Part shown: piece after piece, positions 1 to 64,000 of the stretch
How positions within the stretch are numbered: the stretch's first letter is position 1
How the letters are laid out: each line of letters starts with the position of its first letter
Source of the DNA: Hephaestia mangrovi
GTDB taxonomy: Bacteria > Pseudomonadota > Alphaproteobacteria > Sphingomonadales > Sphingomonadaceae
DNA: 64,000 nucleotides
Reading direction: 5' to 3'
Assembly: GCF_019880555.1 (NCBI RefSeq)
Contig: NZ_JAINVU010000003.1
Location: 488,001 to 552,000 of the forward strand
Program-made: the position numbers and the translations under genes
The notes under the pieces: model-generated
What the model was told of the DNA's origin: nothing
Seen by the model: only the letters and a program-made list of their open reading frames with translations
Databases searched by the model: none

Positions 1-1188
1 ATCAAGCGGCTGCCGCCCTATGTCATCGCCGAAGTCAACGGCATGCGGGCAGCGGCGCGCGCGGCGGGCGAGGACATTATCGACCTCGGCATGGGCAATC
101 CCGATCTGCCGCCGCCCCAGCATGTCATCGACAAGCTTTGCGAGGTCGCGCAGAAGCCCGACGCGCACGGTTATTCGCAATCGAAGGGCATTCCCGGCCT
201 GCGCCGCGCCCAGGCCAATTATTATGCGCGCCGCTTCGGCGTCGATCTCGATCCCGAGAGCGAAGTTGTCGTCACCATGGGCTCGAAGGAAGGGCTGGCC
301 AGTCTCGCCACCGCGATCACCGCGCCGGGCGATGTCATCCTGGCGCCCAATCCGAGCTATCCGATCCACACCTTCGGCTTCATCATCGCCGGCGCCACGA
401 TTCGCGCGGTGCCGACCACGCCTGACGAATATTATTTCGAGAGCCTTGAACGCGCGATGGCGTTCACCGTGCCGCGCCCGAGCGTGCTGGTGGTCAATTA
501 TCCGTCCAACCCGACCGCCGAGACGGTCGATCTCGCCTTTTACGAGCGCCTCGTCGCGTGGGCGCGCGAGAATCAGGTCTGGATCATCTCCGACCTCGCC
601 TATTCGGAGCTCTATTACGACGGCAACCCGACCGTCTCGATCCTGCAGGTGAAGGGCGCGAAGGATGTCGCGATCGAATTCACCTCGCTGTCGAAGACCT
701 ATTCGATGGCCGGTTGGCGGATGGGCTTCGCGGTCGGCAACAAGCAGCTGATCGCGGCGATGACGCGGGTGAAATCATATCTCGATTACGGCGCCTTCAC
801 GCCGATCCAGGCGGCAGCCTGCGCCGCGCTCAACGGCCCGCAGGACATCGTCGAGAAGAACCGGCAGCTTTATCACAAGCGCCGCGACGTGCTGGTCGAG
901 AGCTTCGGCCGCGCCGGCTGGGAGATTCCCAGCCCACCTGCGTCGATGTTCGCCTGGGCGCCATTGCCGCCGGCACTAGCCCATCTAGGTAGTCTTGAGT
1001 TCTCGAAACAATTACTCACCCATGCGCATGTCGCCGTGGCCCCTGGCGTAGGCTATGGAGAGAACGGTGAAGGCTATGTCAGGATCGCAATGGTCGAGAA
1101 CGAACAAAGGCTGCGGCAGGCGGCACGCAACGTGAAACGCTATCTGCAATCCATGGGGGTCAACACCCCATCGTCGCGGACCGGCTGA
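1..1188 (+). CDS. Class I PLP-dependent aminotransferase (AlaC/LL-DAP type), 5' end missing
   Basis: The open frame runs in from the window edge. The first codons, before the ATG at 43, already read as family sequence (IKRLPPYVIAEVN), so the true start lies upstream. Class I fold: the PLP-binding lysine sits in SLSKTYSMAGWRMGF (Lys codon 694-696), with NYPSNPT and the C-terminal VRIAMVENEQR also conserved. Family members are cytosolic and transfer amino groups between alanine or glutamate and 2-oxo acids; the exact substrate cannot be fixed from sequence. About 395 codons are visible, close to the usual length. Codon use near 975-1030 is unlike the rest, with CTA, AGT, CTT and TTA clustered in an otherwise GC-ending gene. 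A DUF2061 gene follows after 6 bp. Confidence 0.9.
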   Translation: MKRLPPYVIAEVNGMRAAARAAGEDIIDLGMGNPDLPPPQHVIDKLCEVAQKPDAHGYSQSKGIPGLRRAQANYYARRFGVDLDPESEVVVTMGSKEGLASLATAITAPGDVILAPNPSYPIHTFGFIIAGATIRAVPTTPDEYYFESLERAMAFTVPRPSVLVVNYPSNPTAETVDLAFYERLVAWARENQVWIISDLAYSELYYDGNPTVSILQVKGAKDVAIEFTSLSKTYSMAGWRMGFAVGNKQLIAAMTRVKSYLDYGAFTPIQAAACAALNGPQDIVEKNRQLYHKRRDVLVESFGRAGWEIPSPPASMFAWAPLPPALAHLGSLEFSKQLLTHAHVAVAPGVGYGENGEGYVRIAMVENEQRLRQAARNVKRYLQSMGVNTPSSRTG

Positions 1189-1194
1189 GCGCCT

Positions 1195-1473
1195 ATGTTC
1201 TTGTTCCGTGGCGTCGAGAGCCACCCTCGCTCGTTCGTCAAGGCCGTAACCTGGCGAGCGCTGGGCAGCATCGATACGTTCGTGCTGAGCTTGCTGTATA
1301 CCGGCAACACCAGCGCCGCCGGGGCGATCGCCGGCACCGAGGTGTTCACCAAGATATTCCTGTTCTATTTCCACGAACGGATCTGGTCGCTGATCCGCTG
1401 GGGACATCTGACCCCGCCCGAAGCCGCCGTAGAGGCGGCCGAAACCGATGCCGAGCATGAGGTCGCCAATTAG
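1195..1473 (+). CDS. DUF2061 small membrane protein
   Basis: 92 residues. The sequence ESHPRSFVKAVTWRALGSIDTFVLS is the DUF2061 pattern: an R-S-x-x-K-A-x-T-W-R block followed by a hydrophobic hairpin of two membrane segments, then a short acidic tail. The family has no established biochemical role; some members sit beside sulfate or amino-acid genes. It starts 6 bp after the aminotransferase stop, so the two are probably cotranscribed. The TAG stop is itself the first three bases of the left arm of a long inverted repeat (1471-1616). Confidence 0.85.
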   Translation: MFLFRGVESHPRSFVKAVTWRALGSIDTFVLSLLYTGNTSAAGAIAGTEVFTKIFLFYFHERIWSLIRWGHLTPPEAAVEAAETDAEHEVAN

Positions 1474-1616
1474 GGCCGATCGCCATTCAGCCCTGACGGC
1501 CTGCAAATGGCGGTCTTCCGCGCTTCCGGTGCTCACGTACCTGTAGTACGCTGCGCGCCGGGTCACGGAAAACCACCATTTTTGCCTCGTCATCTTCTGA
1601 ATGGCGATTGGCCCTA
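1471..1616. repeat. Long imperfect inverted repeat (hairpin element)
   Basis: Left arm 1471-1540 pairs with right arm 1546-1616 around the 5-base loop ctgta. The outer 20 bp match at 19 of 20 positions, the innermost gtac/gtac is perfect, and the whole is roughly 75 percent complementary with a one-base bulge. No reading frame inside is convincing. It could be a non-autonomous palindromic element, a strong RNA hairpin or a terminator for the upstream pair. The remaining sequence to 1861 (about 245 bp) shows nothing else I can support. Confidence 0.75.
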
Positions 1617-1861
1617 GGGCGTCAATCGGGCCGAGCGCGGGTCTTGCGTTGCGGCGCAGGGCGATCGGGGGCGGCTGGATCGATGCGTTGGGCACGCTCC
1701 TCTTGCGCCGTCGGATGATGGCCATGGCGATCGATAGCCGAATTGAGGAAATGCGCGATTGCACGCGTCCGAGTCATATGCCGCTCCCACTCGCTCTACA
1801 TTAGCCCAGAACGAACGGATTGGCAGGAAATTCGCTCCGTTTCGGAGATAGTTAACGGCGA

Positions 1862-2281
1862 TTACAAGCGATCGAGCGTTGCCTGGTCGCGGCGGCCCGA
1901 AAAGAAGGCGTCGAGGCAGCGCGCGAACGGACGCGCCTGATCGGGATCGATCGCCGCGGCCTCGAACAGCGTCATCGACGATCCGAGCTTGAGCGCATCG
2001 ACCGGCCCCAGCACACGGTCGACGCTAATCGCGCCGGCATGATCGAGCATCGCTTCGGTCGCCTCGATCAATCGCGCGCCGAGCAGCGGATGCAATAGAT
2101 AAGCGCGCGCTTCGGCGAGATCGCGAATGGCGTAGCGCCGCGCCGTTTCGCTGCGACCGAGCCCGGCGATCTGCGGAAAGACGAACCACATCCAATGGCT
2201 GCGCTTGGCGCCGGCGCGTAATTCGGCGAGCGCCGTCGGATAGACGTTCTGCTGTGCCGCGACGAAGCGATCGAGGCTCAC
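1862..2281 (-). CDS. DUF1810 family protein
   Basis: 139 residues starting at a GTG (2281-2279) whose bases overlap the TGA of the upstream TetR gene (GTGA). This start gives SLDRFVAAQQNVY, the normal N-terminus of the family; longer starts would run into TetR coding sequence. Signature blocks are HWMWFVFPQIAGLGRS and EARAYLLHPLLGARL. DUF1810 proteins are small, soluble and of unknown function. The stop-start overlap implies translational coupling, so it is the second gene of a tetR-DUF1810 pair. Confidence 0.88.
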   Translation of the reverse strand: MSLDRFVAAQQNVYPTALAELRAGAKRSHWMWFVFPQIAGLGRSETARRYAIRDLAEARAYLLHPLLGARLIEATEAMLDHAGAISVDRVLGPVDALKLGSSMTLFEAAAIDPDQARPFARCLDAFFSGRRDQATLDRL

Positions 2282-2916
2282 CGCCCCGGCGCCAGCCCGC
2301 GCGCGAGCAGATCGGCGATCGTGTCGGCGATCTCGCGGGCCGGGCGATCGTCGCCCCACACGCCGAAGCGCAGGCCCAGAAACACGTTCATCCCCATGAT
2401 CGCCCAGGCGTGCACGTCGGAAACGTCATCGCGCACCTCGCCGCGCGCCGCGGCCGCGACCAGCCGCTGGGTGATACGATCGGCCGTGGTGGCATAATGC
2501 GCGCGGAAGCTTTCGGGATCGACGAACTCGGCTTCGTCGATGATGCGGTAAAGCTCCTTGTGCCCGCGCACGAACTCGAGAAATTCGAGCAGCCCGGCCC
2601 GCTCGGCGGCGAGCTGATCCGACGCGGCCTTGAGCACCGGGGCGACGCGATCGCGCACCTGATCGGACATGTCGCGAACCAGCGCGCGGAACACCGCGTC
2701 CTTCGAATCGAAATAGGTATAGAAACTGCCCAGCGCGACGCCGGCGCGACGGGTGATGCCGCTGACGGAGCCTTCGTGGAACCCCTTTTCCCCGAATTCG
2801 GCCGCCGCCGCGTCGAGGATCGCGCGCAATGTCCGGCGGCCGCGCTCCGTCCGCGGCGCCTTGCCGGCGCTCGCCGCGCCCGCCGCTGTGACTTCCGGGA
2901 CACGCTCGCTCGCCAT
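2278..2916 (-). CDS. TetR/AcrR family transcriptional regulator
   Basis: 212 residues. The N-terminal helix-turn-helix spans about residues 25-75 (AILDAAAAEFGEKGFHEGSV, then RAGVALGSFYTYFDSKDAVF, the usual TetR recognition region). The rest is an all-helical ligand-binding domain with no recognisable ligand signature. It is divergent from a TonB-dependent receptor, and the intergenic region holds a perfect 9-3-9 palindrome within a promoter-like site. It therefore probably represses the receptor in the absence of a small molecule, and possibly itself. The ligand is unknown. Confidence 0.92.
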   Translation of the reverse strand: MASERVPEVTAAGAASAGKAPRTERGRRTLRAILDAAAAEFGEKGFHEGSVSGITRRAGVALGSFYTYFDSKDAVFRALVRDMSDQVRDRVAPVLKAASDQLAAERAGLLEFLEFVRGHKELYRIIDEAEFVDPESFRAHYATTADRITQRLVAAAARGEVRDDVSDVHAWAIMGMNVFLGLRFGVWGDDRPAREIADTIADLLARGLAPGR

Positions 2917-2943
2917 TCAGTTCCCCTCTGTTCATTTCCCAAG

Positions 2944-2972
2944 TTGAAACCTGGTTCAGGTTTCAGTATAGC
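2944..2972 (+). promoter_or_regulatory. Promoter with embedded TetR-type operator for the TonB receptor
   Basis: TTGAAA (2944-2949) and TATAGC (2967-2972) are separated by exactly 17 bp, a good sigma70-like promoter reading toward the receptor. Overlapping it is a perfect palindrome, tgaaacctg-gtt-caggtttca (2945-2965), of a size TetR dimers use. Binding there would cover the -35 element and the spacer. The assignment to the adjacent TetR is inference. Confidence 0.7.
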
Positions 2973-3033
2973 CTCGGTGATCGTTGCACAACCCCGGCCA
3001 CAGGGGGTGCCACAGGAGGGGAGAACCGACCAT

Positions 3034-5418
3034 ATGTCACGTCGCCTGAATTGCGCCCGCACATTGCTGTCGTCGGGGGCTGCGCTGTTCGCGCTCGCCG
3101 CCGCGCCCGCCTTCGCCCAGGATGCCGGCACCACTGGCGCGCCCGCGCAGGCAGACACGGCAGATCAGGATAATGCGGCGCAGGCCGCCGACGCGAGCGG
3201 CGCCGGCGACATCGTCGTCACCGCGCGGCGGCGCAGCGAACGGCTGCTCAACACGCCCGTCGCGATCACCGCCTTCACTGGCGCCGCGCTGGAAAAGCAA
3301 GGCGCGAGCGACATCACCGATCTCGCCGAGACCACCCCGAATGTGACGTTCGAGGCCTCTCGCGGCACCAATTCGACGCTCACCGCGTTCATCCGCGGCG
3401 TCGGCCAGCAGGACCCGGTGCCGGGCTTCGAGGCGGGTGTCGGCGTCTATCTCGACGACGTCTATCTCAATCGCCCGCAGGCGGCGGTGCTGGACATTTA
3501 CGACGTACAGCGGATCGAGGTGCTGCGCGGGCCGCAGGGAACGCTCTACGGCCGCAACACGATCGGCGGCGCGATCAAATATGTCACCGCGCGCCTGCCC
3601 GACCATCCCGAGGTAAAGGTCAAGGCGACCTACGGCAGCTATAACGAAGCCGATGGCGTCATCACCGCCAGTACGCCGCTCGGCGACATGTTCCGTGTCG
3701 GCGCCTCGGTGGCGCGCCTCAGCCACGACGGGTTCGGCAAGAACATCAATCTCGGCATCGACAATTACAACAAGGACATCTGGGCCGCGCGCGGCACGAT
3801 CGAGATGGGCCATGCCGACAGCGGCACCTTCATCCGCATCAACGGCGACTATACCCACGACAAGTCCAACGCGCGCAACGGCCACCGTATCTTCGCCGAC
3901 TTCGTGACCGGCGAACCGCCCCTCAAGAATGTGTTCAACACCGAAGCCGGGCTCGACAATCCGAAGGAAGACGTGTGGGCCGGTGGTCTGGCGATGACCG
4001 CGCAGGCCGAGCTTTCGGATCACGTCACGCTGAAGAGCATCAGCGCGTGGCGCAAGGATCGCTCGTACACGCCGATCGATTTCGATTCCGGGCCGACCGC
4101 GGACGTCGACGTGCCCGCGGTCTATCGCAACGAGCAGGTCAGCCAGGAATTCCAGTTGCTCTATTCGAGCAGCAAGCTGAACGGCATCTTCGGCTATTAT
4201 TATCTCGACGCCGATGCCTCGACGGCGTTCGACGTACTGCTGTTCCCGACCGGCGAGCTGATCGGATTGCCGGGCCTCAACGCCTATACCGCTGGCGATG
4301 TGCGCACCAATACGTCGTCTTTCTACGGAGACTTCACCTATAACTTCACCGACAGGCTGAGTCTCGAGGTTGGCGGCCGCTACACCTGGGATCAGCGCAA
4401 GTCGCATATCGTCAAGCAGACCAAGCTCGGCGGCTCGGCCGAGTTCGGCGGCAATCCCATCGTTCTCGCCACCGCCACCGATTTCCGCGGCAAGGCCCTG
4501 TTCCGCCGCTTCACGCCGCGCGTCTCGCTCAACTTCCAGGCGACCCCGGACAATCTGTTCTACGCCAGCTATTCACAGGGCTTCAAAGGCGGCGGCTTCG
4601 ATCCGCGCGGCAGCGCCGCGGCGGCGCCCGACGCCAATCACGACGGCGCCGTCAGCTACCAGGAAGTGTACGACTTCCTCCTGTTCAGGCCCGAGAGCGT
4701 CAACAGCTACGAAATCGGCTGGAAAGCGGCGCTGTTCGATCGCCGCCTGACCTTCGCGCTCGATGGCTTCTATGCCGATTACAAGGACGTGCAGATTCCG
4801 GGCTCGATCGGCTACGACACCAATGGCGATGGGGTGAACGACACCTTCATCGGCATCACCACCAATGCCGCCAAGGCGACGATGAAGGGTATCGAGTTCG
4901 AGGGCAATGCGGTGCTGGCGCGCGATTTCGCCGGGCCGGGGTCGAGCATCAATCTGTCCGCCACCGCCGGCTATCTCGACGGCAAGTACGACAAATATAT
5001 CGACGCGTTCGGCAACGACGTCCACAACCAGCGCTCGATCCAGAACACGCCGAAATGGACGGCTTCCGGCACGCTCGGCGCGGTGCTGCCGATGGGAAGC
5101 AACGAACTGGACGTCTCGACGACCGTTTCCTACCGCAGCCTGACGCACCAGTTCGAAACGCCGATCCCGTGGCTCGATCAGCCCGCCTATGCGCTATGGG
5201 ACGCGAACCTGACCTATTCGTTCGACAACGATCGCTATTCGGTCGGCGTGCACGCCAAGAATATCCTGAACAAGCACTACATCACCTCGGGCTATAATTA
5301 CGTCACGCAGAATGCCGACGGCAGCTACAGCTCGACGCTGGGGCTGCATGGCGTCGCCGACGCCTTCTACGGCAATCCCCGCCAGGTGTTGCTGACGCTG
5401 ACCGCGAAGTTTTTCTGA
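3034..5418 (+). CDS. TonB-dependent outer-membrane receptor
   Basis: 794 residues from the ATG at 3034, which follows a strong aggaggggag ribosome site; the open frame upstream is non-coding. A signal peptide ends near AFAQDA. A TonB box/plug region follows (DIVVTARRRSERLLNTPVAI), with the plug motif LRGPQGTLYGRNTIGGAIKY, then a beta-barrel ending in LTLTAKFF with C-terminal Phe. It resembles the receptors sphingomonads use for aromatic, terpenoid or sugar substrates rather than a clear siderophore receptor, but the ligand cannot be named. A TetR gene is divergent, and an MFS permease follows in the same direction, suggesting an outer plus inner membrane uptake pair. Confidence 0.93.
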   Translation: MSRRLNCARTLLSSGAALFALAAAPAFAQDAGTTGAPAQADTADQDNAAQAADASGAGDIVVTARRRSERLLNTPVAITAFTGAALEKQGASDITDLAETTPNVTFEASRGTNSTLTAFIRGVGQQDPVPGFEAGVGVYLDDVYLNRPQAAVLDIYDVQRIEVLRGPQGTLYGRNTIGGAIKYVTARLPDHPEVKVKATYGSYNEADGVITASTPLGDMFRVGASVARLSHDGFGKNINLGIDNYNKDIWAARGTIEMGHADSGTFIRINGDYTHDKSNARNGHRIFADFVTGEPPLKNVFNTEAGLDNPKEDVWAGGLAMTAQAELSDHVTLKSISAWRKDRSYTPIDFDSGPTADVDVPAVYRNEQVSQEFQLLYSSSKLNGIFGYYYLDADASTAFDVLLFPTGELIGLPGLNAYTAGDVRTNTSSFYGDFTYNFTDRLSLEVGGRYTWDQRKSHIVKQTKLGGSAEFGGNPIVLATATDFRGKALFRRFTPRVSLNFQATPDNLFYASYSQGFKGGGFDPRGSAAAAPDANHDGAVSYQEVYDFLLFRPESVNSYEIGWKAALFDRRLTFALDGFYADYKDVQIPGSIGYDTNGDGVNDTFIGITTNAAKATMKGIEFEGNAVLARDFAGPGSSINLSATAGYLDGKYDKYIDAFGNDVHNQRSIQNTPKWTASGTLGAVLPMGSNELDVSTTVSYRSLTHQFETPIPWLDQPAYALWDANLTYSFDNDRYSVGVHAKNILNKHYITSGYNYVTQNADGSYSSTLGLHGVADAFYGNPRQVLLTLTAKFF

Positions 5419-5506
5419 CCGCTGGACCGGCGCGCATTTGCACGCCACAACTGCTGCCAGGAACCGGGCGCCGCGCGCGCCCGGCCACGCGGGGAGGATC
5501 ACCAGC

Positions 5507-6754
5507 ATGACCGAGCGTATCGCCAGCCCCGCTTATCGCCGACTGGTGCTGGCGATGCTGTTGCTCGTCTATACGTTCAACTTCCTCGATCGCCAGATCC
5601 TCGGCATCCTGGCGCCGGCGATCAAGGCGGATCTCCACCTTTCCGATGCCGAGTTCGGCGCTGTCGGCGGCCTTGCTTTCGCGATGCTCTATTCGGTGCT
5701 CGGTGTGCCGCTCGCTTATCTTGCCGATCGCACCAGCCGATCCTGGGTCATCACCGGCTCGCTGACGGTGTGGAGCGCGTTCACCGCGCTGTGCGGCACC
5801 GCGATGGGCGTCGGCCAATTGTTCCTCTATCGCCTCGGCGTGGGGGTGGGCGAGGCGGGCGGTGTGGCGCCGTCCTATGCGCTGATCGCCGATTATTTCC
5901 CGCCCAGGAGCCGGGCCCGCGCGCTCGCCATCTATTCGCTCGGCATCCCGATCGGGCTGGCCGGCGGCACGCTGCTCGGCGCCTATATCGCCTCTGCGGT
6001 CGAATGGCGCACCGCCTTTTACGCGGTCGGTCTCGCGGGCATCGTCATCGCGCCGATCTTCCGCCTCGTCGTCCGCGACGTGCCGCGCCGCGCCGAGGCC
6101 GCCGAGCGTGCGCCGCTCGCCACCGTGTTCCCGATGCTGGCCCGGAAGCCGGCCTTCTGGCTGATGGCGATCGCCGCCGGGTGTAGCTCGCTAACCGGCT
6201 ATGGCCTCGCCTTGTGGACGCCGTCGGTGTTGATCCGCAGCTTCCACCTCGATCTCATCCACACCGGGCAGTTCATGGGATCGCTGCTGCTGATCGGCGG
6301 TACGATCGGCGTGTTCGCCGGCGGCTGGCTGGCTGACCGGCTCGGCCCCGCCGACCACGGCTGGTACGCCAAACTGCCGGCGATCGCCTGGCTGATTACC
6401 GCGCCGACCTTCGCCGCCGGCCTGTTGTCGCCGTCGCTCACCCTCGGCTGGCTGCTGCTGCTCGTTCCCAATGCGCTCAACATCCTGTGGCTCGGCCCGG
6501 TGACGACCGCGGTCCAGCATCTCGTGCCGCCGCACATGCGCGCGACTGCCTCGGCGAGCTTCCTGCTCATCAACAATCTGATCGGGTTGGGCATCGGCCC
6601 GTGGCTGATGGGCCGCCTGTCCGACGCGATGACCGCGACCTATGCCGAAAATGCGCTGCGCAACGCCGCCATCCTGTGCCTCGGCTTCTATCTGATCGCG
6701 GCCGTGCTGATGCTGTTCGCGGTGAAGCCGCTCCGCCGCGGCTGGCATGGGTGA
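5507..6754 (+). CDS. MFS transporter, spinster-like
   Basis: 415 residues, about 12 membrane helices. The start ATG at 5507 has ggggagga upstream. The N-terminus YTFNFLDRQILGILAPAIKADL, the helix 2-3 loop LADRTSRSWVI and helix 4 RLGVGVGEAGGVAPSYALI are typical of the spinster-related bacterial MFS group that often accompanies TonB receptors in sphingomonads. It lies 88 bp after the receptor gene and is probably cotranscribed, carrying the imported compound into the cytoplasm. Substrate unknown. Confidence 0.9.
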   Translation: MTERIASPAYRRLVLAMLLLVYTFNFLDRQILGILAPAIKADLHLSDAEFGAVGGLAFAMLYSVLGVPLAYLADRTSRSWVITGSLTVWSAFTALCGTAMGVGQLFLYRLGVGVGEAGGVAPSYALIADYFPPRSRARALAIYSLGIPIGLAGGTLLGAYIASAVEWRTAFYAVGLAGIVIAPIFRLVVRDVPRRAEAAERAPLATVFPMLARKPAFWLMAIAAGCSSLTGYGLALWTPSVLIRSFHLDLIHTGQFMGSLLLIGGTIGVFAGGWLADRLGPADHGWYAKLPAIAWLITAPTFAAGLLSPSLTLGWLLLLVPNALNILWLGPVTTAVQHLVPPHMRATASASFLLINNLIGLGIGPWLMGRLSDAMTATYAENALRNAAILCLGFYLIAAVLMLFAVKPLRRGWHG

Positions 6755-6757
6755 TAT

Positions 6758-8284
6758 TTAGCGCTCGCGCGTCGCCATGAAGCGCACGTTGGGATAGCGT
6801 TCGGCGACATAGCCGACTTCCCACGCGCTCTTGGCCATGAACACCGGGTTGCCGTCGCGATCCTTGGCCATCGCCGCTCGGTTGACGTCGGTGAACGCCT
6901 TGAGGTCGGCGGGATCGTCCGCCGCAATCCAGCGCGCGGTTTCGAACGGCGCCATCTCCAGCCCCGCGGCGACCTTGTATTCGGCCTCCAGCCGACTCAC
7001 CAGCACGTCGAGCTGGAGCTGGCCGACCACGCCGATCACCCAGTTCGAGCCGATCTCGGGATAGAAGACCTGCGTCACGCCCTCCTCGGCCATGTCGTCG
7101 AGCGCCTTGCGCAACTGCTTGGTCTTGGTCGGATCCTTGAGCGCGACGCGGCGCAGGATTTCGGGCGCGAAATTGGGCAGCCCGGTGAAGCGGATAGCGG
7201 CCTTTTCGGAAAGCGTATCGCCCACGCGCAACGTGCCGTGATTGGGAATGCCGATGATGTCGCCCGGAAATGCCTCGTCGGCGATCTCGCGGTCCTGCGC
7301 GAAGAACAGGATCGGCGAATGCACCGCGATCGGCTTGCCGTGCCCCGTCGGCGTCAGCTTCATGCCGCGCCTGAACGTGCCCGAGCATAGCCGCATGAAC
7401 GCGATGCGATCGCGGTGCTGCGGGTCCATATTGGCCTGCACCTTGAAGACGAAGCCGGTCACCTCGTCCGCCTCGGGGGCGACCGGCGCCGGCTCGGCCG
7501 GCTGCGGGCGCGGCCCCGGCGCATGGGTCGCCAGCGCCTCGATCAGCTCGGTAACGCCGAAATGCTTGAGCGCCGAGCCGAAGAACACCGGGGTCAGGTC
7601 TCCGTTGCGATAGGCCTGCTCGTCGAACGATGCATAGCCGGCCTGCGCCAGCTCGATCTCCTCGGCCGTCTCGCCGGGCAGCGCGGGCGCGTCCTCGATC
7701 TTGCCGTGGAATTCGCGACTCGGCCCTTCGGGGCGGGCGATGCGGTGGTGCGCGATATCGTACACGCCTTCGAACGTGCCGCCCATGCCGACCGGCCAGC
7801 TCATCGGCGCAACATCGAGCGCGAGCACGTCGGCGATCTCGTCGAGCAACTCGAATGGTGCGCGGCCCTCGCGGTCGACCTTGTTGACGAAGGTGATGAT
7901 CGGCACGCTGCGCAACCGGCAAACCTCGAACAGCTTGCGCGTCTGCGCCTCGATGCCGCGCGCCGCGTCGATCACCATCACCGCCGAATCGACCGCGGTG
8001 AGCGTGCGATAGGTATCTTCGGAGAAGTCCTCGTGCCCCGGCGTGTCGAGCAGGTTGAAGGTAATCCCGTCCTTCTCGAACGTCATCACCGAGCTGGTGA
8101 CCGAGATGCCGCGTTGCTGCTCGATCTTCATCCAGTCGGATCGCGCGCGCCGGTTGGCCCCGCGCGCCTTCACCTCGCCGGCGAGATGGATTGCGCCGCC
8201 CGCGACGAGTAACCGCTCGGTCAGCGTGGTCTTGCCGGCGTCGGGGTGGGAGATGATCGCGAAGGTACGGCGGGGAGACGTCAT
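6758..8284 (-). CDS. prfC: Peptide chain release factor 3 (GTPase)
   Basis: 508 residues. ATG at 8284 gives MTSPRRTFAIISHPDAGKTTLTE, with the P-loop immediately after the start. Other GTPase motifs are DTPGHEDFSEDTYR (G3) and NKVDR (G4). RF3 domains II and III follow. RF3 uses GTP to recycle RF1 and RF2 from the ribosome after peptide release, and acts in the cytoplasm. The gene converges on the MFS gene with only 3 bp between stops. An upstream in-frame ATG at 8317 would add 11 unconserved residues. Confidence 0.96.
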   Translation of the reverse strand: MTSPRRTFAIISHPDAGKTTLTERLLVAGGAIHLAGEVKARGANRRARSDWMKIEQQRGISVTSSVMTFEKDGITFNLLDTPGHEDFSEDTYRTLTAVDSAVMVIDAARGIEAQTRKLFEVCRLRSVPIITFVNKVDREGRAPFELLDEIADVLALDVAPMSWPVGMGGTFEGVYDIAHHRIARPEGPSREFHGKIEDAPALPGETAEEIELAQAGYASFDEQAYRNGDLTPVFFGSALKHFGVTELIEALATHAPGPRPQPAEPAPVAPEADEVTGFVFKVQANMDPQHRDRIAFMRLCSGTFRRGMKLTPTGHGKPIAVHSPILFFAQDREIADEAFPGDIIGIPNHGTLRVGDTLSEKAAIRFTGLPNFAPEILRRVALKDPTKTKQLRKALDDMAEEGVTQVFYPEIGSNWVIGVVGQLQLDVLVSRLEAEYKVAAGLEMAPFETARWIAADDPADLKAFTDVNRAAMAKDRDGNPVFMAKSAWEVGYVAERYPNVRFMATRER

Positions 8285-8427
8285 GAAGTTCCTGGAAAGT
8301 CGAACAAGGCTCGGCATCGCGCGAAACCGGCCATCGGGACGCGCGGCTTATGGGGGCCGGAAGGCCCCCGGACAAGGGGAAAGCGGGGGAGTGGCGCCGG
8401 GCGGCGCCTGGCTCGCCCGGCGCGCGG

Positions 8428-8871
8428 TTATTTGAGCAGGACTTCGCCGAGCAGCTCGCTACCCATCACATGGCGATATTTGGCGCGGTCGCCGCTGGCT
8501 GCTTCCATCTGCCGCATGCTCGACTGCATATAGTCCGTATAGGCCTTGTCGCGAGCGGCGGCCTCCGCAGCATCGGGCATGTGGCTGAACTGGGTGATGA
8601 GATAATAATCCGCCTCGCCGGGCCGCTTGTTGAGATTGGCGAGGACGTGATATTCGGAAATCCAGCCCTTCGACTTGGCGAATTCCTGGGATTTTTTCCA
8701 TTGGCTGGCGAGAAAGTCGATATATTGCGCATTGCCGCCGTCATCGACCGAGATTTCCGAGACTTCCCAATAATCGCCATAGCTGAACGGCAGGTCCTGA
8801 GCGGCGGCGGACATGGTCACGCCGAACGATAGTGCCACGGCCGCAGCCGCAGCGACGAAGCCCTTGTTCAT
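8428..8871 (-). CDS. Secreted hypothetical protein
   Basis: 147 residues from ATG 8871. The first 25 residues form a clear signal peptide (MNKGFVAAAAAVALSFGVTMSAAAQ). The mature part is about 120 residues with many Trp and Tyr (YGDYWEVSEI, GWISEYHVL, YYLITQFSHM). Its arrangement recalls small alpha/beta-barrel (Dabb or NIPSNAP-like) folds, but that is only an impression. I do not recognise a named family. It stands alone between prfC and the glucosidase gene on the minus strand. Regions 8285-8427 and 8872-9024 contain no gene I can support. Confidence 0.75.
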   Translation of the reverse strand: MNKGFVAAAAAVALSFGVTMSAAAQDLPFSYGDYWEVSEISVDDGGNAQYIDFLASQWKKSQEFAKSKGWISEYHVLANLNKRPGEADYYLITQFSHMPDAAEAAARDKAYTDYMQSSMRQMEAASGDRAKYRHVMGSELLGEVLLK

Positions 8872-9024
8872 CGATTTGCCTTTCGTTGCGAGTTCCCGGC
8901 CGTCCGCCGGGCAGGCACGCATCACTGGCATTCGCTCGACCGCGCCCGATAGGCGGCGAAGCGGCCGAAGTGTCCCGCAATCAGCGCGTTGAGGCAACCT
9001 ACCCTTGCGGGCTAGGACGGATCG

Positions 9025-10368
9025 TCAGTCGAGATTGGCGCCGCCTGAGGCGATCACGTCCGAATAGAAATGCGCACTCGCCTTGGGCGTGCGTGCCAGC
9101 GTCTCGAAATCGACATGGACCATGCCGAATCGCTTCGAATAGCCCAGCGACCATTCGAGATTGTCGAGCAGCGACCACAGCATGTAGCCGCGCACGTCGA
9201 CGCCGCGCCGGATCGCCTCGCCGACCGCGGCGATATGCGTCTTGAGGTAATCGACGCGCAGCGGATCGTCGATCCGGCCGTCGATCGGCTGCGGCGGATC
9301 GTAGAAAGCGGCACCGTTCTCGGTCACGTAGAGCGGGATATCGCCGTAGCTTTCCTTCACCCACACCAGCATGTCGGTCAGGCCTTGCGGGAACACCTCC
9401 CAGCCGGTGGTCGTGTGGCTGGCATGCTTCTGCTCGACCGGCCCCGCGCGCAGCAGGAAACTGTCGTCGGCGCGGGTGACGTTGCGGGTGTAGTAATTGA
9501 CCCCGAGGAAATCGAGCCTCTGCCGGATCAGGGCGAAATCCTCGGCGGGCCAGTCGGGCCAGGCCTCGCCGAACATCTCGGCGAGTTCGGGCGGATAGCG
9601 GCCGAGCATCGCCGGATCGAGATACTGGCGGTTCATATACGCCTCGGCGCGCGCGCGGGCGGCCTGGTCCGCGGGCGAGTCCGTGGCCGCGTATTTCGGC
9701 TCGATATTGACGACGAGGCCGATCTCGTGCGCGCCAGTCTCGCGATAGGCTTTCACCGCGGCGCCGTGCGCGCGCATCAGGTTATGGCTGGCGATCGGCG
9801 CCTCGAACATGTTGCGGTGGCCGGGCGCGAGCGCGCCGTGGAGATAGCCGCCGTCGGTCACCACCCATGGCTCGTTCAGTGTCACCCATTTCTTCACTCG
9901 CCCGTCGAGCCGATCGAACAGCACCCGGCCATAATCGGCGAACCAGTCGGCGCTATCGCGGTTGAGCCAGCCGCCCTTGTCGTCGAGCGCGGCGGGCAGA
10001 TCCCAGTGATAGAGCGTCAGCAGCGGCTCGATGTCATTGGCGAGCAGCTCGTCGACCAGTCGTTCGTAGAAATCGAGGCCGGCCTGGTTCACGCGGCCGG
10101 TTCCTTCGGGCAGCACGCGCCCCCAGGCGACAGAAAAGCGATAGGCTTGCAGCCCCAGCCGCTTCATCAGCGCCACGTCTTCCTTCCAGCGGTTGTAATG
10201 ATCGCACGCGACATCGCCGGTATCGCCCTTCGCCGCCATCAGCCGCGGATCGTGGCTGAAGCGCTGCCAGATCGACGCGCCCGCCCCATCGGCCAACGGC
10301 GAGCCCTCGATCTGATAGGCCGCGGTGGCGGCGCCCCACAGGAAATCGTCGGGAAACGGGCTGGTCAT
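9025..10368 (-). CDS. GH1 beta-glucosidase
   Basis: 447 residues, normal for family GH1. Catalytic acid/base Glu166 sits in TLNEPW and nucleophile Glu350 in YVTENGA. The N-terminal FLWGAATAAYQIEG and the C-terminal LWSLLDNLEWSLGYSKRFG are also GH1 hallmarks. No signal peptide is present, so it acts in the cytoplasm, cleaving beta-glucosides to glucose. It is the last gene of a minus-strand carbohydrate locus, starting 2 bp after the permease stop, so its likely substrates are the oligosaccharides brought in by that ABC importer. Confidence 0.95.
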   Translation of the reverse strand: MTSPFPDDFLWGAATAAYQIEGSPLADGAGASIWQRFSHDPRLMAAKGDTGDVACDHYNRWKEDVALMKRLGLQAYRFSVAWGRVLPEGTGRVNQAGLDFYERLVDELLANDIEPLLTLYHWDLPAALDDKGGWLNRDSADWFADYGRVLFDRLDGRVKKWVTLNEPWVVTDGGYLHGALAPGHRNMFEAPIASHNLMRAHGAAVKAYRETGAHEIGLVVNIEPKYAATDSPADQAARARAEAYMNRQYLDPAMLGRYPPELAEMFGEAWPDWPAEDFALIRQRLDFLGVNYYTRNVTRADDSFLLRAGPVEQKHASHTTTGWEVFPQGLTDMLVWVKESYGDIPLYVTENGAAFYDPPQPIDGRIDDPLRVDYLKTHIAAVGEAIRRGVDVRGYMLWSLLDNLEWSLGYSKRFGMVHVDFETLARTPKASAHFYSDVIASGGANLD

Positions 10369-10370
10369 GC

Positions 10371-11186
10371 TTATCCCTTCACGCTGCCGGCCAGCAGGCC
10401 GCTCAGATAATAACGCTGCAAGGCCAGGAACAGCAGCAGCACGGGGGCGAGCGTGACGACGGCGCCGGCCATCATCAGCTCGAAATCCTGGACGTGTTCG
10501 CGCGACAGATTGGCGAGCGCGATCGGCAGGGTCTGCTTGGCGGTATCGTTCAAGATGATGAGAGGCCAGAGAAAATCGCTCCAGCTCGCGAGAAAGGCGA
10601 AGGTCGCCAACGTGACCAGGATCGGGGTCAGCGCCGGCAGCGCGATCGATCGAAAGATGCGCCATTCGCTCGCTCCGTCGATCCGCGCCGCCTCGAGCAG
10701 CTCGTCGGGAATCGCCAGCGCATATTGGCGAACGAGGAAAATGCCGAACACCGTCGCGATCGACGGCGCCAACACGCCCGCGAACGAATTGACCAGCCCC
10801 AGCTCCTTGCACAGCAGAAACAGCGGGATCATCGCCACCTGCGCCGGGATGACGAGCGCGGCGAGCAGCCAGCGGAACAGCGCGTCGCGACCGCGAAAAT
10901 CGAGCTTGGCGAAGGCATAGCCGGCCATCACGTTGAAGGTCGTCGAGATCAGCGTCGCCAGCGTCGCCAGCGCCAGGCTGTTCAAGAAGAACCGCGCCAT
11001 GTCGGTGGTCGCGAACAAGGTGACGTAATTCTGCACCGTCGGCCGCGCCGGCAGCAGCGGCGGCGGAAAATGCGCTGCCTCGCCCGGCTGCATCAGCGAG
11101 ACCGACAGCATCCACAGGAGCGGCGTCATCGCGAACAGGCCGAGCAGCCACATCGCCACATTCACTGGGATCGCGCGCCGCCTCAT
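10371..11186 (-). CDS. Carbohydrate ABC transporter permease (MalG type)
   Basis: 271 residues with six predicted membrane helices. It carries the cytoplasmic coupling motif EAARIDGASEWRIFRSIALP, the EAA loop that docks with the ATPase. The PGEAAHFPPPLLPARPTVQNY segment after helix 1 is typical of the MalG-like CUT1 subunit. The ATG at 11186 overlaps the TGA of the preceding permease gene (ATGA), implying coupled translation. With the partner permease, lipoprotein and ATPase it forms an inner-membrane importer for oligosaccharides. Confidence 0.93.
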   Translation of the reverse strand: MRRRAIPVNVAMWLLGLFAMTPLLWMLSVSLMQPGEAAHFPPPLLPARPTVQNYVTLFATTDMARFFLNSLALATLATLISTTFNVMAGYAFAKLDFRGRDALFRWLLAALVIPAQVAMIPLFLLCKELGLVNSFAGVLAPSIATVFGIFLVRQYALAIPDELLEAARIDGASEWRIFRSIALPALTPILVTLATFAFLASWSDFLWPLIILNDTAKQTLPIALANLSREHVQDFELMMAGAVVTLAPVLLLFLALQRYYLSGLLAGSVKG

Positions 11187-12061
11187 TGCCCGCTCCACCG
11201 GCGCGACAATCGCACCTGCACCAAGGTCAGCGCGAACAGGATCGCGAACAGCACGAACGCCACCGCGGTCGCATAACCCAGGTTCCAGAACTGGAAGCCC
11301 TGCACGAACATCAGATAGAGGATGCTGGTGGTGCTCTGCACCGGCCCGCCCTGGGTCATCACATAGGGTTCGGCGAACAGCTGGAAATAGGCCGCCATCG
11401 TCAGGATCGAGACGACCAGCATCACCGGCGCCAGCGCGGGCAAAGTGACATGGCGGAATTGCGCCAGCGGCCCCGCGCCGTCGATCCGCGCCGCTTCGTA
11501 GAGATCGTCGGGGATCGTCTGCAGCCCGGCGAGCAGGATGATCATATTGTAGCCGAAATTCTTCCACACCGCGAAGATGACGATCGCCGGCATCGCCCAA
11601 TGCGGACTGCCCAGCCAGTCGACCGGGCCAAGGCCGATCAGCCCGAGCAGCCAGTTGATGACGCCGAACCGGGTGTTGAACAGATAACGCCAGATCACCG
11701 CCACCGCGACCAGCGTCGTCACGACGGGCGCGAAGAAGATCGTGCGGAAGATCGAGCGGAATCGCGCCAGTTTCGAGTTGATCAGCAGCGCCGCACCGAG
11801 CGAGGTGGCGATCGACAACGGGACGCCGAGCACGACGAACTCGATCGTATTGCCCAGCGCCTGCCAGAACAGCGGGGTCTTGAGCAGCGTCAGATAATTG
11901 CCCAGCCCGACGAAACGCAGGTTGTGGAGATCGGCGAGCGCGTAGAGATCGAAATCGGTGAAGCTCAGCAGCAACGCCGCGACGATCGGCAGGAAGAAGA
12001 ACATCGCCAGCGCGATCAGCGCCGGCGCGACCAGAGTCCAGGCGGCGACGCTGCGCCTCAT
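11183..12061 (-). CDS. Carbohydrate ABC transporter permease (MalF/UgpA type)
   Basis: 292 residues with six membrane helices. The motif EAARIDGAGPLAQFRHVTLP is the EAA loop, and GLGNYLTLLKTPLFWQALGNT is characteristic of MalF/UgpA-like CUT1 permeases. Its ATG overlaps the stop of the binding-protein gene (ATGA at 12061-12058), and its own stop overlaps the start of the next permease. The two permeases probably form the heterodimeric pore. Confidence 0.93.
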   Translation of the reverse strand: MRRSVAAWTLVAPALIALAMFFFLPIVAALLLSFTDFDLYALADLHNLRFVGLGNYLTLLKTPLFWQALGNTIEFVVLGVPLSIATSLGAALLINSKLARFRSIFRTIFFAPVVTTLVAVAVIWRYLFNTRFGVINWLLGLIGLGPVDWLGSPHWAMPAIVIFAVWKNFGYNMIILLAGLQTIPDDLYEAARIDGAGPLAQFRHVTLPALAPVMLVVSILTMAAYFQLFAEPYVMTQGGPVQSTTSILYLMFVQGFQFWNLGYATAVAFVLFAILFALTLVQVRLSRRWSGQ

Positions 12062-13341
12062 GACGCGGCCCCAGCAACGGGCTTCTTACGCTCGCGCTCC
12101 AGCATCCACCGCCGTTTGGCGAGGATCGCATCGGCCTGGCGATCGATCTCCGCCGCAACCTCGGCGGCCGGCATATCGTTATGCGCTGCCGCCTCGGTGA
12201 CGGTGCGCATCATCGTCGCGATCGCTTCCCATTCGGGCACCTTGGGCGTCGGCTTGACCCGCTGGAGTTGAGCCAGGAACGCCTGCGCCTTGGCATCGCC
12301 GGCCAGCGCCGGCGCACGCCAGGTCGAGCGGCGCGGCGGCAGGTCGCCGGTCAATTGGTGGAAGCGCAATTCCATCTCGGGCGTCGAGAGATAGGCGATC
12401 AGCTTCCACGCCGCATCCTGCTTGTCGGAACGGCGGAAAATGACGAGGCTCGATCCCCCCGCATTCGATGCGCCCGGCCCATCCGGGCCCGGCATCGGCG
12501 CGGTCGCCCATTCGTCTTGCCGGTCGGCGGGAATCCGCTTGGCGAACTCGTCCAATTGCCATGGTCCCGTGATGTAGAAGCTGAAATCGCCACGATCGAA
12601 CTGGTCCCAGATATTGGCGATCTCGGTGTTGGCGATCGCCGGCGCCAGCCCCGAGCGCACCGTGCCGAGATAGAAAGCGAGCGCGCGCTCGAATCCCGGA
12701 TTCTCGAAATTGGCGCGCGCGTCGGCCGTCACCATCGGCTCGGGCTGTTGCAGGCCCAGCACTTCCAGCGGCTCATATTCGTTGAGGGGAAAGATCGCGG
12801 CGAATTTGCCCGGCCCGACCAGCCGCTTGATCGCCACCATCTGCCGCCGCCACTCGGCCCAATCGCGCGGCGGATGATCGAACCCGGCGCGTTTCAGCAG
12901 ATCGCGACGGTAGAACAGCAGCCGCGTATCGACATACCACGGCACGCCGTAGAGCCGCCCGTCGATCCGGCTCGCATCCCAGATGCCGGGGAAATAATCG
13001 CGCCGATCGATCGCCGGCGTTGTCGCCACCCGCGCGTCGAGCGGCGCGAGCGCGCCCAGCGCCTCGAACTCGGGCAGCCACGAATTGCCGAGCTGCGCCA
13101 TGTCGGGCAGCGAATCGCCGGCGAACCCGGTGAGCAATTTCTGGTGTGCCTCGGCGAAGGGCAGTTGCTCGACATCGACCTTGATGCCCGGATTGGCCTT
13201 TTCGAATCCGGGCACGAGCTGGACGATCGCCGTCCCTTCCGCGCCCATCGCCCAGACGGTGAGCGTCACGCGGTCACCGGGCTTCGCGCAGCTGCCGGCG
13301 AGCAGCGCCGCGACGATCGCCCAGAGCGCCCGCGCCTTCAC
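12058..13341 (-). CDS. ABC sugar-binding lipoprotein
   Basis: 427 residues from a GTG (13341) that overlaps the TGA of the upstream glucanase gene. The start gives a short lipoprotein signal ending in the lipobox LLAGSC, so the mature protein should be anchored by its N-terminal Cys. The body is an extracellular solute-binding protein family 1 fold: VTLTVWAMGAEG, VQLVPGFEKANPGIKVDVEQ, and GLYGVPWYVDT-like segments (RLYGVPWYVDTRLLFYR). It would deliver oligosaccharides to the adjacent permease pair. The 4-bp overlap couples its synthesis to that of the glucanase. Confidence 0.92.
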   Translation of the reverse strand: MKARALWAIVAALLAGSCAKPGDRVTLTVWAMGAEGTAIVQLVPGFEKANPGIKVDVEQLPFAEAHQKLLTGFAGDSLPDMAQLGNSWLPEFEALGALAPLDARVATTPAIDRRDYFPGIWDASRIDGRLYGVPWYVDTRLLFYRRDLLKRAGFDHPPRDWAEWRRQMVAIKRLVGPGKFAAIFPLNEYEPLEVLGLQQPEPMVTADARANFENPGFERALAFYLGTVRSGLAPAIANTEIANIWDQFDRGDFSFYITGPWQLDEFAKRIPADRQDEWATAPMPGPDGPGASNAGGSSLVIFRRSDKQDAAWKLIAYLSTPEMELRFHQLTGDLPPRRSTWRAPALAGDAKAQAFLAQLQRVKPTPKVPEWEAIATMMRTVTEAAAHNDMPAAEVAAEIDRQADAILAKRRWMLERERKKPVAGAAS

Positions 13342-14762
13342 TGCGACAGCCAGCCTCCCGAAAAGCCCGCGCGGATCAGCCCGCGGCGGATGTGCGGATT
13401 GCGCCGCATCGTCGACCAGATCATGCCGCTCCGCCAGTTCTCGATGCCGCCGACGATCGGCCCCTGATCGATGCCGAGATAATCGTCGTCGACCCAGCAC
13501 AGCCCCTCGACGATCCGGCCCTTGGGCGTCGCCGGCCCGGTCGACAAGGTCGGGTTGAACGAATCGAGGAAGCCGTATTTGCCGTAGATCGCCGAGCCGT
13601 AGCGCGCGTGCATCGCGCCGATCGCGGGCAACACGATATCGGGCGCAAACGCGATCGAGCCCGCTGCGGCGGTCGGCGCGATGGTGCCGTCATCGACGCC
13701 GTCGGCCCCCGGCCCGCGCGCGGAGTAGCCGGTGAAGCTCCGTGCGATGCCGCCGAACTGCCGCGTGATCTGCCCCGGCCCGTCGCACGCCGTGAGCCCC
13801 CAGATATCGGGACCATAACCCACCCAGCCCTTGGGATTGGCGATCGCATAATCGCGCTGCGCATAAGTCGCGCGCCGACTGTTCTCGAAATAATCGATCC
13901 CGTGCGCGCGGGTGAACTGATCCTGCAACCCACGGAAATCGAGCCAGAGATTCGAATATTGATAGACGAACAGGGCCGGGAAGATGAGGTGGGGCTCACC
14001 ATATTGGCCGCCCCATTGCGGCTGGAAGCGGCTGGTCCATTCCTCCTGCGTCCCCGCCTGGATCGGATAGGTCGGCGAACCGAGGGCGAGCACGTAGAGC
14101 AGCAGCGCCTCGTTGAACTGGCTCCAGGCCGAGGAGATGAAGCCGCTTTCGGGATGCCAGCCCATCGAGATGAACGGATAGCGTGGCCTGATCCAGGTCC
14201 AGTCGACCGCTGCGTAGATGCGATCGGCAAGCGCGCGGATGCGGACCTCGTCGGGATGATCGGTGTCGAACCAGCTCTGCGCGAACAGCACGCCGCCGAG
14301 CAGCAGCGTGGTATCGATCGTCGACAGCTCGGTCTGATCGAACCGCTCGCCCGTCTCCATGTCGAGGAAATGGTAGAAGAAGCCCTTGTAGCCGCTCGTC
14401 CCGGTCGGCTCCGGCCCCTGTTTGGCGTTGGCGAAGAAATCGAGCGTAGCGAGCGTACGCTGCCGCGCCTGATCGCGGCTGATCCAGCCGTGAACGACGC
14501 CGATCGGATAAGCGGTCAGCGCGAAGCCGACCGCGGCGATCGAGGCGAACGATTTGGTCGGCCAGCGATCGGGCGCGAGACCGTTCTTCGGGTTCGAGGT
14601 GTCCCAGAAATACTGGAAGGTGCGGTGTTGAAGATCGTCGATCGGCGGCGTCTCGTCGGCCGCGGCGGCGATCGTGCCGGGCTTCGAGCCGGATGCGCAT
14701 CCGCTGGCAAGCCCGGCCAGCGCCAGGGCCGAGCGCCCGACAAAAGCACGCCGATCAAGCAA
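13338..14762 (-). CDS. GH144-like beta-glucanase (glucoamylase-like, lipoprotein)
   Basis: About 474 residues. The chosen start is the TTG at 14762, eight bases after a GGAG; a TTG at 14780 is also in frame but abuts a terminator tract with no ribosome site. The N-terminus DRRAFVGRSALALAGLASGC has both a twin-arginine look and a lipobox, so it is exported and probably lipid-anchored. The rest matches the glucoamylase-like family used for GH144 endo-beta-1,2-glucanases: RTFQYFWDTSNPKNGLAPDR, GYKGFFYHFLDMETG, and GWHPESGFISSAWSQFNEA. Family knowledge suggests cleavage of beta-1,2-glucan to sophoro-oligosaccharides. The specificity here is inferred, not visible. Confidence 0.85.
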   Translation of the reverse strand: MLDRRAFVGRSALALAGLASGCASGSKPGTIAAAADETPPIDDLQHRTFQYFWDTSNPKNGLAPDRWPTKSFASIAAVGFALTAYPIGVVHGWISRDQARQRTLATLDFFANAKQGPEPTGTSGYKGFFYHFLDMETGERFDQTELSTIDTTLLLGGVLFAQSWFDTDHPDEVRIRALADRIYAAVDWTWIRPRYPFISMGWHPESGFISSAWSQFNEALLLYVLALGSPTYPIQAGTQEEWTSRFQPQWGGQYGEPHLIFPALFVYQYSNLWLDFRGLQDQFTRAHGIDYFENSRRATYAQRDYAIANPKGWVGYGPDIWGLTACDGPGQITRQFGGIARSFTGYSARGPGADGVDDGTIAPTAAAGSIAFAPDIVLPAIGAMHARYGSAIYGKYGFLDSFNPTLSTGPATPKGRIVEGLCWVDDDYLGIDQGPIVGGIENWRSGMIWSTMRRNPHIRRGLIRAGFSGGWLSQ

Positions 14763-14780
14763 TCTCAGGTCTCCGTTCAA

Positions 14781-14818
14781 GGCAAAAACCCGGCCGCGCC
14801 GGGTGACGGCGCGGCCGG
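14781..14818 (-). terminator. Intrinsic terminator after lacI, upstream of the glucanase gene
   Basis: On the minus strand a perfect 11-bp GC stem (arms 14808-14818 and 14790-14800) with a 7-base loop is followed by GTTTTTG. It lies between the LacI stop (14830) and the glucanase start, so it should end or attenuate transcripts coming from lacI. No separate promoter for the glucanase gene is obvious. Confidence 0.75.
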
Positions 14819-14829
14819 CAGGGGGGAAC

Positions 14830-15840
14830 TCATTCGGCCGTGCCCCGCCGCCGGCTCGATCCGCGCACGATCAACTGCGGCACCAGCCGCTCGGGGCCGG
14901 CGCTGGTATCGTCGGGCTGCTCGATCGATTCGACCAGCCGCTCCACCGCGCGTCCGCCGAGCGCGGCGATGCCCAGCCCCATGGTCGACAGGGCCGGGGT
15001 GACGTAGCGCGCGATCGGCACGTCGTCGAAGCCGACGATTGCGACGTCGCGCGGCACGTCGAGCCCCGCGGCGGTGAGCGTCACCATGCAGCCGATGCCC
15101 ATCATGTCGTTGGCGGAAAAGACTCCGTCGATCGTGCGGTCGGCGATGATCGCGTGCGCCGCCTCGACACCGGCCTGTTCGCCGAAATCGCCGGCGAACA
15201 CGATCGGAGCGGCATCACCGAGCAGGCTGCCGGCGGCATCGCGGAACCCCCGCGTCCGCTCGAGCGCATCGGCATTGTCGGCGGGGCCGGCGATATGCGC
15301 GATGCGGCGGCAGCCCTGCGCGGCGAGATGCGAGACCGCCTCGCGCGCGCCTTCATAATTGTCGATCACGATCGAGGTATGGCGCGGACCGCCGACGCGA
15401 CTGCCCATCACCACCGTCGGCAGGCCGCGCGGCAGGGCGTTCGCCAGCGCCTCGGCATCGATCTGCGGCGACATGACCAGCAACCCGTCGACGCGCCCGC
15501 GCATCGCACGGATCGCCGCCGCCGTTTCCTCGGCATCGCCGTGCATATTGGACAGCAAGATCTGCAGCCCGCGGCGATGCGCGGCATAATCGATGCCGCG
15601 GATGATCTCGGAAAAGAACTCGCCGAACAGATCGGGCAGCACCACGCCCAGCGTGTTCGATCGCTGCGTCGAAAGGCTGCGTGCGCCGAGATGCGGCACG
15701 TAATCGAGCGCGCGGGCGGCATCGGCCACCCGCGCCCGCGTCGCCGGGGTCACGCTGCGGTGGCCGTTCAGCGCGCGGGAGGCCGAAGCTACCGACACGC
15801 CGGCCTTGCGCGCTACGTCGCGGATCGTCGCCGTGCCCAT
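14830..15840 (-). CDS. LacI family transcriptional regulator
   Basis: 336 residues. The N-terminal LacI helix-turn-helix (TIRDVARKAGVSVASASRALNG) covers about residues 4-27, with the hinge near residue 50, followed by a periplasmic-binding-protein-like sensor domain (NTLGVVLPDLFGEFFSEIIRG; FDDVPIARYVTPALSTM). It should repress the glucan locus until a sugar, plausibly sophorose or glucose oligomers, binds. A matching palindrome lies 25 bp upstream of its start, inside the end of the ATPase gene. A terminator follows its stop. Confidence 0.93.
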   Translation of the reverse strand: MGTATIRDVARKAGVSVASASRALNGHRSVTPATRARVADAARALDYVPHLGARSLSTQRSNTLGVVLPDLFGEFFSEIIRGIDYAAHRRGLQILLSNMHGDAEETAAAIRAMRGRVDGLLVMSPQIDAEALANALPRGLPTVVMGSRVGGPRHTSIVIDNYEGAREAVSHLAAQGCRRIAHIAGPADNADALERTRGFRDAAGSLLGDAAPIVFAGDFGEQAGVEAAHAIIADRTIDGVFSANDMMGIGCMVTLTAAGLDVPRDVAIVGFDDVPIARYVTPALSTMGLGIAALGGRAVERLVESIEQPDDTSAGPERLVPQLIVRGSSRRRGTAE

Positions 15841-15854
15841 CGCCTCCTCTTTCC

Positions 15855-16985
15855 TTATTCGATCATGTAACCGGTTTCATGAATGCCCGCAAGCTGGCTG
15901 CTCGCGGTCGTTGCGCTGGCATTGCGAAGCGCCTGGCCGCTCTCGTCGAACAAGTGGCAGCGTTCTGGCGGCAGCGCGATCGCGAGCCGGCCGGGGCGCT
16001 CGTGCGGCTGTTCGGCGAGTTGGCAGGCGAGCGGCTCGCCGCCGGGGGTCGACAGATAGGCAAAGTGGCTGGCGCCGAGCGATTCGATCATCGCCACCGG
16101 CGCCTCGATGCGGTTGACCGCGCCGCCGATCACGACATGCTCGGGCCGGATGCCGAGCGTCAGCGGCGTCTCGGATGCAATTCCGCCGAGGTCGATTCCT
16201 GTCGCGATTACGGTGCCGTCGGCGAGCCGCACTTTGCCTTCGGCCGTTGCCGTCACGGGCAGGAAATTCATCTGCGGCGCGCCGATGAACCCAGCGACGA
16301 ACCGCGTCGCGGGCCGGTCGTAAAGCTCGGCCGGGGTTCCGATCTGCTCGATCCTGCCCGCCGACAGCACGACGATGCGATCGGCCAGCGTCATCGCCTC
16401 GATCTGATCGTGCGTCACGTAGATCATCGTCGCGCCGAGTTGATCGTGCAGTTGCGCGAATTCGTATCGCATCCGCTGGCGCAACGCGGCATCGAGGTTC
16501 GAGAGCGGCTCGTCGAACAGGAACGCACTCGGCTGGCGCACGATCGCGCGGCCGATCGCGACGCGCTGGCGCTGCCCGCCCGACAGCGCCTTTGGCTTGC
16601 GGTCGAGCAGATGCGCGATGTCGAGCGTCGCTGCCGCCGCCTCGACCGCCGCGGCGATCTCCGCACGCGGCTTGCCCTGCAACTTCAGCGCGAAGCCCAG
16701 ATTGTCGCGCACGCTCATGTGCGGATAGAGCGCGTAGGACTGGAACACCATGGCGATCCCGCGCTCGGCGGGTTCGAGATCGTTGACCACCCGCCCGCCG
16801 ATCGCGATCGTGCCCGCGCTCGGCGCCTCGAGGCCGGCGATCAGCCGCAGCAAGGTCGATTTGCCGCACCCGGACGGGCCGACGAACACGACGAATTCGC
16901 CATCGGCGATCGCCAGATCGATGCCATCGAGGACGCCAACCGCGCCGAACATTTTGGTTACGCCGTTGAGCTCGACTGCCGCCAA
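15855..16985 (-). CDS. ABC transporter ATPase (UgpC/MsmK/MalK type)
   Basis: 376 residues. Walker A is GPSGCGKST (36-44), signature LSGGQRQR (134-141), Walker B FLFDEP (155-160), and the H-loop lies in YVTHD. A C-terminal TOBE-like domain with LGIRPEHV follows, typical of carbohydrate importers. A TTG start at 16985 is preceded by GGGGAG at good spacing. It powers the two permeases encoded further downstream and could also serve other sugar importers, as MsmK-type subunits do. It is the first gene of the minus-strand locus. Confidence 0.93.
   Translation of the reverse strand: MAAVELNGVTKMFGAVGVLDGIDLAIADGEFVVFVGPSGCGKSTLLRLIAGLEAPSAGTIAIGGRVVNDLEPAERGIAMVFQSYALYPHMSVRDNLGFALKLQGKPRAEIAAAVEAAAATLDIAHLLDRKPKALSGGQRQRVAIGRAIVRQPSAFLFDEPLSNLDAALRQRMRYEFAQLHDQLGATMIYVTHDQIEAMTLADRIVVLSAGRIEQIGTPAELYDRPATRFVAGFIGAPQMNFLPVTATAEGKVRLADGTVIATGIDLGGIASETPLTLGIRPEHVVIGGAVNRIEAPVAMIESLGASHFAYLSTPGGEPLACQLAEQPHERPGRLAIALPPERCHLFDESGQALRNASATTASSQLAGIHETGYMIE
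15865..15880. promoter_or_regulatory. LacI-type operator inside the 3' end of the ATPase gene
   Basis: The sequence atgtaaccggtttcat is a 16-bp palindrome with one mismatched pair and the central AACCGGTT expected for LacI-family operators. It lies within the last codons of the ATPase gene, 25 bp before the lacI start on the minus strand. A promoter-like TTGCGG-17-TACATG pattern overlaps it on that strand. Binding by the adjacent LacI protein is inference. Confidence 0.65.
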
Positions 16986-17043
16986 CTCGGTCTCCCCTCG
17001 GCGGCGAGCCTAGCGGCTCGATCCGGCGCTGACTATCCTGCGA

Positions 17044-17202
17044 TCAACTCAGCCAATAGCCGATCACCGCGACGATCACGATCAGCACCAGCCCGCCGAC
17101 GAATACCGCGCGCCGGGCGGGCGTGCGCAACACGATATCGCCGCCGCGCGCCTGCTGGCCGGTGAGATGGGGGGCGTCGGTCTGCTGGTCTTCATCGGGC
17201 AT
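17044..17202 (-). CDS. Small single-span membrane protein
   Basis: 52 residues. ATG 17202 is preceded by GGAGG at good spacing, which decides the start over a longer open frame reaching 17436. An acidic, Gln-rich N-terminus is followed by an Arg-containing stretch (RTPARRA) and one hydrophobic segment at the C-terminus (VFVGGLVLIVIVAVIGYWLS). No known function. The layout suggests a cytoplasmic N-terminus with a C-terminal anchor. It lies just upstream of, and on the same strand as, the ABC ATPase gene, 58 bp away. Confidence 0.65.
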   Translation of the reverse strand: MPDEDQQTDAPHLTGQQARGGDIVLRTPARRAVFVGGLVLIVIVAVIGYWLS

Positions 17203-17453
17203 GCGAACCTCCGTATCGTCAACCGTTCGGCCGCCCCGATAGTTGCGGTCATTGACTTTTTGCGCCGCAGCATCCATTTGCCGCGTTATCGAGGCGTCAT
17301 GCAGCGTGATCGAGCGGCCGGGAGACATCCGGTGCTCAGGCTCCGCCTCGGTCGATTTTTCAGGGCTTCCCATATCACGCGGGGTGTCGATTTCCCCGCC
17401 CCTCGTTCGGCTTTGGTCCGGGCGAGCGTGGCCCATTTTGAAGGTTTTATTCC

Positions 17454-19001
17454 ATGACTTTTGCCAAACTCGGCCTTGCCGAGCCGCTCGTCCGCGCGCT
17501 CGAGGCCAAGGGCTATAGCGAGCCGACGCCGATCCAGGCGCAGGCCATCCCGACGCTGCTCGAAGGCCGCGACCTGCTGGGCATCGCGCAGACCGGCACC
17601 GGCAAGACCGCCGCGTTCGTGCTGCCGTCGCTGCAGCGGCTGGCGGAGTCGGGCAAGCGCTCGCTGCCCTATCACTGCCGCATGCTGGTGCTGACCCCGA
17701 CGCGCGAGCTCGCCACCCAGATCGCCGACAATGCGCGCGGCTATAGCAAGTTCTCGCAACTCTCGGTCGCCACCGTATTCGGCGGCACCAGCATCAACAA
17801 GAACCGCCAGGACATGAGCCGCGGCGTTGACCTGCTGGTCGCCACGCCCGGCCGGCTGCTCGACCTGATCGACCAGAAATACGTCAACCTGTCGATGCTC
17901 GAGATTCTCGTGCTCGACGAGGCTGACCAGATGCTCGATCTCGGCTTTATCCACGCGCTGCGCCGCATCGTGAAGCTGCTACCCCGGCAGCGCCAGTCGC
18001 TGTTCTTCTCGGCGACGATGCCCAAGGCGATCCGCGAGCTGGCCGATCAGTTCCTCAACGATCCCGCCATGGTTTCGATCAAGCCCGCGGCGACCACTGC
18101 CGAGCGGGTCGATCAATATGTCACGTTCGTCGGGCAAAAGGAGAAGCAGGCGCTGCTCACCATCAAGCTCGCCGATCCGACGATCGACCGGGCGCTGGTG
18201 TTCACCCGTACCAAGCACGGCGCAGACCGCGTCGTGAAGCTGCTTGCCGGCAACGGCATCGCTGCCAACGCGATCCACGGCAACAAGAGCCAGCCGCAGC
18301 GCGAGCGCGCCTTGGGTGCGTTCAAATCGGGCCAGGTGCCGATCCTCGTCGCCACCGATATCGCCGCGCGGGGCATCGACGTCTCGGGCGTCAGCCATGT
18401 GTTCAACTTCGAGCTGCCCAACGTGCCCGAGCAATATGTCCACCGCATCGGCCGCACCGCGCGCGCCGGGGCGAGCGGCGTGGCGATCAGCTTCTGCGCC
18501 GACGACGAGCGGCCCTATCTGCGCGATATCGAGCGCACGACGCGGCAGAAGGTCGCGATCGAGGCGCTGCCCGCCGATTTCGTCGCCGCCGCGGCCAAGC
18601 TCCAGGCCGAGCGCAAGCAGGCGATCGGCGCCGACCCCGCGCCGCGCGAGGATCGCCAGCGTGGGCCGCGCCGCCCGCGCGCCACGCACCAGGCGCGGCC
18701 GACCGGCGAAGCGCGCCGCGACGGTCGTCGTCAGGGCCAGGGTGGCAATCGTTCCCCGGCATATGGCGATACGCAGCGCGGTGAGCGTGCGCCCCATGGC
18801 GGTGATGGTCATCGTCCGGCGGCCGGACAGGGCGATGCCCGGCGCGCGCCGACCGGCGACCAGCGCAAGCCGTATCGCGGCAGCGACGGCGCACGGGCGC
18901 ACGATCGCGGCGACGGCCAGCCGGCGCAGGATCGCCGCCGCCCCCGCGGCAACAATCCGCGCCGCGGCGGGCCGCGCCGCCCGCAGTCGGCGCAACGCTG
19001 A
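17454..19001 (+). CDS. rhlE: DEAD-box RNA helicase (RhlE type)
   Basis: 515 residues. Q motif PTPIQAQAI, motif I AQTGTGKT (45-52), motif II DEADQMLDLGF, motif III SAT, and the second RecA domain with ATDIAARGIDV and HRIGRTARAG. From about residue 375 the tail is a low-complexity Arg/Gly/Asp/Gln-rich extension, a usual RNA-binding tail in this group. The enzyme unwinds short RNA duplexes with ATP, acting in ribosome assembly or mRNA decay, often in the cold. A leader of about 250 bp (17203-17453) separates it from the small membrane protein gene; I see no other gene there. Confidence 0.94.
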   Translation: MTFAKLGLAEPLVRALEAKGYSEPTPIQAQAIPTLLEGRDLLGIAQTGTGKTAAFVLPSLQRLAESGKRSLPYHCRMLVLTPTRELATQIADNARGYSKFSQLSVATVFGGTSINKNRQDMSRGVDLLVATPGRLLDLIDQKYVNLSMLEILVLDEADQMLDLGFIHALRRIVKLLPRQRQSLFFSATMPKAIRELADQFLNDPAMVSIKPAATTAERVDQYVTFVGQKEKQALLTIKLADPTIDRALVFTRTKHGADRVVKLLAGNGIAANAIHGNKSQPQRERALGAFKSGQVPILVATDIAARGIDVSGVSHVFNFELPNVPEQYVHRIGRTARAGASGVAISFCADDERPYLRDIERTTRQKVAIEALPADFVAAAAKLQAERKQAIGADPAPREDRQRGPRRPRATHQARPTGEARRDGRRQGQGGNRSPAYGDTQRGERAPHGGDGHRPAAGQGDARRAPTGDQRKPYRGSDGARAHDRGDGQPAQDRRRPRGNNPRRGGPRRPQSAQR

Positions 19002-19007
19002 GGCGGA

Positions 19008-20210
19008 TCAGGCCGGCGCCGTCGTGCGCCGGCCGACCATCGCCGATACCAACAGGATGGCGAGGCCGCCGAGCGCCAGGCCGCACCCGACCCAACCGGT
19101 CGAGGTCCAGCCGAGCCCGGCAGCGATCGCCAGCCCGCCGAGCCACGGGCCGAGTGCATTGGCGGTGTTGAATGCCGAATGGTTGAGCGCGGCGGCAAGT
19201 GCCTGGGCATCGCCGGCGACATCCATCAGCCGCGTCTGGAGCACCGTGCCCAGCGCGCCGCCGATCCCGATCGCGCCGATATCGGCCAGCATCGCCCACC
19301 AATTCCCGGCCGCAAGCGGATAGAGCGCCAGCGCCGCCGCGCTCCACAGCAGGATCACCGCGGCCGTCGGCAGCAGCGCGCGATCGGCGAACCGCGGCGC
19401 GATCAGATTGCCCGCGGTCATGCCGATGCCGAACACCATCAATGCGATCGGAATCAGCGATGGCGAAACCCGGGTCACCGCGAGCAGCGTATCGGCGAGA
19501 TAGGTGTAGACCGCGAACATGCCGCCGAACCCAATCGCGCCGATGCCCAAGGTCAGCCACACCTGGCCGCGTTTGAGAGCGCCGAGCTCGCGCAACGGGC
19601 TGGCGCGATGATCGGGCGCGTCGCGCGGGGCAAAGACCGCGACCAGCGCGGCGGTCAACGCGGCGAGCAGCGCGACCAGCCCGAATGCCCAGCGCCAGCC
19701 GACCCCTTGCCCCAGCCAATTGGCCAGCGGCACGCCCGCGATCGTCGCGACCGTGAGGCCGAGCAGCACCCGCGCGACGGCTTTCGTCCGATGCTCGCGC
19801 GGCACCAGCGAGGCGGCGACCAGCGAGGCGATCCCGAAATAGGCGCCGTGCGGCAGCCCGCTCAGGAAGCGGAACAGCAGCATCCAGTGATAGCTCGGCG
19901 CCAGGCCCGACAGCGCGTTGGCGAGCGCGAAGATCGTCATCAGCCCGATCAGCAACGTCCGCCGCGACAGCTTGGCGGCGAGCACCGCGATGGTCGGCGC
20001 GCCGACAACGACGCCCAGCGCATAGGCGCTTATCACATGCCCCGCGGTGGGCGCATCGATGCCGAGATCGCGCGCGAAATCGGGCACCAGGCTCATCGTC
20101 GCGAATTCGGTGGTGCCGATCGCGAAGCCACCAACCGACAACGCCAGATGGGTGAGGCCGACATGGCGGACGGCGCCGCTTGGCCGGTCGATCGTGGTGG
20201 AGGCGTCCAT
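19008..20210 (-). CDS. MFS transporter (AraJ/YdhP-like)
   Basis: 400 residues, 12 membrane helices. ATG 20210 is preferred; an in-frame ATG at 20261 would add 17 poorly conserved residues. Features such as GGFAIGTTEFATMSLVPDFA in helix 1, FRFLSGLPHGAYFGIA in helix 4 and the late LNHSAFNTANALGPWLGG place it with the drug/sugar exporter group that includes AraJ and YdhP. Substrate unknown. It converges on the helicase gene with 6 bp between stops. Upstream is a short inverted repeat, tgcatcg...cgatgca (20258-20281), possibly regulatory. Confidence 0.9.
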   Translation of the reverse strand: MDASTTIDRPSGAVRHVGLTHLALSVGGFAIGTTEFATMSLVPDFARDLGIDAPTAGHVISAYALGVVVGAPTIAVLAAKLSRRTLLIGLMTIFALANALSGLAPSYHWMLLFRFLSGLPHGAYFGIASLVAASLVPREHRTKAVARVLLGLTVATIAGVPLANWLGQGVGWRWAFGLVALLAALTAALVAVFAPRDAPDHRASPLRELGALKRGQVWLTLGIGAIGFGGMFAVYTYLADTLLAVTRVSPSLIPIALMVFGIGMTAGNLIAPRFADRALLPTAAVILLWSAAALALYPLAAGNWWAMLADIGAIGIGGALGTVLQTRLMDVAGDAQALAAALNHSAFNTANALGPWLGGLAIAAGLGWTSTGWVGCGLALGGLAILLVSAMVGRRTTAPA

Positions 20211-20311
20211 CGCGCCTAGCTGGCCATGCTGCACTGCAGCGTCAACTGCAAAAGCCTGCATCGGCGTGATGCGCGATGCAGGCGGGAGCCGAATCGCGGC
20301 GCGGTGGTTGT

Positions 20312-20328
20312 TAGGGTCAGGACCCTAG
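20312..20328. promoter_or_regulatory. Palindrome upstream of a small gene
   Basis: The sequence tagggtc-ag-gaccctag forms perfect 7-bp arms around two bases and extends by one mismatched pair. It lies 21 bp upstream of the ATG at 20350, partly before a gaggagagg ribosome site. It could be a protein operator or an RNA hairpin; no cognate regulator is nearby. Confidence 0.5.
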
Positions 20329-20349
20329 TCGCGACAGAGGAGAGGTTCG

Positions 20350-20616
20350 ATGGATATCAGCACCCAGACCGCCGCCGAGCGCATCGCGCGCGTGCTCGCC
20401 GGCCAGCGGATCAGCGCCAATGGCGAAGGCGACGCGGAATCGGCGGCCCGGCTGGTCGAGAACAGCTGGAAGGATCATCTCGCCGATGCCGCTGCCGTGC
20501 TGCGTACCTTGCGCGAGCCAGATCGGGCGATGGCCAACGCGGGCGACCCCGCAGTCTGGGAACGCATGATCCTCGCCGCGATCGAGCAGACCAAGCCCGA
20601 AACGGTGGTGCTTTAG
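20350..20616 (+). CDS. Small conserved-looking hypothetical protein
   Basis: 88 residues with a strong ribosome site (gaggagagg). The sequence is soluble, helical and mildly acidic, without signal peptide or membrane segment (MDISTQTAAERIARVLAGQR ... WKDHLADAAAVLRTLREPD). No known family. Convergent with the nitroreductase gene, 9 bp apart. The good start site and a palindrome just upstream argue that it is real. Confidence 0.7.
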   Translation: MDISTQTAAERIARVLAGQRISANGEGDAESAARLVENSWKDHLADAAAVLRTLREPDRAMANAGDPAVWERMILAAIEQTKPETVVL

Positions 20617-20625
20617 CGCCCAGCG

Positions 20626-21291
20626 CTAACCGCGGATCGTCAGCCACTCGCTTTGCGGCGCGCGGGTGGTGCGCAGGCGGTTGGCGGGGGCGGCGGGATC
20701 CTCATGACCGATCGCCATGCCGCAGAACAGCATGCGCTCGGGCGGTGTGGCGAGGAACCGCGTGACGGTTTCGGGATACATCGCCCAGCATTCCTGCGGG
20801 CAGGTCGCCAGCCCCGCCTCGACGGCGAGCAGCATCACGTTTTCCAGATACATGCCGAGATCGGCCCATTGCGGCGGCCCCATCGCGCGGTCGACGGTGA
20901 CGAACAGCGCGGCGGGCGCGCCGAAGAACGCGAAATTGTCGGCAAAGGCGCGCCGCCGGGCTTCCCGATCGTCGCGCCTCACGCCGAGCGCCGCATACAG
21001 CGCCTCGCCGACCGCGAATCGGCGCGTGCGATAGGGCTCCCCGAGCGCGGGCGGGTAGATCGCATAAGCGGCCGGCTCGATTCGGCCCGCCGCCAGTGTG
21101 TCGCGCATGATCGCCTTGAGTTGCCGTAGCGACTCTCCGGCGACGAGATCGACGTGCCACGGCTGGAGATTGCCGCCGCTCGGCGCGCGCGCCGCCTTGG
21201 TGACGATGGCATGGAGCAGATCGGGCGCCACCGGCCGATCGAGGAACCCGCGCACCGATCGCCGCGCCGCTATCGCCTCGGTTACCGTCAT
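20626..21291 (-). CDS. Nitroreductase family protein
   Basis: 221 residues. The N-terminal AIAARRSVRGFLDRPV and RAPSGGNLQPWHV are the FMN-binding motifs of the nitroreductase superfamily, and the C-terminal LFCGMAIGHEDP completes the flavin site. The family reduces nitroaromatics, quinones or enones with NAD(P)H; the natural substrate cannot be read from sequence. ATG 21291 is chosen because the longer open frame to 21696 is unrelated. It is transcribed away from the thiolase gene. Confidence 0.9.
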   Translation of the reverse strand: MTVTEAIAARRSVRGFLDRPVAPDLLHAIVTKAARAPSGGNLQPWHVDLVAGESLRQLKAIMRDTLAAGRIEPAAYAIYPPALGEPYRTRRFAVGEALYAALGVRRDDREARRRAFADNFAFFGAPAALFVTVDRAMGPPQWADLGMYLENVMLLAVEAGLATCPQECWAMYPETVTRFLATPPERMLFCGMAIGHEDPAAPANRLRTTRAPQSEWLTIRG

Positions 21292-21393
21292 CCACCCCCT
21301 CCCTTTTCGACGATTCGGTATGCGCACCCTCTTGCCGTGAACGTCAATTCGCGCGACACTCGGTTGCAAATCAGGACTAATGGAGAGGACGGC

Positions 21394-22563
21394 ATGGCAG
21401 AAGCCTATATCGTCGATGCGGTGCGGACCGCCGGCGGCAAGCGCGGCGGCAAGCTCGCCGGATGGCACCCCGCCGACATGGCGGGCGAAGTACTCAACCG
21501 AATCGTCGAGCGTACCGGCATCGATCCGGGCGCGATCGACGACGTCATCATGGGCTGCGTCAGCCAGGGCGGCGAGCAGAGCTTCCAGGTCGGCCGCGGC
21601 GCCGTCCTCGCGTCGAAACTCCCCGAGAGCGTGCCTGCGGTGACGATCGACCGCCAGTGCGGCTCCTCGCAACAGGCGATCCAGTTCGCGGCGCAAGCGG
21701 TGATGTCAGGCACGCAGGACGTGGTGATCGCCGCCGGGGTCGAGAGCATGACGCGGGTGCCGATGGGCTCGACCGGCATGCTGTTCGCGCAGGCCGGGCT
21801 CGGCAAGGCCAAGTCGCCGCGCCAGGAGGAACGTTATCCGGGCATCCAGTTCAGCCAATTCATGGGCGCCGAGATGATCGCGCACAAATATGGCTTCTCG
21901 CGCGATCAACTCGATGAATATGCGCTCGAAAGCCATCGCCGCGCTGCCGCCGCGACCGAGCGCGGCGATTTCGCCGACGAGATCGTGGCGTTGACGATCG
22001 AGACGCCCGAAGGCGAGCAGCAGCACGGCATTGACGAGGGCATCCGCTTCGATGCGACCTTCGAGGGCATCCAGTCGGTCAAGCTGTTGAAGGAGGGCGG
22101 GGTGATCTCGGCAGCCAACGCCAGCCAGATTTGCGACGGGTCGAGCGCGGTGATGGTCGTCTCCGAAGCGGCGTTGAAGGCGCATGGGCTGACCCCGCGG
22201 GCGCGCATCCACCACCTCACCGTGACCGGCGGCGACCCCGTGGTGATGCTCGAGGAGCCGCTGTTCGCCACCGATCGCGCCCTGAAGCGCGCCGGCATGA
22301 CGATCGACGAGATCGACCTGTACGAGGTTAACGAGGCGTTCGCCCCGGTGCCGCTCGCCTGGCTCAAGCACACCGGCGGCGATCCGGCGAAGATCAATGT
22401 CAACGGCGGCGCGATCGCGCTTGGCCATCCGCTCGGCGCCTCGGGCAGCAAGCTGATGGCGACGCTGGTCCACGCGCTCGGGAAACGCGGTGGCCGTTAT
22501 GGCTTGCAAACCATGTGCGAAGGCGGCGGCATCGCCAACGTGACGATCATCGAGCGGCTGTAA
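21394..22563 (+). CDS. Acetyl-CoA C-acyltransferase (thiolase)
   Basis: 389 residues, start ATG 21394 after ggagagg. The nucleophilic Cys is in DRQCGSSQQA. The C-terminal catalytic region has NGGAIALGHPLGASG (His) and the second Cys in TMCEGGG. Thiolases of this size either split 3-ketoacyl-CoA in beta-oxidation or condense acetyl-CoA. The following SDR resembles 3-hydroxyacyl-CoA dehydrogenases, so a degradative role is more likely. A palindromic element lies in the 141-bp gap between the two. Confidence 0.94.
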   Translation: MAEAYIVDAVRTAGGKRGGKLAGWHPADMAGEVLNRIVERTGIDPGAIDDVIMGCVSQGGEQSFQVGRGAVLASKLPESVPAVTIDRQCGSSQQAIQFAAQAVMSGTQDVVIAAGVESMTRVPMGSTGMLFAQAGLGKAKSPRQEERYPGIQFSQFMGAEMIAHKYGFSRDQLDEYALESHRRAAAATERGDFADEIVALTIETPEGEQQHGIDEGIRFDATFEGIQSVKLLKEGGVISAANASQICDGSSAVMVVSEAALKAHGLTPRARIHHLTVTGGDPVVMLEEPLFATDRALKRAGMTIDEIDLYEVNEAFAPVPLAWLKHTGGDPAKINVNGGAIALGHPLGASGSKLMATLVHALGKRGGRYGLQTMCEGGGIANVTIIERL

Positions 22564-22588
22564 GCTGTAGCCAAATGCAAACCGTCCC

Positions 22589-22677
22589 CCTGAACTCGTT
22601 TCAGGGTCCATGGGCCGACAGTCGCCGCGAGGAAGCGAGCAGCGTTGCACCATGGATGCTGAAACAACCTCAGCATG
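22589..22677. repeat. REP-like palindromic element
   Basis: Arms 22589-22613 (cctgaactcgtttcagggtc, then catgg) and 22650-22677 are imperfect reverse complements meeting through ccatgg, with about 36 bp between. This style of intergenic palindrome (CTGAA...TTCAG...CCATGG) resembles interspersed repeats of sphingomonads. It sits between two genes of the same direction, so it may shape the processing or stability of their transcript. Confidence 0.6.
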
Positions 22678-22704
22678 GCGACCTAATATACGAGGGAGAA
22701 TGAC

Positions 22705-23487
22705 ATGGAACTCGGCACCAATATCGCGGCCGTCGTCACCGGCGGCGCCTCGGGCCTTGGTGCGGCGACCGCGCGGGCGCTTGCGGCGAAGGGCGCCAAG
22801 GTCGCGATCTTCGACCTGCAAGTCGAGAAAGGCCAGGCGCTTGCCGACGAGATCGGCGGCGTCTTCTGCGAAGTGAACGTCACCTCGGACGACTCGGTCG
22901 ATGCCGGCTTTGCCAAGGCGCGCGCCGCGCATGGCCAGGAAGCGGTGCTGGTCTGCTGCGCGGGCACCGGCAATGCGATGAAAACGGCGAGCCGCTCGAA
23001 GGAAGATGGCTCGATCAAGCATTTCAGCCTCGATGCGTTCAACTGGCTCATCCAGATCAACCTGATCGGCACCTTCCGCTGCGTCGCCAAGTCGGCCGCC
23101 GGCATGCTGACGCTCGAGCCCGGCGTGGATGGCGAGCGCGGCGCGATCGTGATGACCGCCAGCGTCGCCGCCGAGGACGGGCAGATCGGGCAGGCCGCTT
23201 ATTCGGCGTCCAAGGGCGGCGTCGTGGGCATGACCTTGCCGATCGCGCGCGACCTGATGAGCGAGGGCATCCGCGTCAACACCATCCTGCCGGGCATTTT
23301 CGATACGCCGCTGATGCAGGGCGCACCGCAACAGGTGAAGGACGCGCTCGCCGCCTCGGTACCGTTTCCCAAGCGGCTCGGCCATCCGGAGGAATATGCC
23401 CGGCTCGCGCTGGCGATGATCGAGAACAGCTATTTCAACGGCGAGGACGTCCGCCTCGATGGCGCGATCCGCATGGCGCCGCGCTGA
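22705..23487 (+). CDS. SDR oxidoreductase, 3-hydroxyacyl-CoA dehydrogenase type II-like
   Basis: 260 residues. NAD-binding TGGASGLGAATARAL, the aspartate of FDLQ favouring NAD over NADP, and the catalytic Ser...Tyr-x-x-x-Lys in AYSASKGG. The GMLTLEPGVDGERGAIVMTAS stretch and the C-terminal LDGAIRMAPR are typical of the human HSD17B10-like group. Probable role: oxidation of 3-hydroxyacyl-CoA, upstream of the neighbouring thiolase step. Start has a gagggag ribosome site. Confidence 0.92.
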   Translation: MELGTNIAAVVTGGASGLGAATARALAAKGAKVAIFDLQVEKGQALADEIGGVFCEVNVTSDDSVDAGFAKARAAHGQEAVLVCCAGTGNAMKTASRSKEDGSIKHFSLDAFNWLIQINLIGTFRCVAKSAAGMLTLEPGVDGERGAIVMTASVAAEDGQIGQAAYSASKGGVVGMTLPIARDLMSEGIRVNTILPGIFDTPLMQGAPQQVKDALAASVPFPKRLGHPEEYARLALAMIENSYFNGEDVRLDGAIRMAPR

Positions 23488-23498
23488 AATCCGCCATC

Positions 23499-23579
23499 GT
23501 CATTGCGAGGGCCGCAGGCCCGCGGCAATCCAGCGCGCGCGCGCCTGGCTCTGGATTGCTTCGCTGCGCTCGCAATGAC
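23499..23579. repeat. REP-like palindromic element
   Basis: Left arm 23499-23533 (gtcattgcgag ... caatccag) and right arm 23551-23579 (ctggattgc ... gcaatgac) are imperfect reverse complements. It lies between convergent genes and may serve as a bidirectional transcription end. The same type of sequence is common between genes in sphingomonads. Confidence 0.65.
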
Positions 23580-23587
23580 GCACATGG

Positions 23588-24151
23588 CTAAAGCGCTTTC
23601 TGCCCCACCACATTGCCCGGCGGGCTGTAGCGGCAGACGAGGTAATCGTCGCTGCGGTTGCTCGCCAGGGCGCAGCCCACCGCCTTGCTGCCGCGCCAGA
23701 TGATCTGCGTGTAATGCGCGACATCCTCGTAATTGCCGGTGGTGCTGAAATCGGGCGTCACACCGTTCCTGAACCACTTCTTCTCCGCGATCCAGGCATC
23801 GACCATCTCGCGGTAGCGATAGGCGTCGCGTGTCCCGGTCCACAGATTCTCGCCCTCGCGGCCCAGCCCCTGCGGTTGCACGGCGTGCGCGAATCGCCCG
23901 GTCCGCGCCATCTGCTCGGCATAGGCCTGCGCATCGCGGGCGAGCGCGTCGTTCCACACCAGCGGCGCCACCCCCACCGCGCGCCGCGCCGCGTTGTGAC
24001 GCTCCAGCATCACGCGTTGCAGCGCGGCCGGATCGCGCGGCGCCGGGCCGGCGAAGGTGCGGGGCTCGACCACACGAGTCGGCGCCGCCTGCTGCGAGGG
24101 CGACGGCGCGCACGCCGCGAGCATCATCAGCGATGCCAGAATGATCCTCAT
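23588..24151 (-). CDS. CAP (SCP/PR-1) domain lipoprotein
   Basis: 187 residues. A short signal peptide ends in LMMLAAC, a lipobox, so it is probably lipid-anchored. The CAP domain includes ERHNAARRAVGVAPLVWNDALA, HYTQIIWRGSKAVGCALA and YLVCRYSPPGN, with the conserved His and Glu pair (HN...; EN in GREGENLW). Bacterial CAP proteins have no settled activity; proposals include peptidase-like or lipid-binding roles in the envelope. Divergent from hemW, 41 bp apart. Confidence 0.92.
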   Translation of the reverse strand: MRIILASLMMLAACAPSPSQQAAPTRVVEPRTFAGPAPRDPAALQRVMLERHNAARRAVGVAPLVWNDALARDAQAYAEQMARTGRFAHAVQPQGLGREGENLWTGTRDAYRYREMVDAWIAEKKWFRNGVTPDFSTTGNYEDVAHYTQIIWRGSKAVGCALASNRSDDYLVCRYSPPGNVVGQKAL

Positions 24152-24192
24152 GCCTTTCCCTCGATCGTCGCCCGCGCCATATCGCCGGCGTG

Positions 24193-25347
24193 ATGAATGC
24201 CGCCCAAACGCCGCCGCTCGCGCTTTATGTCCATTGGCCGTTCTGCGTCTCGAAATGCCCCTATTGCGACTTCAATAGCCATGTCCGCGCCGAAATCGAC
24301 CAGCAGGCGTGGCGCGATGCGCTGCTCGCCGATCTTGCCCATGAAGCGCGCGAGACGCCCGGCCGCAAGCTCGGATCGATCTTCTTCGGCGGCGGCACGC
24401 CGTCGCTGATGCCGCCCGAAACGGTCGCGGCGATCATCGCGGCGGCGGCCGCCGCCTGGGGGTTCGAGCCGGGGATCGAAATCACGCTGGAGGCCAATCC
24501 CTCCTCGGTCGAGGCCGCGCGTTTCGCCGATCTCGCCGCCGCTGGCGTCAACCGCGTGTCGCTGGGCCTGCAGGCGCTCGACGATGAGGCGCTGCGTTTC
24601 CTCGGCCGCGCCCACGACGTTGCCGAGGGCCTCGCCGCGCTCGATACCGCGCAGGCCGTGTTCGATCGCGTCAGCTTCGATCTGATCTACGCCCGCCCCG
24701 GCCAATCTCTCGCCCAATGGGAAGCCGAGCTCGCCCGCGCGATCGGCTTCGGCACCGAGCATCTCTCGCTCTATCAACTGACGATCGAGCCCGGCACGCG
24801 CTTCGCTACCGAGGCCGCCGCCGGGCGCCTGGTCATCCCCGATGCCGATGCCGCCGCCGACCTGTTCGAGGCGACCCGCAGCCTCACCGCCGCCGCCGGC
24901 CTGCCCGCCTATGAAATCTCCAACCACGCCCGCCAGGGCGCGGAGAGCCGCCACAATCTCAGCTATTGGCGCTACACCGGCTATGCCGGGATCGGCCCCG
25001 GCGCTCACGGCCGCCGCAACGCGCTGGCGACCACCCGGCATCGCAAGCCGGAGAACTGGCTGTCGGCGGTGGCGCGCAACGGCCATGGCACGCAGAGCGA
25101 GGAGCCGCTCGACCCTCGCGCCCGCGCCACCGAGGCGCTGGTGATGGGCTTGCGCCTTGCCGAGGGAATCGATTTCGGCCGCCACGCCGAACGGGGGATC
25201 GCGATCGCGCCGCTGCTCGACGACGCGGCGGTGGCGCGGCTCGAACGCGCCGGGCTGGTCACGCGATCGCCGGCACGGCTCGCGCTCACCGACACGGGAA
25301 TGCCACTGCTCGACGCGATCCTGCGCGAGGTGACGACCGCCGCCTGA
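24193..25347 (+). CDS. hemW: Radical SAM heme chaperone HemW
   Basis: 384 residues. The radical-SAM cluster motif is CVSKCPYC (CX3CX2C) preceded by YVHWPF, then FFGGGTPSLMP and the C-terminal HemN-like domain (YEISNHARQGAESRHNLSYW; GIGPGAHGR). HemW is often annotated as coproporphyrinogen III oxidase, but it lacks the N-terminal residues of true HemN and is considered a heme chaperone. Start ATG 24193 or the adjacent GTG 24190. In the same operon space it faces the LpoA-like gene, 6 bp between stops. Confidence 0.93.
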   Translation: MNAAQTPPLALYVHWPFCVSKCPYCDFNSHVRAEIDQQAWRDALLADLAHEARETPGRKLGSIFFGGGTPSLMPPETVAAIIAAAAAAWGFEPGIEITLEANPSSVEAARFADLAAAGVNRVSLGLQALDDEALRFLGRAHDVAEGLAALDTAQAVFDRVSFDLIYARPGQSLAQWEAELARAIGFGTEHLSLYQLTIEPGTRFATEAAAGRLVIPDADAAADLFEATRSLTAAAGLPAYEISNHARQGAESRHNLSYWRYTGYAGIGPGAHGRRNALATTRHRKPENWLSAVARNGHGTQSEEPLDPRARATEALVMGLRLAEGIDFGRHAERGIAIAPLLDDAAVARLERAGLVTRSPARLALTDTGMPLLDAILREVTTAA

Positions 25348-25353
25348 TCGCGC

Positions 25354-26550
25354 CTATTTGCCGAACGAGGTCGGCGCCGGCGAGATGACGACGGTGCGGC
25401 CGTCGCGGATTTCCTGCACCTCGAGCGCGCGCTGCGCGATGCCGTCGCGCCCGAAGCGGAAAGCGCCGTCGATGCCGGAGAAGCCGCCCGGATCGCGCAG
25501 GTCGGATTGCGGGAAATCGCTTCCCGGTCGCCAGTCGCGCGCCACCCTGACGGTCAGCAGCACCGCGTCATAGCCGAGGCTCGACAGGCGATAGGGCGCG
25601 GCGCCGAACCGGCTGCGATATTTCACGGCATATTGGCGATAAAGCTCATCGGGCACGCTGGCGAACCACGCGCCGTTCAGCGACGTCTTGGACGCGATCG
25701 AGCTTTCGGTATTCCACAATTCGGTGCCGAGCAGCCGCGTATCCATGCCCACCGCCTTCTTGAGCGTCGGCGCGACCATTGCTGCGGTGGCGCCGCTGTC
25801 GGCGATCAGCACCGCGCCATAAGGCGCCTTGGCCGCCATCCGCTTGACCGCGGTCGATACCGAAGCCGAGCTGCGATCATAGGTCTGCAGCGAGACGACC
25901 TGCCCGCCGGCATCCTCCACCGAGCGCAGGAACGCGGTCGACGCGCGCTGGCCGTAGAGCCCGTTGGGCATCAGCCCGGCAAAGGTCGTCACCCCGCGGC
26001 TCTGGGCATAGCTCACCACGCGGTCGATCGCCTGCGACGGCACATAGCCGAGCAGATAAACCCCGTCGCCGGCCACGCTGGCGTCGTTCGAGAAGGTGAT
26101 GATCGGCACGTGCGCGCGGCTCGCGATCGGCTCGATCGCGCGCACGTCTTCGGCGAGCAGCGGGCCGAGGATCAGCTTGTTGCCGTCGGCCAGCGCGCGA
26201 TTGGCCGCCGCCGCCGCGCCGCCATTGGTATCATAGGTGGTGATCCGCACCTTGGCGCTGCCGGTATCGAGCAGCGCCATCTGCGTCGCATTGGCGAGCG
26301 ACTTGCCGACGCCGGCATTCTGCCCCGTCAGCGGCACCAGCAGCGCGACGCGATCGCGGTCGTTATCGGTCGGGATCCCGCCCTGAATCGGGCCGGTTTC
26401 CGACGGCCGGGTCTGCGCCGGGCCGGTGACCGGCGGCGGCGGCCCCTTGGGCACGATCGTCGAGCAGGCCGCGACGAACAATGTCGCGGCGATCGTGGCC
26501 AGCCTTTGCCACGAAACCATCCGTTGCCGTGTCCCCATCGCCTCTGCCAT
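25354..26550 (-). CDS. Penicillin-binding protein activator, LpoA-like lipoprotein
   Basis: 398 residues from ATG 26550, which has GAGGGG seven bases upstream. The lipobox is LFVAAC. After a Pro-rich linker (PKGPPPPVTGPAQT) comes a periplasmic-binding-protein type fold (VALLVPLTGQNAGVGKSLANA; YLLGYVPSQAIDRVVSYAQS). This architecture is annotated as penicillin-binding protein activator, the C-terminal domain of LpoA. It is presumed to act in the periplasm on peptidoglycan synthases. Its start overlaps the divergent rsmI start by 2 bp, so both promoters must lie inside the opposite coding regions. Confidence 0.85.
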   Translation of the reverse strand: MAEAMGTRQRMVSWQRLATIAATLFVAACSTIVPKGPPPPVTGPAQTRPSETGPIQGGIPTDNDRDRVALLVPLTGQNAGVGKSLANATQMALLDTGSAKVRITTYDTNGGAAAAANRALADGNKLILGPLLAEDVRAIEPIASRAHVPIITFSNDASVAGDGVYLLGYVPSQAIDRVVSYAQSRGVTTFAGLMPNGLYGQRASTAFLRSVEDAGGQVVSLQTYDRSSASVSTAVKRMAAKAPYGAVLIADSGATAAMVAPTLKKAVGMDTRLLGTELWNTESSIASKTSLNGAWFASVPDELYRQYAVKYRSRFGAAPYRLSSLGYDAVLLTVRVARDWRPGSDFPQSDLRDPGGFSGIDGAFRFGRDGIAQRALEVQEIRDGRTVVISPAPTSFGK

Positions 26551-27397
26551 GACTGATCCCCTCATGAACGCACCACTCGCGCCCGGCCTCTATATCGTCG
26601 CCACCCCGATCGGCAATCTCGGCGACCTCTCGCCGCGTGCCGCCGATGTCCTTGCCCGCGCCGACGCGATCGCCGTCGAGGACAGCCGGGTGACCGCCAA
26701 GCTGCTCCACCATATCGGCGTCCGCCGTCCGATGACACCCTATCATGATCATAATGCCGAAAGCGTTCGCCCCGGCCTCGTCGCGCGGATGGCGAGCGAG
26801 GCGATCGCGCTGGTGTCCGACGCCGGCACCCCGCTGATTTCCGATCCCGGCTACAAGCTGGTGCGCGATGCTCGCGCCGCGGGCCACGCGGTGGTGACGA
26901 TCCCCGGCCCCTGCGCGGCGATCGCTGCCTTGACCCTCGCCGGTTTGCCGACCGATCGCTTCCTGTTCCTGGGCTTCCTGCCGCCCAAGGAGAAAGCCAG
27001 AGCCGATGCGATCGCCGAGGTGGCGGGCGTGCGCGCGACCTTGGTGCTCTACGAATCCGGCCCCCGCCTGGCTGCGACGCTGACGACTCTCGCCGCGGTT
27101 CTGGGTGACCGCGAGGCGGCGGTGACGCGCGAGCTCACCAAGAAGTTCGAGGAGGCCGTCACCGGCACGCTCGCGAGCCTCGCCGCCCGCTACACCGATG
27201 CGCCGCCGAAGGGCGAGATCGTCGTCGTCGTCGCGCCACCGGGCGAGGCGCCGCCGGCCAGCGCGGCCGACGCCGATGCCGCGCTGGCCGAGGCGCTCAC
27301 GCGTCTGCCCGCGTCCAAGGCCGCCGGAGAAGTGGCAAAGCGCTTCGGCCTCGACCGCAAGGCGCTCTACGCGCGGGCGCTGGAGATGAAGGCGTGA
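26549..27397 (+). CDS. rsmI: 16S rRNA (cytidine1402-2'-O)-methyltransferase
   Basis: 282 residues. PGLYIVATPIGNLGDLSPRA, AVEDSRVTAKLLHH and DAGTPLISDPGYKLVRDA are the SAM-binding motifs of RsmI in the tetrapyrrole methylase fold. It methylates the 2'-O of C1402 in the 16S decoding centre. Two starts are possible, ATG 26549 or ATG 26564; neither has a clear ribosome site. The stop overlaps the start of yraN (GTGA), an arrangement that recurs in many bacteria. Confidence 0.95.
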   Translation: MTDPLMNAPLAPGLYIVATPIGNLGDLSPRAADVLARADAIAVEDSRVTAKLLHHIGVRRPMTPYHDHNAESVRPGLVARMASEAIALVSDAGTPLISDPGYKLVRDARAAGHAVVTIPGPCAAIAALTLAGLPTDRFLFLGFLPPKEKARADAIAEVAGVRATLVLYESGPRLAATLTTLAAVLGDREAAVTRELTKKFEEAVTGTLASLAARYTDAPPKGEIVVVVAPPGEAPPASAADADAALAEALTRLPASKAAGEVAKRFGLDRKALYARALEMKA

Positions 27398-27747
27398 GAA
27401 ATCGCCGCGCTGCCGAAGCCTCGGGCCGGCGCGGCGAGCGAATCGCGGCGTGGTGGTTGCGGCTCAAGGGCTGGCGCGTGCTCGATACCCGCGTGCGCAC
27501 GCCGGCGGGCGAAGTCGATCTCGTGGCACGACGCGGCAGCCTCGTCGCTTTCGTCGAGGTGAAGACGCGCAAATCCGCCGCCGAACTCGATTTCGCGATC
27601 GACGAGCGCCGCCTGTCGCGCGTCGCCGCGGCGGCGGAAGTCCTGATGCCACGCTATGCCAAACCCGGCGACGACATCCGCGTCGACGTGATCCTGCTCG
27701 CCCCCGGCACGGCGCCACGCCATATCGAGAATGCCTGGATAGGGTGA
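27394..27747 (+). CDS. yraN: YraN family (UPF0102) endonuclease-like protein
   Basis: 117 residues from a GTG at 27394 overlapping the rsmI stop. Motifs RRGERIAAWWLRLKGWRVL, GEVDLVARRG and VAFVEVKTRK match the UPF0102 family, whose Glu-Asp-Glu-x-Lys pattern resembles restriction-endonuclease folds. Function is not established. Coupled to rsmI and 49 bp upstream of gshB. Confidence 0.92.
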   Translation: MRNRRAAEASGRRGERIAAWWLRLKGWRVLDTRVRTPAGEVDLVARRGSLVAFVEVKTRKSAAELDFAIDERRLSRVAAAAEVLMPRYAKPGDDIRVDVILLAPGTAPRHIENAWIG

Positions 27748-27796
27748 CGGCGCTCGCCCGCGCTCCTACATGGCGGCAACAATACAGGAGACCCGC

Positions 27797-28753
27797 ATGC
27801 CGCTTCGCGTCGCCGTCCAGATGGACCCGCTCGATCAGATCAACGTCGCCGGCGATTCGAGTTTCGCGCTGATGCTCGCCGCGCAGGCGCGCGGACACGC
27901 CCTGTTCCACTATGCGGCCGAGGACCTCAATTACGCCAGCGGCCATGTCTGGGCGCGGGCGCATCCGGTAACGGTGCAGCGCGTCGCGGGCGATCATTTT
28001 ACCTTCGCCGATCCCGTCCGCCTCGATCTCGGCGAGGATGCCGACGTCGTGCTGATGCGGCAGGACCCGCCGTTCGATCTCGGCTATATCACCGCTACCC
28101 ACCTGCTCGAGCGGATCAGCGACAAGACGCTGATCGTCAATGATCCCGCCAGCGTGCGCAATGCGCCCGAAAAGGTGTTCGTGCTCGATTATCCGCAGTT
28201 CATGCCGCCAACGCTGGTCACGCGCAGTCTCGACGAAGCCAAGGCGTTTCTCGCCGAGCACCACGAGATCGTCGTCAAGCCGCTCCACGGCAACGGCGGC
28301 AAGGCGATCTTCAAGATCGGTCGCGACGGCGCCAACCTCTCCTCGCTGATCGAGGTGTTCAACACCGCCTATCGCGAGCCGCACATGGTGCAGGCCTTCC
28401 TCCCCGAGATCACGCAGGGCGACAAGCGCATCGTGCTCGTCGACGGCGCAGTGGCGGGCGCGATCAACCGCTTCCCCGGCGAGGGCGAAATCCGCTCCAA
28501 TCTCGCGGTCGGCGGCTCGGCGGCGAAAACCGAGCTCACCCCGCGCGAACAGGAAATCTGCGACGTCCTCGGCCCCGAACTGAGGAAGCGCGGGCTGATC
28601 TTCGTCGGCATCGACGTGATCGGCGGCAAGTGGCTGACCGAAATCAACGTCACGTCTCCCACGGGGATCGTCGCCATCGACAAATTCAACGGCACCGATA
28701 CCGCCGGCATGATCTGGGATGCGATCGAGCGCCGCGTGGCGGAGCGGGCATAA
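27797..28753 (+). CDS. gshB: Glutathione synthase
   Basis: 318 residues. ATG 27797 follows aggaga; an earlier start at 27770 would add nine unlikely residues. ATP-grasp enzyme: N-terminal MDPLDQINVAGDSSFALML, central VVKPLHGNGGKAIF (ATP loop), then GDKRIVLVDG and the metal-binding GIDVIGGKWLTEINVTSPTG. Joins gamma-glutamylcysteine and glycine in the cytoplasm. Probably cotranscribed with rsmI and yraN. Confidence 0.97.
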   Translation: MPLRVAVQMDPLDQINVAGDSSFALMLAAQARGHALFHYAAEDLNYASGHVWARAHPVTVQRVAGDHFTFADPVRLDLGEDADVVLMRQDPPFDLGYITATHLLERISDKTLIVNDPASVRNAPEKVFVLDYPQFMPPTLVTRSLDEAKAFLAEHHEIVVKPLHGNGGKAIFKIGRDGANLSSLIEVFNTAYREPHMVQAFLPEITQGDKRIVLVDGAVAGAINRFPGEGEIRSNLAVGGSAAKTELTPREQEICDVLGPELRKRGLIFVGIDVIGGKWLTEINVTSPTGIVAIDKFNGTDTAGMIWDAIERRVAERA

Positions 28754-28762
28754 CCCTCTTTC

Positions 28763-28848
28763 GTCACCCCGGACTTGTTCCGGGGTGCAACCCTCCACCT
28801 GCGCTAGCACTTGCGGCACCTTGGATGCCGGAACAAGTCCGGCATGAC
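28763..28848. repeat. REP-like palindromic element
   Basis: Left arm 28763-28786 (gtcaccccggacttgttccg, then gggt) contains its own short palindrome. The right arm 28822-28848 (tggatgccggaacaagtccg, then gcatgac) is an imperfect reverse complement. It lies between gshB and an SDR gene of the same direction. A third palindromic sequence type in this window, likely a sphingomonad interspersed repeat. The following 28849-28934 shows no other feature. Confidence 0.65.
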
Positions 28849-28934
28849 TGAAATACCCTATATTCCAAACACACCGATTGACGAGCTCCATCCCCATACT
28901 ATGCTGTCAAAAAAAGACGGCATAGGAGAGTCGG

Positions 28935-29765
28935 ATGCGCTTTTCGGGCAAGCGGGCGATCGTCACCGGCGGCGCTTCGGGAATCGGGCGCGCGGCGGCG
29001 CTGAGGTTCGCCGAGGAAGGCGCCGAGGTGATCGTCGGCGACATCGACGAGGCCGAAGGCGGCGCGCTCGCCGAGACCTCGAACGGCCGCATCACTTTCC
29101 GGCGCACCGACGTCACCCAAGCCGATCAGATCGAGGCACTGGTGACCGCCGCCGATCAGGCCGGCGGCCTCGACATCATGTTCAACAATGCCGGCGCCGG
29201 TGGCGCGCGCGAGCCGATCGACCAGATTTCACCAGAAGATTGGGATCGCACCCAGGCGCTGCTGCTGCGCTCGGTCGCGCTCGGCATCCGCTATGCCGCC
29301 CCATTGATGGCCAAGCGCGGCGGGGGCGCCATCGTCAACACCTCGAGCGTCTCGGCGCTCGGCTCGGGCTATGCGCCGACCGCGTATTCGACCGCCAAGG
29401 CCGGCGTGCTGCATCTGACCAGGATTGCCGCCGCCGACCTCGCGCAGCACAAGATCCGCGTCAACGCGGTGGTGCCCGGCTTTATCGCCACCAACATCTT
29501 CACCGCGACGCTGGGCCTGCAAGGCGCGGCGCGCGATCAGGCCAACCAGGCGATCGCCGGCATGGCCGCGCACGCCCAGCCGATCCAGCGCACCGGCCGA
29601 TCGGAGGACATTGCCGCAGCGGTCGCCTTCCTGGCCAGCGACGACGCCTCGTTCATCACCGGCACGCACATCCTGGTCGACGGCGGGCTGACCATCGGCA
29701 CTCGCCAGAGCTGGGATCCGAGCCAGCCGTCGATGTTCGCCGCGCTCGACCAATTCGCCGCGTGA
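28935..29765 (+). CDS. SDR family oxidoreductase
   Basis: 276 residues. Classical SDR: TGGASGIGRAAALRF, NNAGAG, catalytic Ser in SSVSALGS and Tyr-x-x-x-Lys in AYSTAKAG, PG motif VVPGFIATNIF. GDIDEAEG after beta 2 suggests NAD preference. The C-terminal extension (TRQSWDPSQPSMFAALDQF) is longer than usual. Substrate unknown. The stop overlaps the GTG start of a sugar-type symporter, so it may act on what that carrier imports. Start has aggaga upstream. Confidence 0.9.
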   Translation: MRFSGKRAIVTGGASGIGRAAALRFAEEGAEVIVGDIDEAEGGALAETSNGRITFRRTDVTQADQIEALVTAADQAGGLDIMFNNAGAGGAREPIDQISPEDWDRTQALLLRSVALGIRYAAPLMAKRGGGAIVNTSSVSALGSGYAPTAYSTAKAGVLHLTRIAAADLAQHKIRVNAVVPGFIATNIFTATLGLQGAARDQANQAIAGMAAHAQPIQRTGRSEDIAAAVAFLASDDASFITGTHILVDGGLTIGTRQSWDPSQPSMFAALDQFAA

Positions 29766-31222
29766 GTTCCCGCCGCCCGCTGGCGCCGCCGGCGCGCCGC
29801 GTCTCGACGCCGACGACGATCGCTTATGCCACCGGCGCGGTCGCCTATGGCATCAAGGATTCGGGCTTCGGCACCTTTCTGCTGCTGTTCTATAATCAGG
29901 TCGTCGGGGTCGCGCCGGGCACCGTGGGCCTCATCATCATGGCCGCGCTGGTGCTCGATGCGTTCATCGATCCGGCGGTCGGCGCGCTTTCCGATCGCAC
30001 GCGCGGCCGATGGGGGCGGCGACATCCCTGGATGTACGCCTCCGCCGTGCCGATCGCGGTCGGCTGGCTGCTGCTGTGGCACCCGCCGCAGATGTCGCCC
30101 GCGCTTACCGGCCTGTGGCTGTTCGTCACCGCCGTTCTCGTGAGGAGCGCGGTCTCCTGCTACGAAGTGCCGTCGCAGGCGCTGACCCCGGAGCTCACCG
30201 CCGATTATGACGAGCGCACGCGGATCACCGCCTGGCGCTACCTGCTCGGCTGGGCCGGCGGGCTGGTCATGATGCTGCTTGCCTATCGCGTCTTCCTGTC
30301 GCCACGCGCCGGCTATCCCAACGGCCTGTTGCGCGGCGCCGGCTATGGCGAGATGGCGATCTGCGCGGCGGTGCTGATGGTCGTCGCGATCCTCGTCTCG
30401 GCGCTCGGCACGCATCGCGAGATCAAGCGGCTGCCGCGCCCCGTCGTCGCGCCGCAAACCGTGCGCGGCCATTTCCGCGAGCTTGCCGAAACGATGAAGA
30501 ACCGTGCCTTCGTCGTACTGATGTTGGCCGGCCTCGCCGCCTACACCAATCAGGGCATCGGCTATGCGATGGCCAATTACATGTATTCCTATGTCTGGCA
30601 GCTCGGGCCATCGCTGACGGTGATCCCGTTCGTGCTGATGGCGGGTGTGCTGCTCGCCTTCGCCGCGGCACCGATCATCGGCCGTCGCACCAGCAAGCCG
30701 CGTGCCGCCGTCACGGTGACGCTGGTCGGCTCGCTGCTTCAGATGACGCCCTATATCCTGCGGCTGCTCGGCCTGTTTCCGGAGCCGGGCGCGCCGGTGT
30801 TCCTGCCGCTCTATTTCACGCTGATCGCGGTGGCCAACTCGCTCACCGTGTCGGGCTTCATCATCGGCGCCTCGATGATGGCCGATGTCGTCGAGCAATC
30901 CGAGGTCGAGACCGGGCGCCGTTCCGAAGGCGTGTTCTTCGCCGGATCGTTCTTCGTCCAGAAATGCACGTCGGGCATCGGCATCTTCATCGCCGGCGCG
31001 ATCCTGAGCCTCGCGCATTTCCCGGCCAAGGCGAGCCCGGGCGGGGTGCCGGTGCCGACGATCGACCGGCTGACGCTGATCTACATCGTCATCTATCTCA
31101 CCCTCGGCCTGTTCGCGGCATTGGCCTTTTCGCGCTTCCCGTTCGGTCGGGCCGAGCACGAGGCGCGGCTGGCGCGGATGGCCGCCGCTGCGGAGGACGA
31201 GGGGACGCCACATTCGCCGTGA
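29762..31222 (+). CDS. GPH-type sugar:cation symporter (MFS, MelB-like)
   Basis: 486 residues from a GTG at 29762 that overlaps the SDR stop (GTGA). The N-terminus TTIAYATGAVAYGIKDSGFGTFLLLFYNQ and the loop GALSDRTRGRWGRRHPWM are the signature of the glycoside-pentoside-hexuronide symporter group. 12 membrane helices. The carried compound is likely a glycoside or sugar acid, by family. It forms a pair with the preceding SDR; nothing else nearby hints at the pathway. Confidence 0.9.
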   Translation: MSSRRPLAPPARRVSTPTTIAYATGAVAYGIKDSGFGTFLLLFYNQVVGVAPGTVGLIIMAALVLDAFIDPAVGALSDRTRGRWGRRHPWMYASAVPIAVGWLLLWHPPQMSPALTGLWLFVTAVLVRSAVSCYEVPSQALTPELTADYDERTRITAWRYLLGWAGGLVMMLLAYRVFLSPRAGYPNGLLRGAGYGEMAICAAVLMVVAILVSALGTHREIKRLPRPVVAPQTVRGHFRELAETMKNRAFVVLMLAGLAAYTNQGIGYAMANYMYSYVWQLGPSLTVIPFVLMAGVLLAFAAAPIIGRRTSKPRAAVTVTLVGSLLQMTPYILRLLGLFPEPGAPVFLPLYFTLIAVANSLTVSGFIIGASMMADVVEQSEVETGRRSEGVFFAGSFFVQKCTSGIGIFIAGAILSLAHFPAKASPGGVPVPTIDRLTLIYIVIYLTLGLFAALAFSRFPFGRAEHEARLARMAAAAEDEGTPHSP

Positions 31223-31315
31223 AATTCGTCCCAACTCGGCCATGACTTTTGATCCGTGCCGGGCTAGGAACGGTCGCGCCCCGATGCTCTTTTGACGACA
31301 GGTTGCCGCCACCCC

Positions 31316-33274
31316 ATGCGTTTCCGTTTCCTCGCCGCTTTCGCTTTTGCCGCCGCCATGACGCTCACCGGCTGCAAGCCCGCCGAAAAAGCCCCGGGAA
31401 ATGCCGCGACTCCCGTAGCCGACACGCAGCCGATTCCACCGATCCTGCTCACTCCCGAAGCGCAGGACGTGCATAGCTATGCCAACCCGCGCGAGGCGCG
31501 CGTGACGCATGTCTCGCTCGATCTGCAGGCCAATTTCGTCGATCATGTGCTCGCCGGCACCGCGACGCTCGACGTCGCGGCCGAGCCCAATGCCCAAAAG
31601 ATCGTGCTCGATACCGATCACCTGACGATCAGCAAGGTGACCGATGGCGCCGGCCATGCGCTTCACTATCAGCTTGGCCAGAGCGACCCGATCCATGGCG
31701 CGCCGCTCACCGTCCAGCTCGGCCAGGCGCGCACCATCGCCATCGATTATCAGACCGCGCCCGATGCCAAGGCGCTGCAATGGCTCGCGCCCGAACAGAC
31801 GCTGGGCAAGAAATATCCCTTCCTGTTCAGCCAGGGCGAGCCGATCCTCAATCGCAGCTGGATTCCCACCCAGGACAGCCCCGGCATCCGCCAGACCTGG
31901 GATGCCAAGATCACCGTGCCCGAAGGCATGAACGTGGTGATGAGCGCGGCGCGCGATTCTGCGCTGGGGGCGCTTGCCGCCGGTGATCGGCGCACCTTCA
32001 GCTTCAAGATGGACAAGCCGGTGCCCCCATATCTGATCGCGCTGGCGATCGGCGATCTGCGCTACAAGGCGATCAGCGACAATACCGGCGTCTGGGCGGA
32101 GCCGGCGATGGTCGACAAGGCGGCCGACGAGTTTGCCGACCTGCCGCGCTTCCTCGATGCCGCCGAGAACCTCTACGGGCCGTATCGCTGGGGCCGCTAC
32201 GATCTGCTGATCCTACCGCCCAGCTTCCCTTATGGCGGCATGGAAAATCCGATGCTGACCTTCGTCACGCCGACCGCGATCGCCGGCGACCGCAGCCTCG
32301 TCTCCCTCGCCGCGCACGAGCTCGCGCACAGCTGGTCGGGCAATCTCGTCACCAACGCGACGTGGAACGATTTCTGGCTCAACGAGGGCTTCACCACTTA
32401 TGCCGAGGGCCGCATCATGGAGCAGGTCTACGGCGCCGATCGCGAGGCGATGGAGCAGGACCTGATGTGGTCCGACCTGCAGGACACGATCAAGCAATTG
32501 GGCGGGCCGAAGTCGCCGATGACCAAGCTGCACGTCGATATTCCGGCGTCGCAGAACCCCGACGACGGCATGACCCAGATCGCTTATGACAAGGGCGCCG
32601 AATTCCTGATGACGATCGAAAAAGCGGTCGGCCGCGACAAGTTCGACGCCTGGCTGAAGGGCTATTTCGATCGCCACGCCTTCAGCCCGCAGACCAGCGC
32701 CGGGCTGATCGAGGACATGCGCGCCACCCTGTTCAAGGACGATCCGCGCATGGCGAAGCGGATCGGGCTCGAACAATGGATCTATCAGCCCGGCGTGCCG
32801 GCCAATGCCATCCACGTGAAGTCGGAAGCGTTCGAGGAAATCGACGCCGCGGCAAAGGCGTTCGCCAAAAAGGGTGATGTTACCGCGGTGCCCACCGACA
32901 TGGTGACGCAGGAGACGATCCGTTTCCTCAACGATCTGCCGCGCAACATCGGCACCGACAAGCTCGCCGCGCTCGACAACCAGTTCCACTGGAACCAGAC
33001 CGGCAACAGCGAGATTCGCTTCGCCTGGCTCGATCTCGCGCTGGCCAACAAATATCCGCCGGCGAGCAAGTCGGCGGAGCAGTTCCTGACCAGTCAGGGC
33101 CGGCTCAAGTTCGTCGAGCCGCTCTATACGCTGCTGATGCAGCAGGCGGACTGGGGACCGGCGCTCGCCAAGCAGATCTATGCCGAAGCGCGCCCGACCT
33201 ATCATCCGGTGACGCAGGCCGGCGTCGACAAGATCGTCGGCTGGACGGGGACGCCGACGGCCGCGACGAACTGA
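31316..33274 (+). CDS. M1 family metallopeptidase, lipoprotein
   Basis: 652 residues from ATG 31316. The signal peptide ends in the lipobox TLTGC. Zinc site HELAHSWSGN with the third ligand Glu in WLNEGF 18 residues on, and the substrate motif GGMEN. Domain order (beta N-domain, catalytic domain, C-terminal helical domain) resembles leukotriene A4 hydrolase/aminopeptidase. Being an envelope lipoprotein, it probably trims peptides in the periplasm. It stands as a single gene; 31223-31315 contains nothing else. Confidence 0.94.
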   Translation: MRFRFLAAFAFAAAMTLTGCKPAEKAPGNAATPVADTQPIPPILLTPEAQDVHSYANPREARVTHVSLDLQANFVDHVLAGTATLDVAAEPNAQKIVLDTDHLTISKVTDGAGHALHYQLGQSDPIHGAPLTVQLGQARTIAIDYQTAPDAKALQWLAPEQTLGKKYPFLFSQGEPILNRSWIPTQDSPGIRQTWDAKITVPEGMNVVMSAARDSALGALAAGDRRTFSFKMDKPVPPYLIALAIGDLRYKAISDNTGVWAEPAMVDKAADEFADLPRFLDAAENLYGPYRWGRYDLLILPPSFPYGGMENPMLTFVTPTAIAGDRSLVSLAAHELAHSWSGNLVTNATWNDFWLNEGFTTYAEGRIMEQVYGADREAMEQDLMWSDLQDTIKQLGGPKSPMTKLHVDIPASQNPDDGMTQIAYDKGAEFLMTIEKAVGRDKFDAWLKGYFDRHAFSPQTSAGLIEDMRATLFKDDPRMAKRIGLEQWIYQPGVPANAIHVKSEAFEEIDAAAKAFAKKGDVTAVPTDMVTQETIRFLNDLPRNIGTDKLAALDNQFHWNQTGNSEIRFAWLDLALANKYPPASKSAEQFLTSQGRLKFVEPLYTLLMQQADWGPALAKQIYAEARPTYHPVTQAGVDKIVGWTGTPTAATN

Positions 33275-33502
33275 TCGGGATCGATTCGTCGGGCCATAGG
33301 GCCTGAAAACCGCGCAAATTTAAGGTTTCGGTAACGTCCGGACGATGTTCCGCTCGTGCGTCCGCACGACGTTCCGCCACTCGTCCCCGCCGCAACACAG
33401 TTCGTCGGAAAAGGTTCCGTCGATCAGGCTATAGGGGTTTTCACCCGGCGGGCGACCTGCTTCAACACCGTCACGGCATAAGTTTGACCTTTGGGGGGTC
33501 GC

Positions 33503-34060
33503 ATGAATATCCGAGCATTTGCAGCGCGTTTCGCGCTGGTGGCCGCGTGCGGCCTGATGACGGCAGCACCCGTCTCGGCCCATTTCTGGCAGTGCGTCAC
33601 CTTCGCCCGCTCGGTTTCCGGCATCGACATTCACGGCAACGCCAACACCTGGTGGGCGCAGGCCGCCGGCAAGTATCGGCGCGGCGACACGCCGAAGGAA
33701 GGCGCGGTGCTCGCCTTCGCCGCGACCGGCCGCATGCCGATGGGCCATGTCGCGATGGTGTCGAAGGTGGTCAGCGACCGCGAGGTGCTGCTCACCCACG
33801 CCAATTGGTCGCACCCCGGCAAGGTCGAAACCGATGTCCGCGCGGTCGACGTCTCGCCCGATAACGACTGGAGCCAAGTGAAGGTGTGGTATGCGCCGGT
33901 CGGCGGCCTCGGGACCACGGTCTATCAGATCAAGGGCTTCATCTATCCTGCCGCCGACGGCAGCGACGCGAAAGCCGCGACGCAGCAGGCGGTGATGACC
34001 GCTGACCAGAAGACAGGCCTCGCCAACGTCATCGCACTCGCCGCGATCCGCAAGTTCTGA
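33503..34060 (+). CDS. Secreted CHAP domain protein
   Basis: 185 residues, start ATG 33503 after a ggggggt tract. A signal peptide ends at PVSAHF. The CHAP fold has the nucleophile in QCVTFARS (Cys31), the His in GHVAMVSKV and a downstream Asn in HANW. CHAP enzymes are cysteine amidases or endopeptidases that cut peptidoglycan peptides. The short length and absence of a binding module fit a periplasmic wall-remodelling enzyme. The 228-bp leader 33275-33502 contains no gene I can support. Confidence 0.9.
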   Translation: MNIRAFAARFALVAACGLMTAAPVSAHFWQCVTFARSVSGIDIHGNANTWWAQAAGKYRRGDTPKEGAVLAFAATGRMPMGHVAMVSKVVSDREVLLTHANWSHPGKVETDVRAVDVSPDNDWSQVKVWYAPVGGLGTTVYQIKGFIYPAADGSDAKAATQQAVMTADQKTGLANVIALAAIRKF

Positions 34061-34080
34061 TTGCCGCCGCCCGGCGGCCG

Positions 34081-34581
34081 TCAAGCCTTGCCGGGGTGAA
34101 ACACCATCGCCACGCCGTTCATACAGTAGCGCTTGCCGGTCGGCGGCGGCCCATCGTCGAACACATGGCCGAGATGCCCGCCGCAACGCGCGCAATGCAC
34201 CTCGGTTCGCGCCAGCAGCAGCGAGCGATCGGTTTTCGTCAGGATCGCATGCGGCAGCGGTGCCCAGAAGCTCGGCCAGCCGGTATGGCTGTCGAACTTG
34301 GTGTTCGACGAATAGAGATGGTTGTCGCATCCCTTGCAGGCGAAGATGCCGGCGCGATGCTCGTCGTTGAGCGGGCTTGAATAAGGCCGCTCGGTCGCTG
34401 CCTTGCGCAGCACGGCGAACGCCTGCGGTCCCAGCTTGCGCCGCCATTGTTCCTCGCTCATCCGCACCGGGTAACGACCGGCGGCGCGCGCCTCGTCGCT
34501 GCCGCCACAGGCGCCGAGCATCGCGAGACCGATTACGCCGACACTTGCAGCGGACAGAAACTGGCGGCGGTCGGGCATCAT
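34081..34581 (-). CDS. msrB: Peptide-methionine (R)-S-oxide reductase, exported
   Basis: 166 residues. The catalytic Cys is in RYCMNG. Two zinc-binding CxxC pairs are CKGC and CARC, and GWPSFWAPL is the substrate region. Unlike cytoplasmic MsrB it begins with DRRQFLSAASVGVIGLAMLGAC, a twin-arginine-type signal with a lipobox, so it should be exported and perhaps anchored. It would repair oxidised methionines on envelope proteins, with electrons from an unidentified partner. Convergent with the CHAP gene. Confidence 0.94.
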   Translation of the reverse strand: MMPDRRQFLSAASVGVIGLAMLGACGGSDEARAAGRYPVRMSEEQWRRKLGPQAFAVLRKAATERPYSSPLNDEHRAGIFACKGCDNHLYSSNTKFDSHTGWPSFWAPLPHAILTKTDRSLLLARTEVHCARCGGHLGHVFDDGPPPTGKRYCMNGVAMVFHPGKA

Positions 34582-34767
34582 TGCAGTCTCCCGTTCGAGG
34601 GTATGTCGAAGATATAGGAAGGCTCGCCGCGCCTGCCAGACATCGGGCGAAGCCGCGCCGTCGTCGCGGCAAGGCGCCAGCTCTCGCCGCTAACGGCGCC
34701 TGCATTGTCTCGGCGGTCGTCTTTTTATATCATTGGTCCGATTACACTAACGCTCGAAAGGGATTTC

Positions 34768-35478
34768 ATGGCCGCCGACCCCCAAGACGTTCGCACCGCG
34801 CTCGGCCGCAATCTCACTTATGGCATGCTCGACGCGATCGGAAAGGCGATCGTCACCGGCGCCTATGAGGACACGCCCTTCCCCACCGAGGCCGAGCTTT
34901 CCAAGCAGCACGCGGTCAGCCGCTCGGTGACGCGCGAGGCGGTCAAGATGCTCACTGCCAAGGGTCTGCTGTCGGCGCGGCCGCGTCAGGGCACGATCGT
35001 GCAGCCGGTGAGCAGCTGGAACCTGTTCGATGCCGACGTGCTGCGCTGGCTGCTCGACCGTAAATTCTCGGTCGATCTGCTGCGCCAGTTCAGCGAGTTG
35101 CGCATCGCGATCGAGCCGGCCGCTGCCGCGCTGGCCGCGCGCGCCGCCAATGCCGACGGACTCGCCGCGATCCGCGCCGGCTTCGCCCGCATGGAGGCTG
35201 CCGAGCGCGGCGAGGATGATCCACTCGACGCCGATATCGCCTTCCACGTCGCCATCCTGCACGCCTCGGCCAACCCGTTCTTTGCCCAGTTCCGCGACGT
35301 CGTGACCACCGCGCTGCGCACCTCGATCCGCTTCACCAACCGGATCAAGGGACGCACCGCCGATCTGGCGCAACACGGCGCCGTGCTCAAGGCGATCGAG
35401 GATCGCACGCCGGATACCGCGCAGACGGCGATGCGCGCGATCATTTCCGATGTCGTCGAGCTGATCGATCACGCCTGA
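34768..35478 (+). CDS. GntR family regulator with FCD domain
   Basis: 236 residues, ATG 34768 after aaaggga. N-terminal winged helix (FPTEAELSKQHAVSRSVTREAVKMLTAKGLL) and C-terminal FCD effector domain (ADIAFHVAILHASANPFF). Regulators of this DgoR/UxuR-like type often control sugar-acid use. The next gene, convergent, is an aldose epimerase-like protein. A near-palindromic TTGGTCCGATTA in the region 34733-34744 might be an operator; this is weak. Confidence 0.9.
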   Translation: MAADPQDVRTALGRNLTYGMLDAIGKAIVTGAYEDTPFPTEAELSKQHAVSRSVTREAVKMLTAKGLLSARPRQGTIVQPVSSWNLFDADVLRWLLDRKFSVDLLRQFSELRIAIEPAAAALAARAANADGLAAIRAGFARMEAAERGEDDPLDADIAFHVAILHASANPFFAQFRDVVTTALRTSIRFTNRIKGRTADLAQHGAVLKAIEDRTPDTAQTAMRAIISDVVELIDHA

Positions 35479-35499
35479 CGGCGCCCGAGCGCTGGGCGT

Positions 35500-36375
35500 T
35501 CAGGCTTCCAGCGTCACGCTCATCGCGATCGTCTTCGTGTCACCCGGCGGCACTGCGAAGATGCCCGGCTTGTCACGGAAATCCCCGTAATAGCCGGCCG
35601 GGTCTGCAATCCCGTGCCACGGCTCGATGCACACGAACCGCGCGCCGGGCTTGGTCCAGATGCCGAGCCGCGGGGTATCGGGAAAGCGTACAACGAGATG
35701 CGGCCCCTCGCCCGCACCGTAGCGGACATGATCGGATTCGACCGGATCCCAGATCAGCGCATCATCGGTGAACAGATCGTCGGCAAGCGCGAGCGTCCGC
35801 CCGGCGAGCGGCGACGGCCGGAGCGAGGGCATGACCAGCCCGTCCGCGGTAAGCTCGCGCAACGCGCCGGGCTCCTCGGAGCCAAAAACGATACGATGGT
35901 CGCCGCGGGCCCGGCCGTACGGCAGCGGCCACGCGAACGCCGGGTGAAAACCGAAGCTGGCCGGCAGATCGCGGTCGCCGGGATTAGTCAGCGACGCCGT
36001 GATCTCGAGCGTGCTGCCGTCGACCGCGAACGCGATGTCGAGAGCGAACACCGGCGGGTAAACCGCGCGGGTCGCCGCGCTATCTGTCAGCCGGAATTGC
36101 GCATAACTGGCGGTCCGCTCGACGCAATCGAACAAGGATCGCCGCGCGAAGCCGTGCCGAGGCATCGAATAGACGCTGCCGTCCAGCCGATAGTGATCGC
36201 CCTCGAGCGCGCCGACGATCGGAAAAAGGATCGGCGCATGCCCGGTCCAGAACGCCGGATCGGCGTCGGTCATCAACTCGCGGCTGGCGGCATCGCGCAG
36301 GCGGGTGAGCTCGGCGCCGAACGGGTTGATCGCCGCGCTGAGCGCGCCCGAGCCAATCTCGACCAGCTCGCTCAT
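35500..36375 (-). CDS. Aldose 1-epimerase family protein
   Basis: 291 residues. GHAPILFPIVGAL near the N-terminus, the catalytic His in MPRHGFARRS and FGFHPAFAWPLP, with Glu in CIEPWHGIAD, match the galactose mutarotase-like group (YeaD/LacX type). Its members interconvert anomers of sugars or sugar phosphates. ATG overlaps the stop of the upstream YdfG-like gene (ATGA), so the two are translated together. Cytoplasmic, no signal peptide. Confidence 0.92.
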   Translation of the reverse strand: MSELVEIGSGALSAAINPFGAELTRLRDAASRELMTDADPAFWTGHAPILFPIVGALEGDHYRLDGSVYSMPRHGFARRSLFDCVERTASYAQFRLTDSAATRAVYPPVFALDIAFAVDGSTLEITASLTNPGDRDLPASFGFHPAFAWPLPYGRARGDHRIVFGSEEPGALRELTADGLVMPSLRPSPLAGRTLALADDLFTDDALIWDPVESDHVRYGAGEGPHLVVRFPDTPRLGIWTKPGARFVCIEPWHGIADPAGYYGDFRDKPGIFAVPPGDTKTIAMSVTLEA

Positions 36376-37118
36376 TGCGCGCGCGCGACCTGGAAGCCGG
36401 CGAACGATTGCGTCACCGGCATCAGCTCCAGCGTGTTGATGTTGAGATGCGGCGGCAGCTCGGCCACCCATAGAAGCGTGTCGGCAATATCCGCGCCGGT
36501 CATCGGATCGGCACCGGCGTAAAGCGTGTCGGACGCGGCCTGGTTGCCGCCGGTGCGTACGACGGTGAACTCGGTTTCGACCATGCCCGGCTCGATCGAC
36601 GTGACGCGCACGCCGGTGCCGTGCAGATCGGCACGCAGGTTGAGGCTGAACTGGCGGACGAATGCCTTGGTGCCGCCATAGACGTTGCCGCCGGTGTACG
36701 GATAGGTCGCCGCGACCGACGACAGGTTGATGATCGCGCCCTTGCGCTCGATCAATTGCGGCAACAGCTTGTGGGTCAGCGACACCAGCGCGGTGACGTT
36801 GGTATCGATCATCGTCTTCCACTGATCGAGATCGCTCGCCTGCGCCGGCGAGGTGCCGAGCGCGAGCCCGGCGTTGTTGATCAACAGGTCGATGTCGCGG
36901 AAATCTTCCGGCAGCGCGTCGAGCGCAGCGTCGCGGGCGGCCTCGTCACGCACGTCGAACGCGGCGCCGTGGAAGGCGTCGCCCAACTCACCGCCAAGCG
37001 CCCTCAGTCGCTCGGCACGCCGCCCGGTGCCGATCACCCGCCAACCCGCCGCAACGAATGCCCGCGCCGCGGCCTCGCCAATGCCGGCCGTCGCGCCGGT
37101 GATAAGGGCTGTGCGCAT
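36372..37118 (-). CDS. SDR oxidoreductase, YdfG-like
   Basis: 248 residues. TGATAGIGEAAARAF and GTGRRAERL (Arg after beta 2, NADP preference), NNAGLALG, and the catalytic pair in SSVAATYPYTGGNVYGGTKAF. The YPYTGGNVYGGTKAFVRQFS stretch is diagnostic of YdfG, which oxidises L-allo-threonine, serine and 3-hydroxy acids with NADP and also reduces malonic semialdehyde. First gene of a pair with the epimerase-like gene. Confidence 0.92.
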   Translation of the reverse strand: MRTALITGATAGIGEAAARAFVAAGWRVIGTGRRAERLRALGGELGDAFHGAAFDVRDEAARDAALDALPEDFRDIDLLINNAGLALGTSPAQASDLDQWKTMIDTNVTALVSLTHKLLPQLIERKGAIINLSSVAATYPYTGGNVYGGTKAFVRQFSLNLRADLHGTGVRVTSIEPGMVETEFTVVRTGGNQAASDTLYAGADPMTGADIADTLLWVAELPPHLNINTLELMPVTQSFAGFQVARAQ

Positions 37119-37174
37119 GATTGGTCCTTTCGTCAGATAGTGGAGCCGGCACGAGGCCGGGCGACATCATCGCC

Positions 37175-39547
37175 TCAACCCCGCAACACGGCCCCCAGTT
37201 TCGCTGCCGCGGCGACGATCTTGTCGGCAACCGCCTTCAACTCGGCTTCGGTGAAGCTCTTGTCGCCGGGTTGCAGCACAATTTCGACCGCCATCGAGCG
37301 CACGCCGTCGCGTTCGAACACGTCGAACACCCGCGCGGCGACGATCGCTTGCTTGTCGGCGCCCTTCATCGCGCGGACCAGGGCATCGGCGGCGAGGTCG
37401 GCCGGCACGGTGAAGGCGAAGTCGCGGCGAACCGCCTGCAGCGCCGGCGGCGTATAGGCCGGCCGCATGAAGCCGCTCGCCCGCTTGGCTGGGATCGCAT
37501 CGAGATAGAGCTCGATCGCCGCCAGCGGACCATCGAGGTCGAACGCCTTCAACACCAGCGGATGCACCACGCCGAATGTGGCGAGCACCGTCTTCGGGCC
37601 GAGCCGCAAGGTGCCCGACTGACCGGGATGCCAGGCATCGCCCGCCTCGCCGAACACCTGCAGATTGTCGACCGGCGCGCCGGCAGCAGCGAGCAGCGCC
37701 AGCGCCTCCGCCTTGGCGTCGAACGCGTCGAAGCCTTGCGCCTTCCCCGTCGACCAGTGGCGCGGCCGGCGATCGCCCGCCAGCACCACGCCGAGCGTCG
37801 GGCGTTCGCCGGTATCGAGATAGCGCCGGCCGATCTCGAACAGCCGCACGCTGTCCGCGCCGCGCTTTACGTTGCGCGCCGCCGCTGACAGCAGCCCCGG
37901 CAGCAGCGAGGGACGCATCACCTTCAGATCCTCGCTGATCGGATTGGCGAGCGTCCAGGCGCCGCCCCCGAACGGCGCGGCCTCGGCTTCGGAGACGAAG
38001 CTCCACGTCACCGCCTCGTCGAGTCCGCGCGCCGCCGCCGCGCGGCGCACGCGGCGCTCGATCTTCTGCTCCGCGGTCGCGGTCGGCGTGGCGACACCGG
38101 GCGCCCGATCGAGCGGCACCGGCAGCACCTTGTCGATGCCTTCGATGCGGACGACTTCCTCGACCAGATCGGCAACGCCATCGACATCGCGCCGCCAGGT
38201 CGGCACGGTCACCTGCCAATCATCGCTGACCTCAAAGCCGAGGCTTTCGAGAATCGCCTTCTGCCGATCGGGCGCGACGGTAAGGCCGCCCAGCGTCTCG
38301 ACGCGATAGGGATCATATTTGACCGTCCGCGCCTCGACCGGCGGCTGGCCGGCGCGCGTCACCCCGCTGGCCGTGCCGCCACAATGATCGAGCACCAGCC
38401 GGCACGCGATGGCGAGTCCGTCGTCGAGGAACGCCGGATCGACGCCGCGCTCGAACCGCTGGCGCGCATCGCTGGTCAGCGCCAGCTTCTGCCCGGTCCG
38501 CGCGATATGGTCGGGATCGAAATAGGCGCATTCGATCAGCACGTCGGTGGTGCCCGCGGTCACGCCCGACTCCTCGCCGCCCATGATGCCGCCGATGTCG
38601 TGGACATGGGCATCGTCGGCGATCACCGTCATGGTGTCGTCGAGCGTGTAGGTCTTGCCGTTCAACGCCAGCACGCTCTCGCCCGCCTTCGCCCGCCGCG
38701 CGACGAGGCCGCCCGACAGCTTGGCGCGATCATAGACGTGCAGCGGCCGGCCGAGATCGATCATCACGAAATTGGTGATGTCGACCAAGGTCGAGATCGG
38801 CTTCTGCCCGATCGCGGTGAGGAAGCGGCGCATCCATTCGGGCGCCTCGCCGTTGGTCACGCCCGACACCGCCTGCGCGTAGAACGCCGGGCAGCCAGCG
38901 GGATCGTCGGTGCGCACGTCCGGCCCCGGTCCGTCACCGGCGATCGGCTCGATCGCGTCGGTGCGATACACCTCCGCCAGCGGCTTCAGCGTGCCCAGCC
39001 CCGCTGCTGCGAGGTCGCGCGCAATGCCGCGCACGCCCATGCAATCCTGCCGGTTGGGGGTGATCGAGACGTCGATCACCGGGTCGTTGAGCCCGGCATA
39101 ATCCGGGTACGCCGTGCCGACCGGCGCATCCTGGGGCAGCTCGATGATGCCGTCATGCCCCTCGCCGATCTCGAGCTCGCGTGCGGAACACATCATGCCG
39201 TTCGATTCGACGCCGCGGATCGCCGCGACCTTCAGCTCGAACCCGCTCCCCGGCACGAACGCGCCCGGCGGGCCGAACACGCCAACCAGCCCTGCGTGGG
39301 CATTGGGCGCGCCGCACACGACTTGAAGTGGCCCCTTGCCGGCATCGACCGACAGCACCTGCAGCTTGTCGGCATTGGGATGTGGTTCGGCGGTCAGCAC
39401 CTTGGCGACGGTGAAGGCGGCGAGCTTCTCGCCCGGGTTATCGACACCTTCCACTTCGAGGCCGACGCGCGTCAGCGCCTCGACGATCTCGTCGAGCGAG
39501 GCGTCGGTCTGCAGATGCTCCTTGAGCCAGCCGAGCGTGAACTTCAT
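37175..39547 (-). CDS. pheT: Phenylalanyl-tRNA synthetase beta subunit
   Basis: 790 residues, normal for the bacterial beta chain. [21 protein letters not shown] at the start, the tRNA-binding OB domain ([20 protein letters not shown]), B3/B4 editing domain, and the C-terminal anticodon-binding FDX-ACB domain ([17 protein letters not shown]). Its ATG overlaps the pheS stop (ATGA). Together they form the cytoplasmic alpha2-beta2 enzyme that charges tRNA-Phe. Confidence 0.98.
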
Positions 39548-40623
39548 GCCCCCACTCCTCCGCTCAGCGTGGGCACGTCGAGCGCCGAGAAGCCGTAATG
39601 CTTCAGCCAGCGCAGATCGCCGTCGAAGAACGCACGCAAGTCATCCATCCCGTATTTGAGCATCGCCAGCCGATCGATCCCACAGCCGAACGCGAAGCCC
39701 TGCCACTCGTCGGGATCGAGCCCGCACGCCGCGATCACCTTGGGGTGGACCATGCCCGAGCCGAGCACCTCCATCCAGCCATCCGAACCGCCGATCACGC
39801 GCTTGCCCTTCTCGACCGTGAAGCCGACATCGACCTCGGCCGAGGGCTCGGTGAACGGAAAATAGCTCGGCCGCAGCCGCAGAACGATGTCGTCGCGCTC
39901 GAAGAACGCCTTGAGGAACGTCTCGAGCGTCCATTTGAGGTGGCCGAGCGTGATCCCCTTGTCGATCACCAGCCCCTCGACCTGATGGAACATCGGCGTG
40001 TGCGTCGCGTCCGAATCCGAGCGATAGGTGCGCCCCGGCGCGATGATGCGGATCGGCGGCTTGTGCTGCATCATCGTGCGAATCTGCACCGGTGATGTGT
40101 GCGTCCGGAGCAGCATTTTCCGCTCCCCGTCCTCGGCTTCCGGAAAATAAAACGTATCGTGCATCGCCCGCGCCGGATGGCTCTCGGGAATGTTGAGCGC
40201 GGTGAAATTGTGCCAATCGTCCTCGATTTCCGGCCCCGTCGCCACCGCGAATCCCAGGTCGGCGAATATCTCGGCGAGTTCGTCCATCACCTGGCTGACG
40301 GGGTGGACCGTCCCAGACAGCGGCGTATCAGCCGGCAAGGTCATGTCGATCGTCTCGGCCGCGAGCTTCGCATCGAGCGCCGCTCGCTCCAGCGTCGCCT
40401 TGCGGCGCGCGATCGCCTCGGTCACCGCCTCGCGCAGCCCATGGATGCGCGGCCCTTCCGCCTGCCGCTCCTCGGGCGTCATCTTGCCGAGCGATTTGAG
40501 CAGCGCGGTCACGCTGCCCGATTTGCCCAAAGCCTCGACCCGGATCGCCTCGACCGTGTCGAGATCATCCGCCGCCGCGATCCGCCCCAGCAGGTCGCCC
40601 TGCATCTTTTCCAAATCCGTCAC
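39544..40623 (-). CDS. pheS: Phenylalanyl-tRNA synthetase alpha subunit
   Basis: 359 residues from GTG 40623, which has AAGGG upstream; the longer frame to 40680 runs through a terminator hairpin. Class II motifs: [29 protein letters not shown] (motif 2 region [12 protein letters not shown]), and [17 protein letters not shown] (motif 3). The coiled N-terminal tRNA-binding arm spans about residues 1-90. Translationally coupled to pheT; separated from rplT by an intrinsic terminator. Confidence 0.97.
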
Positions 40624-40656
40624 ATCAACCCTTTCCTGGCCGCGGTCCCGATAACG

Positions 40657-40688
40657 AAAAGGGCGCCGGTGGCAAACCACCGACGCCC
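40657..40688 (-). terminator. Intrinsic terminator/attenuator between rplT and pheS
   Basis: On the minus strand a 12-bp stem with one mismatched position (arms 40677-40688 and 40661-40672, loop of four) is followed by TTTTCG. It lies 34 bp upstream of the pheS GTG. It could end most rpmI-rplT transcripts or act as an attenuator for pheST. I see no Phe-rich leader peptide between rplT and pheS. Confidence 0.75.
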
Positions 40689-40715
40689 CTATTCGTGCAG
40701 TCGCTACAGGTCGCT

Positions 40716-41081
40716 TCAGGCGGCCTGGGGCAACGCCGCCTTCGCCTGTGCGACGATGGCGCTAAACGCTTCGCCCTCGTGCATCGCGATGTCGGCGAGC
40801 ACCTTGCGGTCGAGTTCGATGCCGGCGAGCTTCAGCCCGTGCATGAACTGGCCGTAGGTCAGCCCTTCGGCGCGGGTCGCCGCGTTGATGCGCTGGATCC
40901 ACAGCGCGCGGAAGCTGCGCTTCTTCACCTTGCGGTCGCGATAGGCGTACTGGCCGGCCTTCTCGACCGCCTGCCGCGCGACGCGGATGGTGTTCTTGCG
41001 ACGGCCGTAATAGCCCTTCGCCTGTTCCAGGATGTTCTTGTGCTTGGCGCGGGTGGTTACACCCCGTTTTACGCGTGCCAT
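40716..41081 (-). CDS. rplT: 50S ribosomal protein L20
   Basis: 121 residues, [20 protein letters not shown] start, basic and helical throughout ([31 protein letters not shown]). L20 binds 23S rRNA early in 50S assembly. It follows rpmI by 14 bp. In enterobacteria L20 represses its own operon by binding mRNA; no such fold is identified here. Confidence 0.98.
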
Positions 41082-41095
41082 CTAACCAGCCTCCC

Positions 41096-41299
41096 TCAGT
41101 TGAGCCCGTAAGGCGCCCAGGCCTTGACGGTCGCGGTATCGGCCTTCGACAGCACCGCGGTGCCGCGATTCTGGCGGATATATTTCGCATTGTGGCTGAT
41201 GAGGCGGTGGCGCTTGCCGGCCACGCCGTGCTTGATCTTGCCGGTCGCGGTGAGCTTGAAGCGCTTCTTCACACCGCTCTTGGTCTTGAGCTTGGGCAT
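41096..41299 (-). CDS. rpmI: 50S ribosomal protein L35
   Basis: 67 residues: [40 protein letters not shown]. Small basic protein of the large subunit. A GAGGAGACGAAA ribosome site precedes the ATG. infC, often the first gene of this operon, is not adjacent; the promoter should lie in 41300-41492, which also has a gttgca-caa-tgcaac palindrome (41407-41421). Confidence 0.98.
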
Positions 41300-41492
41300 T
41301 TTCGTCTCCTCATACTAGCGCGACGATTGCAGACGGCCACGGCAGCCCATACCGGCCGGGCAGTCCCTTCTTGATCTCGCGGGAAGCGGGCCCCTTAACG
41401 GAACACGTTGCACAATGCAACCGCCGGGAATGACTCGCCGTCCATCGCCTGCCGCCGTGACGGCAGCGGCCGACACCGCTTCGCGCCGGTGG

Positions 41493-42041
41493 TCAGGGAA
41501 CCGCGATCGGCTCCTCGATCTTCTGCGGAAAACGACCGATCACGGCCTTGGCGAGCTTGGCGGCAACGGCCGCCGGCGCACCGGCGGCGGTGCCCTGGAC
41601 CTGTGCGGTCGAGGCGCTGCCGCTCCACACGGTCTGTCCGGTGTCGCGCAGCGCCAGCTCGACCGTCAGCCGCGTCACCACCAGCCCCGAAAGCTGCGTC
41701 TTGGTGGCCGGCAACGCCACGCCCAGTCGCCCCCCGCTGTAATTGGCGCCGCCGCCCGATCGGGTATCGGCGGCGACCGCGCCCCGCGCTTGCTGGGTCA
41801 CCGTCACGCGCGCGATATAGCGGCCGTGGCCCTGGCCGGGCAGAATCAGGAAATTGGCGTCGGTCAACGCCGAGCCCACCGCGTCGGCGAACACCTGGTC
41901 GAGCGCCGGATGTTGGTGCTGGTCGTCGACCACCTCGACCGACGCGGTGCCCGGCGACAAAGCGGGCCCATCGCCTCCCGGCACCTGTGCCTGCGCCATT
42001 GTCGCCGCCACAAGCGCCATCCCGATCATCGCAATACGCAT
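41493..42041 (-). CDS. Secreted hypothetical protein
   Basis: 182 residues from the ATG at 42041 (a second ATG lies directly before it). Signal peptide MRIAMIGMALVAATMAQAQ. The mature part has no recognised domain; it alternates beta-like segments (RYIARVTVTQQARGAV, LVVTRLTVELALRDTGQTVWSGSAS) and ends KAVIGRFPQKI. The pattern of a periplasmic or outer-membrane-associated alpha/beta protein, as in CsgG/LpoB-like or DUF4136-like proteins, is possible but unproven. Confidence 0.75.
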   Translation of the reverse strand: MRIAMIGMALVAATMAQAQVPGGDGPALSPGTASVEVVDDQHQHPALDQVFADAVGSALTDANFLILPGQGHGRYIARVTVTQQARGAVAADTRSGGGANYSGGRLGVALPATKTQLSGLVVTRLTVELALRDTGQTVWSGSASTAQVQGTAAGAPAAVAAKLAKAVIGRFPQKIEEPIAVP

Positions 42042-42100
42042 CATCCGGTCCTCGTCAGTCCGCCACCCCTATCGCACCGGGGCGGCGGCAAGTCACCGGA

Positions 42101-43003
42101 TCAAATCGCTGCCACCTGCGAATAATCCATCGCCTCGAGATCGGCGATCAGGCCGGGCCCGGTCGGGTTCCAGCCGAGCCGCTCGCGAGTCAGCGCGCTC
42201 GACGCCGGCAGGTCCATCGCGGCGAACGGCGCCATCCAGCCGAAATGGGCCGGCACCTCGTCGGGCGTCAGCGATCGCGCCGGCACGCCGAGCCCGGCGG
42301 CAACCGTCTCGGCGATCGTGCGCACCTCGATCCCTTCCTCGGCGACGGCATGCCAGTGCGCGCCCGGCTTGGCGGCATTGAGCGCGAGCGCGTAGAGCTT
42401 CGCCACGTCGAGCACATGCGCCGCCGGCCAGCGGTTGCGGCCTTCGTCGACATAAGCAGCCATGCCCTTCTCGCGCGCGATCGCGACATAGGGCGTGATG
42501 AACCCCTGTTTCACCGTGTCATGGACTTGCGGCAACCGCACCACCGAGACGTTGACGCCGGCATCAAGCAGCGCGTTGCCAGTCGTTTCGGATAATGCCC
42601 GGGGATTGGGATTGTCGGCATTGAACACATCCTCCCTGGCGACATCGCCCAGCGCCGCACTGCCCATTCCGGTGCCGGAGGTGATGATGAACGGCTTGTC
42701 CGAGCCCTTGAGTGCCGCGCCCATCGCTTCGATAACGCGCTTGTCCTTCTGGCAATTCTCGACGAAGCGCGAGAAATCGTGATCGAAAGCGGTGTGGATC
42801 ACCGCATCGGCCTGCTCGGCGCCCGCGCGCAGGCTGGCCGGATCCTCGAGCGTGCCGCGATGCACCTCGGCGCCGGCGGCCTCGAGTGTCCGCGCACCGG
42901 CATCGGATCGCGTCAGCCCGAGCACCTGATGACCCGCCGCCAGCAATTCGGGCACGATCCGCGAGCCGATGAAGCCGGTCGCTCCAGTGAGAAATACGCG
43001 CAT
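42101..43003 (-). CDS. NAD-dependent epimerase/dehydratase-like SDR
   Basis: 300 residues. Atypical/extended SDR: MRVFLTGATGFIGSRIVPEL (Rossmann loop), GLTRSDAGARTLEAAGAEVH, HTAFDHDFSRF. The catalytic Tyr-x-x-x-Lys is not in the classical form, as in many members of this NmrA/YwnB-like subgroup, which use NADP to reduce small carbonyls. Divergent from an XRE regulator that probably controls it. Substrate unknown. Confidence 0.88.
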   Translation of the reverse strand: MRVFLTGATGFIGSRIVPELLAAGHQVLGLTRSDAGARTLEAAGAEVHRGTLEDPASLRAGAEQADAVIHTAFDHDFSRFVENCQKDKRVIEAMGAALKGSDKPFIITSGTGMGSAALGDVAREDVFNADNPNPRALSETTGNALLDAGVNVSVVRLPQVHDTVKQGFITPYVAIAREKGMAAYVDEGRNRWPAAHVLDVAKLYALALNAAKPGAHWHAVAEEGIEVRTIAETVAAGLGVPARSLTPDEVPAHFGWMAPFAAMDLPASSALTRERLGWNPTGPGLIADLEAMDYSQVAAI

Positions 43004-43044
43004 GAGAAGCCTCCGATATTGTCCTCATGGCCATGTCGGGCTAG

Positions 43045-43084
43045 GTCACATCCTGTAAAAGTAGTGACTTTATCATGGTATAAT
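43045..43084 (+). promoter_or_regulatory. Shared control region of divergent SDR and XRE genes
   Basis: A consensus -10 TATAAT (43079-43084) lies 17 bp before the XRE ATG, with no good -35 at the right spacing. Upstream, gtcac (43045-43049) and gtgac (43064-43068) form an inverted repeat with a 14-bp spacer, a plausible operator reachable from both promoters. Confidence 0.45.
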
Positions 43085-43100
43085 ATTCAACAGGCTGGCC

Positions 43101-43925
43101 ATGCCCGACAATGCCCTCGGCACCTTCCTGCGCGATCGCCGCGCGCGTCTCGATCCCGCCGCCCTGGGCTTTCCCGGCGGCCGCCGCCGCACCCCGGGGC
43201 TGCGGCGCGAGGAGGTCGCGCAGCGCGCCAATATCAGCCCGACCTGGTATACCTGGCTCGAACAGGGCCGGGGCGGGGCGCCGTCGGCCGACGTGCTGGA
43301 CCGGATCGCATCCGGGCTGATGCTGACCGAGCCCGAACGCGAGCATCTCTTCATCCTCGGTCTCGGCCGTTCGCCAGAGCCACGCTACCAGCGGGCCGAG
43401 GGCATCACGCCGCGCCTGCAGCGCGTGCTCGACGCCTTTCCCCATAGCCCGGCGATCATCAAGAATGCGATGTGGGACGTCATCGCGTGGAACCGTGCCG
43501 CGGCGCTGGTGCTGATGGATTATGCCGAGTTGCCGCCCGAACGCCGCAACATCCTGCGCCTGATGTTCGAGCATCGTCGCGTGCGCGACGTGCAAGAGGA
43601 TTGGCGGAGCGTCGCGCGCTTCGTCGTCGGCGCCTTCCGCGCCGATGCCGCGCGCGCGGGCGCCGAGACGGCGGAGCTGGTCGCCGAGCTGTCGCGAGCC
43701 AGCCCCGAATTCGATCAGCTGTGGCGGGCGAACGATGTCGCGGGGCACGGCGAAGGGACAAAGCGCCTGCGCCATCCCGAGCTCGGCCCGATCGAGCTCG
43801 AATTCTCCCTGTTCGCAATCGACGGCCGGCCCGATCTGTCGCTGATGGTCTACAACCCGGCGACGCCGGAAACCGCCGAACGCGTGCGTGCGTTGATTGG
43901 CGAGCGCGCGCCGGGCGATGCGTAA
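43101..43925 (+). CDS. XRE-type regulator with MmyB-like sensor domain
   Basis: 274 residues. N-terminal XRE helix-turn-helix: FLRDRRARLDPAALGFPGG, RTPGLRREEVAQRANISPTW, YTWLEQGRGG. The C-terminal two thirds is the MmyB-like ligand-binding domain (WDVIAWNRAAALVLMDYAEL; EFDQLWRANDVAGHGEGTKRL), a PAS-related fold thought to sense small hydrophobic molecules. In this family the regulator typically controls the divergently transcribed SDR, which is the layout here. Confidence 0.92.
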   Translation: MPDNALGTFLRDRRARLDPAALGFPGGRRRTPGLRREEVAQRANISPTWYTWLEQGRGGAPSADVLDRIASGLMLTEPEREHLFILGLGRSPEPRYQRAEGITPRLQRVLDAFPHSPAIIKNAMWDVIAWNRAAALVLMDYAELPPERRNILRLMFEHRRVRDVQEDWRSVARFVVGAFRADAARAGAETAELVAELSRASPEFDQLWRANDVAGHGEGTKRLRHPELGPIELEFSLFAIDGRPDLSLMVYNPATPETAERVRALIGERAPGDA

Positions 43926-43989
43926 TCGCCGCCGCGGTCGGAGCGCGATGCTGGCGCTGCCGCCCCGCTTTCGCTAGACGCGCGCGATC

Positions 43990-45570
43990 ATGACCGACGC
44001 ATCCGATCTACGCACCGCCGCTCTCGAGTCCAAGGCCTGGCCCTATGAGGAGGCGCGCAAGCTGCTCAAGCGCTATCCGCAAGGCAAGCCGGGCGGCGAG
44101 GCGGTGCTGTTCGAGACCGGCTATGGCCCCTCGGGGCTGCCGCATATCGGCACGTTCAACGAGGTGCTGCGCACGACGATGGTGCGCAATGCCTTCCATA
44201 CGCTCAGCGACCAGCCCACCCGGCTGATCGCGTTCAGCGACGACATGGACGGGCTGCGCAAGGTGCCGGACAATGTGCCGAACGCGGAAATGCTGCGCGA
44301 GCATATCGGCAAGCCGCTGACGCGCATCCCCGATCCGTTCGGCACGCATGACAGCTTCGCCGCGCACAACAATGCGATGCTGCGCGACTTCCTCGATCGC
44401 TTCGGGTTCGATTACGAGTTCGCCTCGTCGACCGACTATTACACCTCCGGGCGGTTCGACGATGCGCTGCGGGGCGTGCTCGGCCACTATCAGGCGATCA
44501 TGGACGTGATGCTGCCGACGCTGCGCGCCGAGCGGCGAGCGACCTATTCGCCGGTGCTGCCGATCAGCCCGAAGACCGGCGTGGTGCTGCAGGTGCCGGT
44601 CGAGGTGGTCGATGCCGCGGCCGGGACGATCGCGTTCACCGACGAAGACGGCGAGCGAATCGTGCAGTCGGCGCTCGGCGGGCTTTCCAAGCTGCAGTGG
44701 AAGGTCGACTGGGCGATGCGCTGGGTGGCGCTGGGGGTCGATTACGAAATGGCCGGCAAGGATCTGATCGATTCGGTGACGCAATCGTCGAAGATCTGCC
44801 GGGTGCTCGGCGGGCGGCCGCCCGAGGGGTTCAATTACGAGATGTTCCTCGACGAGAAGGGCGAGAAGATCTCCAAGTCGAAGGGCAACGGCCTCAGCCT
44901 CGAGCAATGGCTAACCTATGGGCCGGACGAGAGCCTGGCGTTCTACATCTATCGCGAGCCGAAGAAGGCCAAGGCGCTGCACATGGGGGTGATCCCGCGC
45001 GCGGTCGACGATTACTGGCAGTTCCGGGGCAATTATCCGGGGCAGGCGATCAAGGAGCAGCTGGGCAATCCGGTCCACCACATCCATGACGGCGATGTGC
45101 CGGGCGAGGCGTTGCCGGTGACGTTCGGGTTGCTGCTCAATCTCGTCGGCGTGATGGGCGGCGAGGCGACCAAGGAACAGGTGTGGGGCTATCTCGGCAA
45201 TTATGTCGAGGATGCCTCCGCCGAGACCTATCCCGAACTTGACCGACTGATCGGTTACGCGCTGGCGTACAACCGCGATTTCGTGGCGCCGACGTTGAAG
45301 CGCCGTGCGCCGGAGGGGGCGGAGATTGACGGCCTGCGCAAGCTGGATGCCGAGCTTGCCGCGTTGCCCGCCGGGGCCAGCGCGGAGGATATCCAGAACA
45401 TCGTTTACGAAATCGGCAAGGCGGGCGGATTCGAGTCCTTACGCGACTGGTTCAAAGCGCTGTACGAGACGTTGCTGGGTTCGTCGCAGGGGCCGCGGAT
45501 GGGCAGTTTCATCGCGCTCTACGGGATCGACAACACCCGGAAACTGATCGCCGAGGCGCTTGCCCGCTAG
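43990..45570 (+). CDS. lysS: Class I lysyl-tRNA synthetase
   Basis: 526 residues. Class I signature: PHIGTFNE (HIGH-like) and KISKSKGN (KMSKS-like), with [10 protein letters not shown] at the start. This is the archaeal-type LysRS, structurally unrelated to the class II enzyme and found in alphaproteobacteria including sphingomonads. It attaches lysine to tRNA-Lys. The ATG at 43990 is used; no clear ribosome site. The next gene begins 59 bp downstream. Confidence 0.95.
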
Positions 45571-45629
45571 CGCGAATCGATCGGAACATGTATAGAACAC
45601 AGGGCCACCGAGTCGGAAGGGAGGCCGCC

Positions 45630-46190
45630 ATGTTCCATCGTGCCGTCACAGCCTCGCACCGCCTGTTTTTTGCGCTGGTGCCGCCGATCGTGCTCGCGCG
45701 TCAGGTGGCCAATGCGGCGGCGTGGTTCGATGACGAGGGTGCGCCGGTCGCCGCCGATCGGCTGCACGTCACCATGTTCATCCTCGATGATCGATATGGT
45801 GTGCCGCCGTCGCTGGTCGCGGCGCTGCGCGGCGTCGGCAGCGCGATCGCCGCGGCGCCGATCCGGCTGGTGTTCGATCGCGCCGGCGGCGGCGAACGGT
45901 CGATCGCGCTACGCCCGAGCCGACGCATTGCGCCGCTCGACGCGCTGCATCGCGAGATCGGCAGATTGTGCGCCGCGGCCGGCATCGAGGCGCGAGCGAA
46001 CTACAGCTTCAGCCCGCACATGACCCTGGGCTATCGCGACGGCCGCCCGTTCAACACGCCGGTGACGCCGGTCGCCTGGACCGCGCGCGAGCTGGTGCTG
46101 GTCCACAGCCACCTCGGCCGGACCCGGCACGAACGGCTCGGTAGCTGGGCGCTCGCGGCCGCCGAACCGCAGCTCGACCTGTTCGGCTGA
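45630..46190 (+). CDS. thpR: 2'-5' RNA ligase family protein (RNA cyclic phosphodiesterase)
   Basis: 186 residues from ATG 45630 after gggagg; a longer frame from 45588 is less likely. The two HxT motifs of the 2H phosphoesterase family are LHVTMFIL and SPHMTLGY, spaced as expected. The N-terminal HRLFFALVPP is also typical. Family members open 2',3'-cyclic phosphates or ligate 2'-5' ends in RNA; cytosolic. Confidence 0.9.
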   Translation: MFHRAVTASHRLFFALVPPIVLARQVANAAAWFDDEGAPVAADRLHVTMFILDDRYGVPPSLVAALRGVGSAIAAAPIRLVFDRAGGGERSIALRPSRRIAPLDALHREIGRLCAAAGIEARANYSFSPHMTLGYRDGRPFNTPVTPVAWTARELVLVHSHLGRTRHERLGSWALAAAEPQLDLFG

Positions 46191-46210
46191 TCTCTTGCGC
46201 GAAAACCGCT

Positions 46211-47740
46211 CTAATCGCTCGCGCTCGGCGCTTGCCAGCGCAGCGTCACCGTGCCCCCGGCGCCGCCCCGCGTGCCCTGGCGGACGACGGTGACGCCGGC
46301 CTTGGTCAGCGCGTCGGCGACCTGATCGGCATGGTCCTTGGGCCCGGCGACGGCGATCGGCAGGTTGAGCCGCTCGGCGCCCCAGATCGCGGTGGCGATC
46401 GCCGCCTGCCCCGCCGCGTCGGGGATCTCGCCACCGGCCTTTTCATCGGGATTGGCCCTGAACGTCACGTCGTCGAGCGCCGCTGCGGGCGGCACCAGCG
46501 TGATGCGCCAGTCGATCGCGGTCTGCGCCACGCGCGCTTCGAGCGTGCGATAGGCGGCGAGGTCCGCACCCGACAGCGGCTTGGCGGTGACCACGGCGCG
46601 ATGCGCCTCGCGATCGACCAGTACCGCCGATTGATCGGTGCCGGCGACCACCGCCAGCTCGGTGGCAAGCTGCGTCACGGCATGATCGGCGGCGGCCTTC
46701 TTCTGCGCATTGGCCTGCGCCTGGGCGAGCTGTGCCGCCTCGGCATCGGCGGCGCCGGTGCCGACGCGATATTGCTCGATCGCGACCGAAACCGGCTCGC
46801 CGAGCAGCTTGCCGAGCATCATCGCGCTGTCCTTCTCGGCATCGGCGACAAGATGCGGGGTCAGCACGGTCGCCGAGACCTTGACCGGGCGCACCTTGTA
46901 ATCGACGTCGATCTGGCTGATCCGAGCATTGTCGCCGAACTGGCTGGCGACGACGTCGCGCGCGTCGCGGCTCGCGGTGGTCTGCCAGGCGATGTTGCGC
47001 AGCGTGAAGCCCAGCGGAATCGCCAGCGCGATGAACACGATGGCGATCGCCACGCTCTGCAGCAAGGTCTGCTGCGGCGACAGGCGATGCGCAAAGCCGT
47101 AGAGCCGCGCCATCACCGCCGCGGTCAGCGCGATGGTCATCAGGTTGGTGAAAAAGAGGAGCAGCGCGCCCGAGAACACCGTCCAGTTGAGCGTCGCCAG
47201 CCCGAAGCCGACGACGGCCAGCGGCGGCATCAAGGCGGTGGCGATGGCGACGCCGACGATCGTGCCCTCGCGCCCGCGGATCATCGCATAGGCACCCGCC
47301 AACGCCGAGAACAAGGCGATCATCAGATCGAACAGATTGGGCTGCGTCCGCGCCGCGATCTCGCTCGTCACATTCTGCAAGGGCGACAGCATGACGACCA
47401 GGGCGCAGAACAGGATCGCGACCATCGTGCCGCCGCCCAGCGCGACGCCCGAACGCCGGATCTCCGCCGAATCGAACGTCGCGATGCCGAAGCCCAGGCC
47501 GATGATCGGCCCCATCAGCGGCGAGATCAGCATCGCGCCGATCACCACCGCCGGCGACGACAGCAGCAGGCCGAGCACCGCGATTCCCGCCGACACCAGA
47601 GTCATGAACAGATAGCGCGGGCTCCAGCCCGATTCCTCGTGGACCTTCTCCACCACGCGGACATGCTCGACCGAGGCAACGACATGATCGCGCCACCATT
47701 GGATAATCGGGTTATGCGACGGGCGGATCAGCGTGGCCAT
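46211..47740 (-). CDS. DUF389 membrane protein
   Basis: 509 residues. N-terminal cytosolic segment, then six or so membrane helices with the DUF389 blocks AVVIGAMLISPLMGPIIGLG and GREGTIVGVAIATALMPPLAVVGFGLA. From about residue 270 comes a long soluble part of 240 residues, including a Gln/Ala-rich coiled stretch (AEAAQLAQAQANAQKKAAAD) and a C-terminal OmpA/BON-like fold (GAERLNLPIAVAG...). The core is a family of unknown function, often linked to salt or metal stress. Divergent from nhaA, 70 bp apart. Confidence 0.88.
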   Translation of the reverse strand: MATLIRPSHNPIIQWWRDHVVASVEHVRVVEKVHEESGWSPRYLFMTLVSAGIAVLGLLLSSPAVVIGAMLISPLMGPIIGLGFGIATFDSAEIRRSGVALGGGTMVAILFCALVVMLSPLQNVTSEIAARTQPNLFDLMIALFSALAGAYAMIRGREGTIVGVAIATALMPPLAVVGFGLATLNWTVFSGALLLFFTNLMTIALTAAVMARLYGFAHRLSPQQTLLQSVAIAIVFIALAIPLGFTLRNIAWQTTASRDARDVVASQFGDNARISQIDVDYKVRPVKVSATVLTPHLVADAEKDSAMMLGKLLGEPVSVAIEQYRVGTGAADAEAAQLAQAQANAQKKAAADHAVTQLATELAVVAGTDQSAVLVDREAHRAVVTAKPLSGADLAAYRTLEARVAQTAIDWRITLVPPAAALDDVTFRANPDEKAGGEIPDAAGQAAIATAIWGAERLNLPIAVAGPKDHADQVADALTKAGVTVVRQGTRGGAGGTVTLRWQAPSASD

Positions 47741-47810
47741 CCGGCGCTCTTTAGGGGGTTTGCGTGGCGCGCGCCACTCGATAGGCACTGGTGACGAAAG
47801 GGGATTTCGG

Positions 47811-49004
47811 ATGGCCGAAGCAAGGCGTGCCGTGATCAGTCCGCTGCGCGACTTCCTGGCGAGCGAGGCGGCGGGCGGAATCGTGCTGATCGTCGCGGCG
47901 GCAGCGGCGATGCTGGCGGCCAACCTGCCGGCGACCGTGCATTTCTATCACGGCCTGCTCCACCTCGAGACGGGGCCGGTGCTCGCCAAACCGCTCGGCC
48001 CGATGAGCCTGCACCTGTGGATCAACGACGGGCTGATGGCGGCCTTCTTCCTGCTCGTCGGGCTGGAGATCAAGCGCGAGCTGCTCGACGGGCGGCTGTC
48101 GAGCTGGGAACGGCGGCGGCTGCCGGCGATCGCCGCGGCGGCGGGGATGGCGATGCCGGCGATCGTCTATCTCGCGATCACGCGCAGCGAGCCGGGGCTC
48201 GGCGAAGGCTGGGCGATTCCCGCGGCGACCGACATCGCCTTCGCGATCGGCGTGCTGGCGCTGCTCGGCAGTCGCGCGCCGCCCGCGCTCAAGCTGTTCC
48301 TGACGACGGTGGCGATCGTCGACGACATGGGCGCGGTGGCGATCATCGCCTTGTTCTATACCGCCAAAATCAACCTGCTTGCGCTCGCGGCAGCGGTGGC
48401 GGTGTTCGCTGCGATGCTGATCGCCGGGCGGATGGGGGTGCGGCGCAACGCCTTCTATCTGATCGGCTTCGTCGCCTTGTGGTATTGCGTCCTGCTGTCC
48501 GGCGTCCATGCGACGATCGCCGGCGTGGTCGCGGCGATGGCGGTGCCGATCCGGTCGAGCGCGCCGGGCAAGCACGATTCGCCGCTGCACCGGCTCGAGC
48601 ACAGCCTGCATCCCTGGGTCGCCTTCGCGATCGTGCCGCTGTTCGGCTTCGCCAATGCCGGTGTGTCGCTGGGCGGCGCCGGGCTGGCGCAACTGCTTGC
48701 GCCATTGCCGCTCGGCGTCGCGGCGGGGCTGTTCGTCGGCAAGCAGATCGGCATTTTCGGCAGCATCTGGGCCGCAGTGAAACTGGGCATCGCCAAGCGG
48801 CCGGGCGGCGCGAGCTGGCGGGAAATCTACGGGCTGGCGATGCTGTGCGGGATCGGCTTCACCATGAGCCTGTTCATCGGCGATCTCGCTTTCGCCGATC
48901 CGGCGGCGGTCGATGCGGTGAAGCTCGGGGTGCTGCTCGGCTCGATCCTCTCGGCGCTGGGCGGGTTCCTCATCCTGCGCTTCACCAGCCGGGAGCAGGC
49001 GTGA
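47811..49004 (+). CDS. nhaA: Na+/H+ antiporter NhaA
   Basis: 397 residues; ATG 47811. The ion-binding Asp pair lies in TVAIVDDMGAVAI, and LHLWINDGLMAAFFLLVGLEIKREL and PAATDIAFAIGVLALLG are diagnostic. 12 membrane helices. Exchanges two external protons for one internal Na+, used in alkaline and salt tolerance. The TGA stop overlaps the next gene's ATG (tgatg). An overlapping frame from 48017 is only a shadow. Confidence 0.97.
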   Translation: MAEARRAVISPLRDFLASEAAGGIVLIVAAAAAMLAANLPATVHFYHGLLHLETGPVLAKPLGPMSLHLWINDGLMAAFFLLVGLEIKRELLDGRLSSWERRRLPAIAAAAGMAMPAIVYLAITRSEPGLGEGWAIPAATDIAFAIGVLALLGSRAPPALKLFLTTVAIVDDMGAVAIIALFYTAKINLLALAAAVAVFAAMLIAGRMGVRRNAFYLIGFVALWYCVLLSGVHATIAGVVAAMAVPIRSSAPGKHDSPLHRLEHSLHPWVAFAIVPLFGFANAGVSLGGAGLAQLLAPLPLGVAAGLFVGKQIGIFGSIWAAVKLGIAKRPGGASWREIYGLAMLCGIGFTMSLFIGDLAFADPAAVDAVKLGVLLGSILSALGGFLILRFTSREQA

Positions 49005-50008
49005 TGCGGGGCTTCTTCGATCCGCGCCAACTGGCACATGCCCCGGCCAAGGAACTGCACAATGGCGGTTTCGTCGATTATGCCGAAAAGCCGTTGCGCG
49101 CCGAGATCGTCTCCGCTGCGCTTGGCTCGCTCGATCGCCCGGCGGATCATGGCGAGGCGCCGATCCTCGCCGTTCACGATGCCGGCTATGTCGATTTCCT
49201 CAAGACCGCGCCCGAGCGCTGGGCGGCGGCGGGGCGGCCGGGCGACGTGATGGGCTATATCTGGCCGATCGTCAGGCGGCGGCCGTTGAGGCTCGACCGG
49301 ATCGATGCGCTGGCCGGACAATATAGCCTCGACGCGTCGACCCCGCTCACCGCCGACACCTGGGGCGCGGCCTATTGGAGCGCGCAGAGCGTGCTTTCCG
49401 CGCTCGACGCGATCAACGACGGAGAACGCGCCGCCTTCGCCTTGTGCCGCCCGCCCGGCCATCACGCGGGCCGCGACTATCTGGGCGGCTATTGCCATCT
49501 CAACACCGCCGCGATCGCCGCGCAGGCGGCGATCGACGGCGGTATGAAGCGCGTCGCGATCCTCGATATCGACTATCACCACGGCAACGGCACGCAGGAC
49601 ATTTTCTGGACCCGTGGCGATGTGTTCTACGCCTCAATCCACGCCGATCCGGCGACAGACTATCCGTTCTACTGGGGCCATGCCGACGAAGTGGGCGAAG
49701 GCGCCGGCGCGGGAACCACGCTCAACCTGCCGCTGCCGCAAGGCACCGGGCTCGATACGTTCCGCGCGGCGCAGAGCAAGGCGCTTGCGGCGATTGCAGC
49801 CTTCGCGCCCGATCTCGCGATCGTCAGCTTCGGCGCGGACACCTATGTCGACGATCCGATTTCGGGTTTTGCGATCCGTACCGAGGATTACACCGGACTC
49901 GCGCGCGACATCGCCGGCTGCGGTTGGCCGGTGCTGATCGCGATGGAAGGCGGATATGCGGTCGACGCGCTCGGCGCCAATGTCGCGAGCTTCCTTGCCG
50001 GATTCTGA
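49004..50008 (+). CDS. Histone-deacetylase-fold amidohydrolase
   Basis: 334 residues from ATG 49004. Catalytic His pair and neighbours in CRPPGHHAGRDYLGGYCHLN, metal ligands in DIDYHHGNGTQDIF and SFGADTYVDDP, and the C-terminal EGGYAVDALG with the active-site Tyr. This arrangement is that of acetylpolyamine amidohydrolases and class II HDAC-like enzymes, which remove acetyl groups from polyamines or lysines. Stop-start overlap with nhaA suggests coexpression; any functional tie is speculation. Confidence 0.92.
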   Translation: MRGFFDPRQLAHAPAKELHNGGFVDYAEKPLRAEIVSAALGSLDRPADHGEAPILAVHDAGYVDFLKTAPERWAAAGRPGDVMGYIWPIVRRRPLRLDRIDALAGQYSLDASTPLTADTWGAAYWSAQSVLSALDAINDGERAAFALCRPPGHHAGRDYLGGYCHLNTAAIAAQAAIDGGMKRVAILDIDYHHGNGTQDIFWTRGDVFYASIHADPATDYPFYWGHADEVGEGAGAGTTLNLPLPQGTGLDTFRAAQSKALAAIAAFAPDLAIVSFGADTYVDDPISGFAIRTEDYTGLARDIAGCGWPVLIAMEGGYAVDALGANVASFLAGF

Positions 50009-50015
50009 AGCCGGC

Positions 50016-50260
50016 TTCTCCACCTTTTCGCCGCTCTATTGGTGCAGCCGCTGCCGCCTGAGTTCGCGCGCGATTTTCACTTGTCGGCAGCGGCGGCGAG
50101 CCTGACGGCAAGCCTCGCGACTGGACCGCTGGCGGTGGCAATGGCGTATGTCGCGCAGGAGGCCGATGGCGGTTCGTCGGCGCCGCGACGGGACTCCATA
50201 TCAACGGCAGCGCGATCGGTGGGATGACGGGATGGCTCTACGTCGGCCCGGTTGATCTGC
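50016..50260 (+). pseudogene. Remnant of an MFS transporter (YnfM-like)
   Basis: Two pieces of one MFS sequence survive in different frames. Around 50039-50158 frame 2 reads VQPLPPEFARDFHLSAAAAS, then TASLATGPLAVAMAYVAQEA. From 50170 frame 1 reads RFVGAATGLHINGSAIGG and on to LYVGPVDL. The first matches helix 1 and the second helices 4-5 of YnfM-type transporters, so roughly 100 residues between are deleted and there is at least one frameshift. An earlier frameshift near 50040 is likely, since STFSPLY lies in the third frame. It ends 3 bp before the rbfA stop. Confidence 0.7.
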
Positions 50261-50262
50261 CC

Positions 50263-50673
50263 CTAGTCGGCGTCGCGATCCTCGCCGTCGAGGTCGCGTG
50301 CAATTTCCGGCGAGCGCAGCAGCGCGTCGATATGGCCGCCCTCGTCGAAGCTCTCGTCGGCGAGGAACTTGAGGCGCGCGGCATATTTCATCTTCACGCG
50401 ATGCGCGACCTCGCGCTGCAGATAGGCGGTGTTGGTGCGCAGCGCCTTGAGCACCGCTTCCTCGTCCTTGCCGAGCAGCGGCTTCACGAACACCGTCGCA
50501 TGCCGGAGATCGGGCGACATCCGCACTTCGGTGACGCTGACCATATGCCTCGCCAGCGTCTCGTCATGCACGTCGCCGCGCTGCAGGATGTCCGCCAGGA
50601 TATGCCGCACCTGCTCGCCGACCCGCAGCGTGCGGACTGATTGGGTCTCGGATGATTCTGCAGGGCGGCTCAC
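50263..50673 (-). CDS. rbfA: 30S ribosome-binding factor A
   Basis: 136 residues, GTG at 50673. Motifs [38 protein letters not shown] and [19 protein letters not shown] define RbfA, a KH-fold factor that binds immature 16S rRNA and helps 30S maturation, especially in the cold. The GTG overlaps the TGA of the antitoxin gene (GTGA), so its translation may depend on the antitoxin being translated. truB, a common next gene, is absent; a decayed transporter follows instead. Confidence 0.95.
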
Positions 50674-51050
50674 GGTCGATCCTCGGGCAAAATATCTTCG
50701 AGTGGTACGTCCAGCGCCTCACTTAGAGCGCGCCATACTTGCATTTTAGCTCCCCTGGAGCCTCTCTCCAGATTCGAAACGCTCATATTCGTCACGCCGA
50801 TTCTGGACGCCAGTTCGCCTTGCGTCAGACCTCGATACTGCCGCCAGACCTTAACCGGGCTCTCACCTGCCAAAAGCCTGTCCATGACAGACACCGGAAT
50901 ATATTCCTCCCCTGCCAAACGACGACGCTCCGCTTCGACCGCGGCGTCACGATCCCCGCGGTCCTCGACGGCATCAAGCAACTGGCGATATTCGTCTTCC
51001 GGAAGAACTGCCATGCGATTGCCGGCGACTTCGATGATCTGAACGGTCAT
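50670..51050 (-). CDS. XRE-type antitoxin (HTH) of a RelE pair
   Basis: 126 residues from ATG 51050. The N-terminal part ([20 protein letters not shown]) is a Phd-like dimerisation piece; then comes a connector ([20 protein letters not shown]) and a C-terminal Cro/C1 helix-turn-helix ([30 protein letters not shown]). This two-part layout is the partner type of RelE/ParE toxins. It should bind and inhibit the toxin and repress the module. It starts 4 bp after the toxin stop, and its own stop overlaps rbfA. Confidence 0.88.
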
Positions 51051-51054
51051 GGTT

Positions 51055-51297
51055 TCACCTGTAAGCCGATCCTCGCGGGGCGATGTCGTCGATCCAAAGC
51101 GTGTCGGCATCGATCCGAAAGATGATCCTCCAATCCTGCACACGCAGCCGATATTCTGGACGCCCTTTCAGCTTTTTGACATTGGCGCTCAAGGCCAGTG
51201 GCTCGTCAGCGAGCTGCCCGATCTTTTCGCGGACCAGATCACGCTTGTCGCAACGCAGCAATGACCGCGCCGCCGTTCGGGAGAAGCGGATGTCCAC
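51055..51297 (-). CDS. RelE/ParE family toxin
   Basis: 80 residues from GTG 51297. RelE superfamily features: FSRTAARSLLRCDKRDLVREKI at the start, KLKGRPEYRLRVQDWRIIFRID and the C-terminal IAPRGSAYR. RelE toxins cleave mRNA in the ribosomal A site; ParE types poison gyrase. Which applies here cannot be seen. The toxin-first order with a downstream HTH antitoxin is common for this subgroup. The promoter-like site upstream would start transcription near the GTG itself, so the message may be leaderless. Confidence 0.85.
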   Translation of the reverse strand: MDIRFSRTAARSLLRCDKRDLVREKIGQLADEPLALSANVKKLKGRPEYRLRVQDWRIIFRIDADTLWIDDIAPRGSAYR

Positions 51298-51303
51298 CGC
51301 GAT

Positions 51304-51351
51304 GGTATAATCGATGCGTTTACCAGATACAAGTGACCGGTAAACGCATCG
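51304..51351 (-). promoter_or_regulatory. Promoter and 13-bp inverted repeat upstream of relE
   Basis: Perfect arms cgatgcgtttacc (51312-51324) and ggtaaacgcatcg (51339-51351) flank a 14-bp loop, directly after the infB stop. Reading toward relE, TTGTAT (51332-51327) and TATACC (51309-51304) are 17 bp apart. The -35 lies in the loop and the -10 just beyond one arm, a good site for autorepression by the HTH antitoxin. As RNA it is also a strong hairpin, but no U-tract follows. Confidence 0.6.
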
Positions 51352-51357
51352 TTTGCT

Positions 51358-54003
51358 TTACAGCGTCCGTTCGCGCATCTCGACTTCGAACGTCTCGAGG
51401 AAATCGCCCGGTCGGATGTCGGTGAAGTTCTGGGTGAACGTGACACCGCATTCCAGGCCGGCGCGGACTTCGGCGACATCGTCCTTGAAGCGACGCAGGC
51501 TCGCGATCTCGCCATTGTAGATGATGACGTCCTCGCGCGTGATGCGCGCCTTGAGCGCCTTGCGGATGACACCGTCGGTGACCAGCAGGCCTGCCGCCTT
51601 GCCGTGCTTGCCCGCCGAGAACACCTCGCGGATTTCGGCGCGGCCGACCACCGTTTCGAACGCCTCGGGGCCGAGCTCGCCTGCCATCCCCGACCGGATC
51701 TCGTCGATCAGATCGTAGATGATGTCGTAATATTTGAGCGCGACGCCCTGCCGCTCGGCGATCTCGCGCGCCTTGGCATTGGCGCGGACGTTGAAGCCGA
51801 TGATCGGCGCACCGCTGGCGCCCGCCAACGTCACGTCGCTCTCGGTGATACCGCCGACGCCCGAATGCAGCACGCGGGCCTTGATGTCGTCGGTCGAGAT
51901 CTTGTTGATCGATGCGACGATCGCCTCGACCGAACCTTGCGTATCGGCCTTGACCACCAGCGGATATTCGATCGCCTGCTTGTCCTTCAAGGCACTGAAC
52001 ATGCTCTCGAGGCTCGCCGGCGCCTGGGTCGTGCGCTTCTGCAGCAGTACGCCCTGGCGATATTCGGCAACCTCGCGGGCACGCGCCTCGCTCTCGACGA
52101 CCTGCAGCGGATCGCCCGCCGACGGCACGCCCGAAATGCCCAGCACCTCGACCGGCACGGTCGGCCCGGCCTGCTTCACCTGCCGCCCCTTGTCGTCGAT
52201 CATCGCGCGGACCTTGCCGCTCTCGGCGCCGACGACGAACACATCCCCGACCTTGAGCGTACCGCGATTGACCAGCACGGTCGCGACCGGGCCGCGGCCC
52301 TTGTCGAGCTTGGCCTCGATCACCGTGCCTTCGGCGTCGCGATCAGGATTGGCCTTCAGTTCGAGCAGCTCGGCCTGGAGCTGGATCGCGTCGATCAGCT
52401 TGTCGAGCCCGGTCTTCTTCAAGGCCGAGACTTCGACGTCCTGGACGTCGCCCGACATTTCCTCGACGATCACTTCATGCTCGAGCAACCGCTCGCGGAT
52501 GCGCTGCGGATTGGCCTCGGGCTTGTCGACCTTGTTGATCGCCACGATCATCGGCACGCCGGCCGCCTTGGTGTGGTTGATCGCCTCGATCGTCTGCGGC
52601 ATCAGCCCGTCGTCGGCCGCCACCACCAGGATGACGATGTCGGTGACGTTGGCGCCGCGCGCGCGCATCTCGGTGAAGGCTTCGTGGCCCGGCGTGTCGA
52701 GGAAGGTGATCTTCGACTTGTCCTTCAGCGTCACCTGGTAGGCGCCGATATGCTGGGTGATGCCGCCAGCCTCGCCCTTGACGACGTCGGTGCCGCGCAG
52801 CGCATCGAGCAGCGACGTCTTGCCGTGATCGACATGGCCCATGATCGTCACGACCGGCGGACGCGGCTTGAGCTGGTCCTCGGTATCGTCGACCGTGTCG
52901 AGCGTCAGATCAATGTCCGAATCGGACACGCGCTTAATGTTGTGGCCGAATTCGGTGACCAGCAGCTCGGCAGTGTCCTGGTCGATCGTCTGGTTGACGG
53001 TGACCGGCATGCCCATCTTGAACAGCGCCTTCACCAGGTCGGCGCCCTTCTCGGCCATGCGGTTGGCGAGTTCCTGCACCGTGATCGTCTCAGGCACGAC
53101 CACGTCACGGACCTGCTTGGCCTGCGGCTCGCGCGGGCCGGTGTGATGCGAGCGACGCTCCTTTTCGCGCGCGCGCTTGAGCGCGGCGAGGCTGCGGGCG
53201 CGCGCGCCGTCATTGTCGCCGAGCGCGCGGTTGACGGTGAGCTTGCCCGAGCGGCGGCGATCGTCGCCACCGGCACCCTTGCGCTCGGGGCGATCGTTGC
53301 GCGGCGCGCGCGACGGCGCTTCGCCGCCACCACTGCGCTTCGGCGCCGCGGGCGACGACGGTGCGGCGGGATCGGCGGCGGCGGGCGCAGCGGGCTGCGG
53401 CCGGCGGGCCGGCTGCGGGCGCTGAACCGGCGTGAAGCGGCGCGGCGCCGGCATCGAATCGTCGAGCGACACGGTGCGCGGCTGCGGCGCGGGAGCCTCC
53501 TGCGCCGGTTCGCTGGCCTTGGCGGTCTCGACTTCCGGCTCGGGTGCGGGCTCGGGCGCCTTGGCAGCGTCCTCGGCCTGCTGTTCGGCGGCGCGCTTGT
53601 TCTCTTCGGCGCGACGCTTCTCTTCCTCGGCGGCCTCGGCCTTCTCGCGCTCCTCGCGGCGGCGCGCTTCCTCGGCCATCGCGAGGCGCTGTTCCTCGGC
53701 CTCGCGCAACAGGCGCGCCTGGCGCTCCTGCGGCGTCTCGTTCGAAACCGGCGGCTTGGGCGCGGGCTTCGGCGCGGCGGCGGGCACCGGGGCGGGAGCA
53801 GGCGCCGCCGTCGGGGCGGGCGTCGGCGCCGCCTCGGCCTCGCCGGGCTTGCCCAGCACGCGACGACGCTTGACCTCCACGACCACGGTGTTCGAGCGGC
53901 CATGGCTGAAGCTCTGCTTCACCTTGCCGGTCTCGACCGTGCGCTTCAGGCCCAGCGGTGCGCGGGCGCCCAGTTTCGGCTTTTCGTTATCGGTATCGCT
54001 CAC
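51358..54003 (-). CDS. infB: Translation initiation factor IF-2
   Basis: 881 residues. N-terminal IF2-associated region, then a long Ala/Pro/Glu-rich linker (about residues 60-260), GTPase domain with [31 protein letters not shown] and NKVDKPEAN, and C-terminal fMet-tRNA-binding domains ending RTL. Brings initiator tRNA to the 30S subunit. ATG overlaps the stop of the YlxR gene (ATGA). An antisense open frame of 893 codons over this gene is a shadow caused by high GC. Confidence 0.98.
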
Positions 54004-54704
54004 TCAAAATCCTCTGTCGTCTTCTCGGCCGAACCCGCGTGCGCCCCAAGAGCCGATGCGCCGTGCGAGGCCGTTTCGCAAGGTGCCGTATCCAGGTCAG
54101 GGCCGATAAAGTGCAGCCAGCGATCGAGCGCGTCGCGCAATCGCCGGGCGGCATCGGGGTCGGTCAGGCCGCCATGTACCACATTCTCGCGGCCCAGTGC
54201 CAAGGACAATATGGCCCTTCCCACCGGAAGAACCAACCCCTTCATGTCGCTTCCTTCGGCATCGCTGCCGACGCGCCAGGCCTGATCGAGCTTTCTATTG
54301 CCGTCAACGCCGGCATCATTCGCGTGAAACAGCAGATGCAGCTTGCCCTGCCGCGCCGCCGTCTCGATCCGCTCGGAGCCGATCACCACCTTGCCCGCGC
54401 GCGCTTCGAGCCCGAGCCGGTCGAGCGCCGCCTTGCGCAGCGCCTCGGCGATGAGGTCAGGCAGATCGTCGGGAATGACGAGCGCGTTCGACTTGAACGC
54501 CCGCGCCAGCGCGCCGCGCAGCTTGCCCTTGGCGATCGCCTCTTCGAGCTCGCGCTTGCCGACCCCGATCCACGCCCCGCGCCCCGGCGCCTTGGCGCGC
54601 ACGTCGGGCAGCACCTCGCCATCGGGCCCGAGCGCGAGCCGAACCAGCTCGCCCCGCGGCTCGCGCTCGCCGGAGAGGATACATTTGCGGATCGGTTCAG
54701 CCAT
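54000..54704 (-). CDS. YlxR (DUF448) and L7Ae-like RNA-binding protein
   Basis: 234 residues. N-terminal DUF448 domain (RKCILSGEREPRGELVRLAL; GRGAWIGVGKREL) followed by an L7Ae-like region (LRKAALDRLGLEARAGKVVIG; GKLHLLFHANDAG), the usual alphaproteobacterial fusion of YlxR and YlxQ. Both halves are thought to bind RNA in or near translation, but roles are not settled. Placed between nusA and infB, with an ATGA overlap to infB. The C-terminal 30 residues are unconserved. Confidence 0.92.
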   Translation of the reverse strand: MAEPIRKCILSGEREPRGELVRLALGPDGEVLPDVRAKAPGRGAWIGVGKRELEEAIAKGKLRGALARAFKSNALVIPDDLPDLIAEALRKAALDRLGLEARAGKVVIGSERIETAARQGKLHLLFHANDAGVDGNRKLDQAWRVGSDAEGSDMKGLVLPVGRAILSLALGRENVVHGGLTDPDAARRLRDALDRWLHFIGPDLDTAPCETASHGASALGAHAGSAEKTTEDFE

Positions 54705-54766
54705 GCGCCGCCTCCTCGCGGGAAGCGGCGATGGCGCCGATGCTGCCGGTGGCTACCCCAGCCGTC

Positions 54767-56398
54767 TCATTGGGAGGTTTCCGCATCCGCGTCCTCCCCG
54801 GTTTCGGCCGGCGTTTCCGCAGCAGCCGGCTCGTCCTCGAACCAGTGCGCGCGGGCGGCCATGATGATCTCGTTGCCCTGCTCATCGCTGAGGCCATATT
54901 CGGCGAGGATGCCGCCCTTGTTCTCGACCTTGGGCGCGTTCTCCGAGCGGCGCGGCGGCTGCGCGCGGCGCTTCTCGACCAGTTCGTCGGTGGCGAGATC
55001 GGCGAGATCGTCGAGCGTCTTGATCCCCGCCTTGCCGAGCGTGACGAGCATCGCCTCGGTCAGATACGGCATCGTCGTCAGCTCGTCGGATACGCCGAGC
55101 GCCTGGCGCTGCTCGCGATTGGCCTGTTCGCGGCGCTCGAGCGCCTCGGTGGCGCGGTTCTGCAGCTCGGCGGCGAGTTCCTCGTCGAAGCCCTCGATGC
55201 CGGCGATCTCGTCGGCCTCGACATAAGCGACTTCCTCGAGCGCGCCGAAGCCCTCGGCGACGAGCAGTTGCGCCAGCGTCTCGTCGACGTCCAATTCGCG
55301 CTGGAACATTTCGGAGCGCTCCATGAATTCCTTCTGGCGCTTTTCGCTGGCGTCTTCCTCGGTGAGGATATCGATCGCCTTGCCGGTTAACTGCGAGGCG
55401 AGACGGACGTTCTGGCCGCGGCGGCCGATGGCCAGGCTGAGCTGATCGTCGGGCACCACCACCTCGATGCGATCCTCTTCCTCGTCGAGCACGACGCGGC
55501 TGACGGAGGCCGGCTGCAGCGCGTTGACGACGAAGGTCGCGGTGTCCTCGCTCCACGGGATGATGTCGATCTTCTCGCCCTGCATTTCCTGGACCACCGC
55601 CTGAACGCGGCTGCCCTTCATGCCGACGCACGCGCCGACCGGATCGATCGAGGAATCGTACGAAATCACGCCGATCTTGGCGCGGCTGCCCGGATCGCGC
55701 GCGGCCGCCTTGATCTCGATGATGCCGTCGTAGATTTCGGGCACTTCCTGCGCGAACAGCTTCTTCATGAAATCGGGATGCGCGCGGCTGAGAAAGATCT
55801 GCGGGCCGCGGTTTTCGCGCACCACGCGCAGGATGATGCTGCGGATGCGATCGTTGACGCGCACCACCTCGCGCGGGATCTGCGCGTCGCGCCGGATCAC
55901 GCCCTCGGCCCGGCCGAGGTCGACCACGATATGGCCGAACTCGACGCGCTTGACGACGCCGGTGATGATTTCGCCGGTGCGGTCCTTGAACTCCTCATAC
56001 TGGCGCTCGCGCTCGGCATCGCGGACCTTCTGGAAGATGATCTGCTTCGAGGCCTGCGCCTGGATGCGGCCGAATTCGATCGGCGGCAACGGATCGACCA
56101 GATAATCGCCGACCACCGCGCCCGGCTGCAGTTTCTGCGCGCCCTTGAGGTCGACCTGCTTGTAGATGTCGTCGACCTGTTCGACCACCTCGACGACGCG
56201 CCACAGCCGCAGATCGCCCGATTCGGGATCGAGCTTGGCGCGGATGTCCATCTCGGCGCCGTAGCGGTTCTTCGCGGCGCGCTGGATCGCCTCTTCCATC
56301 GCCTCGATGACGATCGCCTTATCGATCAGTTTTTCGCGCGCGACCGAATCGGCAATGGCGAGCAGCTCGGCCTTGTTGGCGGAAATGGCGGTGGCCAT
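54767..56398 (-). CDS. nusA: Transcription termination/antitermination protein NusA
   Basis: 543 residues. N-terminal RNA-polymerase-binding domain (MATAISANKAELLAIADSVA), S1 domain (GEIITGVVKRVEFGHIVVDL), two KH domains (IDPVGACVGMKGSRVQAVVQ and LSLAIGRRGQNVRLASQL), then two acidic AR-like repeats and an acidic tail. Regulates pausing and antitermination. 62 bp separate it from the YlxR gene, and 4 bp from rimP. Confidence 0.98.
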   Translation of the reverse strand: MATAISANKAELLAIADSVAREKLIDKAIVIEAMEEAIQRAAKNRYGAEMDIRAKLDPESGDLRLWRVVEVVEQVDDIYKQVDLKGAQKLQPGAVVGDYLVDPLPPIEFGRIQAQASKQIIFQKVRDAERERQYEEFKDRTGEIITGVVKRVEFGHIVVDLGRAEGVIRRDAQIPREVVRVNDRIRSIILRVVRENRGPQIFLSRAHPDFMKKLFAQEVPEIYDGIIEIKAAARDPGSRAKIGVISYDSSIDPVGACVGMKGSRVQAVVQEMQGEKIDIIPWSEDTATFVVNALQPASVSRVVLDEEEDRIEVVVPDDQLSLAIGRRGQNVRLASQLTGKAIDILTEEDASEKRQKEFMERSEMFQRELDVDETLAQLLVAEGFGALEEVAYVEADEIAGIEGFDEELAAELQNRATEALERREQANREQRQALGVSDELTTMPYLTEAMLVTLGKAGIKTLDDLADLATDELVEKRRAQPPRRSENAPKVENKGGILAEYGLSDEQGNEIIMAARAHWFEDEPAAAETPAETGEDADAETSQ

Positions 56399-56402
56399 GG
56401 TG

Positions 56403-56966
56403 TCAGTCCTGTCCTTCCATGTCGGCGTCGTCGGACGCCTCGAATTCGTCTGCGCCCTCGCTCGAAAGCGGCGCGGTGGCGGCGAGCAGGGCGTCGGTCA
56501 TCAACAGCTTCGCATCGGCGACAGCCTCGAACGCGACCCGCATCGTCTCGTGTTTCTTGACGTCGATGACGATTCTGTCGTCCTCGACTCCCTCTAATAC
56601 ACCCGTCAGCTGCTTGCGGCCATCGATCGGTTCGACCAGCTTCAACCGCGCCTCGTGCCCCGCCCAGTCCCGATAGTCCTGAAGCCGGGTCAACGGCCGA
56701 TCGATCCCCGGCGAGCTGACCTCGAGCCGGTAGGCGCCGTCGATCGGATCGCGGCCGGCTGCTTCGAGTTCGTCGAGCTTGTCGGAAATGCGATGCGACA
56801 GTGCGCCGCAATCGTCGATGGTCAGCTGCCGCGTGTCGGGGCGCTCGGCCATCACCTGCAGCGTCGGGTCCGAAGCGCCGCCGATCATCTTGACGCGCAC
56901 GAGATCGAAACCCAGCGCCTTGGCTTCGGGTTCGATGATCCGCGTCAACAGGTCGATATCGGCCAT
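56403..56966 (-). CDS. rimP: Ribosome maturation factor RimP
   Basis: 187 residues. ATG 56966 has GGAG at proper spacing and starts MADIDLLTRIIEPEAKALGF; an ATG at 56984 is in frame but less likely. LTIDDCGALSHRISDKLDE and the conserved YRLEVSSPGIDRPLT are diagnostic. Acts in 30S assembly. First gene of the rimP-nusA-ylxR-infB block. The C-terminal 30 residues are acidic. Confidence 0.96.
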   Translation of the reverse strand: MADIDLLTRIIEPEAKALGFDLVRVKMIGGASDPTLQVMAERPDTRQLTIDDCGALSHRISDKLDELEAAGRDPIDGAYRLEVSSPGIDRPLTRLQDYRDWAGHEARLKLVEPIDGRKQLTGVLEGVEDDRIVIDVKKHETMRVAFEAVADAKLLMTDALLAATAPLSSEGADEFEASDDADMEGQD

Positions 56967-57099
56967 TCGGGCTCCAACAGGCATGTCCTCTTGCCGCCGG
57001 CCCCGATCGGGACCAGCCTCTGCAACGTTACCGATGTAGAGAAGGCAGGCGGGATATAGGCCGGTCGAAGACGGTTGGCAACCATCCTTGCCACCGGTC

Positions 57100-57155
57100 G
57101 CCCCGAGCTCGTCGAAGCGCGGTTGCCGCAAGCCGTGCTGCGACAGGCCCGGCAC
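57100..57155. repeat. Degenerate palindromic element upstream of rimP
   Basis: Segments 57100-57122 (containing gagctcgtcgaag) and 57133-57155 (containing tgcgacaggcc) are imperfect reverse complements, about 16 of 23 positions. They resemble the CTGAGC...TCGAAG repeats common in this group. The rest of the 266-bp gap 56967-57232 holds no gene I can support and should contain promoters for rimP and the M3 peptidase gene. Confidence 0.4.
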
Positions 57156-57232
57156 GAACGGAGGTGCTTTAGGCTGGCCAAACACCCGGGGCTTTGGCAT
57201 CACCGCTCCATCACGAGACTTGGGGAGCTTGC

Positions 57233-59098
57233 ATGACCGAATTGACCCGTCGCGGGGCGCTGGGCGCCGCCGTGTTCGCCGGGCTTGCCGCCGCGATGCC
57301 CGTCTGGGCGCAGGACAAGGCCACCGACGCCACCGGCGCGGCGTGGGATCTGACCGACATCTATCCGTCGGACGCCGCATGGGATGCCGCGCGCAAACAG
57401 GCGCTCGCCGCGATTCCCGGGCTGGCCCGATACAAGGGCACGCTGGGCAATTCGGCCGACGCGCTCGCCGCCGCGCTGGTCGCGCAATCCGATCTCGGCC
57501 GCACCATCGCGCGCATCTATACCTATATCAGCCTGAAGTCCGACGCCGATGTCCGCATCGCCGCGAACCAGGAAAGGCAGGCGCAGGCGATCGACCTCTA
57601 CACCAAGTTCGGCGAGGCGACGTCATGGATGTCGCCGGAGATCCTGTCGGTGGGTGCGGCAAAGATCGACGGCTTTATTGCCGCCAATGCCACGCTCAAG
57701 AGCCGTTTCGATTTCTATCTCGCCAATATCCTGCGGGAAGCGCCGCATACGCTGTCGCCCGAAGGCGAGGCGCTGCTTGCCGGCACGACAGCGCCGTTTT
57801 CGGGGCCGCGCGACATTCGCAGCCAGCTCACCGCCTCGGACATGCCGTGGCCGACGATCACGCTCAGCGACGGCCAGCAGGTCCGCCTCGACGATCAGGG
57901 CTATACGCTTCACCGCGACGCCGCCGACCGCGCCGATCGCAAGGCGGTGTTCGATGCCTTTTTCGGCGAATATGGCAAGTTCCAGAACTCACTCGGCGCT
58001 AGCTATCTCACCCACGTCAAGGCCGATGTCTATACGGCCAAGGCGCGCCGCTATCCGACCAGCCTCGCCGCATCGCTGTCGGGCAACAACATTCCCGAAA
58101 GCGTCTATCGCACGCTGGTTGCCGAGACCAACAAGGGCCTGCCGCAGCTCCATCGCTATTTCGACGTGCGCCGGCGCCTGCTTAAGCTGCCCGACATCGC
58201 CTATTACGACATCTATCCGCCGCTGGTCGAACTCGACAAGCCGGAGAGCCTGGCGGAAATGCGCGCCACGGTGCTCAAGGCGCTCGCCCCGCTCGGCCCC
58301 GATTACGTCGCGATGCTGGCGAAATCGACCGCGGCGAAATGGATGGACCCGCTGCCGCGGCCGGGCAAGAAATCGGGCGCCTATATGAACCCCGGCGCCT
58401 ACGACGTGCACCCGTATCTCCTGCTCAACCTGAAGCAGGATTATTCGGGCATGACCACTTATGCTCATGAATGGGGCCACGCGATGCACTCGCTGCTCGC
58501 GCAGAAAAGCCAGGTCTACGACAAGGCCGATTACCCGCTGTTCCTCGCCGAGATCGCCTCGACCTGCAACGAGCAGCTGCTCGCCGCCTATATGATCGCG
58601 CAAGCCAGGACCAAGGCGGAGAAGATCTATTATCTCGGCCAGCAGCTCGAGCAGATCCGCGGCACCTTCTATCGCCAGGCGATGTTCGCCGAATTCGAGC
58701 TCAAGGTGCACGACATGGCGGAAGCCGGCGAGGGCCTGTCGGGGGCCGCGTTCACCAGGATCTACGGCGATCTGCTGACGCGCTATTCGGGGCCGAAGAT
58801 GGCGGTATCGCCGACCTATTTCTCCGAATGGGCCTATATCCCGCACTTCTATTCGAGCTTCTACGTCTATCAATACGCCACCTGTATCTCGGCGGCGTCC
58901 TATTTCGCGCGCTCGATCCTCGGTGGCGGCGCAAAGGAGCGCGACACCTATCTCGATGTGCTGAAGTCGGGCGGGTCGGACTATCCGGTCGATATCCTGA
59001 AGCGCGCCGGGCTCGATATGACGACCCCGGCGCCGTATCAGGCGGTGATCGGCGTGTTCAAGGACACGCTCGATCAGGTCGAGGCGCTGATGGCGTGA
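57233..59098 (+). CDS. M3 family oligoendopeptidase, Tat-exported
   Basis: 621 residues from ATG 57233 after ggggag. The N-terminus TRRGALGAAVFAGLAAAMPVWAQ is a twin-arginine signal peptide, unusual for the oligoendopeptidase F group, which is mostly cytoplasmic. Zinc site YAHEWGHAMHSLLA with the third ligand in EIASTCNEQLL. The large helical domain is of M3 type (WDLTDIYPSDAAW at the start of the mature protein). Likely cleaves medium-length peptides in the periplasm. Confidence 0.93.
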   Translation: MTELTRRGALGAAVFAGLAAAMPVWAQDKATDATGAAWDLTDIYPSDAAWDAARKQALAAIPGLARYKGTLGNSADALAAALVAQSDLGRTIARIYTYISLKSDADVRIAANQERQAQAIDLYTKFGEATSWMSPEILSVGAAKIDGFIAANATLKSRFDFYLANILREAPHTLSPEGEALLAGTTAPFSGPRDIRSQLTASDMPWPTITLSDGQQVRLDDQGYTLHRDAADRADRKAVFDAFFGEYGKFQNSLGASYLTHVKADVYTAKARRYPTSLAASLSGNNIPESVYRTLVAETNKGLPQLHRYFDVRRRLLKLPDIAYYDIYPPLVELDKPESLAEMRATVLKALAPLGPDYVAMLAKSTAAKWMDPLPRPGKKSGAYMNPGAYDVHPYLLLNLKQDYSGMTTYAHEWGHAMHSLLAQKSQVYDKADYPLFLAEIASTCNEQLLAAYMIAQARTKAEKIYYLGQQLEQIRGTFYRQAMFAEFELKVHDMAEAGEGLSGAAFTRIYGDLLTRYSGPKMAVSPTYFSEWAYIPHFYSSFYVYQYATCISAASYFARSILGGGAKERDTYLDVLKSGGSDYPVDILKRAGLDMTTPAPYQAVIGVFKDTLDQVEALMA

Positions 59099-59108
59099 CC
59101 GCGATGCG

Positions 59109-60089
59109 CTACCGGCCCGCATCCTTGGGCCGGTAGCGCATCGCGACGTCGCAGCGGGCATAGCGCGCGCCGAAATCGCGCATGATCGCGGCGTCATGAA
59201 CGAAGCCGATCTTCTCGTAGAGATGGATCGCCGGCGCGCACGCCGAATTGGTGAGCAGATAAAGCGTCTCGGCGCCCATTTCGGCGGCGCGGTCGAGCGC
59301 GGCGCGGAGCAGGAACTCGCCAACCTTGCGGCCGCGCGCGCTTTCCAGCACGCCCATCTTGGTCAGCTCAAACTGGCGCTCGCCGGTCTTCTGCAAGGCG
59401 CAGGTGCCGACGATCCCCAGATCGGGCGTCTCGGCGAACAGGATCGCACCACCGCGATCGACGATCCGGGCGCGCGGGTTTTCCAGCACGTCGCGATCGG
59501 TCGGCTCCAGCTTGAACATCGCTTCGATCCAGGCGGCATTGATGTCGTGGAACGCCGGGGCGAGCGCGTCGGAGAAATCGCGGATCGACAGGCCGGGCGG
59601 CGCGGCGGCAGCGGCGCGCTGGTCGAGCGGGGCTTCGGCTAGCGCGCGCTCGATCGCCGCGAGTTGATCGAGCAACGGCCCGTCGAGCGGCGCACAGATC
59701 GCCGTCACCGCTGCCTCGATGCGCGGCCACACCTCGCGTTTCGATTGCGCCAGCGCGGCCTCGCCGGCCAGGGTCAGCGCGATCGTCCGACAGCGCTGGT
59801 CGGCGCGGCCGCGCGACGAGGCGACCAAGCCGAGATCGATCAGGCGCGTCACCGCCCGGGTGATCGCCGGCTGGCTCAGCCCCAACGTGTCGGCGGCCGC
59901 GCCCACCGTCATTGGGCCATAGAGATCGAGCGCGGCGAGGACCGGATATTGGCTCGGCTGGATCGGCAGGTCCGCCGCCGCCACGACGCGGGACACATCG
60001 GCCTGCATCCGCTCGCCGAGCCGCTTCAAACGGCTGCCCAGAAAAAGGTGCCCGCCATCGGCCAGAATATCCTGCATCACCCGCTCCAT
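59109..60089 (-). CDS. MarR-GNAT fusion protein
   Basis: 326 residues. MarR winged helix at about 20-130 (QPSQYPVLAALDLYGPMTVG; GLSQPAITRAVTRLIDLGLV; GRADQRCRTIALTLAG), joined to a GNAT acetyltransferase domain from about 165 to 320 (FELTKMGVLESARGRKVGEF; IHLYEKIGFVHDAAI). It may bind DNA and respond to, or modify, a small molecule. Start ATG 60089. A perfect 12-bp palindrome lies immediately upstream and is a candidate autoregulatory site. Transcribed in the same direction as the guanylyltransferase gene, 52 bp downstream of it. Confidence 0.9.
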   Translation of the reverse strand: MERVMQDILADGGHLFLGSRLKRLGERMQADVSRVVAAADLPIQPSQYPVLAALDLYGPMTVGAAADTLGLSQPAITRAVTRLIDLGLVASSRGRADQRCRTIALTLAGEAALAQSKREVWPRIEAAVTAICAPLDGPLLDQLAAIERALAEAPLDQRAAAAAPPGLSIRDFSDALAPAFHDINAAWIEAMFKLEPTDRDVLENPRARIVDRGGAILFAETPDLGIVGTCALQKTGERQFELTKMGVLESARGRKVGEFLLRAALDRAAEMGAETLYLLTNSACAPAIHLYEKIGFVHDAAIMRDFGARYARCDVAMRYRPKDAGR

Positions 60090-60094
60090 TACTT

Positions 60095-60135
60095 CGATAA
60101 CGCGTTATATAGCTTGTTATCGAACGCGCGGGCAA
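60095..60135 (-). promoter_or_regulatory. Promoter and palindromes upstream of the MarR-GNAT gene
   Basis: The 12-bp perfect palindrome ataacgcgttat (60097-60108) sits inside a larger inverted repeat, cgataac (60095-60101) to gttatcg (60116-60122). On the minus strand TTGCCC (60135-60130) and TATATA (60111-60106) are 18 bp apart, so the palindromes cover the -10 region. MarR proteins usually repress from such sites. Confidence 0.6.
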
Positions 60136-60141
60136 CAGCTT

Positions 60142-61194
60142 TTATCGCTTCATCGCCTCGATCAGCTTCTTGACCTCCTGGCTGCGGCCGCGCGGCGCGA
60201 TCAGCACGTCGTTGCCCGATGCGACGACGATCAGGTCGCTGACCCCGACCAGCGAGATCCGCGGCCCGTCCGATCGCACCAGGCAATTGTTGGTGTCGAT
60301 CGACAGCACTTGCCCCGCATGGGCATTGCCAGCGCCATCGAGCTGGCTCAGCGCGTGCAGCGCGTCCCAGCTGCCGACGTCGCTCCAGCCCATGTCGACC
60401 GGCACCACCGCGACGCGATCGGCCTTTTCCATCACCGCATAGTCGATCGAATCGGCAGGCGAGGCGGCGAACGCGTCGGCATCGGGCATGATCCGGCAGC
60501 CATCGCGCGCGGCGCCGTCCATCGCTGCCTGGCAAGCGACCAGCATCTCCGGCGCATGGATCGAGAGCGCGCCCAGGAACATGTCGGCGCGGAACAGGAA
60601 GATGCCGCCGTTCCAATAATGCCCGCCCGCCGCGAGCATCGCCTCGGCGCGATCGCGCGGCGGCTTCTCGACGAAGCGATCGACGCGGTGGACGCCACCG
60701 GCGATCTCCTCGCCCTCGGCGATCCAGCCATAGCCGGTTTCCGGCGCATCGGGAGCGATGCCGAAGGTGACGAGCCAGCCGTCGTTAACCAGCGGCAATG
60801 CGCGTTCGATCGCGGCGTGGAACGCCGCGACGTCCGCGATCACGTGATCCGACGGCATCACCAGCAACGGCGCCGCGCCGCCCGCCTCGATCGCCGCGAG
60901 CGCGATCGCCGGCGCGGTGTTGCGCCCCGCCGGTTCGAGGATCAATGCGCGCGGCGGCGCGCCCGCCGCTTGCAATTGCACCTCGATCGCCTCCGCATGC
61001 GCGGCATTGCCGACCACGATCGGCGGGGTAAAACGTGCTTCGTCGATCGTCCGCCGCGCGGTCAGTTGCAGCATCGTCTCGTCAGCGGTGAGCGACAGCA
61101 ATTGCTTCGGCTGCTCGGGCCGTGACATCGGCCATAACCGCGTCCCCGATCCGCCGGACAGGATCACGGGCACAATACGCGGCTGATCGGTCAT
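60142..61194 (-). CDS. Mannose-1-phosphate guanylyltransferase
   Basis: 350 residues. Nucleotide-binding SGGSGTRLWPMSRPEQPKQL at the start, LEPAGRNTAPAIALAA, and FVEKPP identify ManC-type enzymes making GDP-mannose from GTP and mannose-1-phosphate. The length corresponds to the pyrophosphorylase domain alone, without the C-terminal isomerase cupin found in bifunctional versions. GDP-mannose feeds polysaccharides, which fits the sugar-transferase gene starting divergently 167 bp away. Confidence 0.94.
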   Translation of the reverse strand: MTDQPRIVPVILSGGSGTRLWPMSRPEQPKQLLSLTADETMLQLTARRTIDEARFTPPIVVGNAAHAEAIEVQLQAAGAPPRALILEPAGRNTAPAIALAAIEAGGAAPLLVMPSDHVIADVAAFHAAIERALPLVNDGWLVTFGIAPDAPETGYGWIAEGEEIAGGVHRVDRFVEKPPRDRAEAMLAAGGHYWNGGIFLFRADMFLGALSIHAPEMLVACQAAMDGAARDGCRIMPDADAFAASPADSIDYAVMEKADRVAVVPVDMGWSDVGSWDALHALSQLDGAGNAHAGQVLSIDTNNCLVRSDGPRISLVGVSDLIVVASGNDVLIAPRGRSQEVKKLIEAMKR

Positions 61195-61360
61195 TCACGG
61201 TCTCCACTGCGATTTTTGCTGCTGTAGGCGAGAATCCCCGCCGGGCGAAACCCGCCACGCGGCGATTGGATGCAGCGGCGTTCAATCTTTGTTTGTCAAT
61301 TTCTGCGACAGCGGTGAGCGTGTCGGAATGCTTTACACCTGGTCGAGGGCCCGCGCAGCG

Positions 61361-62749
61361 ATGATTCGGTTGTTCAAACATTATGTGCCGAACGCCGTTC
61401 TGCTGCTCGGGTTGTTCGATATCGTGCTGCTGCTCGTCGCGGCCGAGCTCGGCTGGACGGTGCGCGCCGGCCAGATCGGCATGGCCGTCGAGCCGATCTC
61501 GACCCGTATCCCGCAACTCGCCAGCTTCGCGCTCAGCCTCGAGCTCGCGATGATCGCGGTCGGCGTCTATGGCGCCGATGCGCTGCGCTCGCTCAGGATC
61601 GCCGGCACGCGGCTGCTGATCGCGATCTCGCTCGGCACGATCTTCCTCAGCCTGATCTTCTTCCTGGTGCCGCCGCTGACCTTCTGGCGATCGAATTTGC
61701 TCTACGCGATGGGGTTTTCGATGGTGATGCTGATGGCGCTGCGCATCCTGCTCGGCAAGACGCTCGGCAGCCAGGCGTTCAAGCGGCGCATCGTCGTGCT
61801 CGGCGCCGGCGCGCGGGCGGCGCGGCTGAAGGCGCTCGCCGCCTCGCCGTCGGCCGCCTTCGTCGTGGTCGGCTATGTGTCGATGAGCGAGGCCAACCGC
61901 GTCATCCCCGAGGCGATCGCGCGCGACGCGATCTACAACCTCGCCGATCACGTCGTGCTGTTGAACGCCAGCGAGGTCGTGCTCGCGCTAGAAGAACGGC
62001 GCAATGCGCTGCCGCTCAAGGATCTGCTCAGGATCAAGACCACCGGCGTCCACGTCAACGAGATATCGACCTTCCTCGAGCGCGAGACCGGCCGCGTCGA
62101 TCTCGACAGCGTCAATCCGTCGTGGCTGATCTTTTCCGACGGCTTCTCGTCGAGCCGGATGCTGTCGGCGGTGTTCAAGCGCCTGTTCGACATCACCGCC
62201 AGCCTGATATTGCTGGCGCTCACGCTGCCGCTGATCGTGCTCACCGCGCTCGCCATCAAGCTGGAAAGCAAGGGCCCCGCTTTCTATCGCCAGCGCCGCG
62301 TGGGGCTCTACAACATCGGTTTCGACATCGTGAAGCTGCGCTCGATGCGCCAGGACGCAGAGGCGCACGGCCAGGCGGTATGGGCGGAGAAGGACGATCC
62401 GCGCATCACCCGCATCGGCCGCGTCATTCGCAAGCTCCGGATCGACGAATTGCCGCAGACGTGGAGCGTGCTGAAGGGCGAGATGAGCTTCGTCGGCCCC
62501 CGCCCCGAGCGCCCGCAATTCGTCGACGATCTCGAACAGCAACTACCTTATTACGCCGAGCGTCACATGGTGAAGCCGGGCATCACCGGCTGGGCGCAGA
62601 TCAACTATCCCTATGGCGCCTCGATCGAGGATTCGCGCCAGAAGCTCGAATACGATCTTTATTACGCCAAGAACTATTCGCCGTTCCTCGATCTCCTGAT
62701 CCTGCTCCAGACGATCAGGGTCGTGCTGTTTCCCGAAGGCGCGCGCTGA
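61361..62749 (+). CDS. XrtA-type exopolysaccharide sugar transferase (TIGR03013-like)
   Basis: 462 residues from ATG 61361; ATG 61328 would add 11 residues and cannot be excluded. Four or five N-terminal membrane helices, a soluble middle domain (RRIVVLGAGARAARLKALAA) and the C-terminal bacterial sugar transferase domain (KRLFDITASLILLAL; LRSMRQDAEAHGQ; GPRPERPQFVDDL; KPGITGWAQINYPYG). It primes polysaccharide synthesis by moving a sugar phosphate to undecaprenyl phosphate. This form accompanies exosortase/PEP-CTERM systems, and the next gene is PrsK. Confidence 0.93.
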   Translation: MIRLFKHYVPNAVLLLGLFDIVLLLVAAELGWTVRAGQIGMAVEPISTRIPQLASFALSLELAMIAVGVYGADALRSLRIAGTRLLIAISLGTIFLSLIFFLVPPLTFWRSNLLYAMGFSMVMLMALRILLGKTLGSQAFKRRIVVLGAGARAARLKALAASPSAAFVVVGYVSMSEANRVIPEAIARDAIYNLADHVVLLNASEVVLALEERRNALPLKDLLRIKTTGVHVNEISTFLERETGRVDLDSVNPSWLIFSDGFSSSRMLSAVFKRLFDITASLILLALTLPLIVLTALAIKLESKGPAFYRQRRVGLYNIGFDIVKLRSMRQDAEAHGQAVWAEKDDPRITRIGRVIRKLRIDELPQTWSVLKGEMSFVGPRPERPQFVDDLEQQLPYYAERHMVKPGITGWAQINYPYGASIEDSRQKLEYDLYYAKNYSPFLDLLILLQTIRVVLFPEGAR

Positions 62750-62753
62750 CGCC

Positions 62754-64000
62754 ATGCTGGCGACGCTCACCTTGTGGGGCCATGCGCTTGCGGCGCTGCT
62801 GTTCGGCGCGATCGCGCTCAGCCAGGTGCGCCGCGCCGGCGACGCGGTGCCGCAGCTCGCCTTCACCGCCGCGCTTGCCTGCACGGCTTTGTGGGCGCTC
62901 GCGGTCGCCGGGATCGGCCCGCGGGAATTGCCGACCACGATCGCCGAAACCGTGTGCGATCTCGCCTGGCTCGCCTTCATGTTCGCGCTTGCCCGCCGCG
63001 GCCGCGACGAAAGGCAGGCGCTTGCCGTCACCCTGATTTACGGGGTCGTGCTGGTCATCGCCGTGGCGATGACGACGCTCGACATCGCGCTCGGCGCGTC
63101 GCTCGGCCCGGTGAGCCCCGCGCTCGCCACCGCCGCGCTCGTGATGCGGATGATGATCGCGGTCAGCGCGCTGGTGCTGGTCCACCACCTCCATGCCGCG
63201 GTCGCGCCGCACAGCCGCCACGGCATCCGCCTCGCGGTCGCCGCGCTGGCGCTGTTCTGGGGCATCGGGCTGACGCTTTACGGCGCTGCCTATTTCTCCG
63301 GATCATGGCCGGCGGGCATGGCTGCGGTGCGCGGGCTGGTGCTGGTCGTGCTGGCGCCGGTGTTCGCGCTGGCGGTCCATCGCAACGATGATTGGTCGCT
63401 GCGCCTGTCGCGCACCGTCGCTTATCAGTCGCTCTCGCTCGCGGCGGTCGCGCTTTACGTCGCGCTGATGATCGTCGCCACCGGGCTGATCGCCGGGATT
63501 GGCGGCAGCCATGCCCGGATCGTGCAGACCGCCTTTGTGTTCGGCGCGACCACCGCGATGCTGACCTTGCTGTCGACGCCCTGGCTGCGCGCCTGGATCA
63601 AGGTCAAGCTCGCCAAGCATCTGTTCCGCCATCGCTACGATTATCGGGCCGAATGGGTCCGCTTCACCGATACGCTCGGCCGGCCCGACGATGGCGGCGC
63701 CCCGCTTGAACAGCGTATCGTCAAGGCGGTCGCCGACGTTACCGATTCGCCCGCCGGGCTGCTGCTGACGCCCGATGGCGCCGGGCTTGCCGTCACCGGC
63801 GCGTGGAACTGGCCGGGCGAGGCGATCGCCGCCGGCGACGAGCCGCTCGCGCGCTACCTCGCCGAGACCGGCCGGATCGTCGAACTCGATCCTCTGCGCA
63901 CCACCGAGGGCGATGCCGCCGAACGTGCCGTCGTCCCGCTGTGGCTGCTCGATTCGCCCGATGCCTGGGCGCTCGTCCCGCTGACCCATTTCAACGCACT
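62754..64000 (+). CDS. prsK: XrtA/PEP-CTERM system histidine kinase PrsK, 3' end missing
   Basis: Begins 4 bp after the sugar transferase stop and runs open for 415 codons to the window edge, so the end is missing. The N-terminal half has several membrane helices (about eight). The stretch VKLAKHLFRHRYDYRAEWVRF followed by a GAF-like domain is characteristic of PrsK. The kinase H-box and ATPase regions lie beyond the edge. PrsK with the response regulator PrsR controls the exopolysaccharide/PEP-CTERM gene set. Confidence 0.88.
   Translation, partial: MLATLTLWGHALAALLFGAIALSQVRRAGDAVPQLAFTAALACTALWALAVAGIGPRELPTTIAETVCDLAWLAFMFALARRGRDERQALAVTLIYGVVLVIAVAMTTLDIALGASLGPVSPALATAALVMRMMIAVSALVLVHHLHAAVAPHSRHGIRLAVAALALFWGIGLTLYGAAYFSGSWPAGMAAVRGLVLVVLAPVFALAVHRNDDWSLRLSRTVAYQSLSLAAVALYVALMIVATGLIAGIGGSHARIVQTAFVFGATTAMLTLLSTPWLRAWIKVKLAKHLFRHRYDYRAEWVRFTDTLGRPDDGGAPLEQRIVKAVADVTDSPAGLLLTPDGAGLAVTGAWNWPGEAIAAGDEPLARYLAETGRIVELDPLRTTEGDAAERAVVPLWLLDSPDAWALVPLTHFNA

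What the first reader, a model, noticed from the sequence alone, without database searches (positions are those of the whole stretch)
51297..51351. Perfect 13-bp inverted repeat coupled to a possibly leaderless toxin gene
The -35 and -10 like boxes with a 17-bp spacer overlap a perfect inverted repeat directly after infB. The predicted transcription start falls at or next to the GTG of relE, with no ribosome site. A leaderless GTG toxin message would be translated by an unusual route. The palindrome may also be an RNA hairpin at the end of infB.
Basis: partly seen in the sequence, partly recalled or inferred. Interest (0 to 1): 0.5.

Follow-up and report, generated by a model that had tools for sequence, protein, structure and literature searches.

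The report
Leaderless RelE toxin behind infB hairpin
A small bacterial toxin gene placed inside a ribosome-assembly operon appears to start its own message exactly at the toxin's first codon, while its antidote keeps a normal ribosome-binding site; the striking palindrome beside it is most likely an RNA hairpin found at that spot with or without the toxin.

Summary
In detail: a perfect 13-bp inverted repeat (51312-51324/51339-51351) lies between infB and a GTG-started RelE toxin, with weak -35/-10-like boxes, no ribosome site, and a -10 box ending 6 nt before GTG. The window's promoter alone is not significant. Comparison shows that the leaderless reading is probably right: the best promoter ends 4-8 nt before the toxin start in 21 of 32 related loci (about 3 expected), 14 of 19 homologs elsewhere and 9 of 13 plasmid homologs, but at only 3 of 30 antitoxin starts. 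Toxins lack Shine-Dalgarno sites (2 of 32 have one); antitoxins have strong ones (28 of 30). The palindrome is mostly not a toxin feature. Toxin-free infB-rbfA junctions often carry a significant inverted repeat too (36 of 39 in the same genus, 33 of 59 in Sphingobium); homologs away from infB rarely do (3 of 24). In Sphingobium the hairpin shows paired changes and G-U rather than A-C mismatches, as an RNA stem would. Most likely, read-through from infB yields antitoxin and RbfA, and toxin comes only from its own leaderless message. Bolder and untested: the toxin removes the ribosomal anti-SD, like its closest structural match, favouring its own translation.

The parts
51358..54003 (-). infB (translation initiation factor IF-2)
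   Evidence: TIGR00487, 790 bits against a cut-off of 424
51309..51354 (-). Inverted repeat: perfect 13-bp arms 51312-51324 and 51339-51351, 16-bp arms with one mismatch; hairpin starting 3 nt after the infB stop
   Evidence: inverted repeats at the same place in toxin-free relatives
51327..51332 (-). Putative -35 box TTGTAT, in the hairpin loop
   Evidence: sequence; 3 of 6 to consensus
51304..51309 (-). Putative -10 box TATACC, 17 bp from the -35 box, ending 6 nt before the toxin start
   Evidence: sequence; the spacing recurs in relatives
51297..51297 (-). Predicted transcription start = first base of the toxin GTG (leaderless)
   Evidence: inference from -10 spacing; not measured
51055..51297 (-). 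RelE-type toxin, 80 aa, GTG start, no Shine-Dalgarno
   Evidence: PF05016, 32.6 bits against 23; model pLDDT 89.9, best PDB match M. tuberculosis RelE1 9g12_B; anti-SD pairing 0.0 kcal/mol
51055..51060 (-). Antitoxin Shine-Dalgarno AGGTGA, overlapping the toxin stop codon
   Evidence: -6.9 kcal/mol with the anti-SD
50670..51050 (-). Antitoxin, 126 aa, C-terminal HTH_3 domain; overlaps the rbfA start by 4 nt
   Evidence: PF01381 E 3e-11 (scanned from an upstream GTG); ATG-started protein; recognition helix highly variable between relatives
50263..50673 (-). rbfA (30S ribosome-binding factor A)
   Evidence: NF001802 equivalog, 186 bits against 142

Best explanation
This is a toxin-first type II toxin-antitoxin module (RelE-fold toxin, HTH antitoxin) lodged between infB and rbfA. 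Supported by comparison: (1) a promoter placed so that transcription begins at the toxin's start codon, giving a leaderless toxin message; (2) no Shine-Dalgarno site for the toxin but a strong one for the antitoxin, overlapping the toxin stop; (3) a stable hairpin between the infB stop and the toxin start, at a place where inverted repeats are common also when no toxin is present. Inferred: messages reading through from infB carry the hairpin and have no ribosome site at the toxin, so they yield antitoxin and RbfA but little toxin. Toxin is made only from the module's own leaderless message, which the HTH antitoxin (alone or with toxin) probably represses. The palindrome would then mainly be an intercistronic RNA hairpin that the promoter overlaps, possibly with an operator nested inside it.
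For: Best promoter ends 4-8 nt before the toxin start in 21 of 32 loci (mode 6 nt) against 3.4 expected by shuffling. Repeat with controls: 21 of 32 (3.2 expected), antitoxin starts 3 of 30 (3.1 expected), homologs not next to infB 14 of 19 (2.2 expected); plasmid homologs (12 proteobacterial, 1 cyanobacterial) 9 of 13. Anti-SD pairing of -5 kcal/mol or better: toxin 2 of 32, antitoxin 28 of 30; plasmid homologs 0 of 13 and 8 of 8. Significant inverted repeat: toxin loci next to infB 21 of 28, homologs not next to infB 3 of 24, toxin-free infB-rbfA junctions with short gaps 36 of 39 (own genus) and 33 of 59 (Sphingobium). Sphingobium hairpin: 10 of 23 pairs changed on both sides; mismatched cells G-U 17 against A-C 3, distinct 11 against 3. 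The sense strand folds more stably in 20 of 25.
Against: No transcription start has been mapped. In the window itself the promoter score is not significant, and 11 of 32 loci have their best-scoring promoter elsewhere. Loci are related, so counts overstate independence; L096 and L097 are near copies. The G-U excess comes almost wholly from Sphingobium. Toxin-free junctions often carry GC-rich repeats unlike this one, so 'same kind of hairpin' is an inference. L030 has no hairpin or promoter and its toxin starts about 12 nt after infB, so read-through translation of toxin may be tolerated there. Read-through, toxicity and repression are untested.
Confidence: 0.6

Rival explanations
1. The palindrome is the operator bound by the HTH antitoxin (with toxin as co-repressor), covering the -35 box and spacer: ordinary autoregulation.
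For: It overlaps the promoter. The recognition helix is highly variable between relatives, as expected if operators diverge. Some pairs with similar helices share half-sites: L049/L050 share GTGTTTAG...CTAAACAC-like sites although L050 is not next to infB; L004/L091 share CCGAACTTT. Fisher test for shared sites at helix similarity 0.4 and z 3: p 0.013.
Against: Partial rank correlation of helix and promoter similarity is weak: 0.096, p 0.05 and 0.055, p 0.19 in the reduced set; the other three Fisher cut-offs give p 0.06-0.25. Homologs away from infB mostly lack such a palindrome (3 of 24), and toxin-free junctions often have one. Sphingobium loci keep the inner stem despite different helices. 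Arms up to 30 bp are longer than a dimer site needs.
Confidence: 0.35
2. The palindrome is an intrinsic terminator that ends infB transcription before the toxin.
For: A stable hairpin directly after the infB stop; L035 has a T-rich tail.
Against: No T run follows the stem in the window, and the terminator scan lists none on this strand; most relatives lack one too (tails). Essential rbfA lies downstream.
Confidence: 0.1
3. The toxin is translated from the infB message by re-initiation, with no leaderless message.
For: The toxin start is only 60 nt after the infB stop; in L030 it is about 12 nt after and has no promoter.
Against: Does not explain the recurring -10 spacing, also seen where infB is not upstream, nor the hairpin between the two genes.
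Confidence: 0.1
4. Self-amplifying switch: the toxin cuts off the 16S anti-Shine-Dalgarno, so that the SD-dependent antitoxin is no longer made while the leaderless toxin still is.
For: Best structural match is M. tuberculosis RelE1 (9g12_B, E 3.5e-5, TM 0.78) and third is RelE2; RelE1 cuts 16S rRNA one nt before the anti-SD (PMC12620021, section 24 read). Residues corresponding to its essential R60, R65, R85 and Y89 appear to be R52, R57, R75 and Y79 here (inferred through the aRelE alignment), invariant or nearly so in 20 toxins. The leaderless toxin and SD antitoxin would give the asymmetry needed.
Against: mRNA-cutting RelE toxins match nearly as well, and those residues are shared with them. 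Sequence identity to RelE1 is only 27%. A similar claim for E. coli MazF is disputed (passages of PMC12274833).
Confidence: 0.1

Closest known systems
RelE toxins (RelBE family; aRelE 1wmi, M. tuberculosis RelE1/RelE2, E. coli RelE)
   Same: RelE fold, ParE_toxin/RelE Pfam family, conserved catalytic-type Arg and Tyr
   Different: Toxin gene comes first and the antitoxin is a C-terminal HTH_3 protein, not a RelB type; target unknown
Leaderless toxin-antitoxin transcripts of M. tuberculosis (32 of 37 modules, PMC3898074, passages read)
   Same: Toxin-antitoxin operon whose message starts at the first gene's start codon
   Different: Here the first gene is the toxin and the antitoxin has a strong SD; inferred from sequence, not mapped
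Leaderless paaR2 of the paaR2-paaA2-parE2 module, E. coli O157:H7 (PMC8630535, passages read)
   Same: Start site at the first codon, palindromes over the promoter
   Different: There the leaderless gene is the regulator, not the toxin; a three-gene module
Toxin-first modules with HTH antitoxin (HigBA, MqsRA; HigBA recalled, MqsRA from the abstract start)
   Same: Gene order, DNA-binding antitoxin
   Different: MqsRA has promoters driving the antitoxin by itself; here read-through from infB may do so

Membership tests
RelE toxin family | RelE/ParE fold and Pfam match | tested here: met
   PF05016 above cut-off; Foldseek hits are RelE, YoeB, ParE, HigB
RelE toxin family | Catalytic Arg/Arg/Arg/Tyr set | tested here: met
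   R52, R57, Y79 invariant and R75 nearly invariant in 20 toxins; equivalence inferred via 1wmi
RelE toxin family | Ribonuclease activity | not testable with these tools
   needs an assay
RelE1-type anti-SD cutters | Cleaves 16S rRNA before the anti-SD | not testable with these tools
   structural resemblance only
Type II toxin-antitoxin module | Adjacent toxin and DNA-binding antitoxin genes | tested here: met
   pair kept together in most loci
Type II toxin-antitoxin module | Autorepression through an operator in the promoter | tested here: inconclusive
Leaderless mRNA | -10 box about 6 nt before the start codon and no SD | tested here: met
   across relatives; in the window alone not significant
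Leaderless mRNA | Mapped 5' end at the start codon | not testable with these tools
   no transcriptome
Intrinsic terminator | Hairpin followed by a T run | tested here: not met
   tail ATACCATCG; scan

The most novel reading that the evidence does not exclude
A translational self-amplifying switch: a RelE1-like toxin removes the ribosomal anti-Shine-Dalgarno; its own message is leaderless and stays translatable, while the antitoxin depends on a strong Shine-Dalgarno and is shut off. The module sits beside infB and rbfA, genes of the initiation and 30S-assembly machinery it would act on.
Probability: 0.1. Interest if true: 0.85.

Novelty: new variant of a known kind. Interest (0 to 1): 0.5.

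Why it matters
Toxin-first modules face the problem that any upstream transcription makes toxin before antitoxin. A leaderless toxin with an SD-led antitoxin would be a simple solution: read-through yields antitoxin, and only the module's own promoter yields toxin. The pattern recurs widely in alphaproteobacterial relatives, and makes the link between toxin action on the anti-SD and leaderless translation directly testable. The control also shows that a striking palindrome next to a toxin gene need not be its operator.

Tried and rejected
Repeat elsewhere in the genome: only this copy. Co-evolution of antitoxin recognition helix and promoter palindrome: weak and cut-off dependent. Intrinsic terminator: no T run. 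Vertical descent of the module with infB: toxin and InfB identities correlate only weakly (Spearman 0.18, p 0.009, n 30), so neither strict descent nor free exchange is shown. Literature: no paper found on an infB-rbfA toxin module (3 papers listed, none on it by title and abstract start) nor the phrase 'leaderless toxin' and three variants (0 papers); further searches. Subscription papers and preprints are not in that library.

Rows dropped or kept: L009 (frameshifted toxin) was dropped before the promoter, SD and repeat counts. L042, whose toxin also matches in two frames, was kept, as was L030 without hairpin or promoter. One search used 25 of the 28 infB-adjacent loci (gaps of 41-109 nt only). 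One search missed 62 of 139 junctions because rbfA was required; redid it without that, leaving 3 of 139 out. L043 had no usable start. Of 14 plasmid hits 13 were fetched; H14, a partial match, was not. In one search two loci gave no antitoxin value (L006, L047). In some searches nine loci were left out, mainly to thin close relatives. Start codons of L107, L108 and L030 were set by hand; start codons of homologs, and of unannotated plasmid loci, were taken as the nearest in-frame start.

Full report
OBSERVATION. On the minus strand the order is infB, inverted repeat, RelE-type toxin (GTG), HTH antitoxin, rbfA. The 13-bp repeat is perfect, single in the genome and beyond chance: 4 such sites in the window, and any in only 1 of 20 shuffled windows. 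The -35 and -10-like boxes are at the stated spacing, with the -10 box ending 6 nt before the GTG, but they are weak. The window's promoter score is not significant alone (p 0.11), and a stricter scan does not report it.

RELATIVES. A scan of named genome contigs with an alignment of four toxins gave 20 loci; 18 of the 20 lie between infB and rbfA, in Sphingobium, Sphingopyxis, Sphingomonas, Sphingosinicella, Erythrobacter, Porphyrobacter and others by record title. One (L039, the same locus as L003) lies between what I read as trpE and trpG (identified by eye, from the frames). The module is patchy: 9 of 295 genomes of the own genus, 12 of 94 in the Sphingobium genus, 3 of 80 in the Sphingopyxis genus, 1 of 40, 3 of 149 in another genus. 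After removing copies with identical 120 nt around the start, 33 loci at 53% identity or more remained; 32 were analysed.

LEADERLESS TOXIN. Scoring the best sigma-70-like promoter within 75 nt, the -10 box ends 4-8 nt before the toxin start in 21 of 32 loci, with 13 at exactly 6; shuffles predict 3.4. Repeating this with controls gave 21 of 32 (3.2 expected), antitoxin starts 3 of 30 (3.1 expected), rbfA starts 3 of 11 (1.4 expected), and homologs not next to infB 14 of 19 (2.2 expected). Thirteen plasmid homologs from Rhodobacterales, Hyphomicrobiales, Rhodospirillales, Cupriavidus and Acaryochloris gave 9 of 13, without a shuffle control. Shine-Dalgarno pairing at -5 kcal/mol or better occurs for 2 of 32 toxins and 28 of 30 antitoxins, against 26.5% of random 15-mers from the same loci; for plasmid homologs 0 of 13 and 8 of 8. 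So the asymmetry, leaderless toxin and SD-led antitoxin, belongs to this toxin class and is not confined to infB neighbours. It is inferred from sequence; no start site was measured.

PALINDROME. Among the 32 loci 21 have a significant inverted repeat, all 21 within the 28 that lie next to infB. Arms are 8-30 bp and mostly unrelated between clades. The key controls: homologs away from infB have one in 3 of 24 (this set includes the 4 non-adjacent loci of the 32), while toxin-free infB-rbfA junctions with gaps up to 220 nt have one in 36 of 39 (own genus) and 33 of 59 (Sphingobium). Junctions with other inserts: 14 of 25 and 1 of 7. So the repeat goes with the end of infB rather than with the toxin. 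Many toxin-free repeats are GC-rich or look dispersed, unlike this one, which limits the inference. In eight Sphingobium loci the stem covaries: 96% of cells paired, 10 of 23 pairs changed on both sides, and slid controls far lower. Mismatched cells are G-U 17 to A-C 3 (distinct 11 to 3), which a DNA dyad would not prefer. The sense strand folds better in 20 of 25 loci, p 0.001 without correction for relatedness. These point to an RNA stem in the read-through message.

OPERATOR TEST. The antitoxin recognition helix varies strongly. If the palindrome were its operator, helix and palindrome similarity should go together. The association is weak: partial rank correlation 0.096 (p 0.05, 31 loci), 0.055 (p 0.19, reduced set); on/off tests give p 0.013 to 0.25 by cut-off. 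A few pairs share half-sites, notably L049 and L050. An operator nested in some hairpins remains possible.

TOXIN. The model (pLDDT 89.9) matches M. tuberculosis RelE1 best (9g12_B, E 3.5e-5), with Methanococcus jannaschii RelE, M. tuberculosis RelE2, E. coli RelE and aRelE close behind. RelE1 cuts the anti-SD off 16S rRNA (PMC12620021: sections 22, 24 and 26 read). The residues that appear equivalent to its essential R60, R65, R85 and Y89 are kept here, but mRNA-cutting relatives share them, so the target is open. If the target were the anti-SD, the leaderless-toxin/SD-antitoxin layout would amplify toxin; this is the bold reading.

LITERATURE. Leaderless toxin-antitoxin messages are known: 32 of 37 modules in M. 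tuberculosis (PMC3898074, passages), and paaR2 in E. coli O157:H7 (PMC8630535, passages). Leaderless messages are common in alphaproteobacteria (PMC7566282 and PMC4117421, passages). I found no paper on this module at infB-rbfA or on a leaderless-toxin/SD-antitoxin design.

VERDICT. Observation confirmed; leaderless interpretation supported; palindrome-toxin coupling mostly not. A new variant of a known kind.

Noticed in passing
L003/L039 (Sphingosinicella soli): The same toxin-antitoxin pair sits between genes I read as trpE and trpG, with only an 8-bp-arm palindrome; a second housekeeping operon carrying the module.
   Followed up: partly
L058, L061, L075, L078 and others (infB-rbfA gap): 32 of 130 toxin-free junctions of two genera hold other inserts between infB and rbfA, such as a 126-128-aa protein resembling glyoxalase-like proteins by eye: the gap looks like an insertion spot.
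   Followed up: partly
L108 and L109 (G1076): Two close copies of the toxin about 1.2 kb apart in one genome.
   Followed up: no
L009, L042, L105: Toxin frames broken (matches in two frames or an in-frame TGA): possible decay of the module, or sequencing errors.
   Followed up: no
   Followed up: partly
window 59100-59145: Nineteen-base perfect inverted repeat with an 8-nt loop between two converging reading frames (a peptidase-like frame on + and a MarR/acetyltransferase-like frame on -, named by eye); its left part lies just after the + stop and its right part at the end of the - frame. Looks like a shared terminator region.
   Followed up: no
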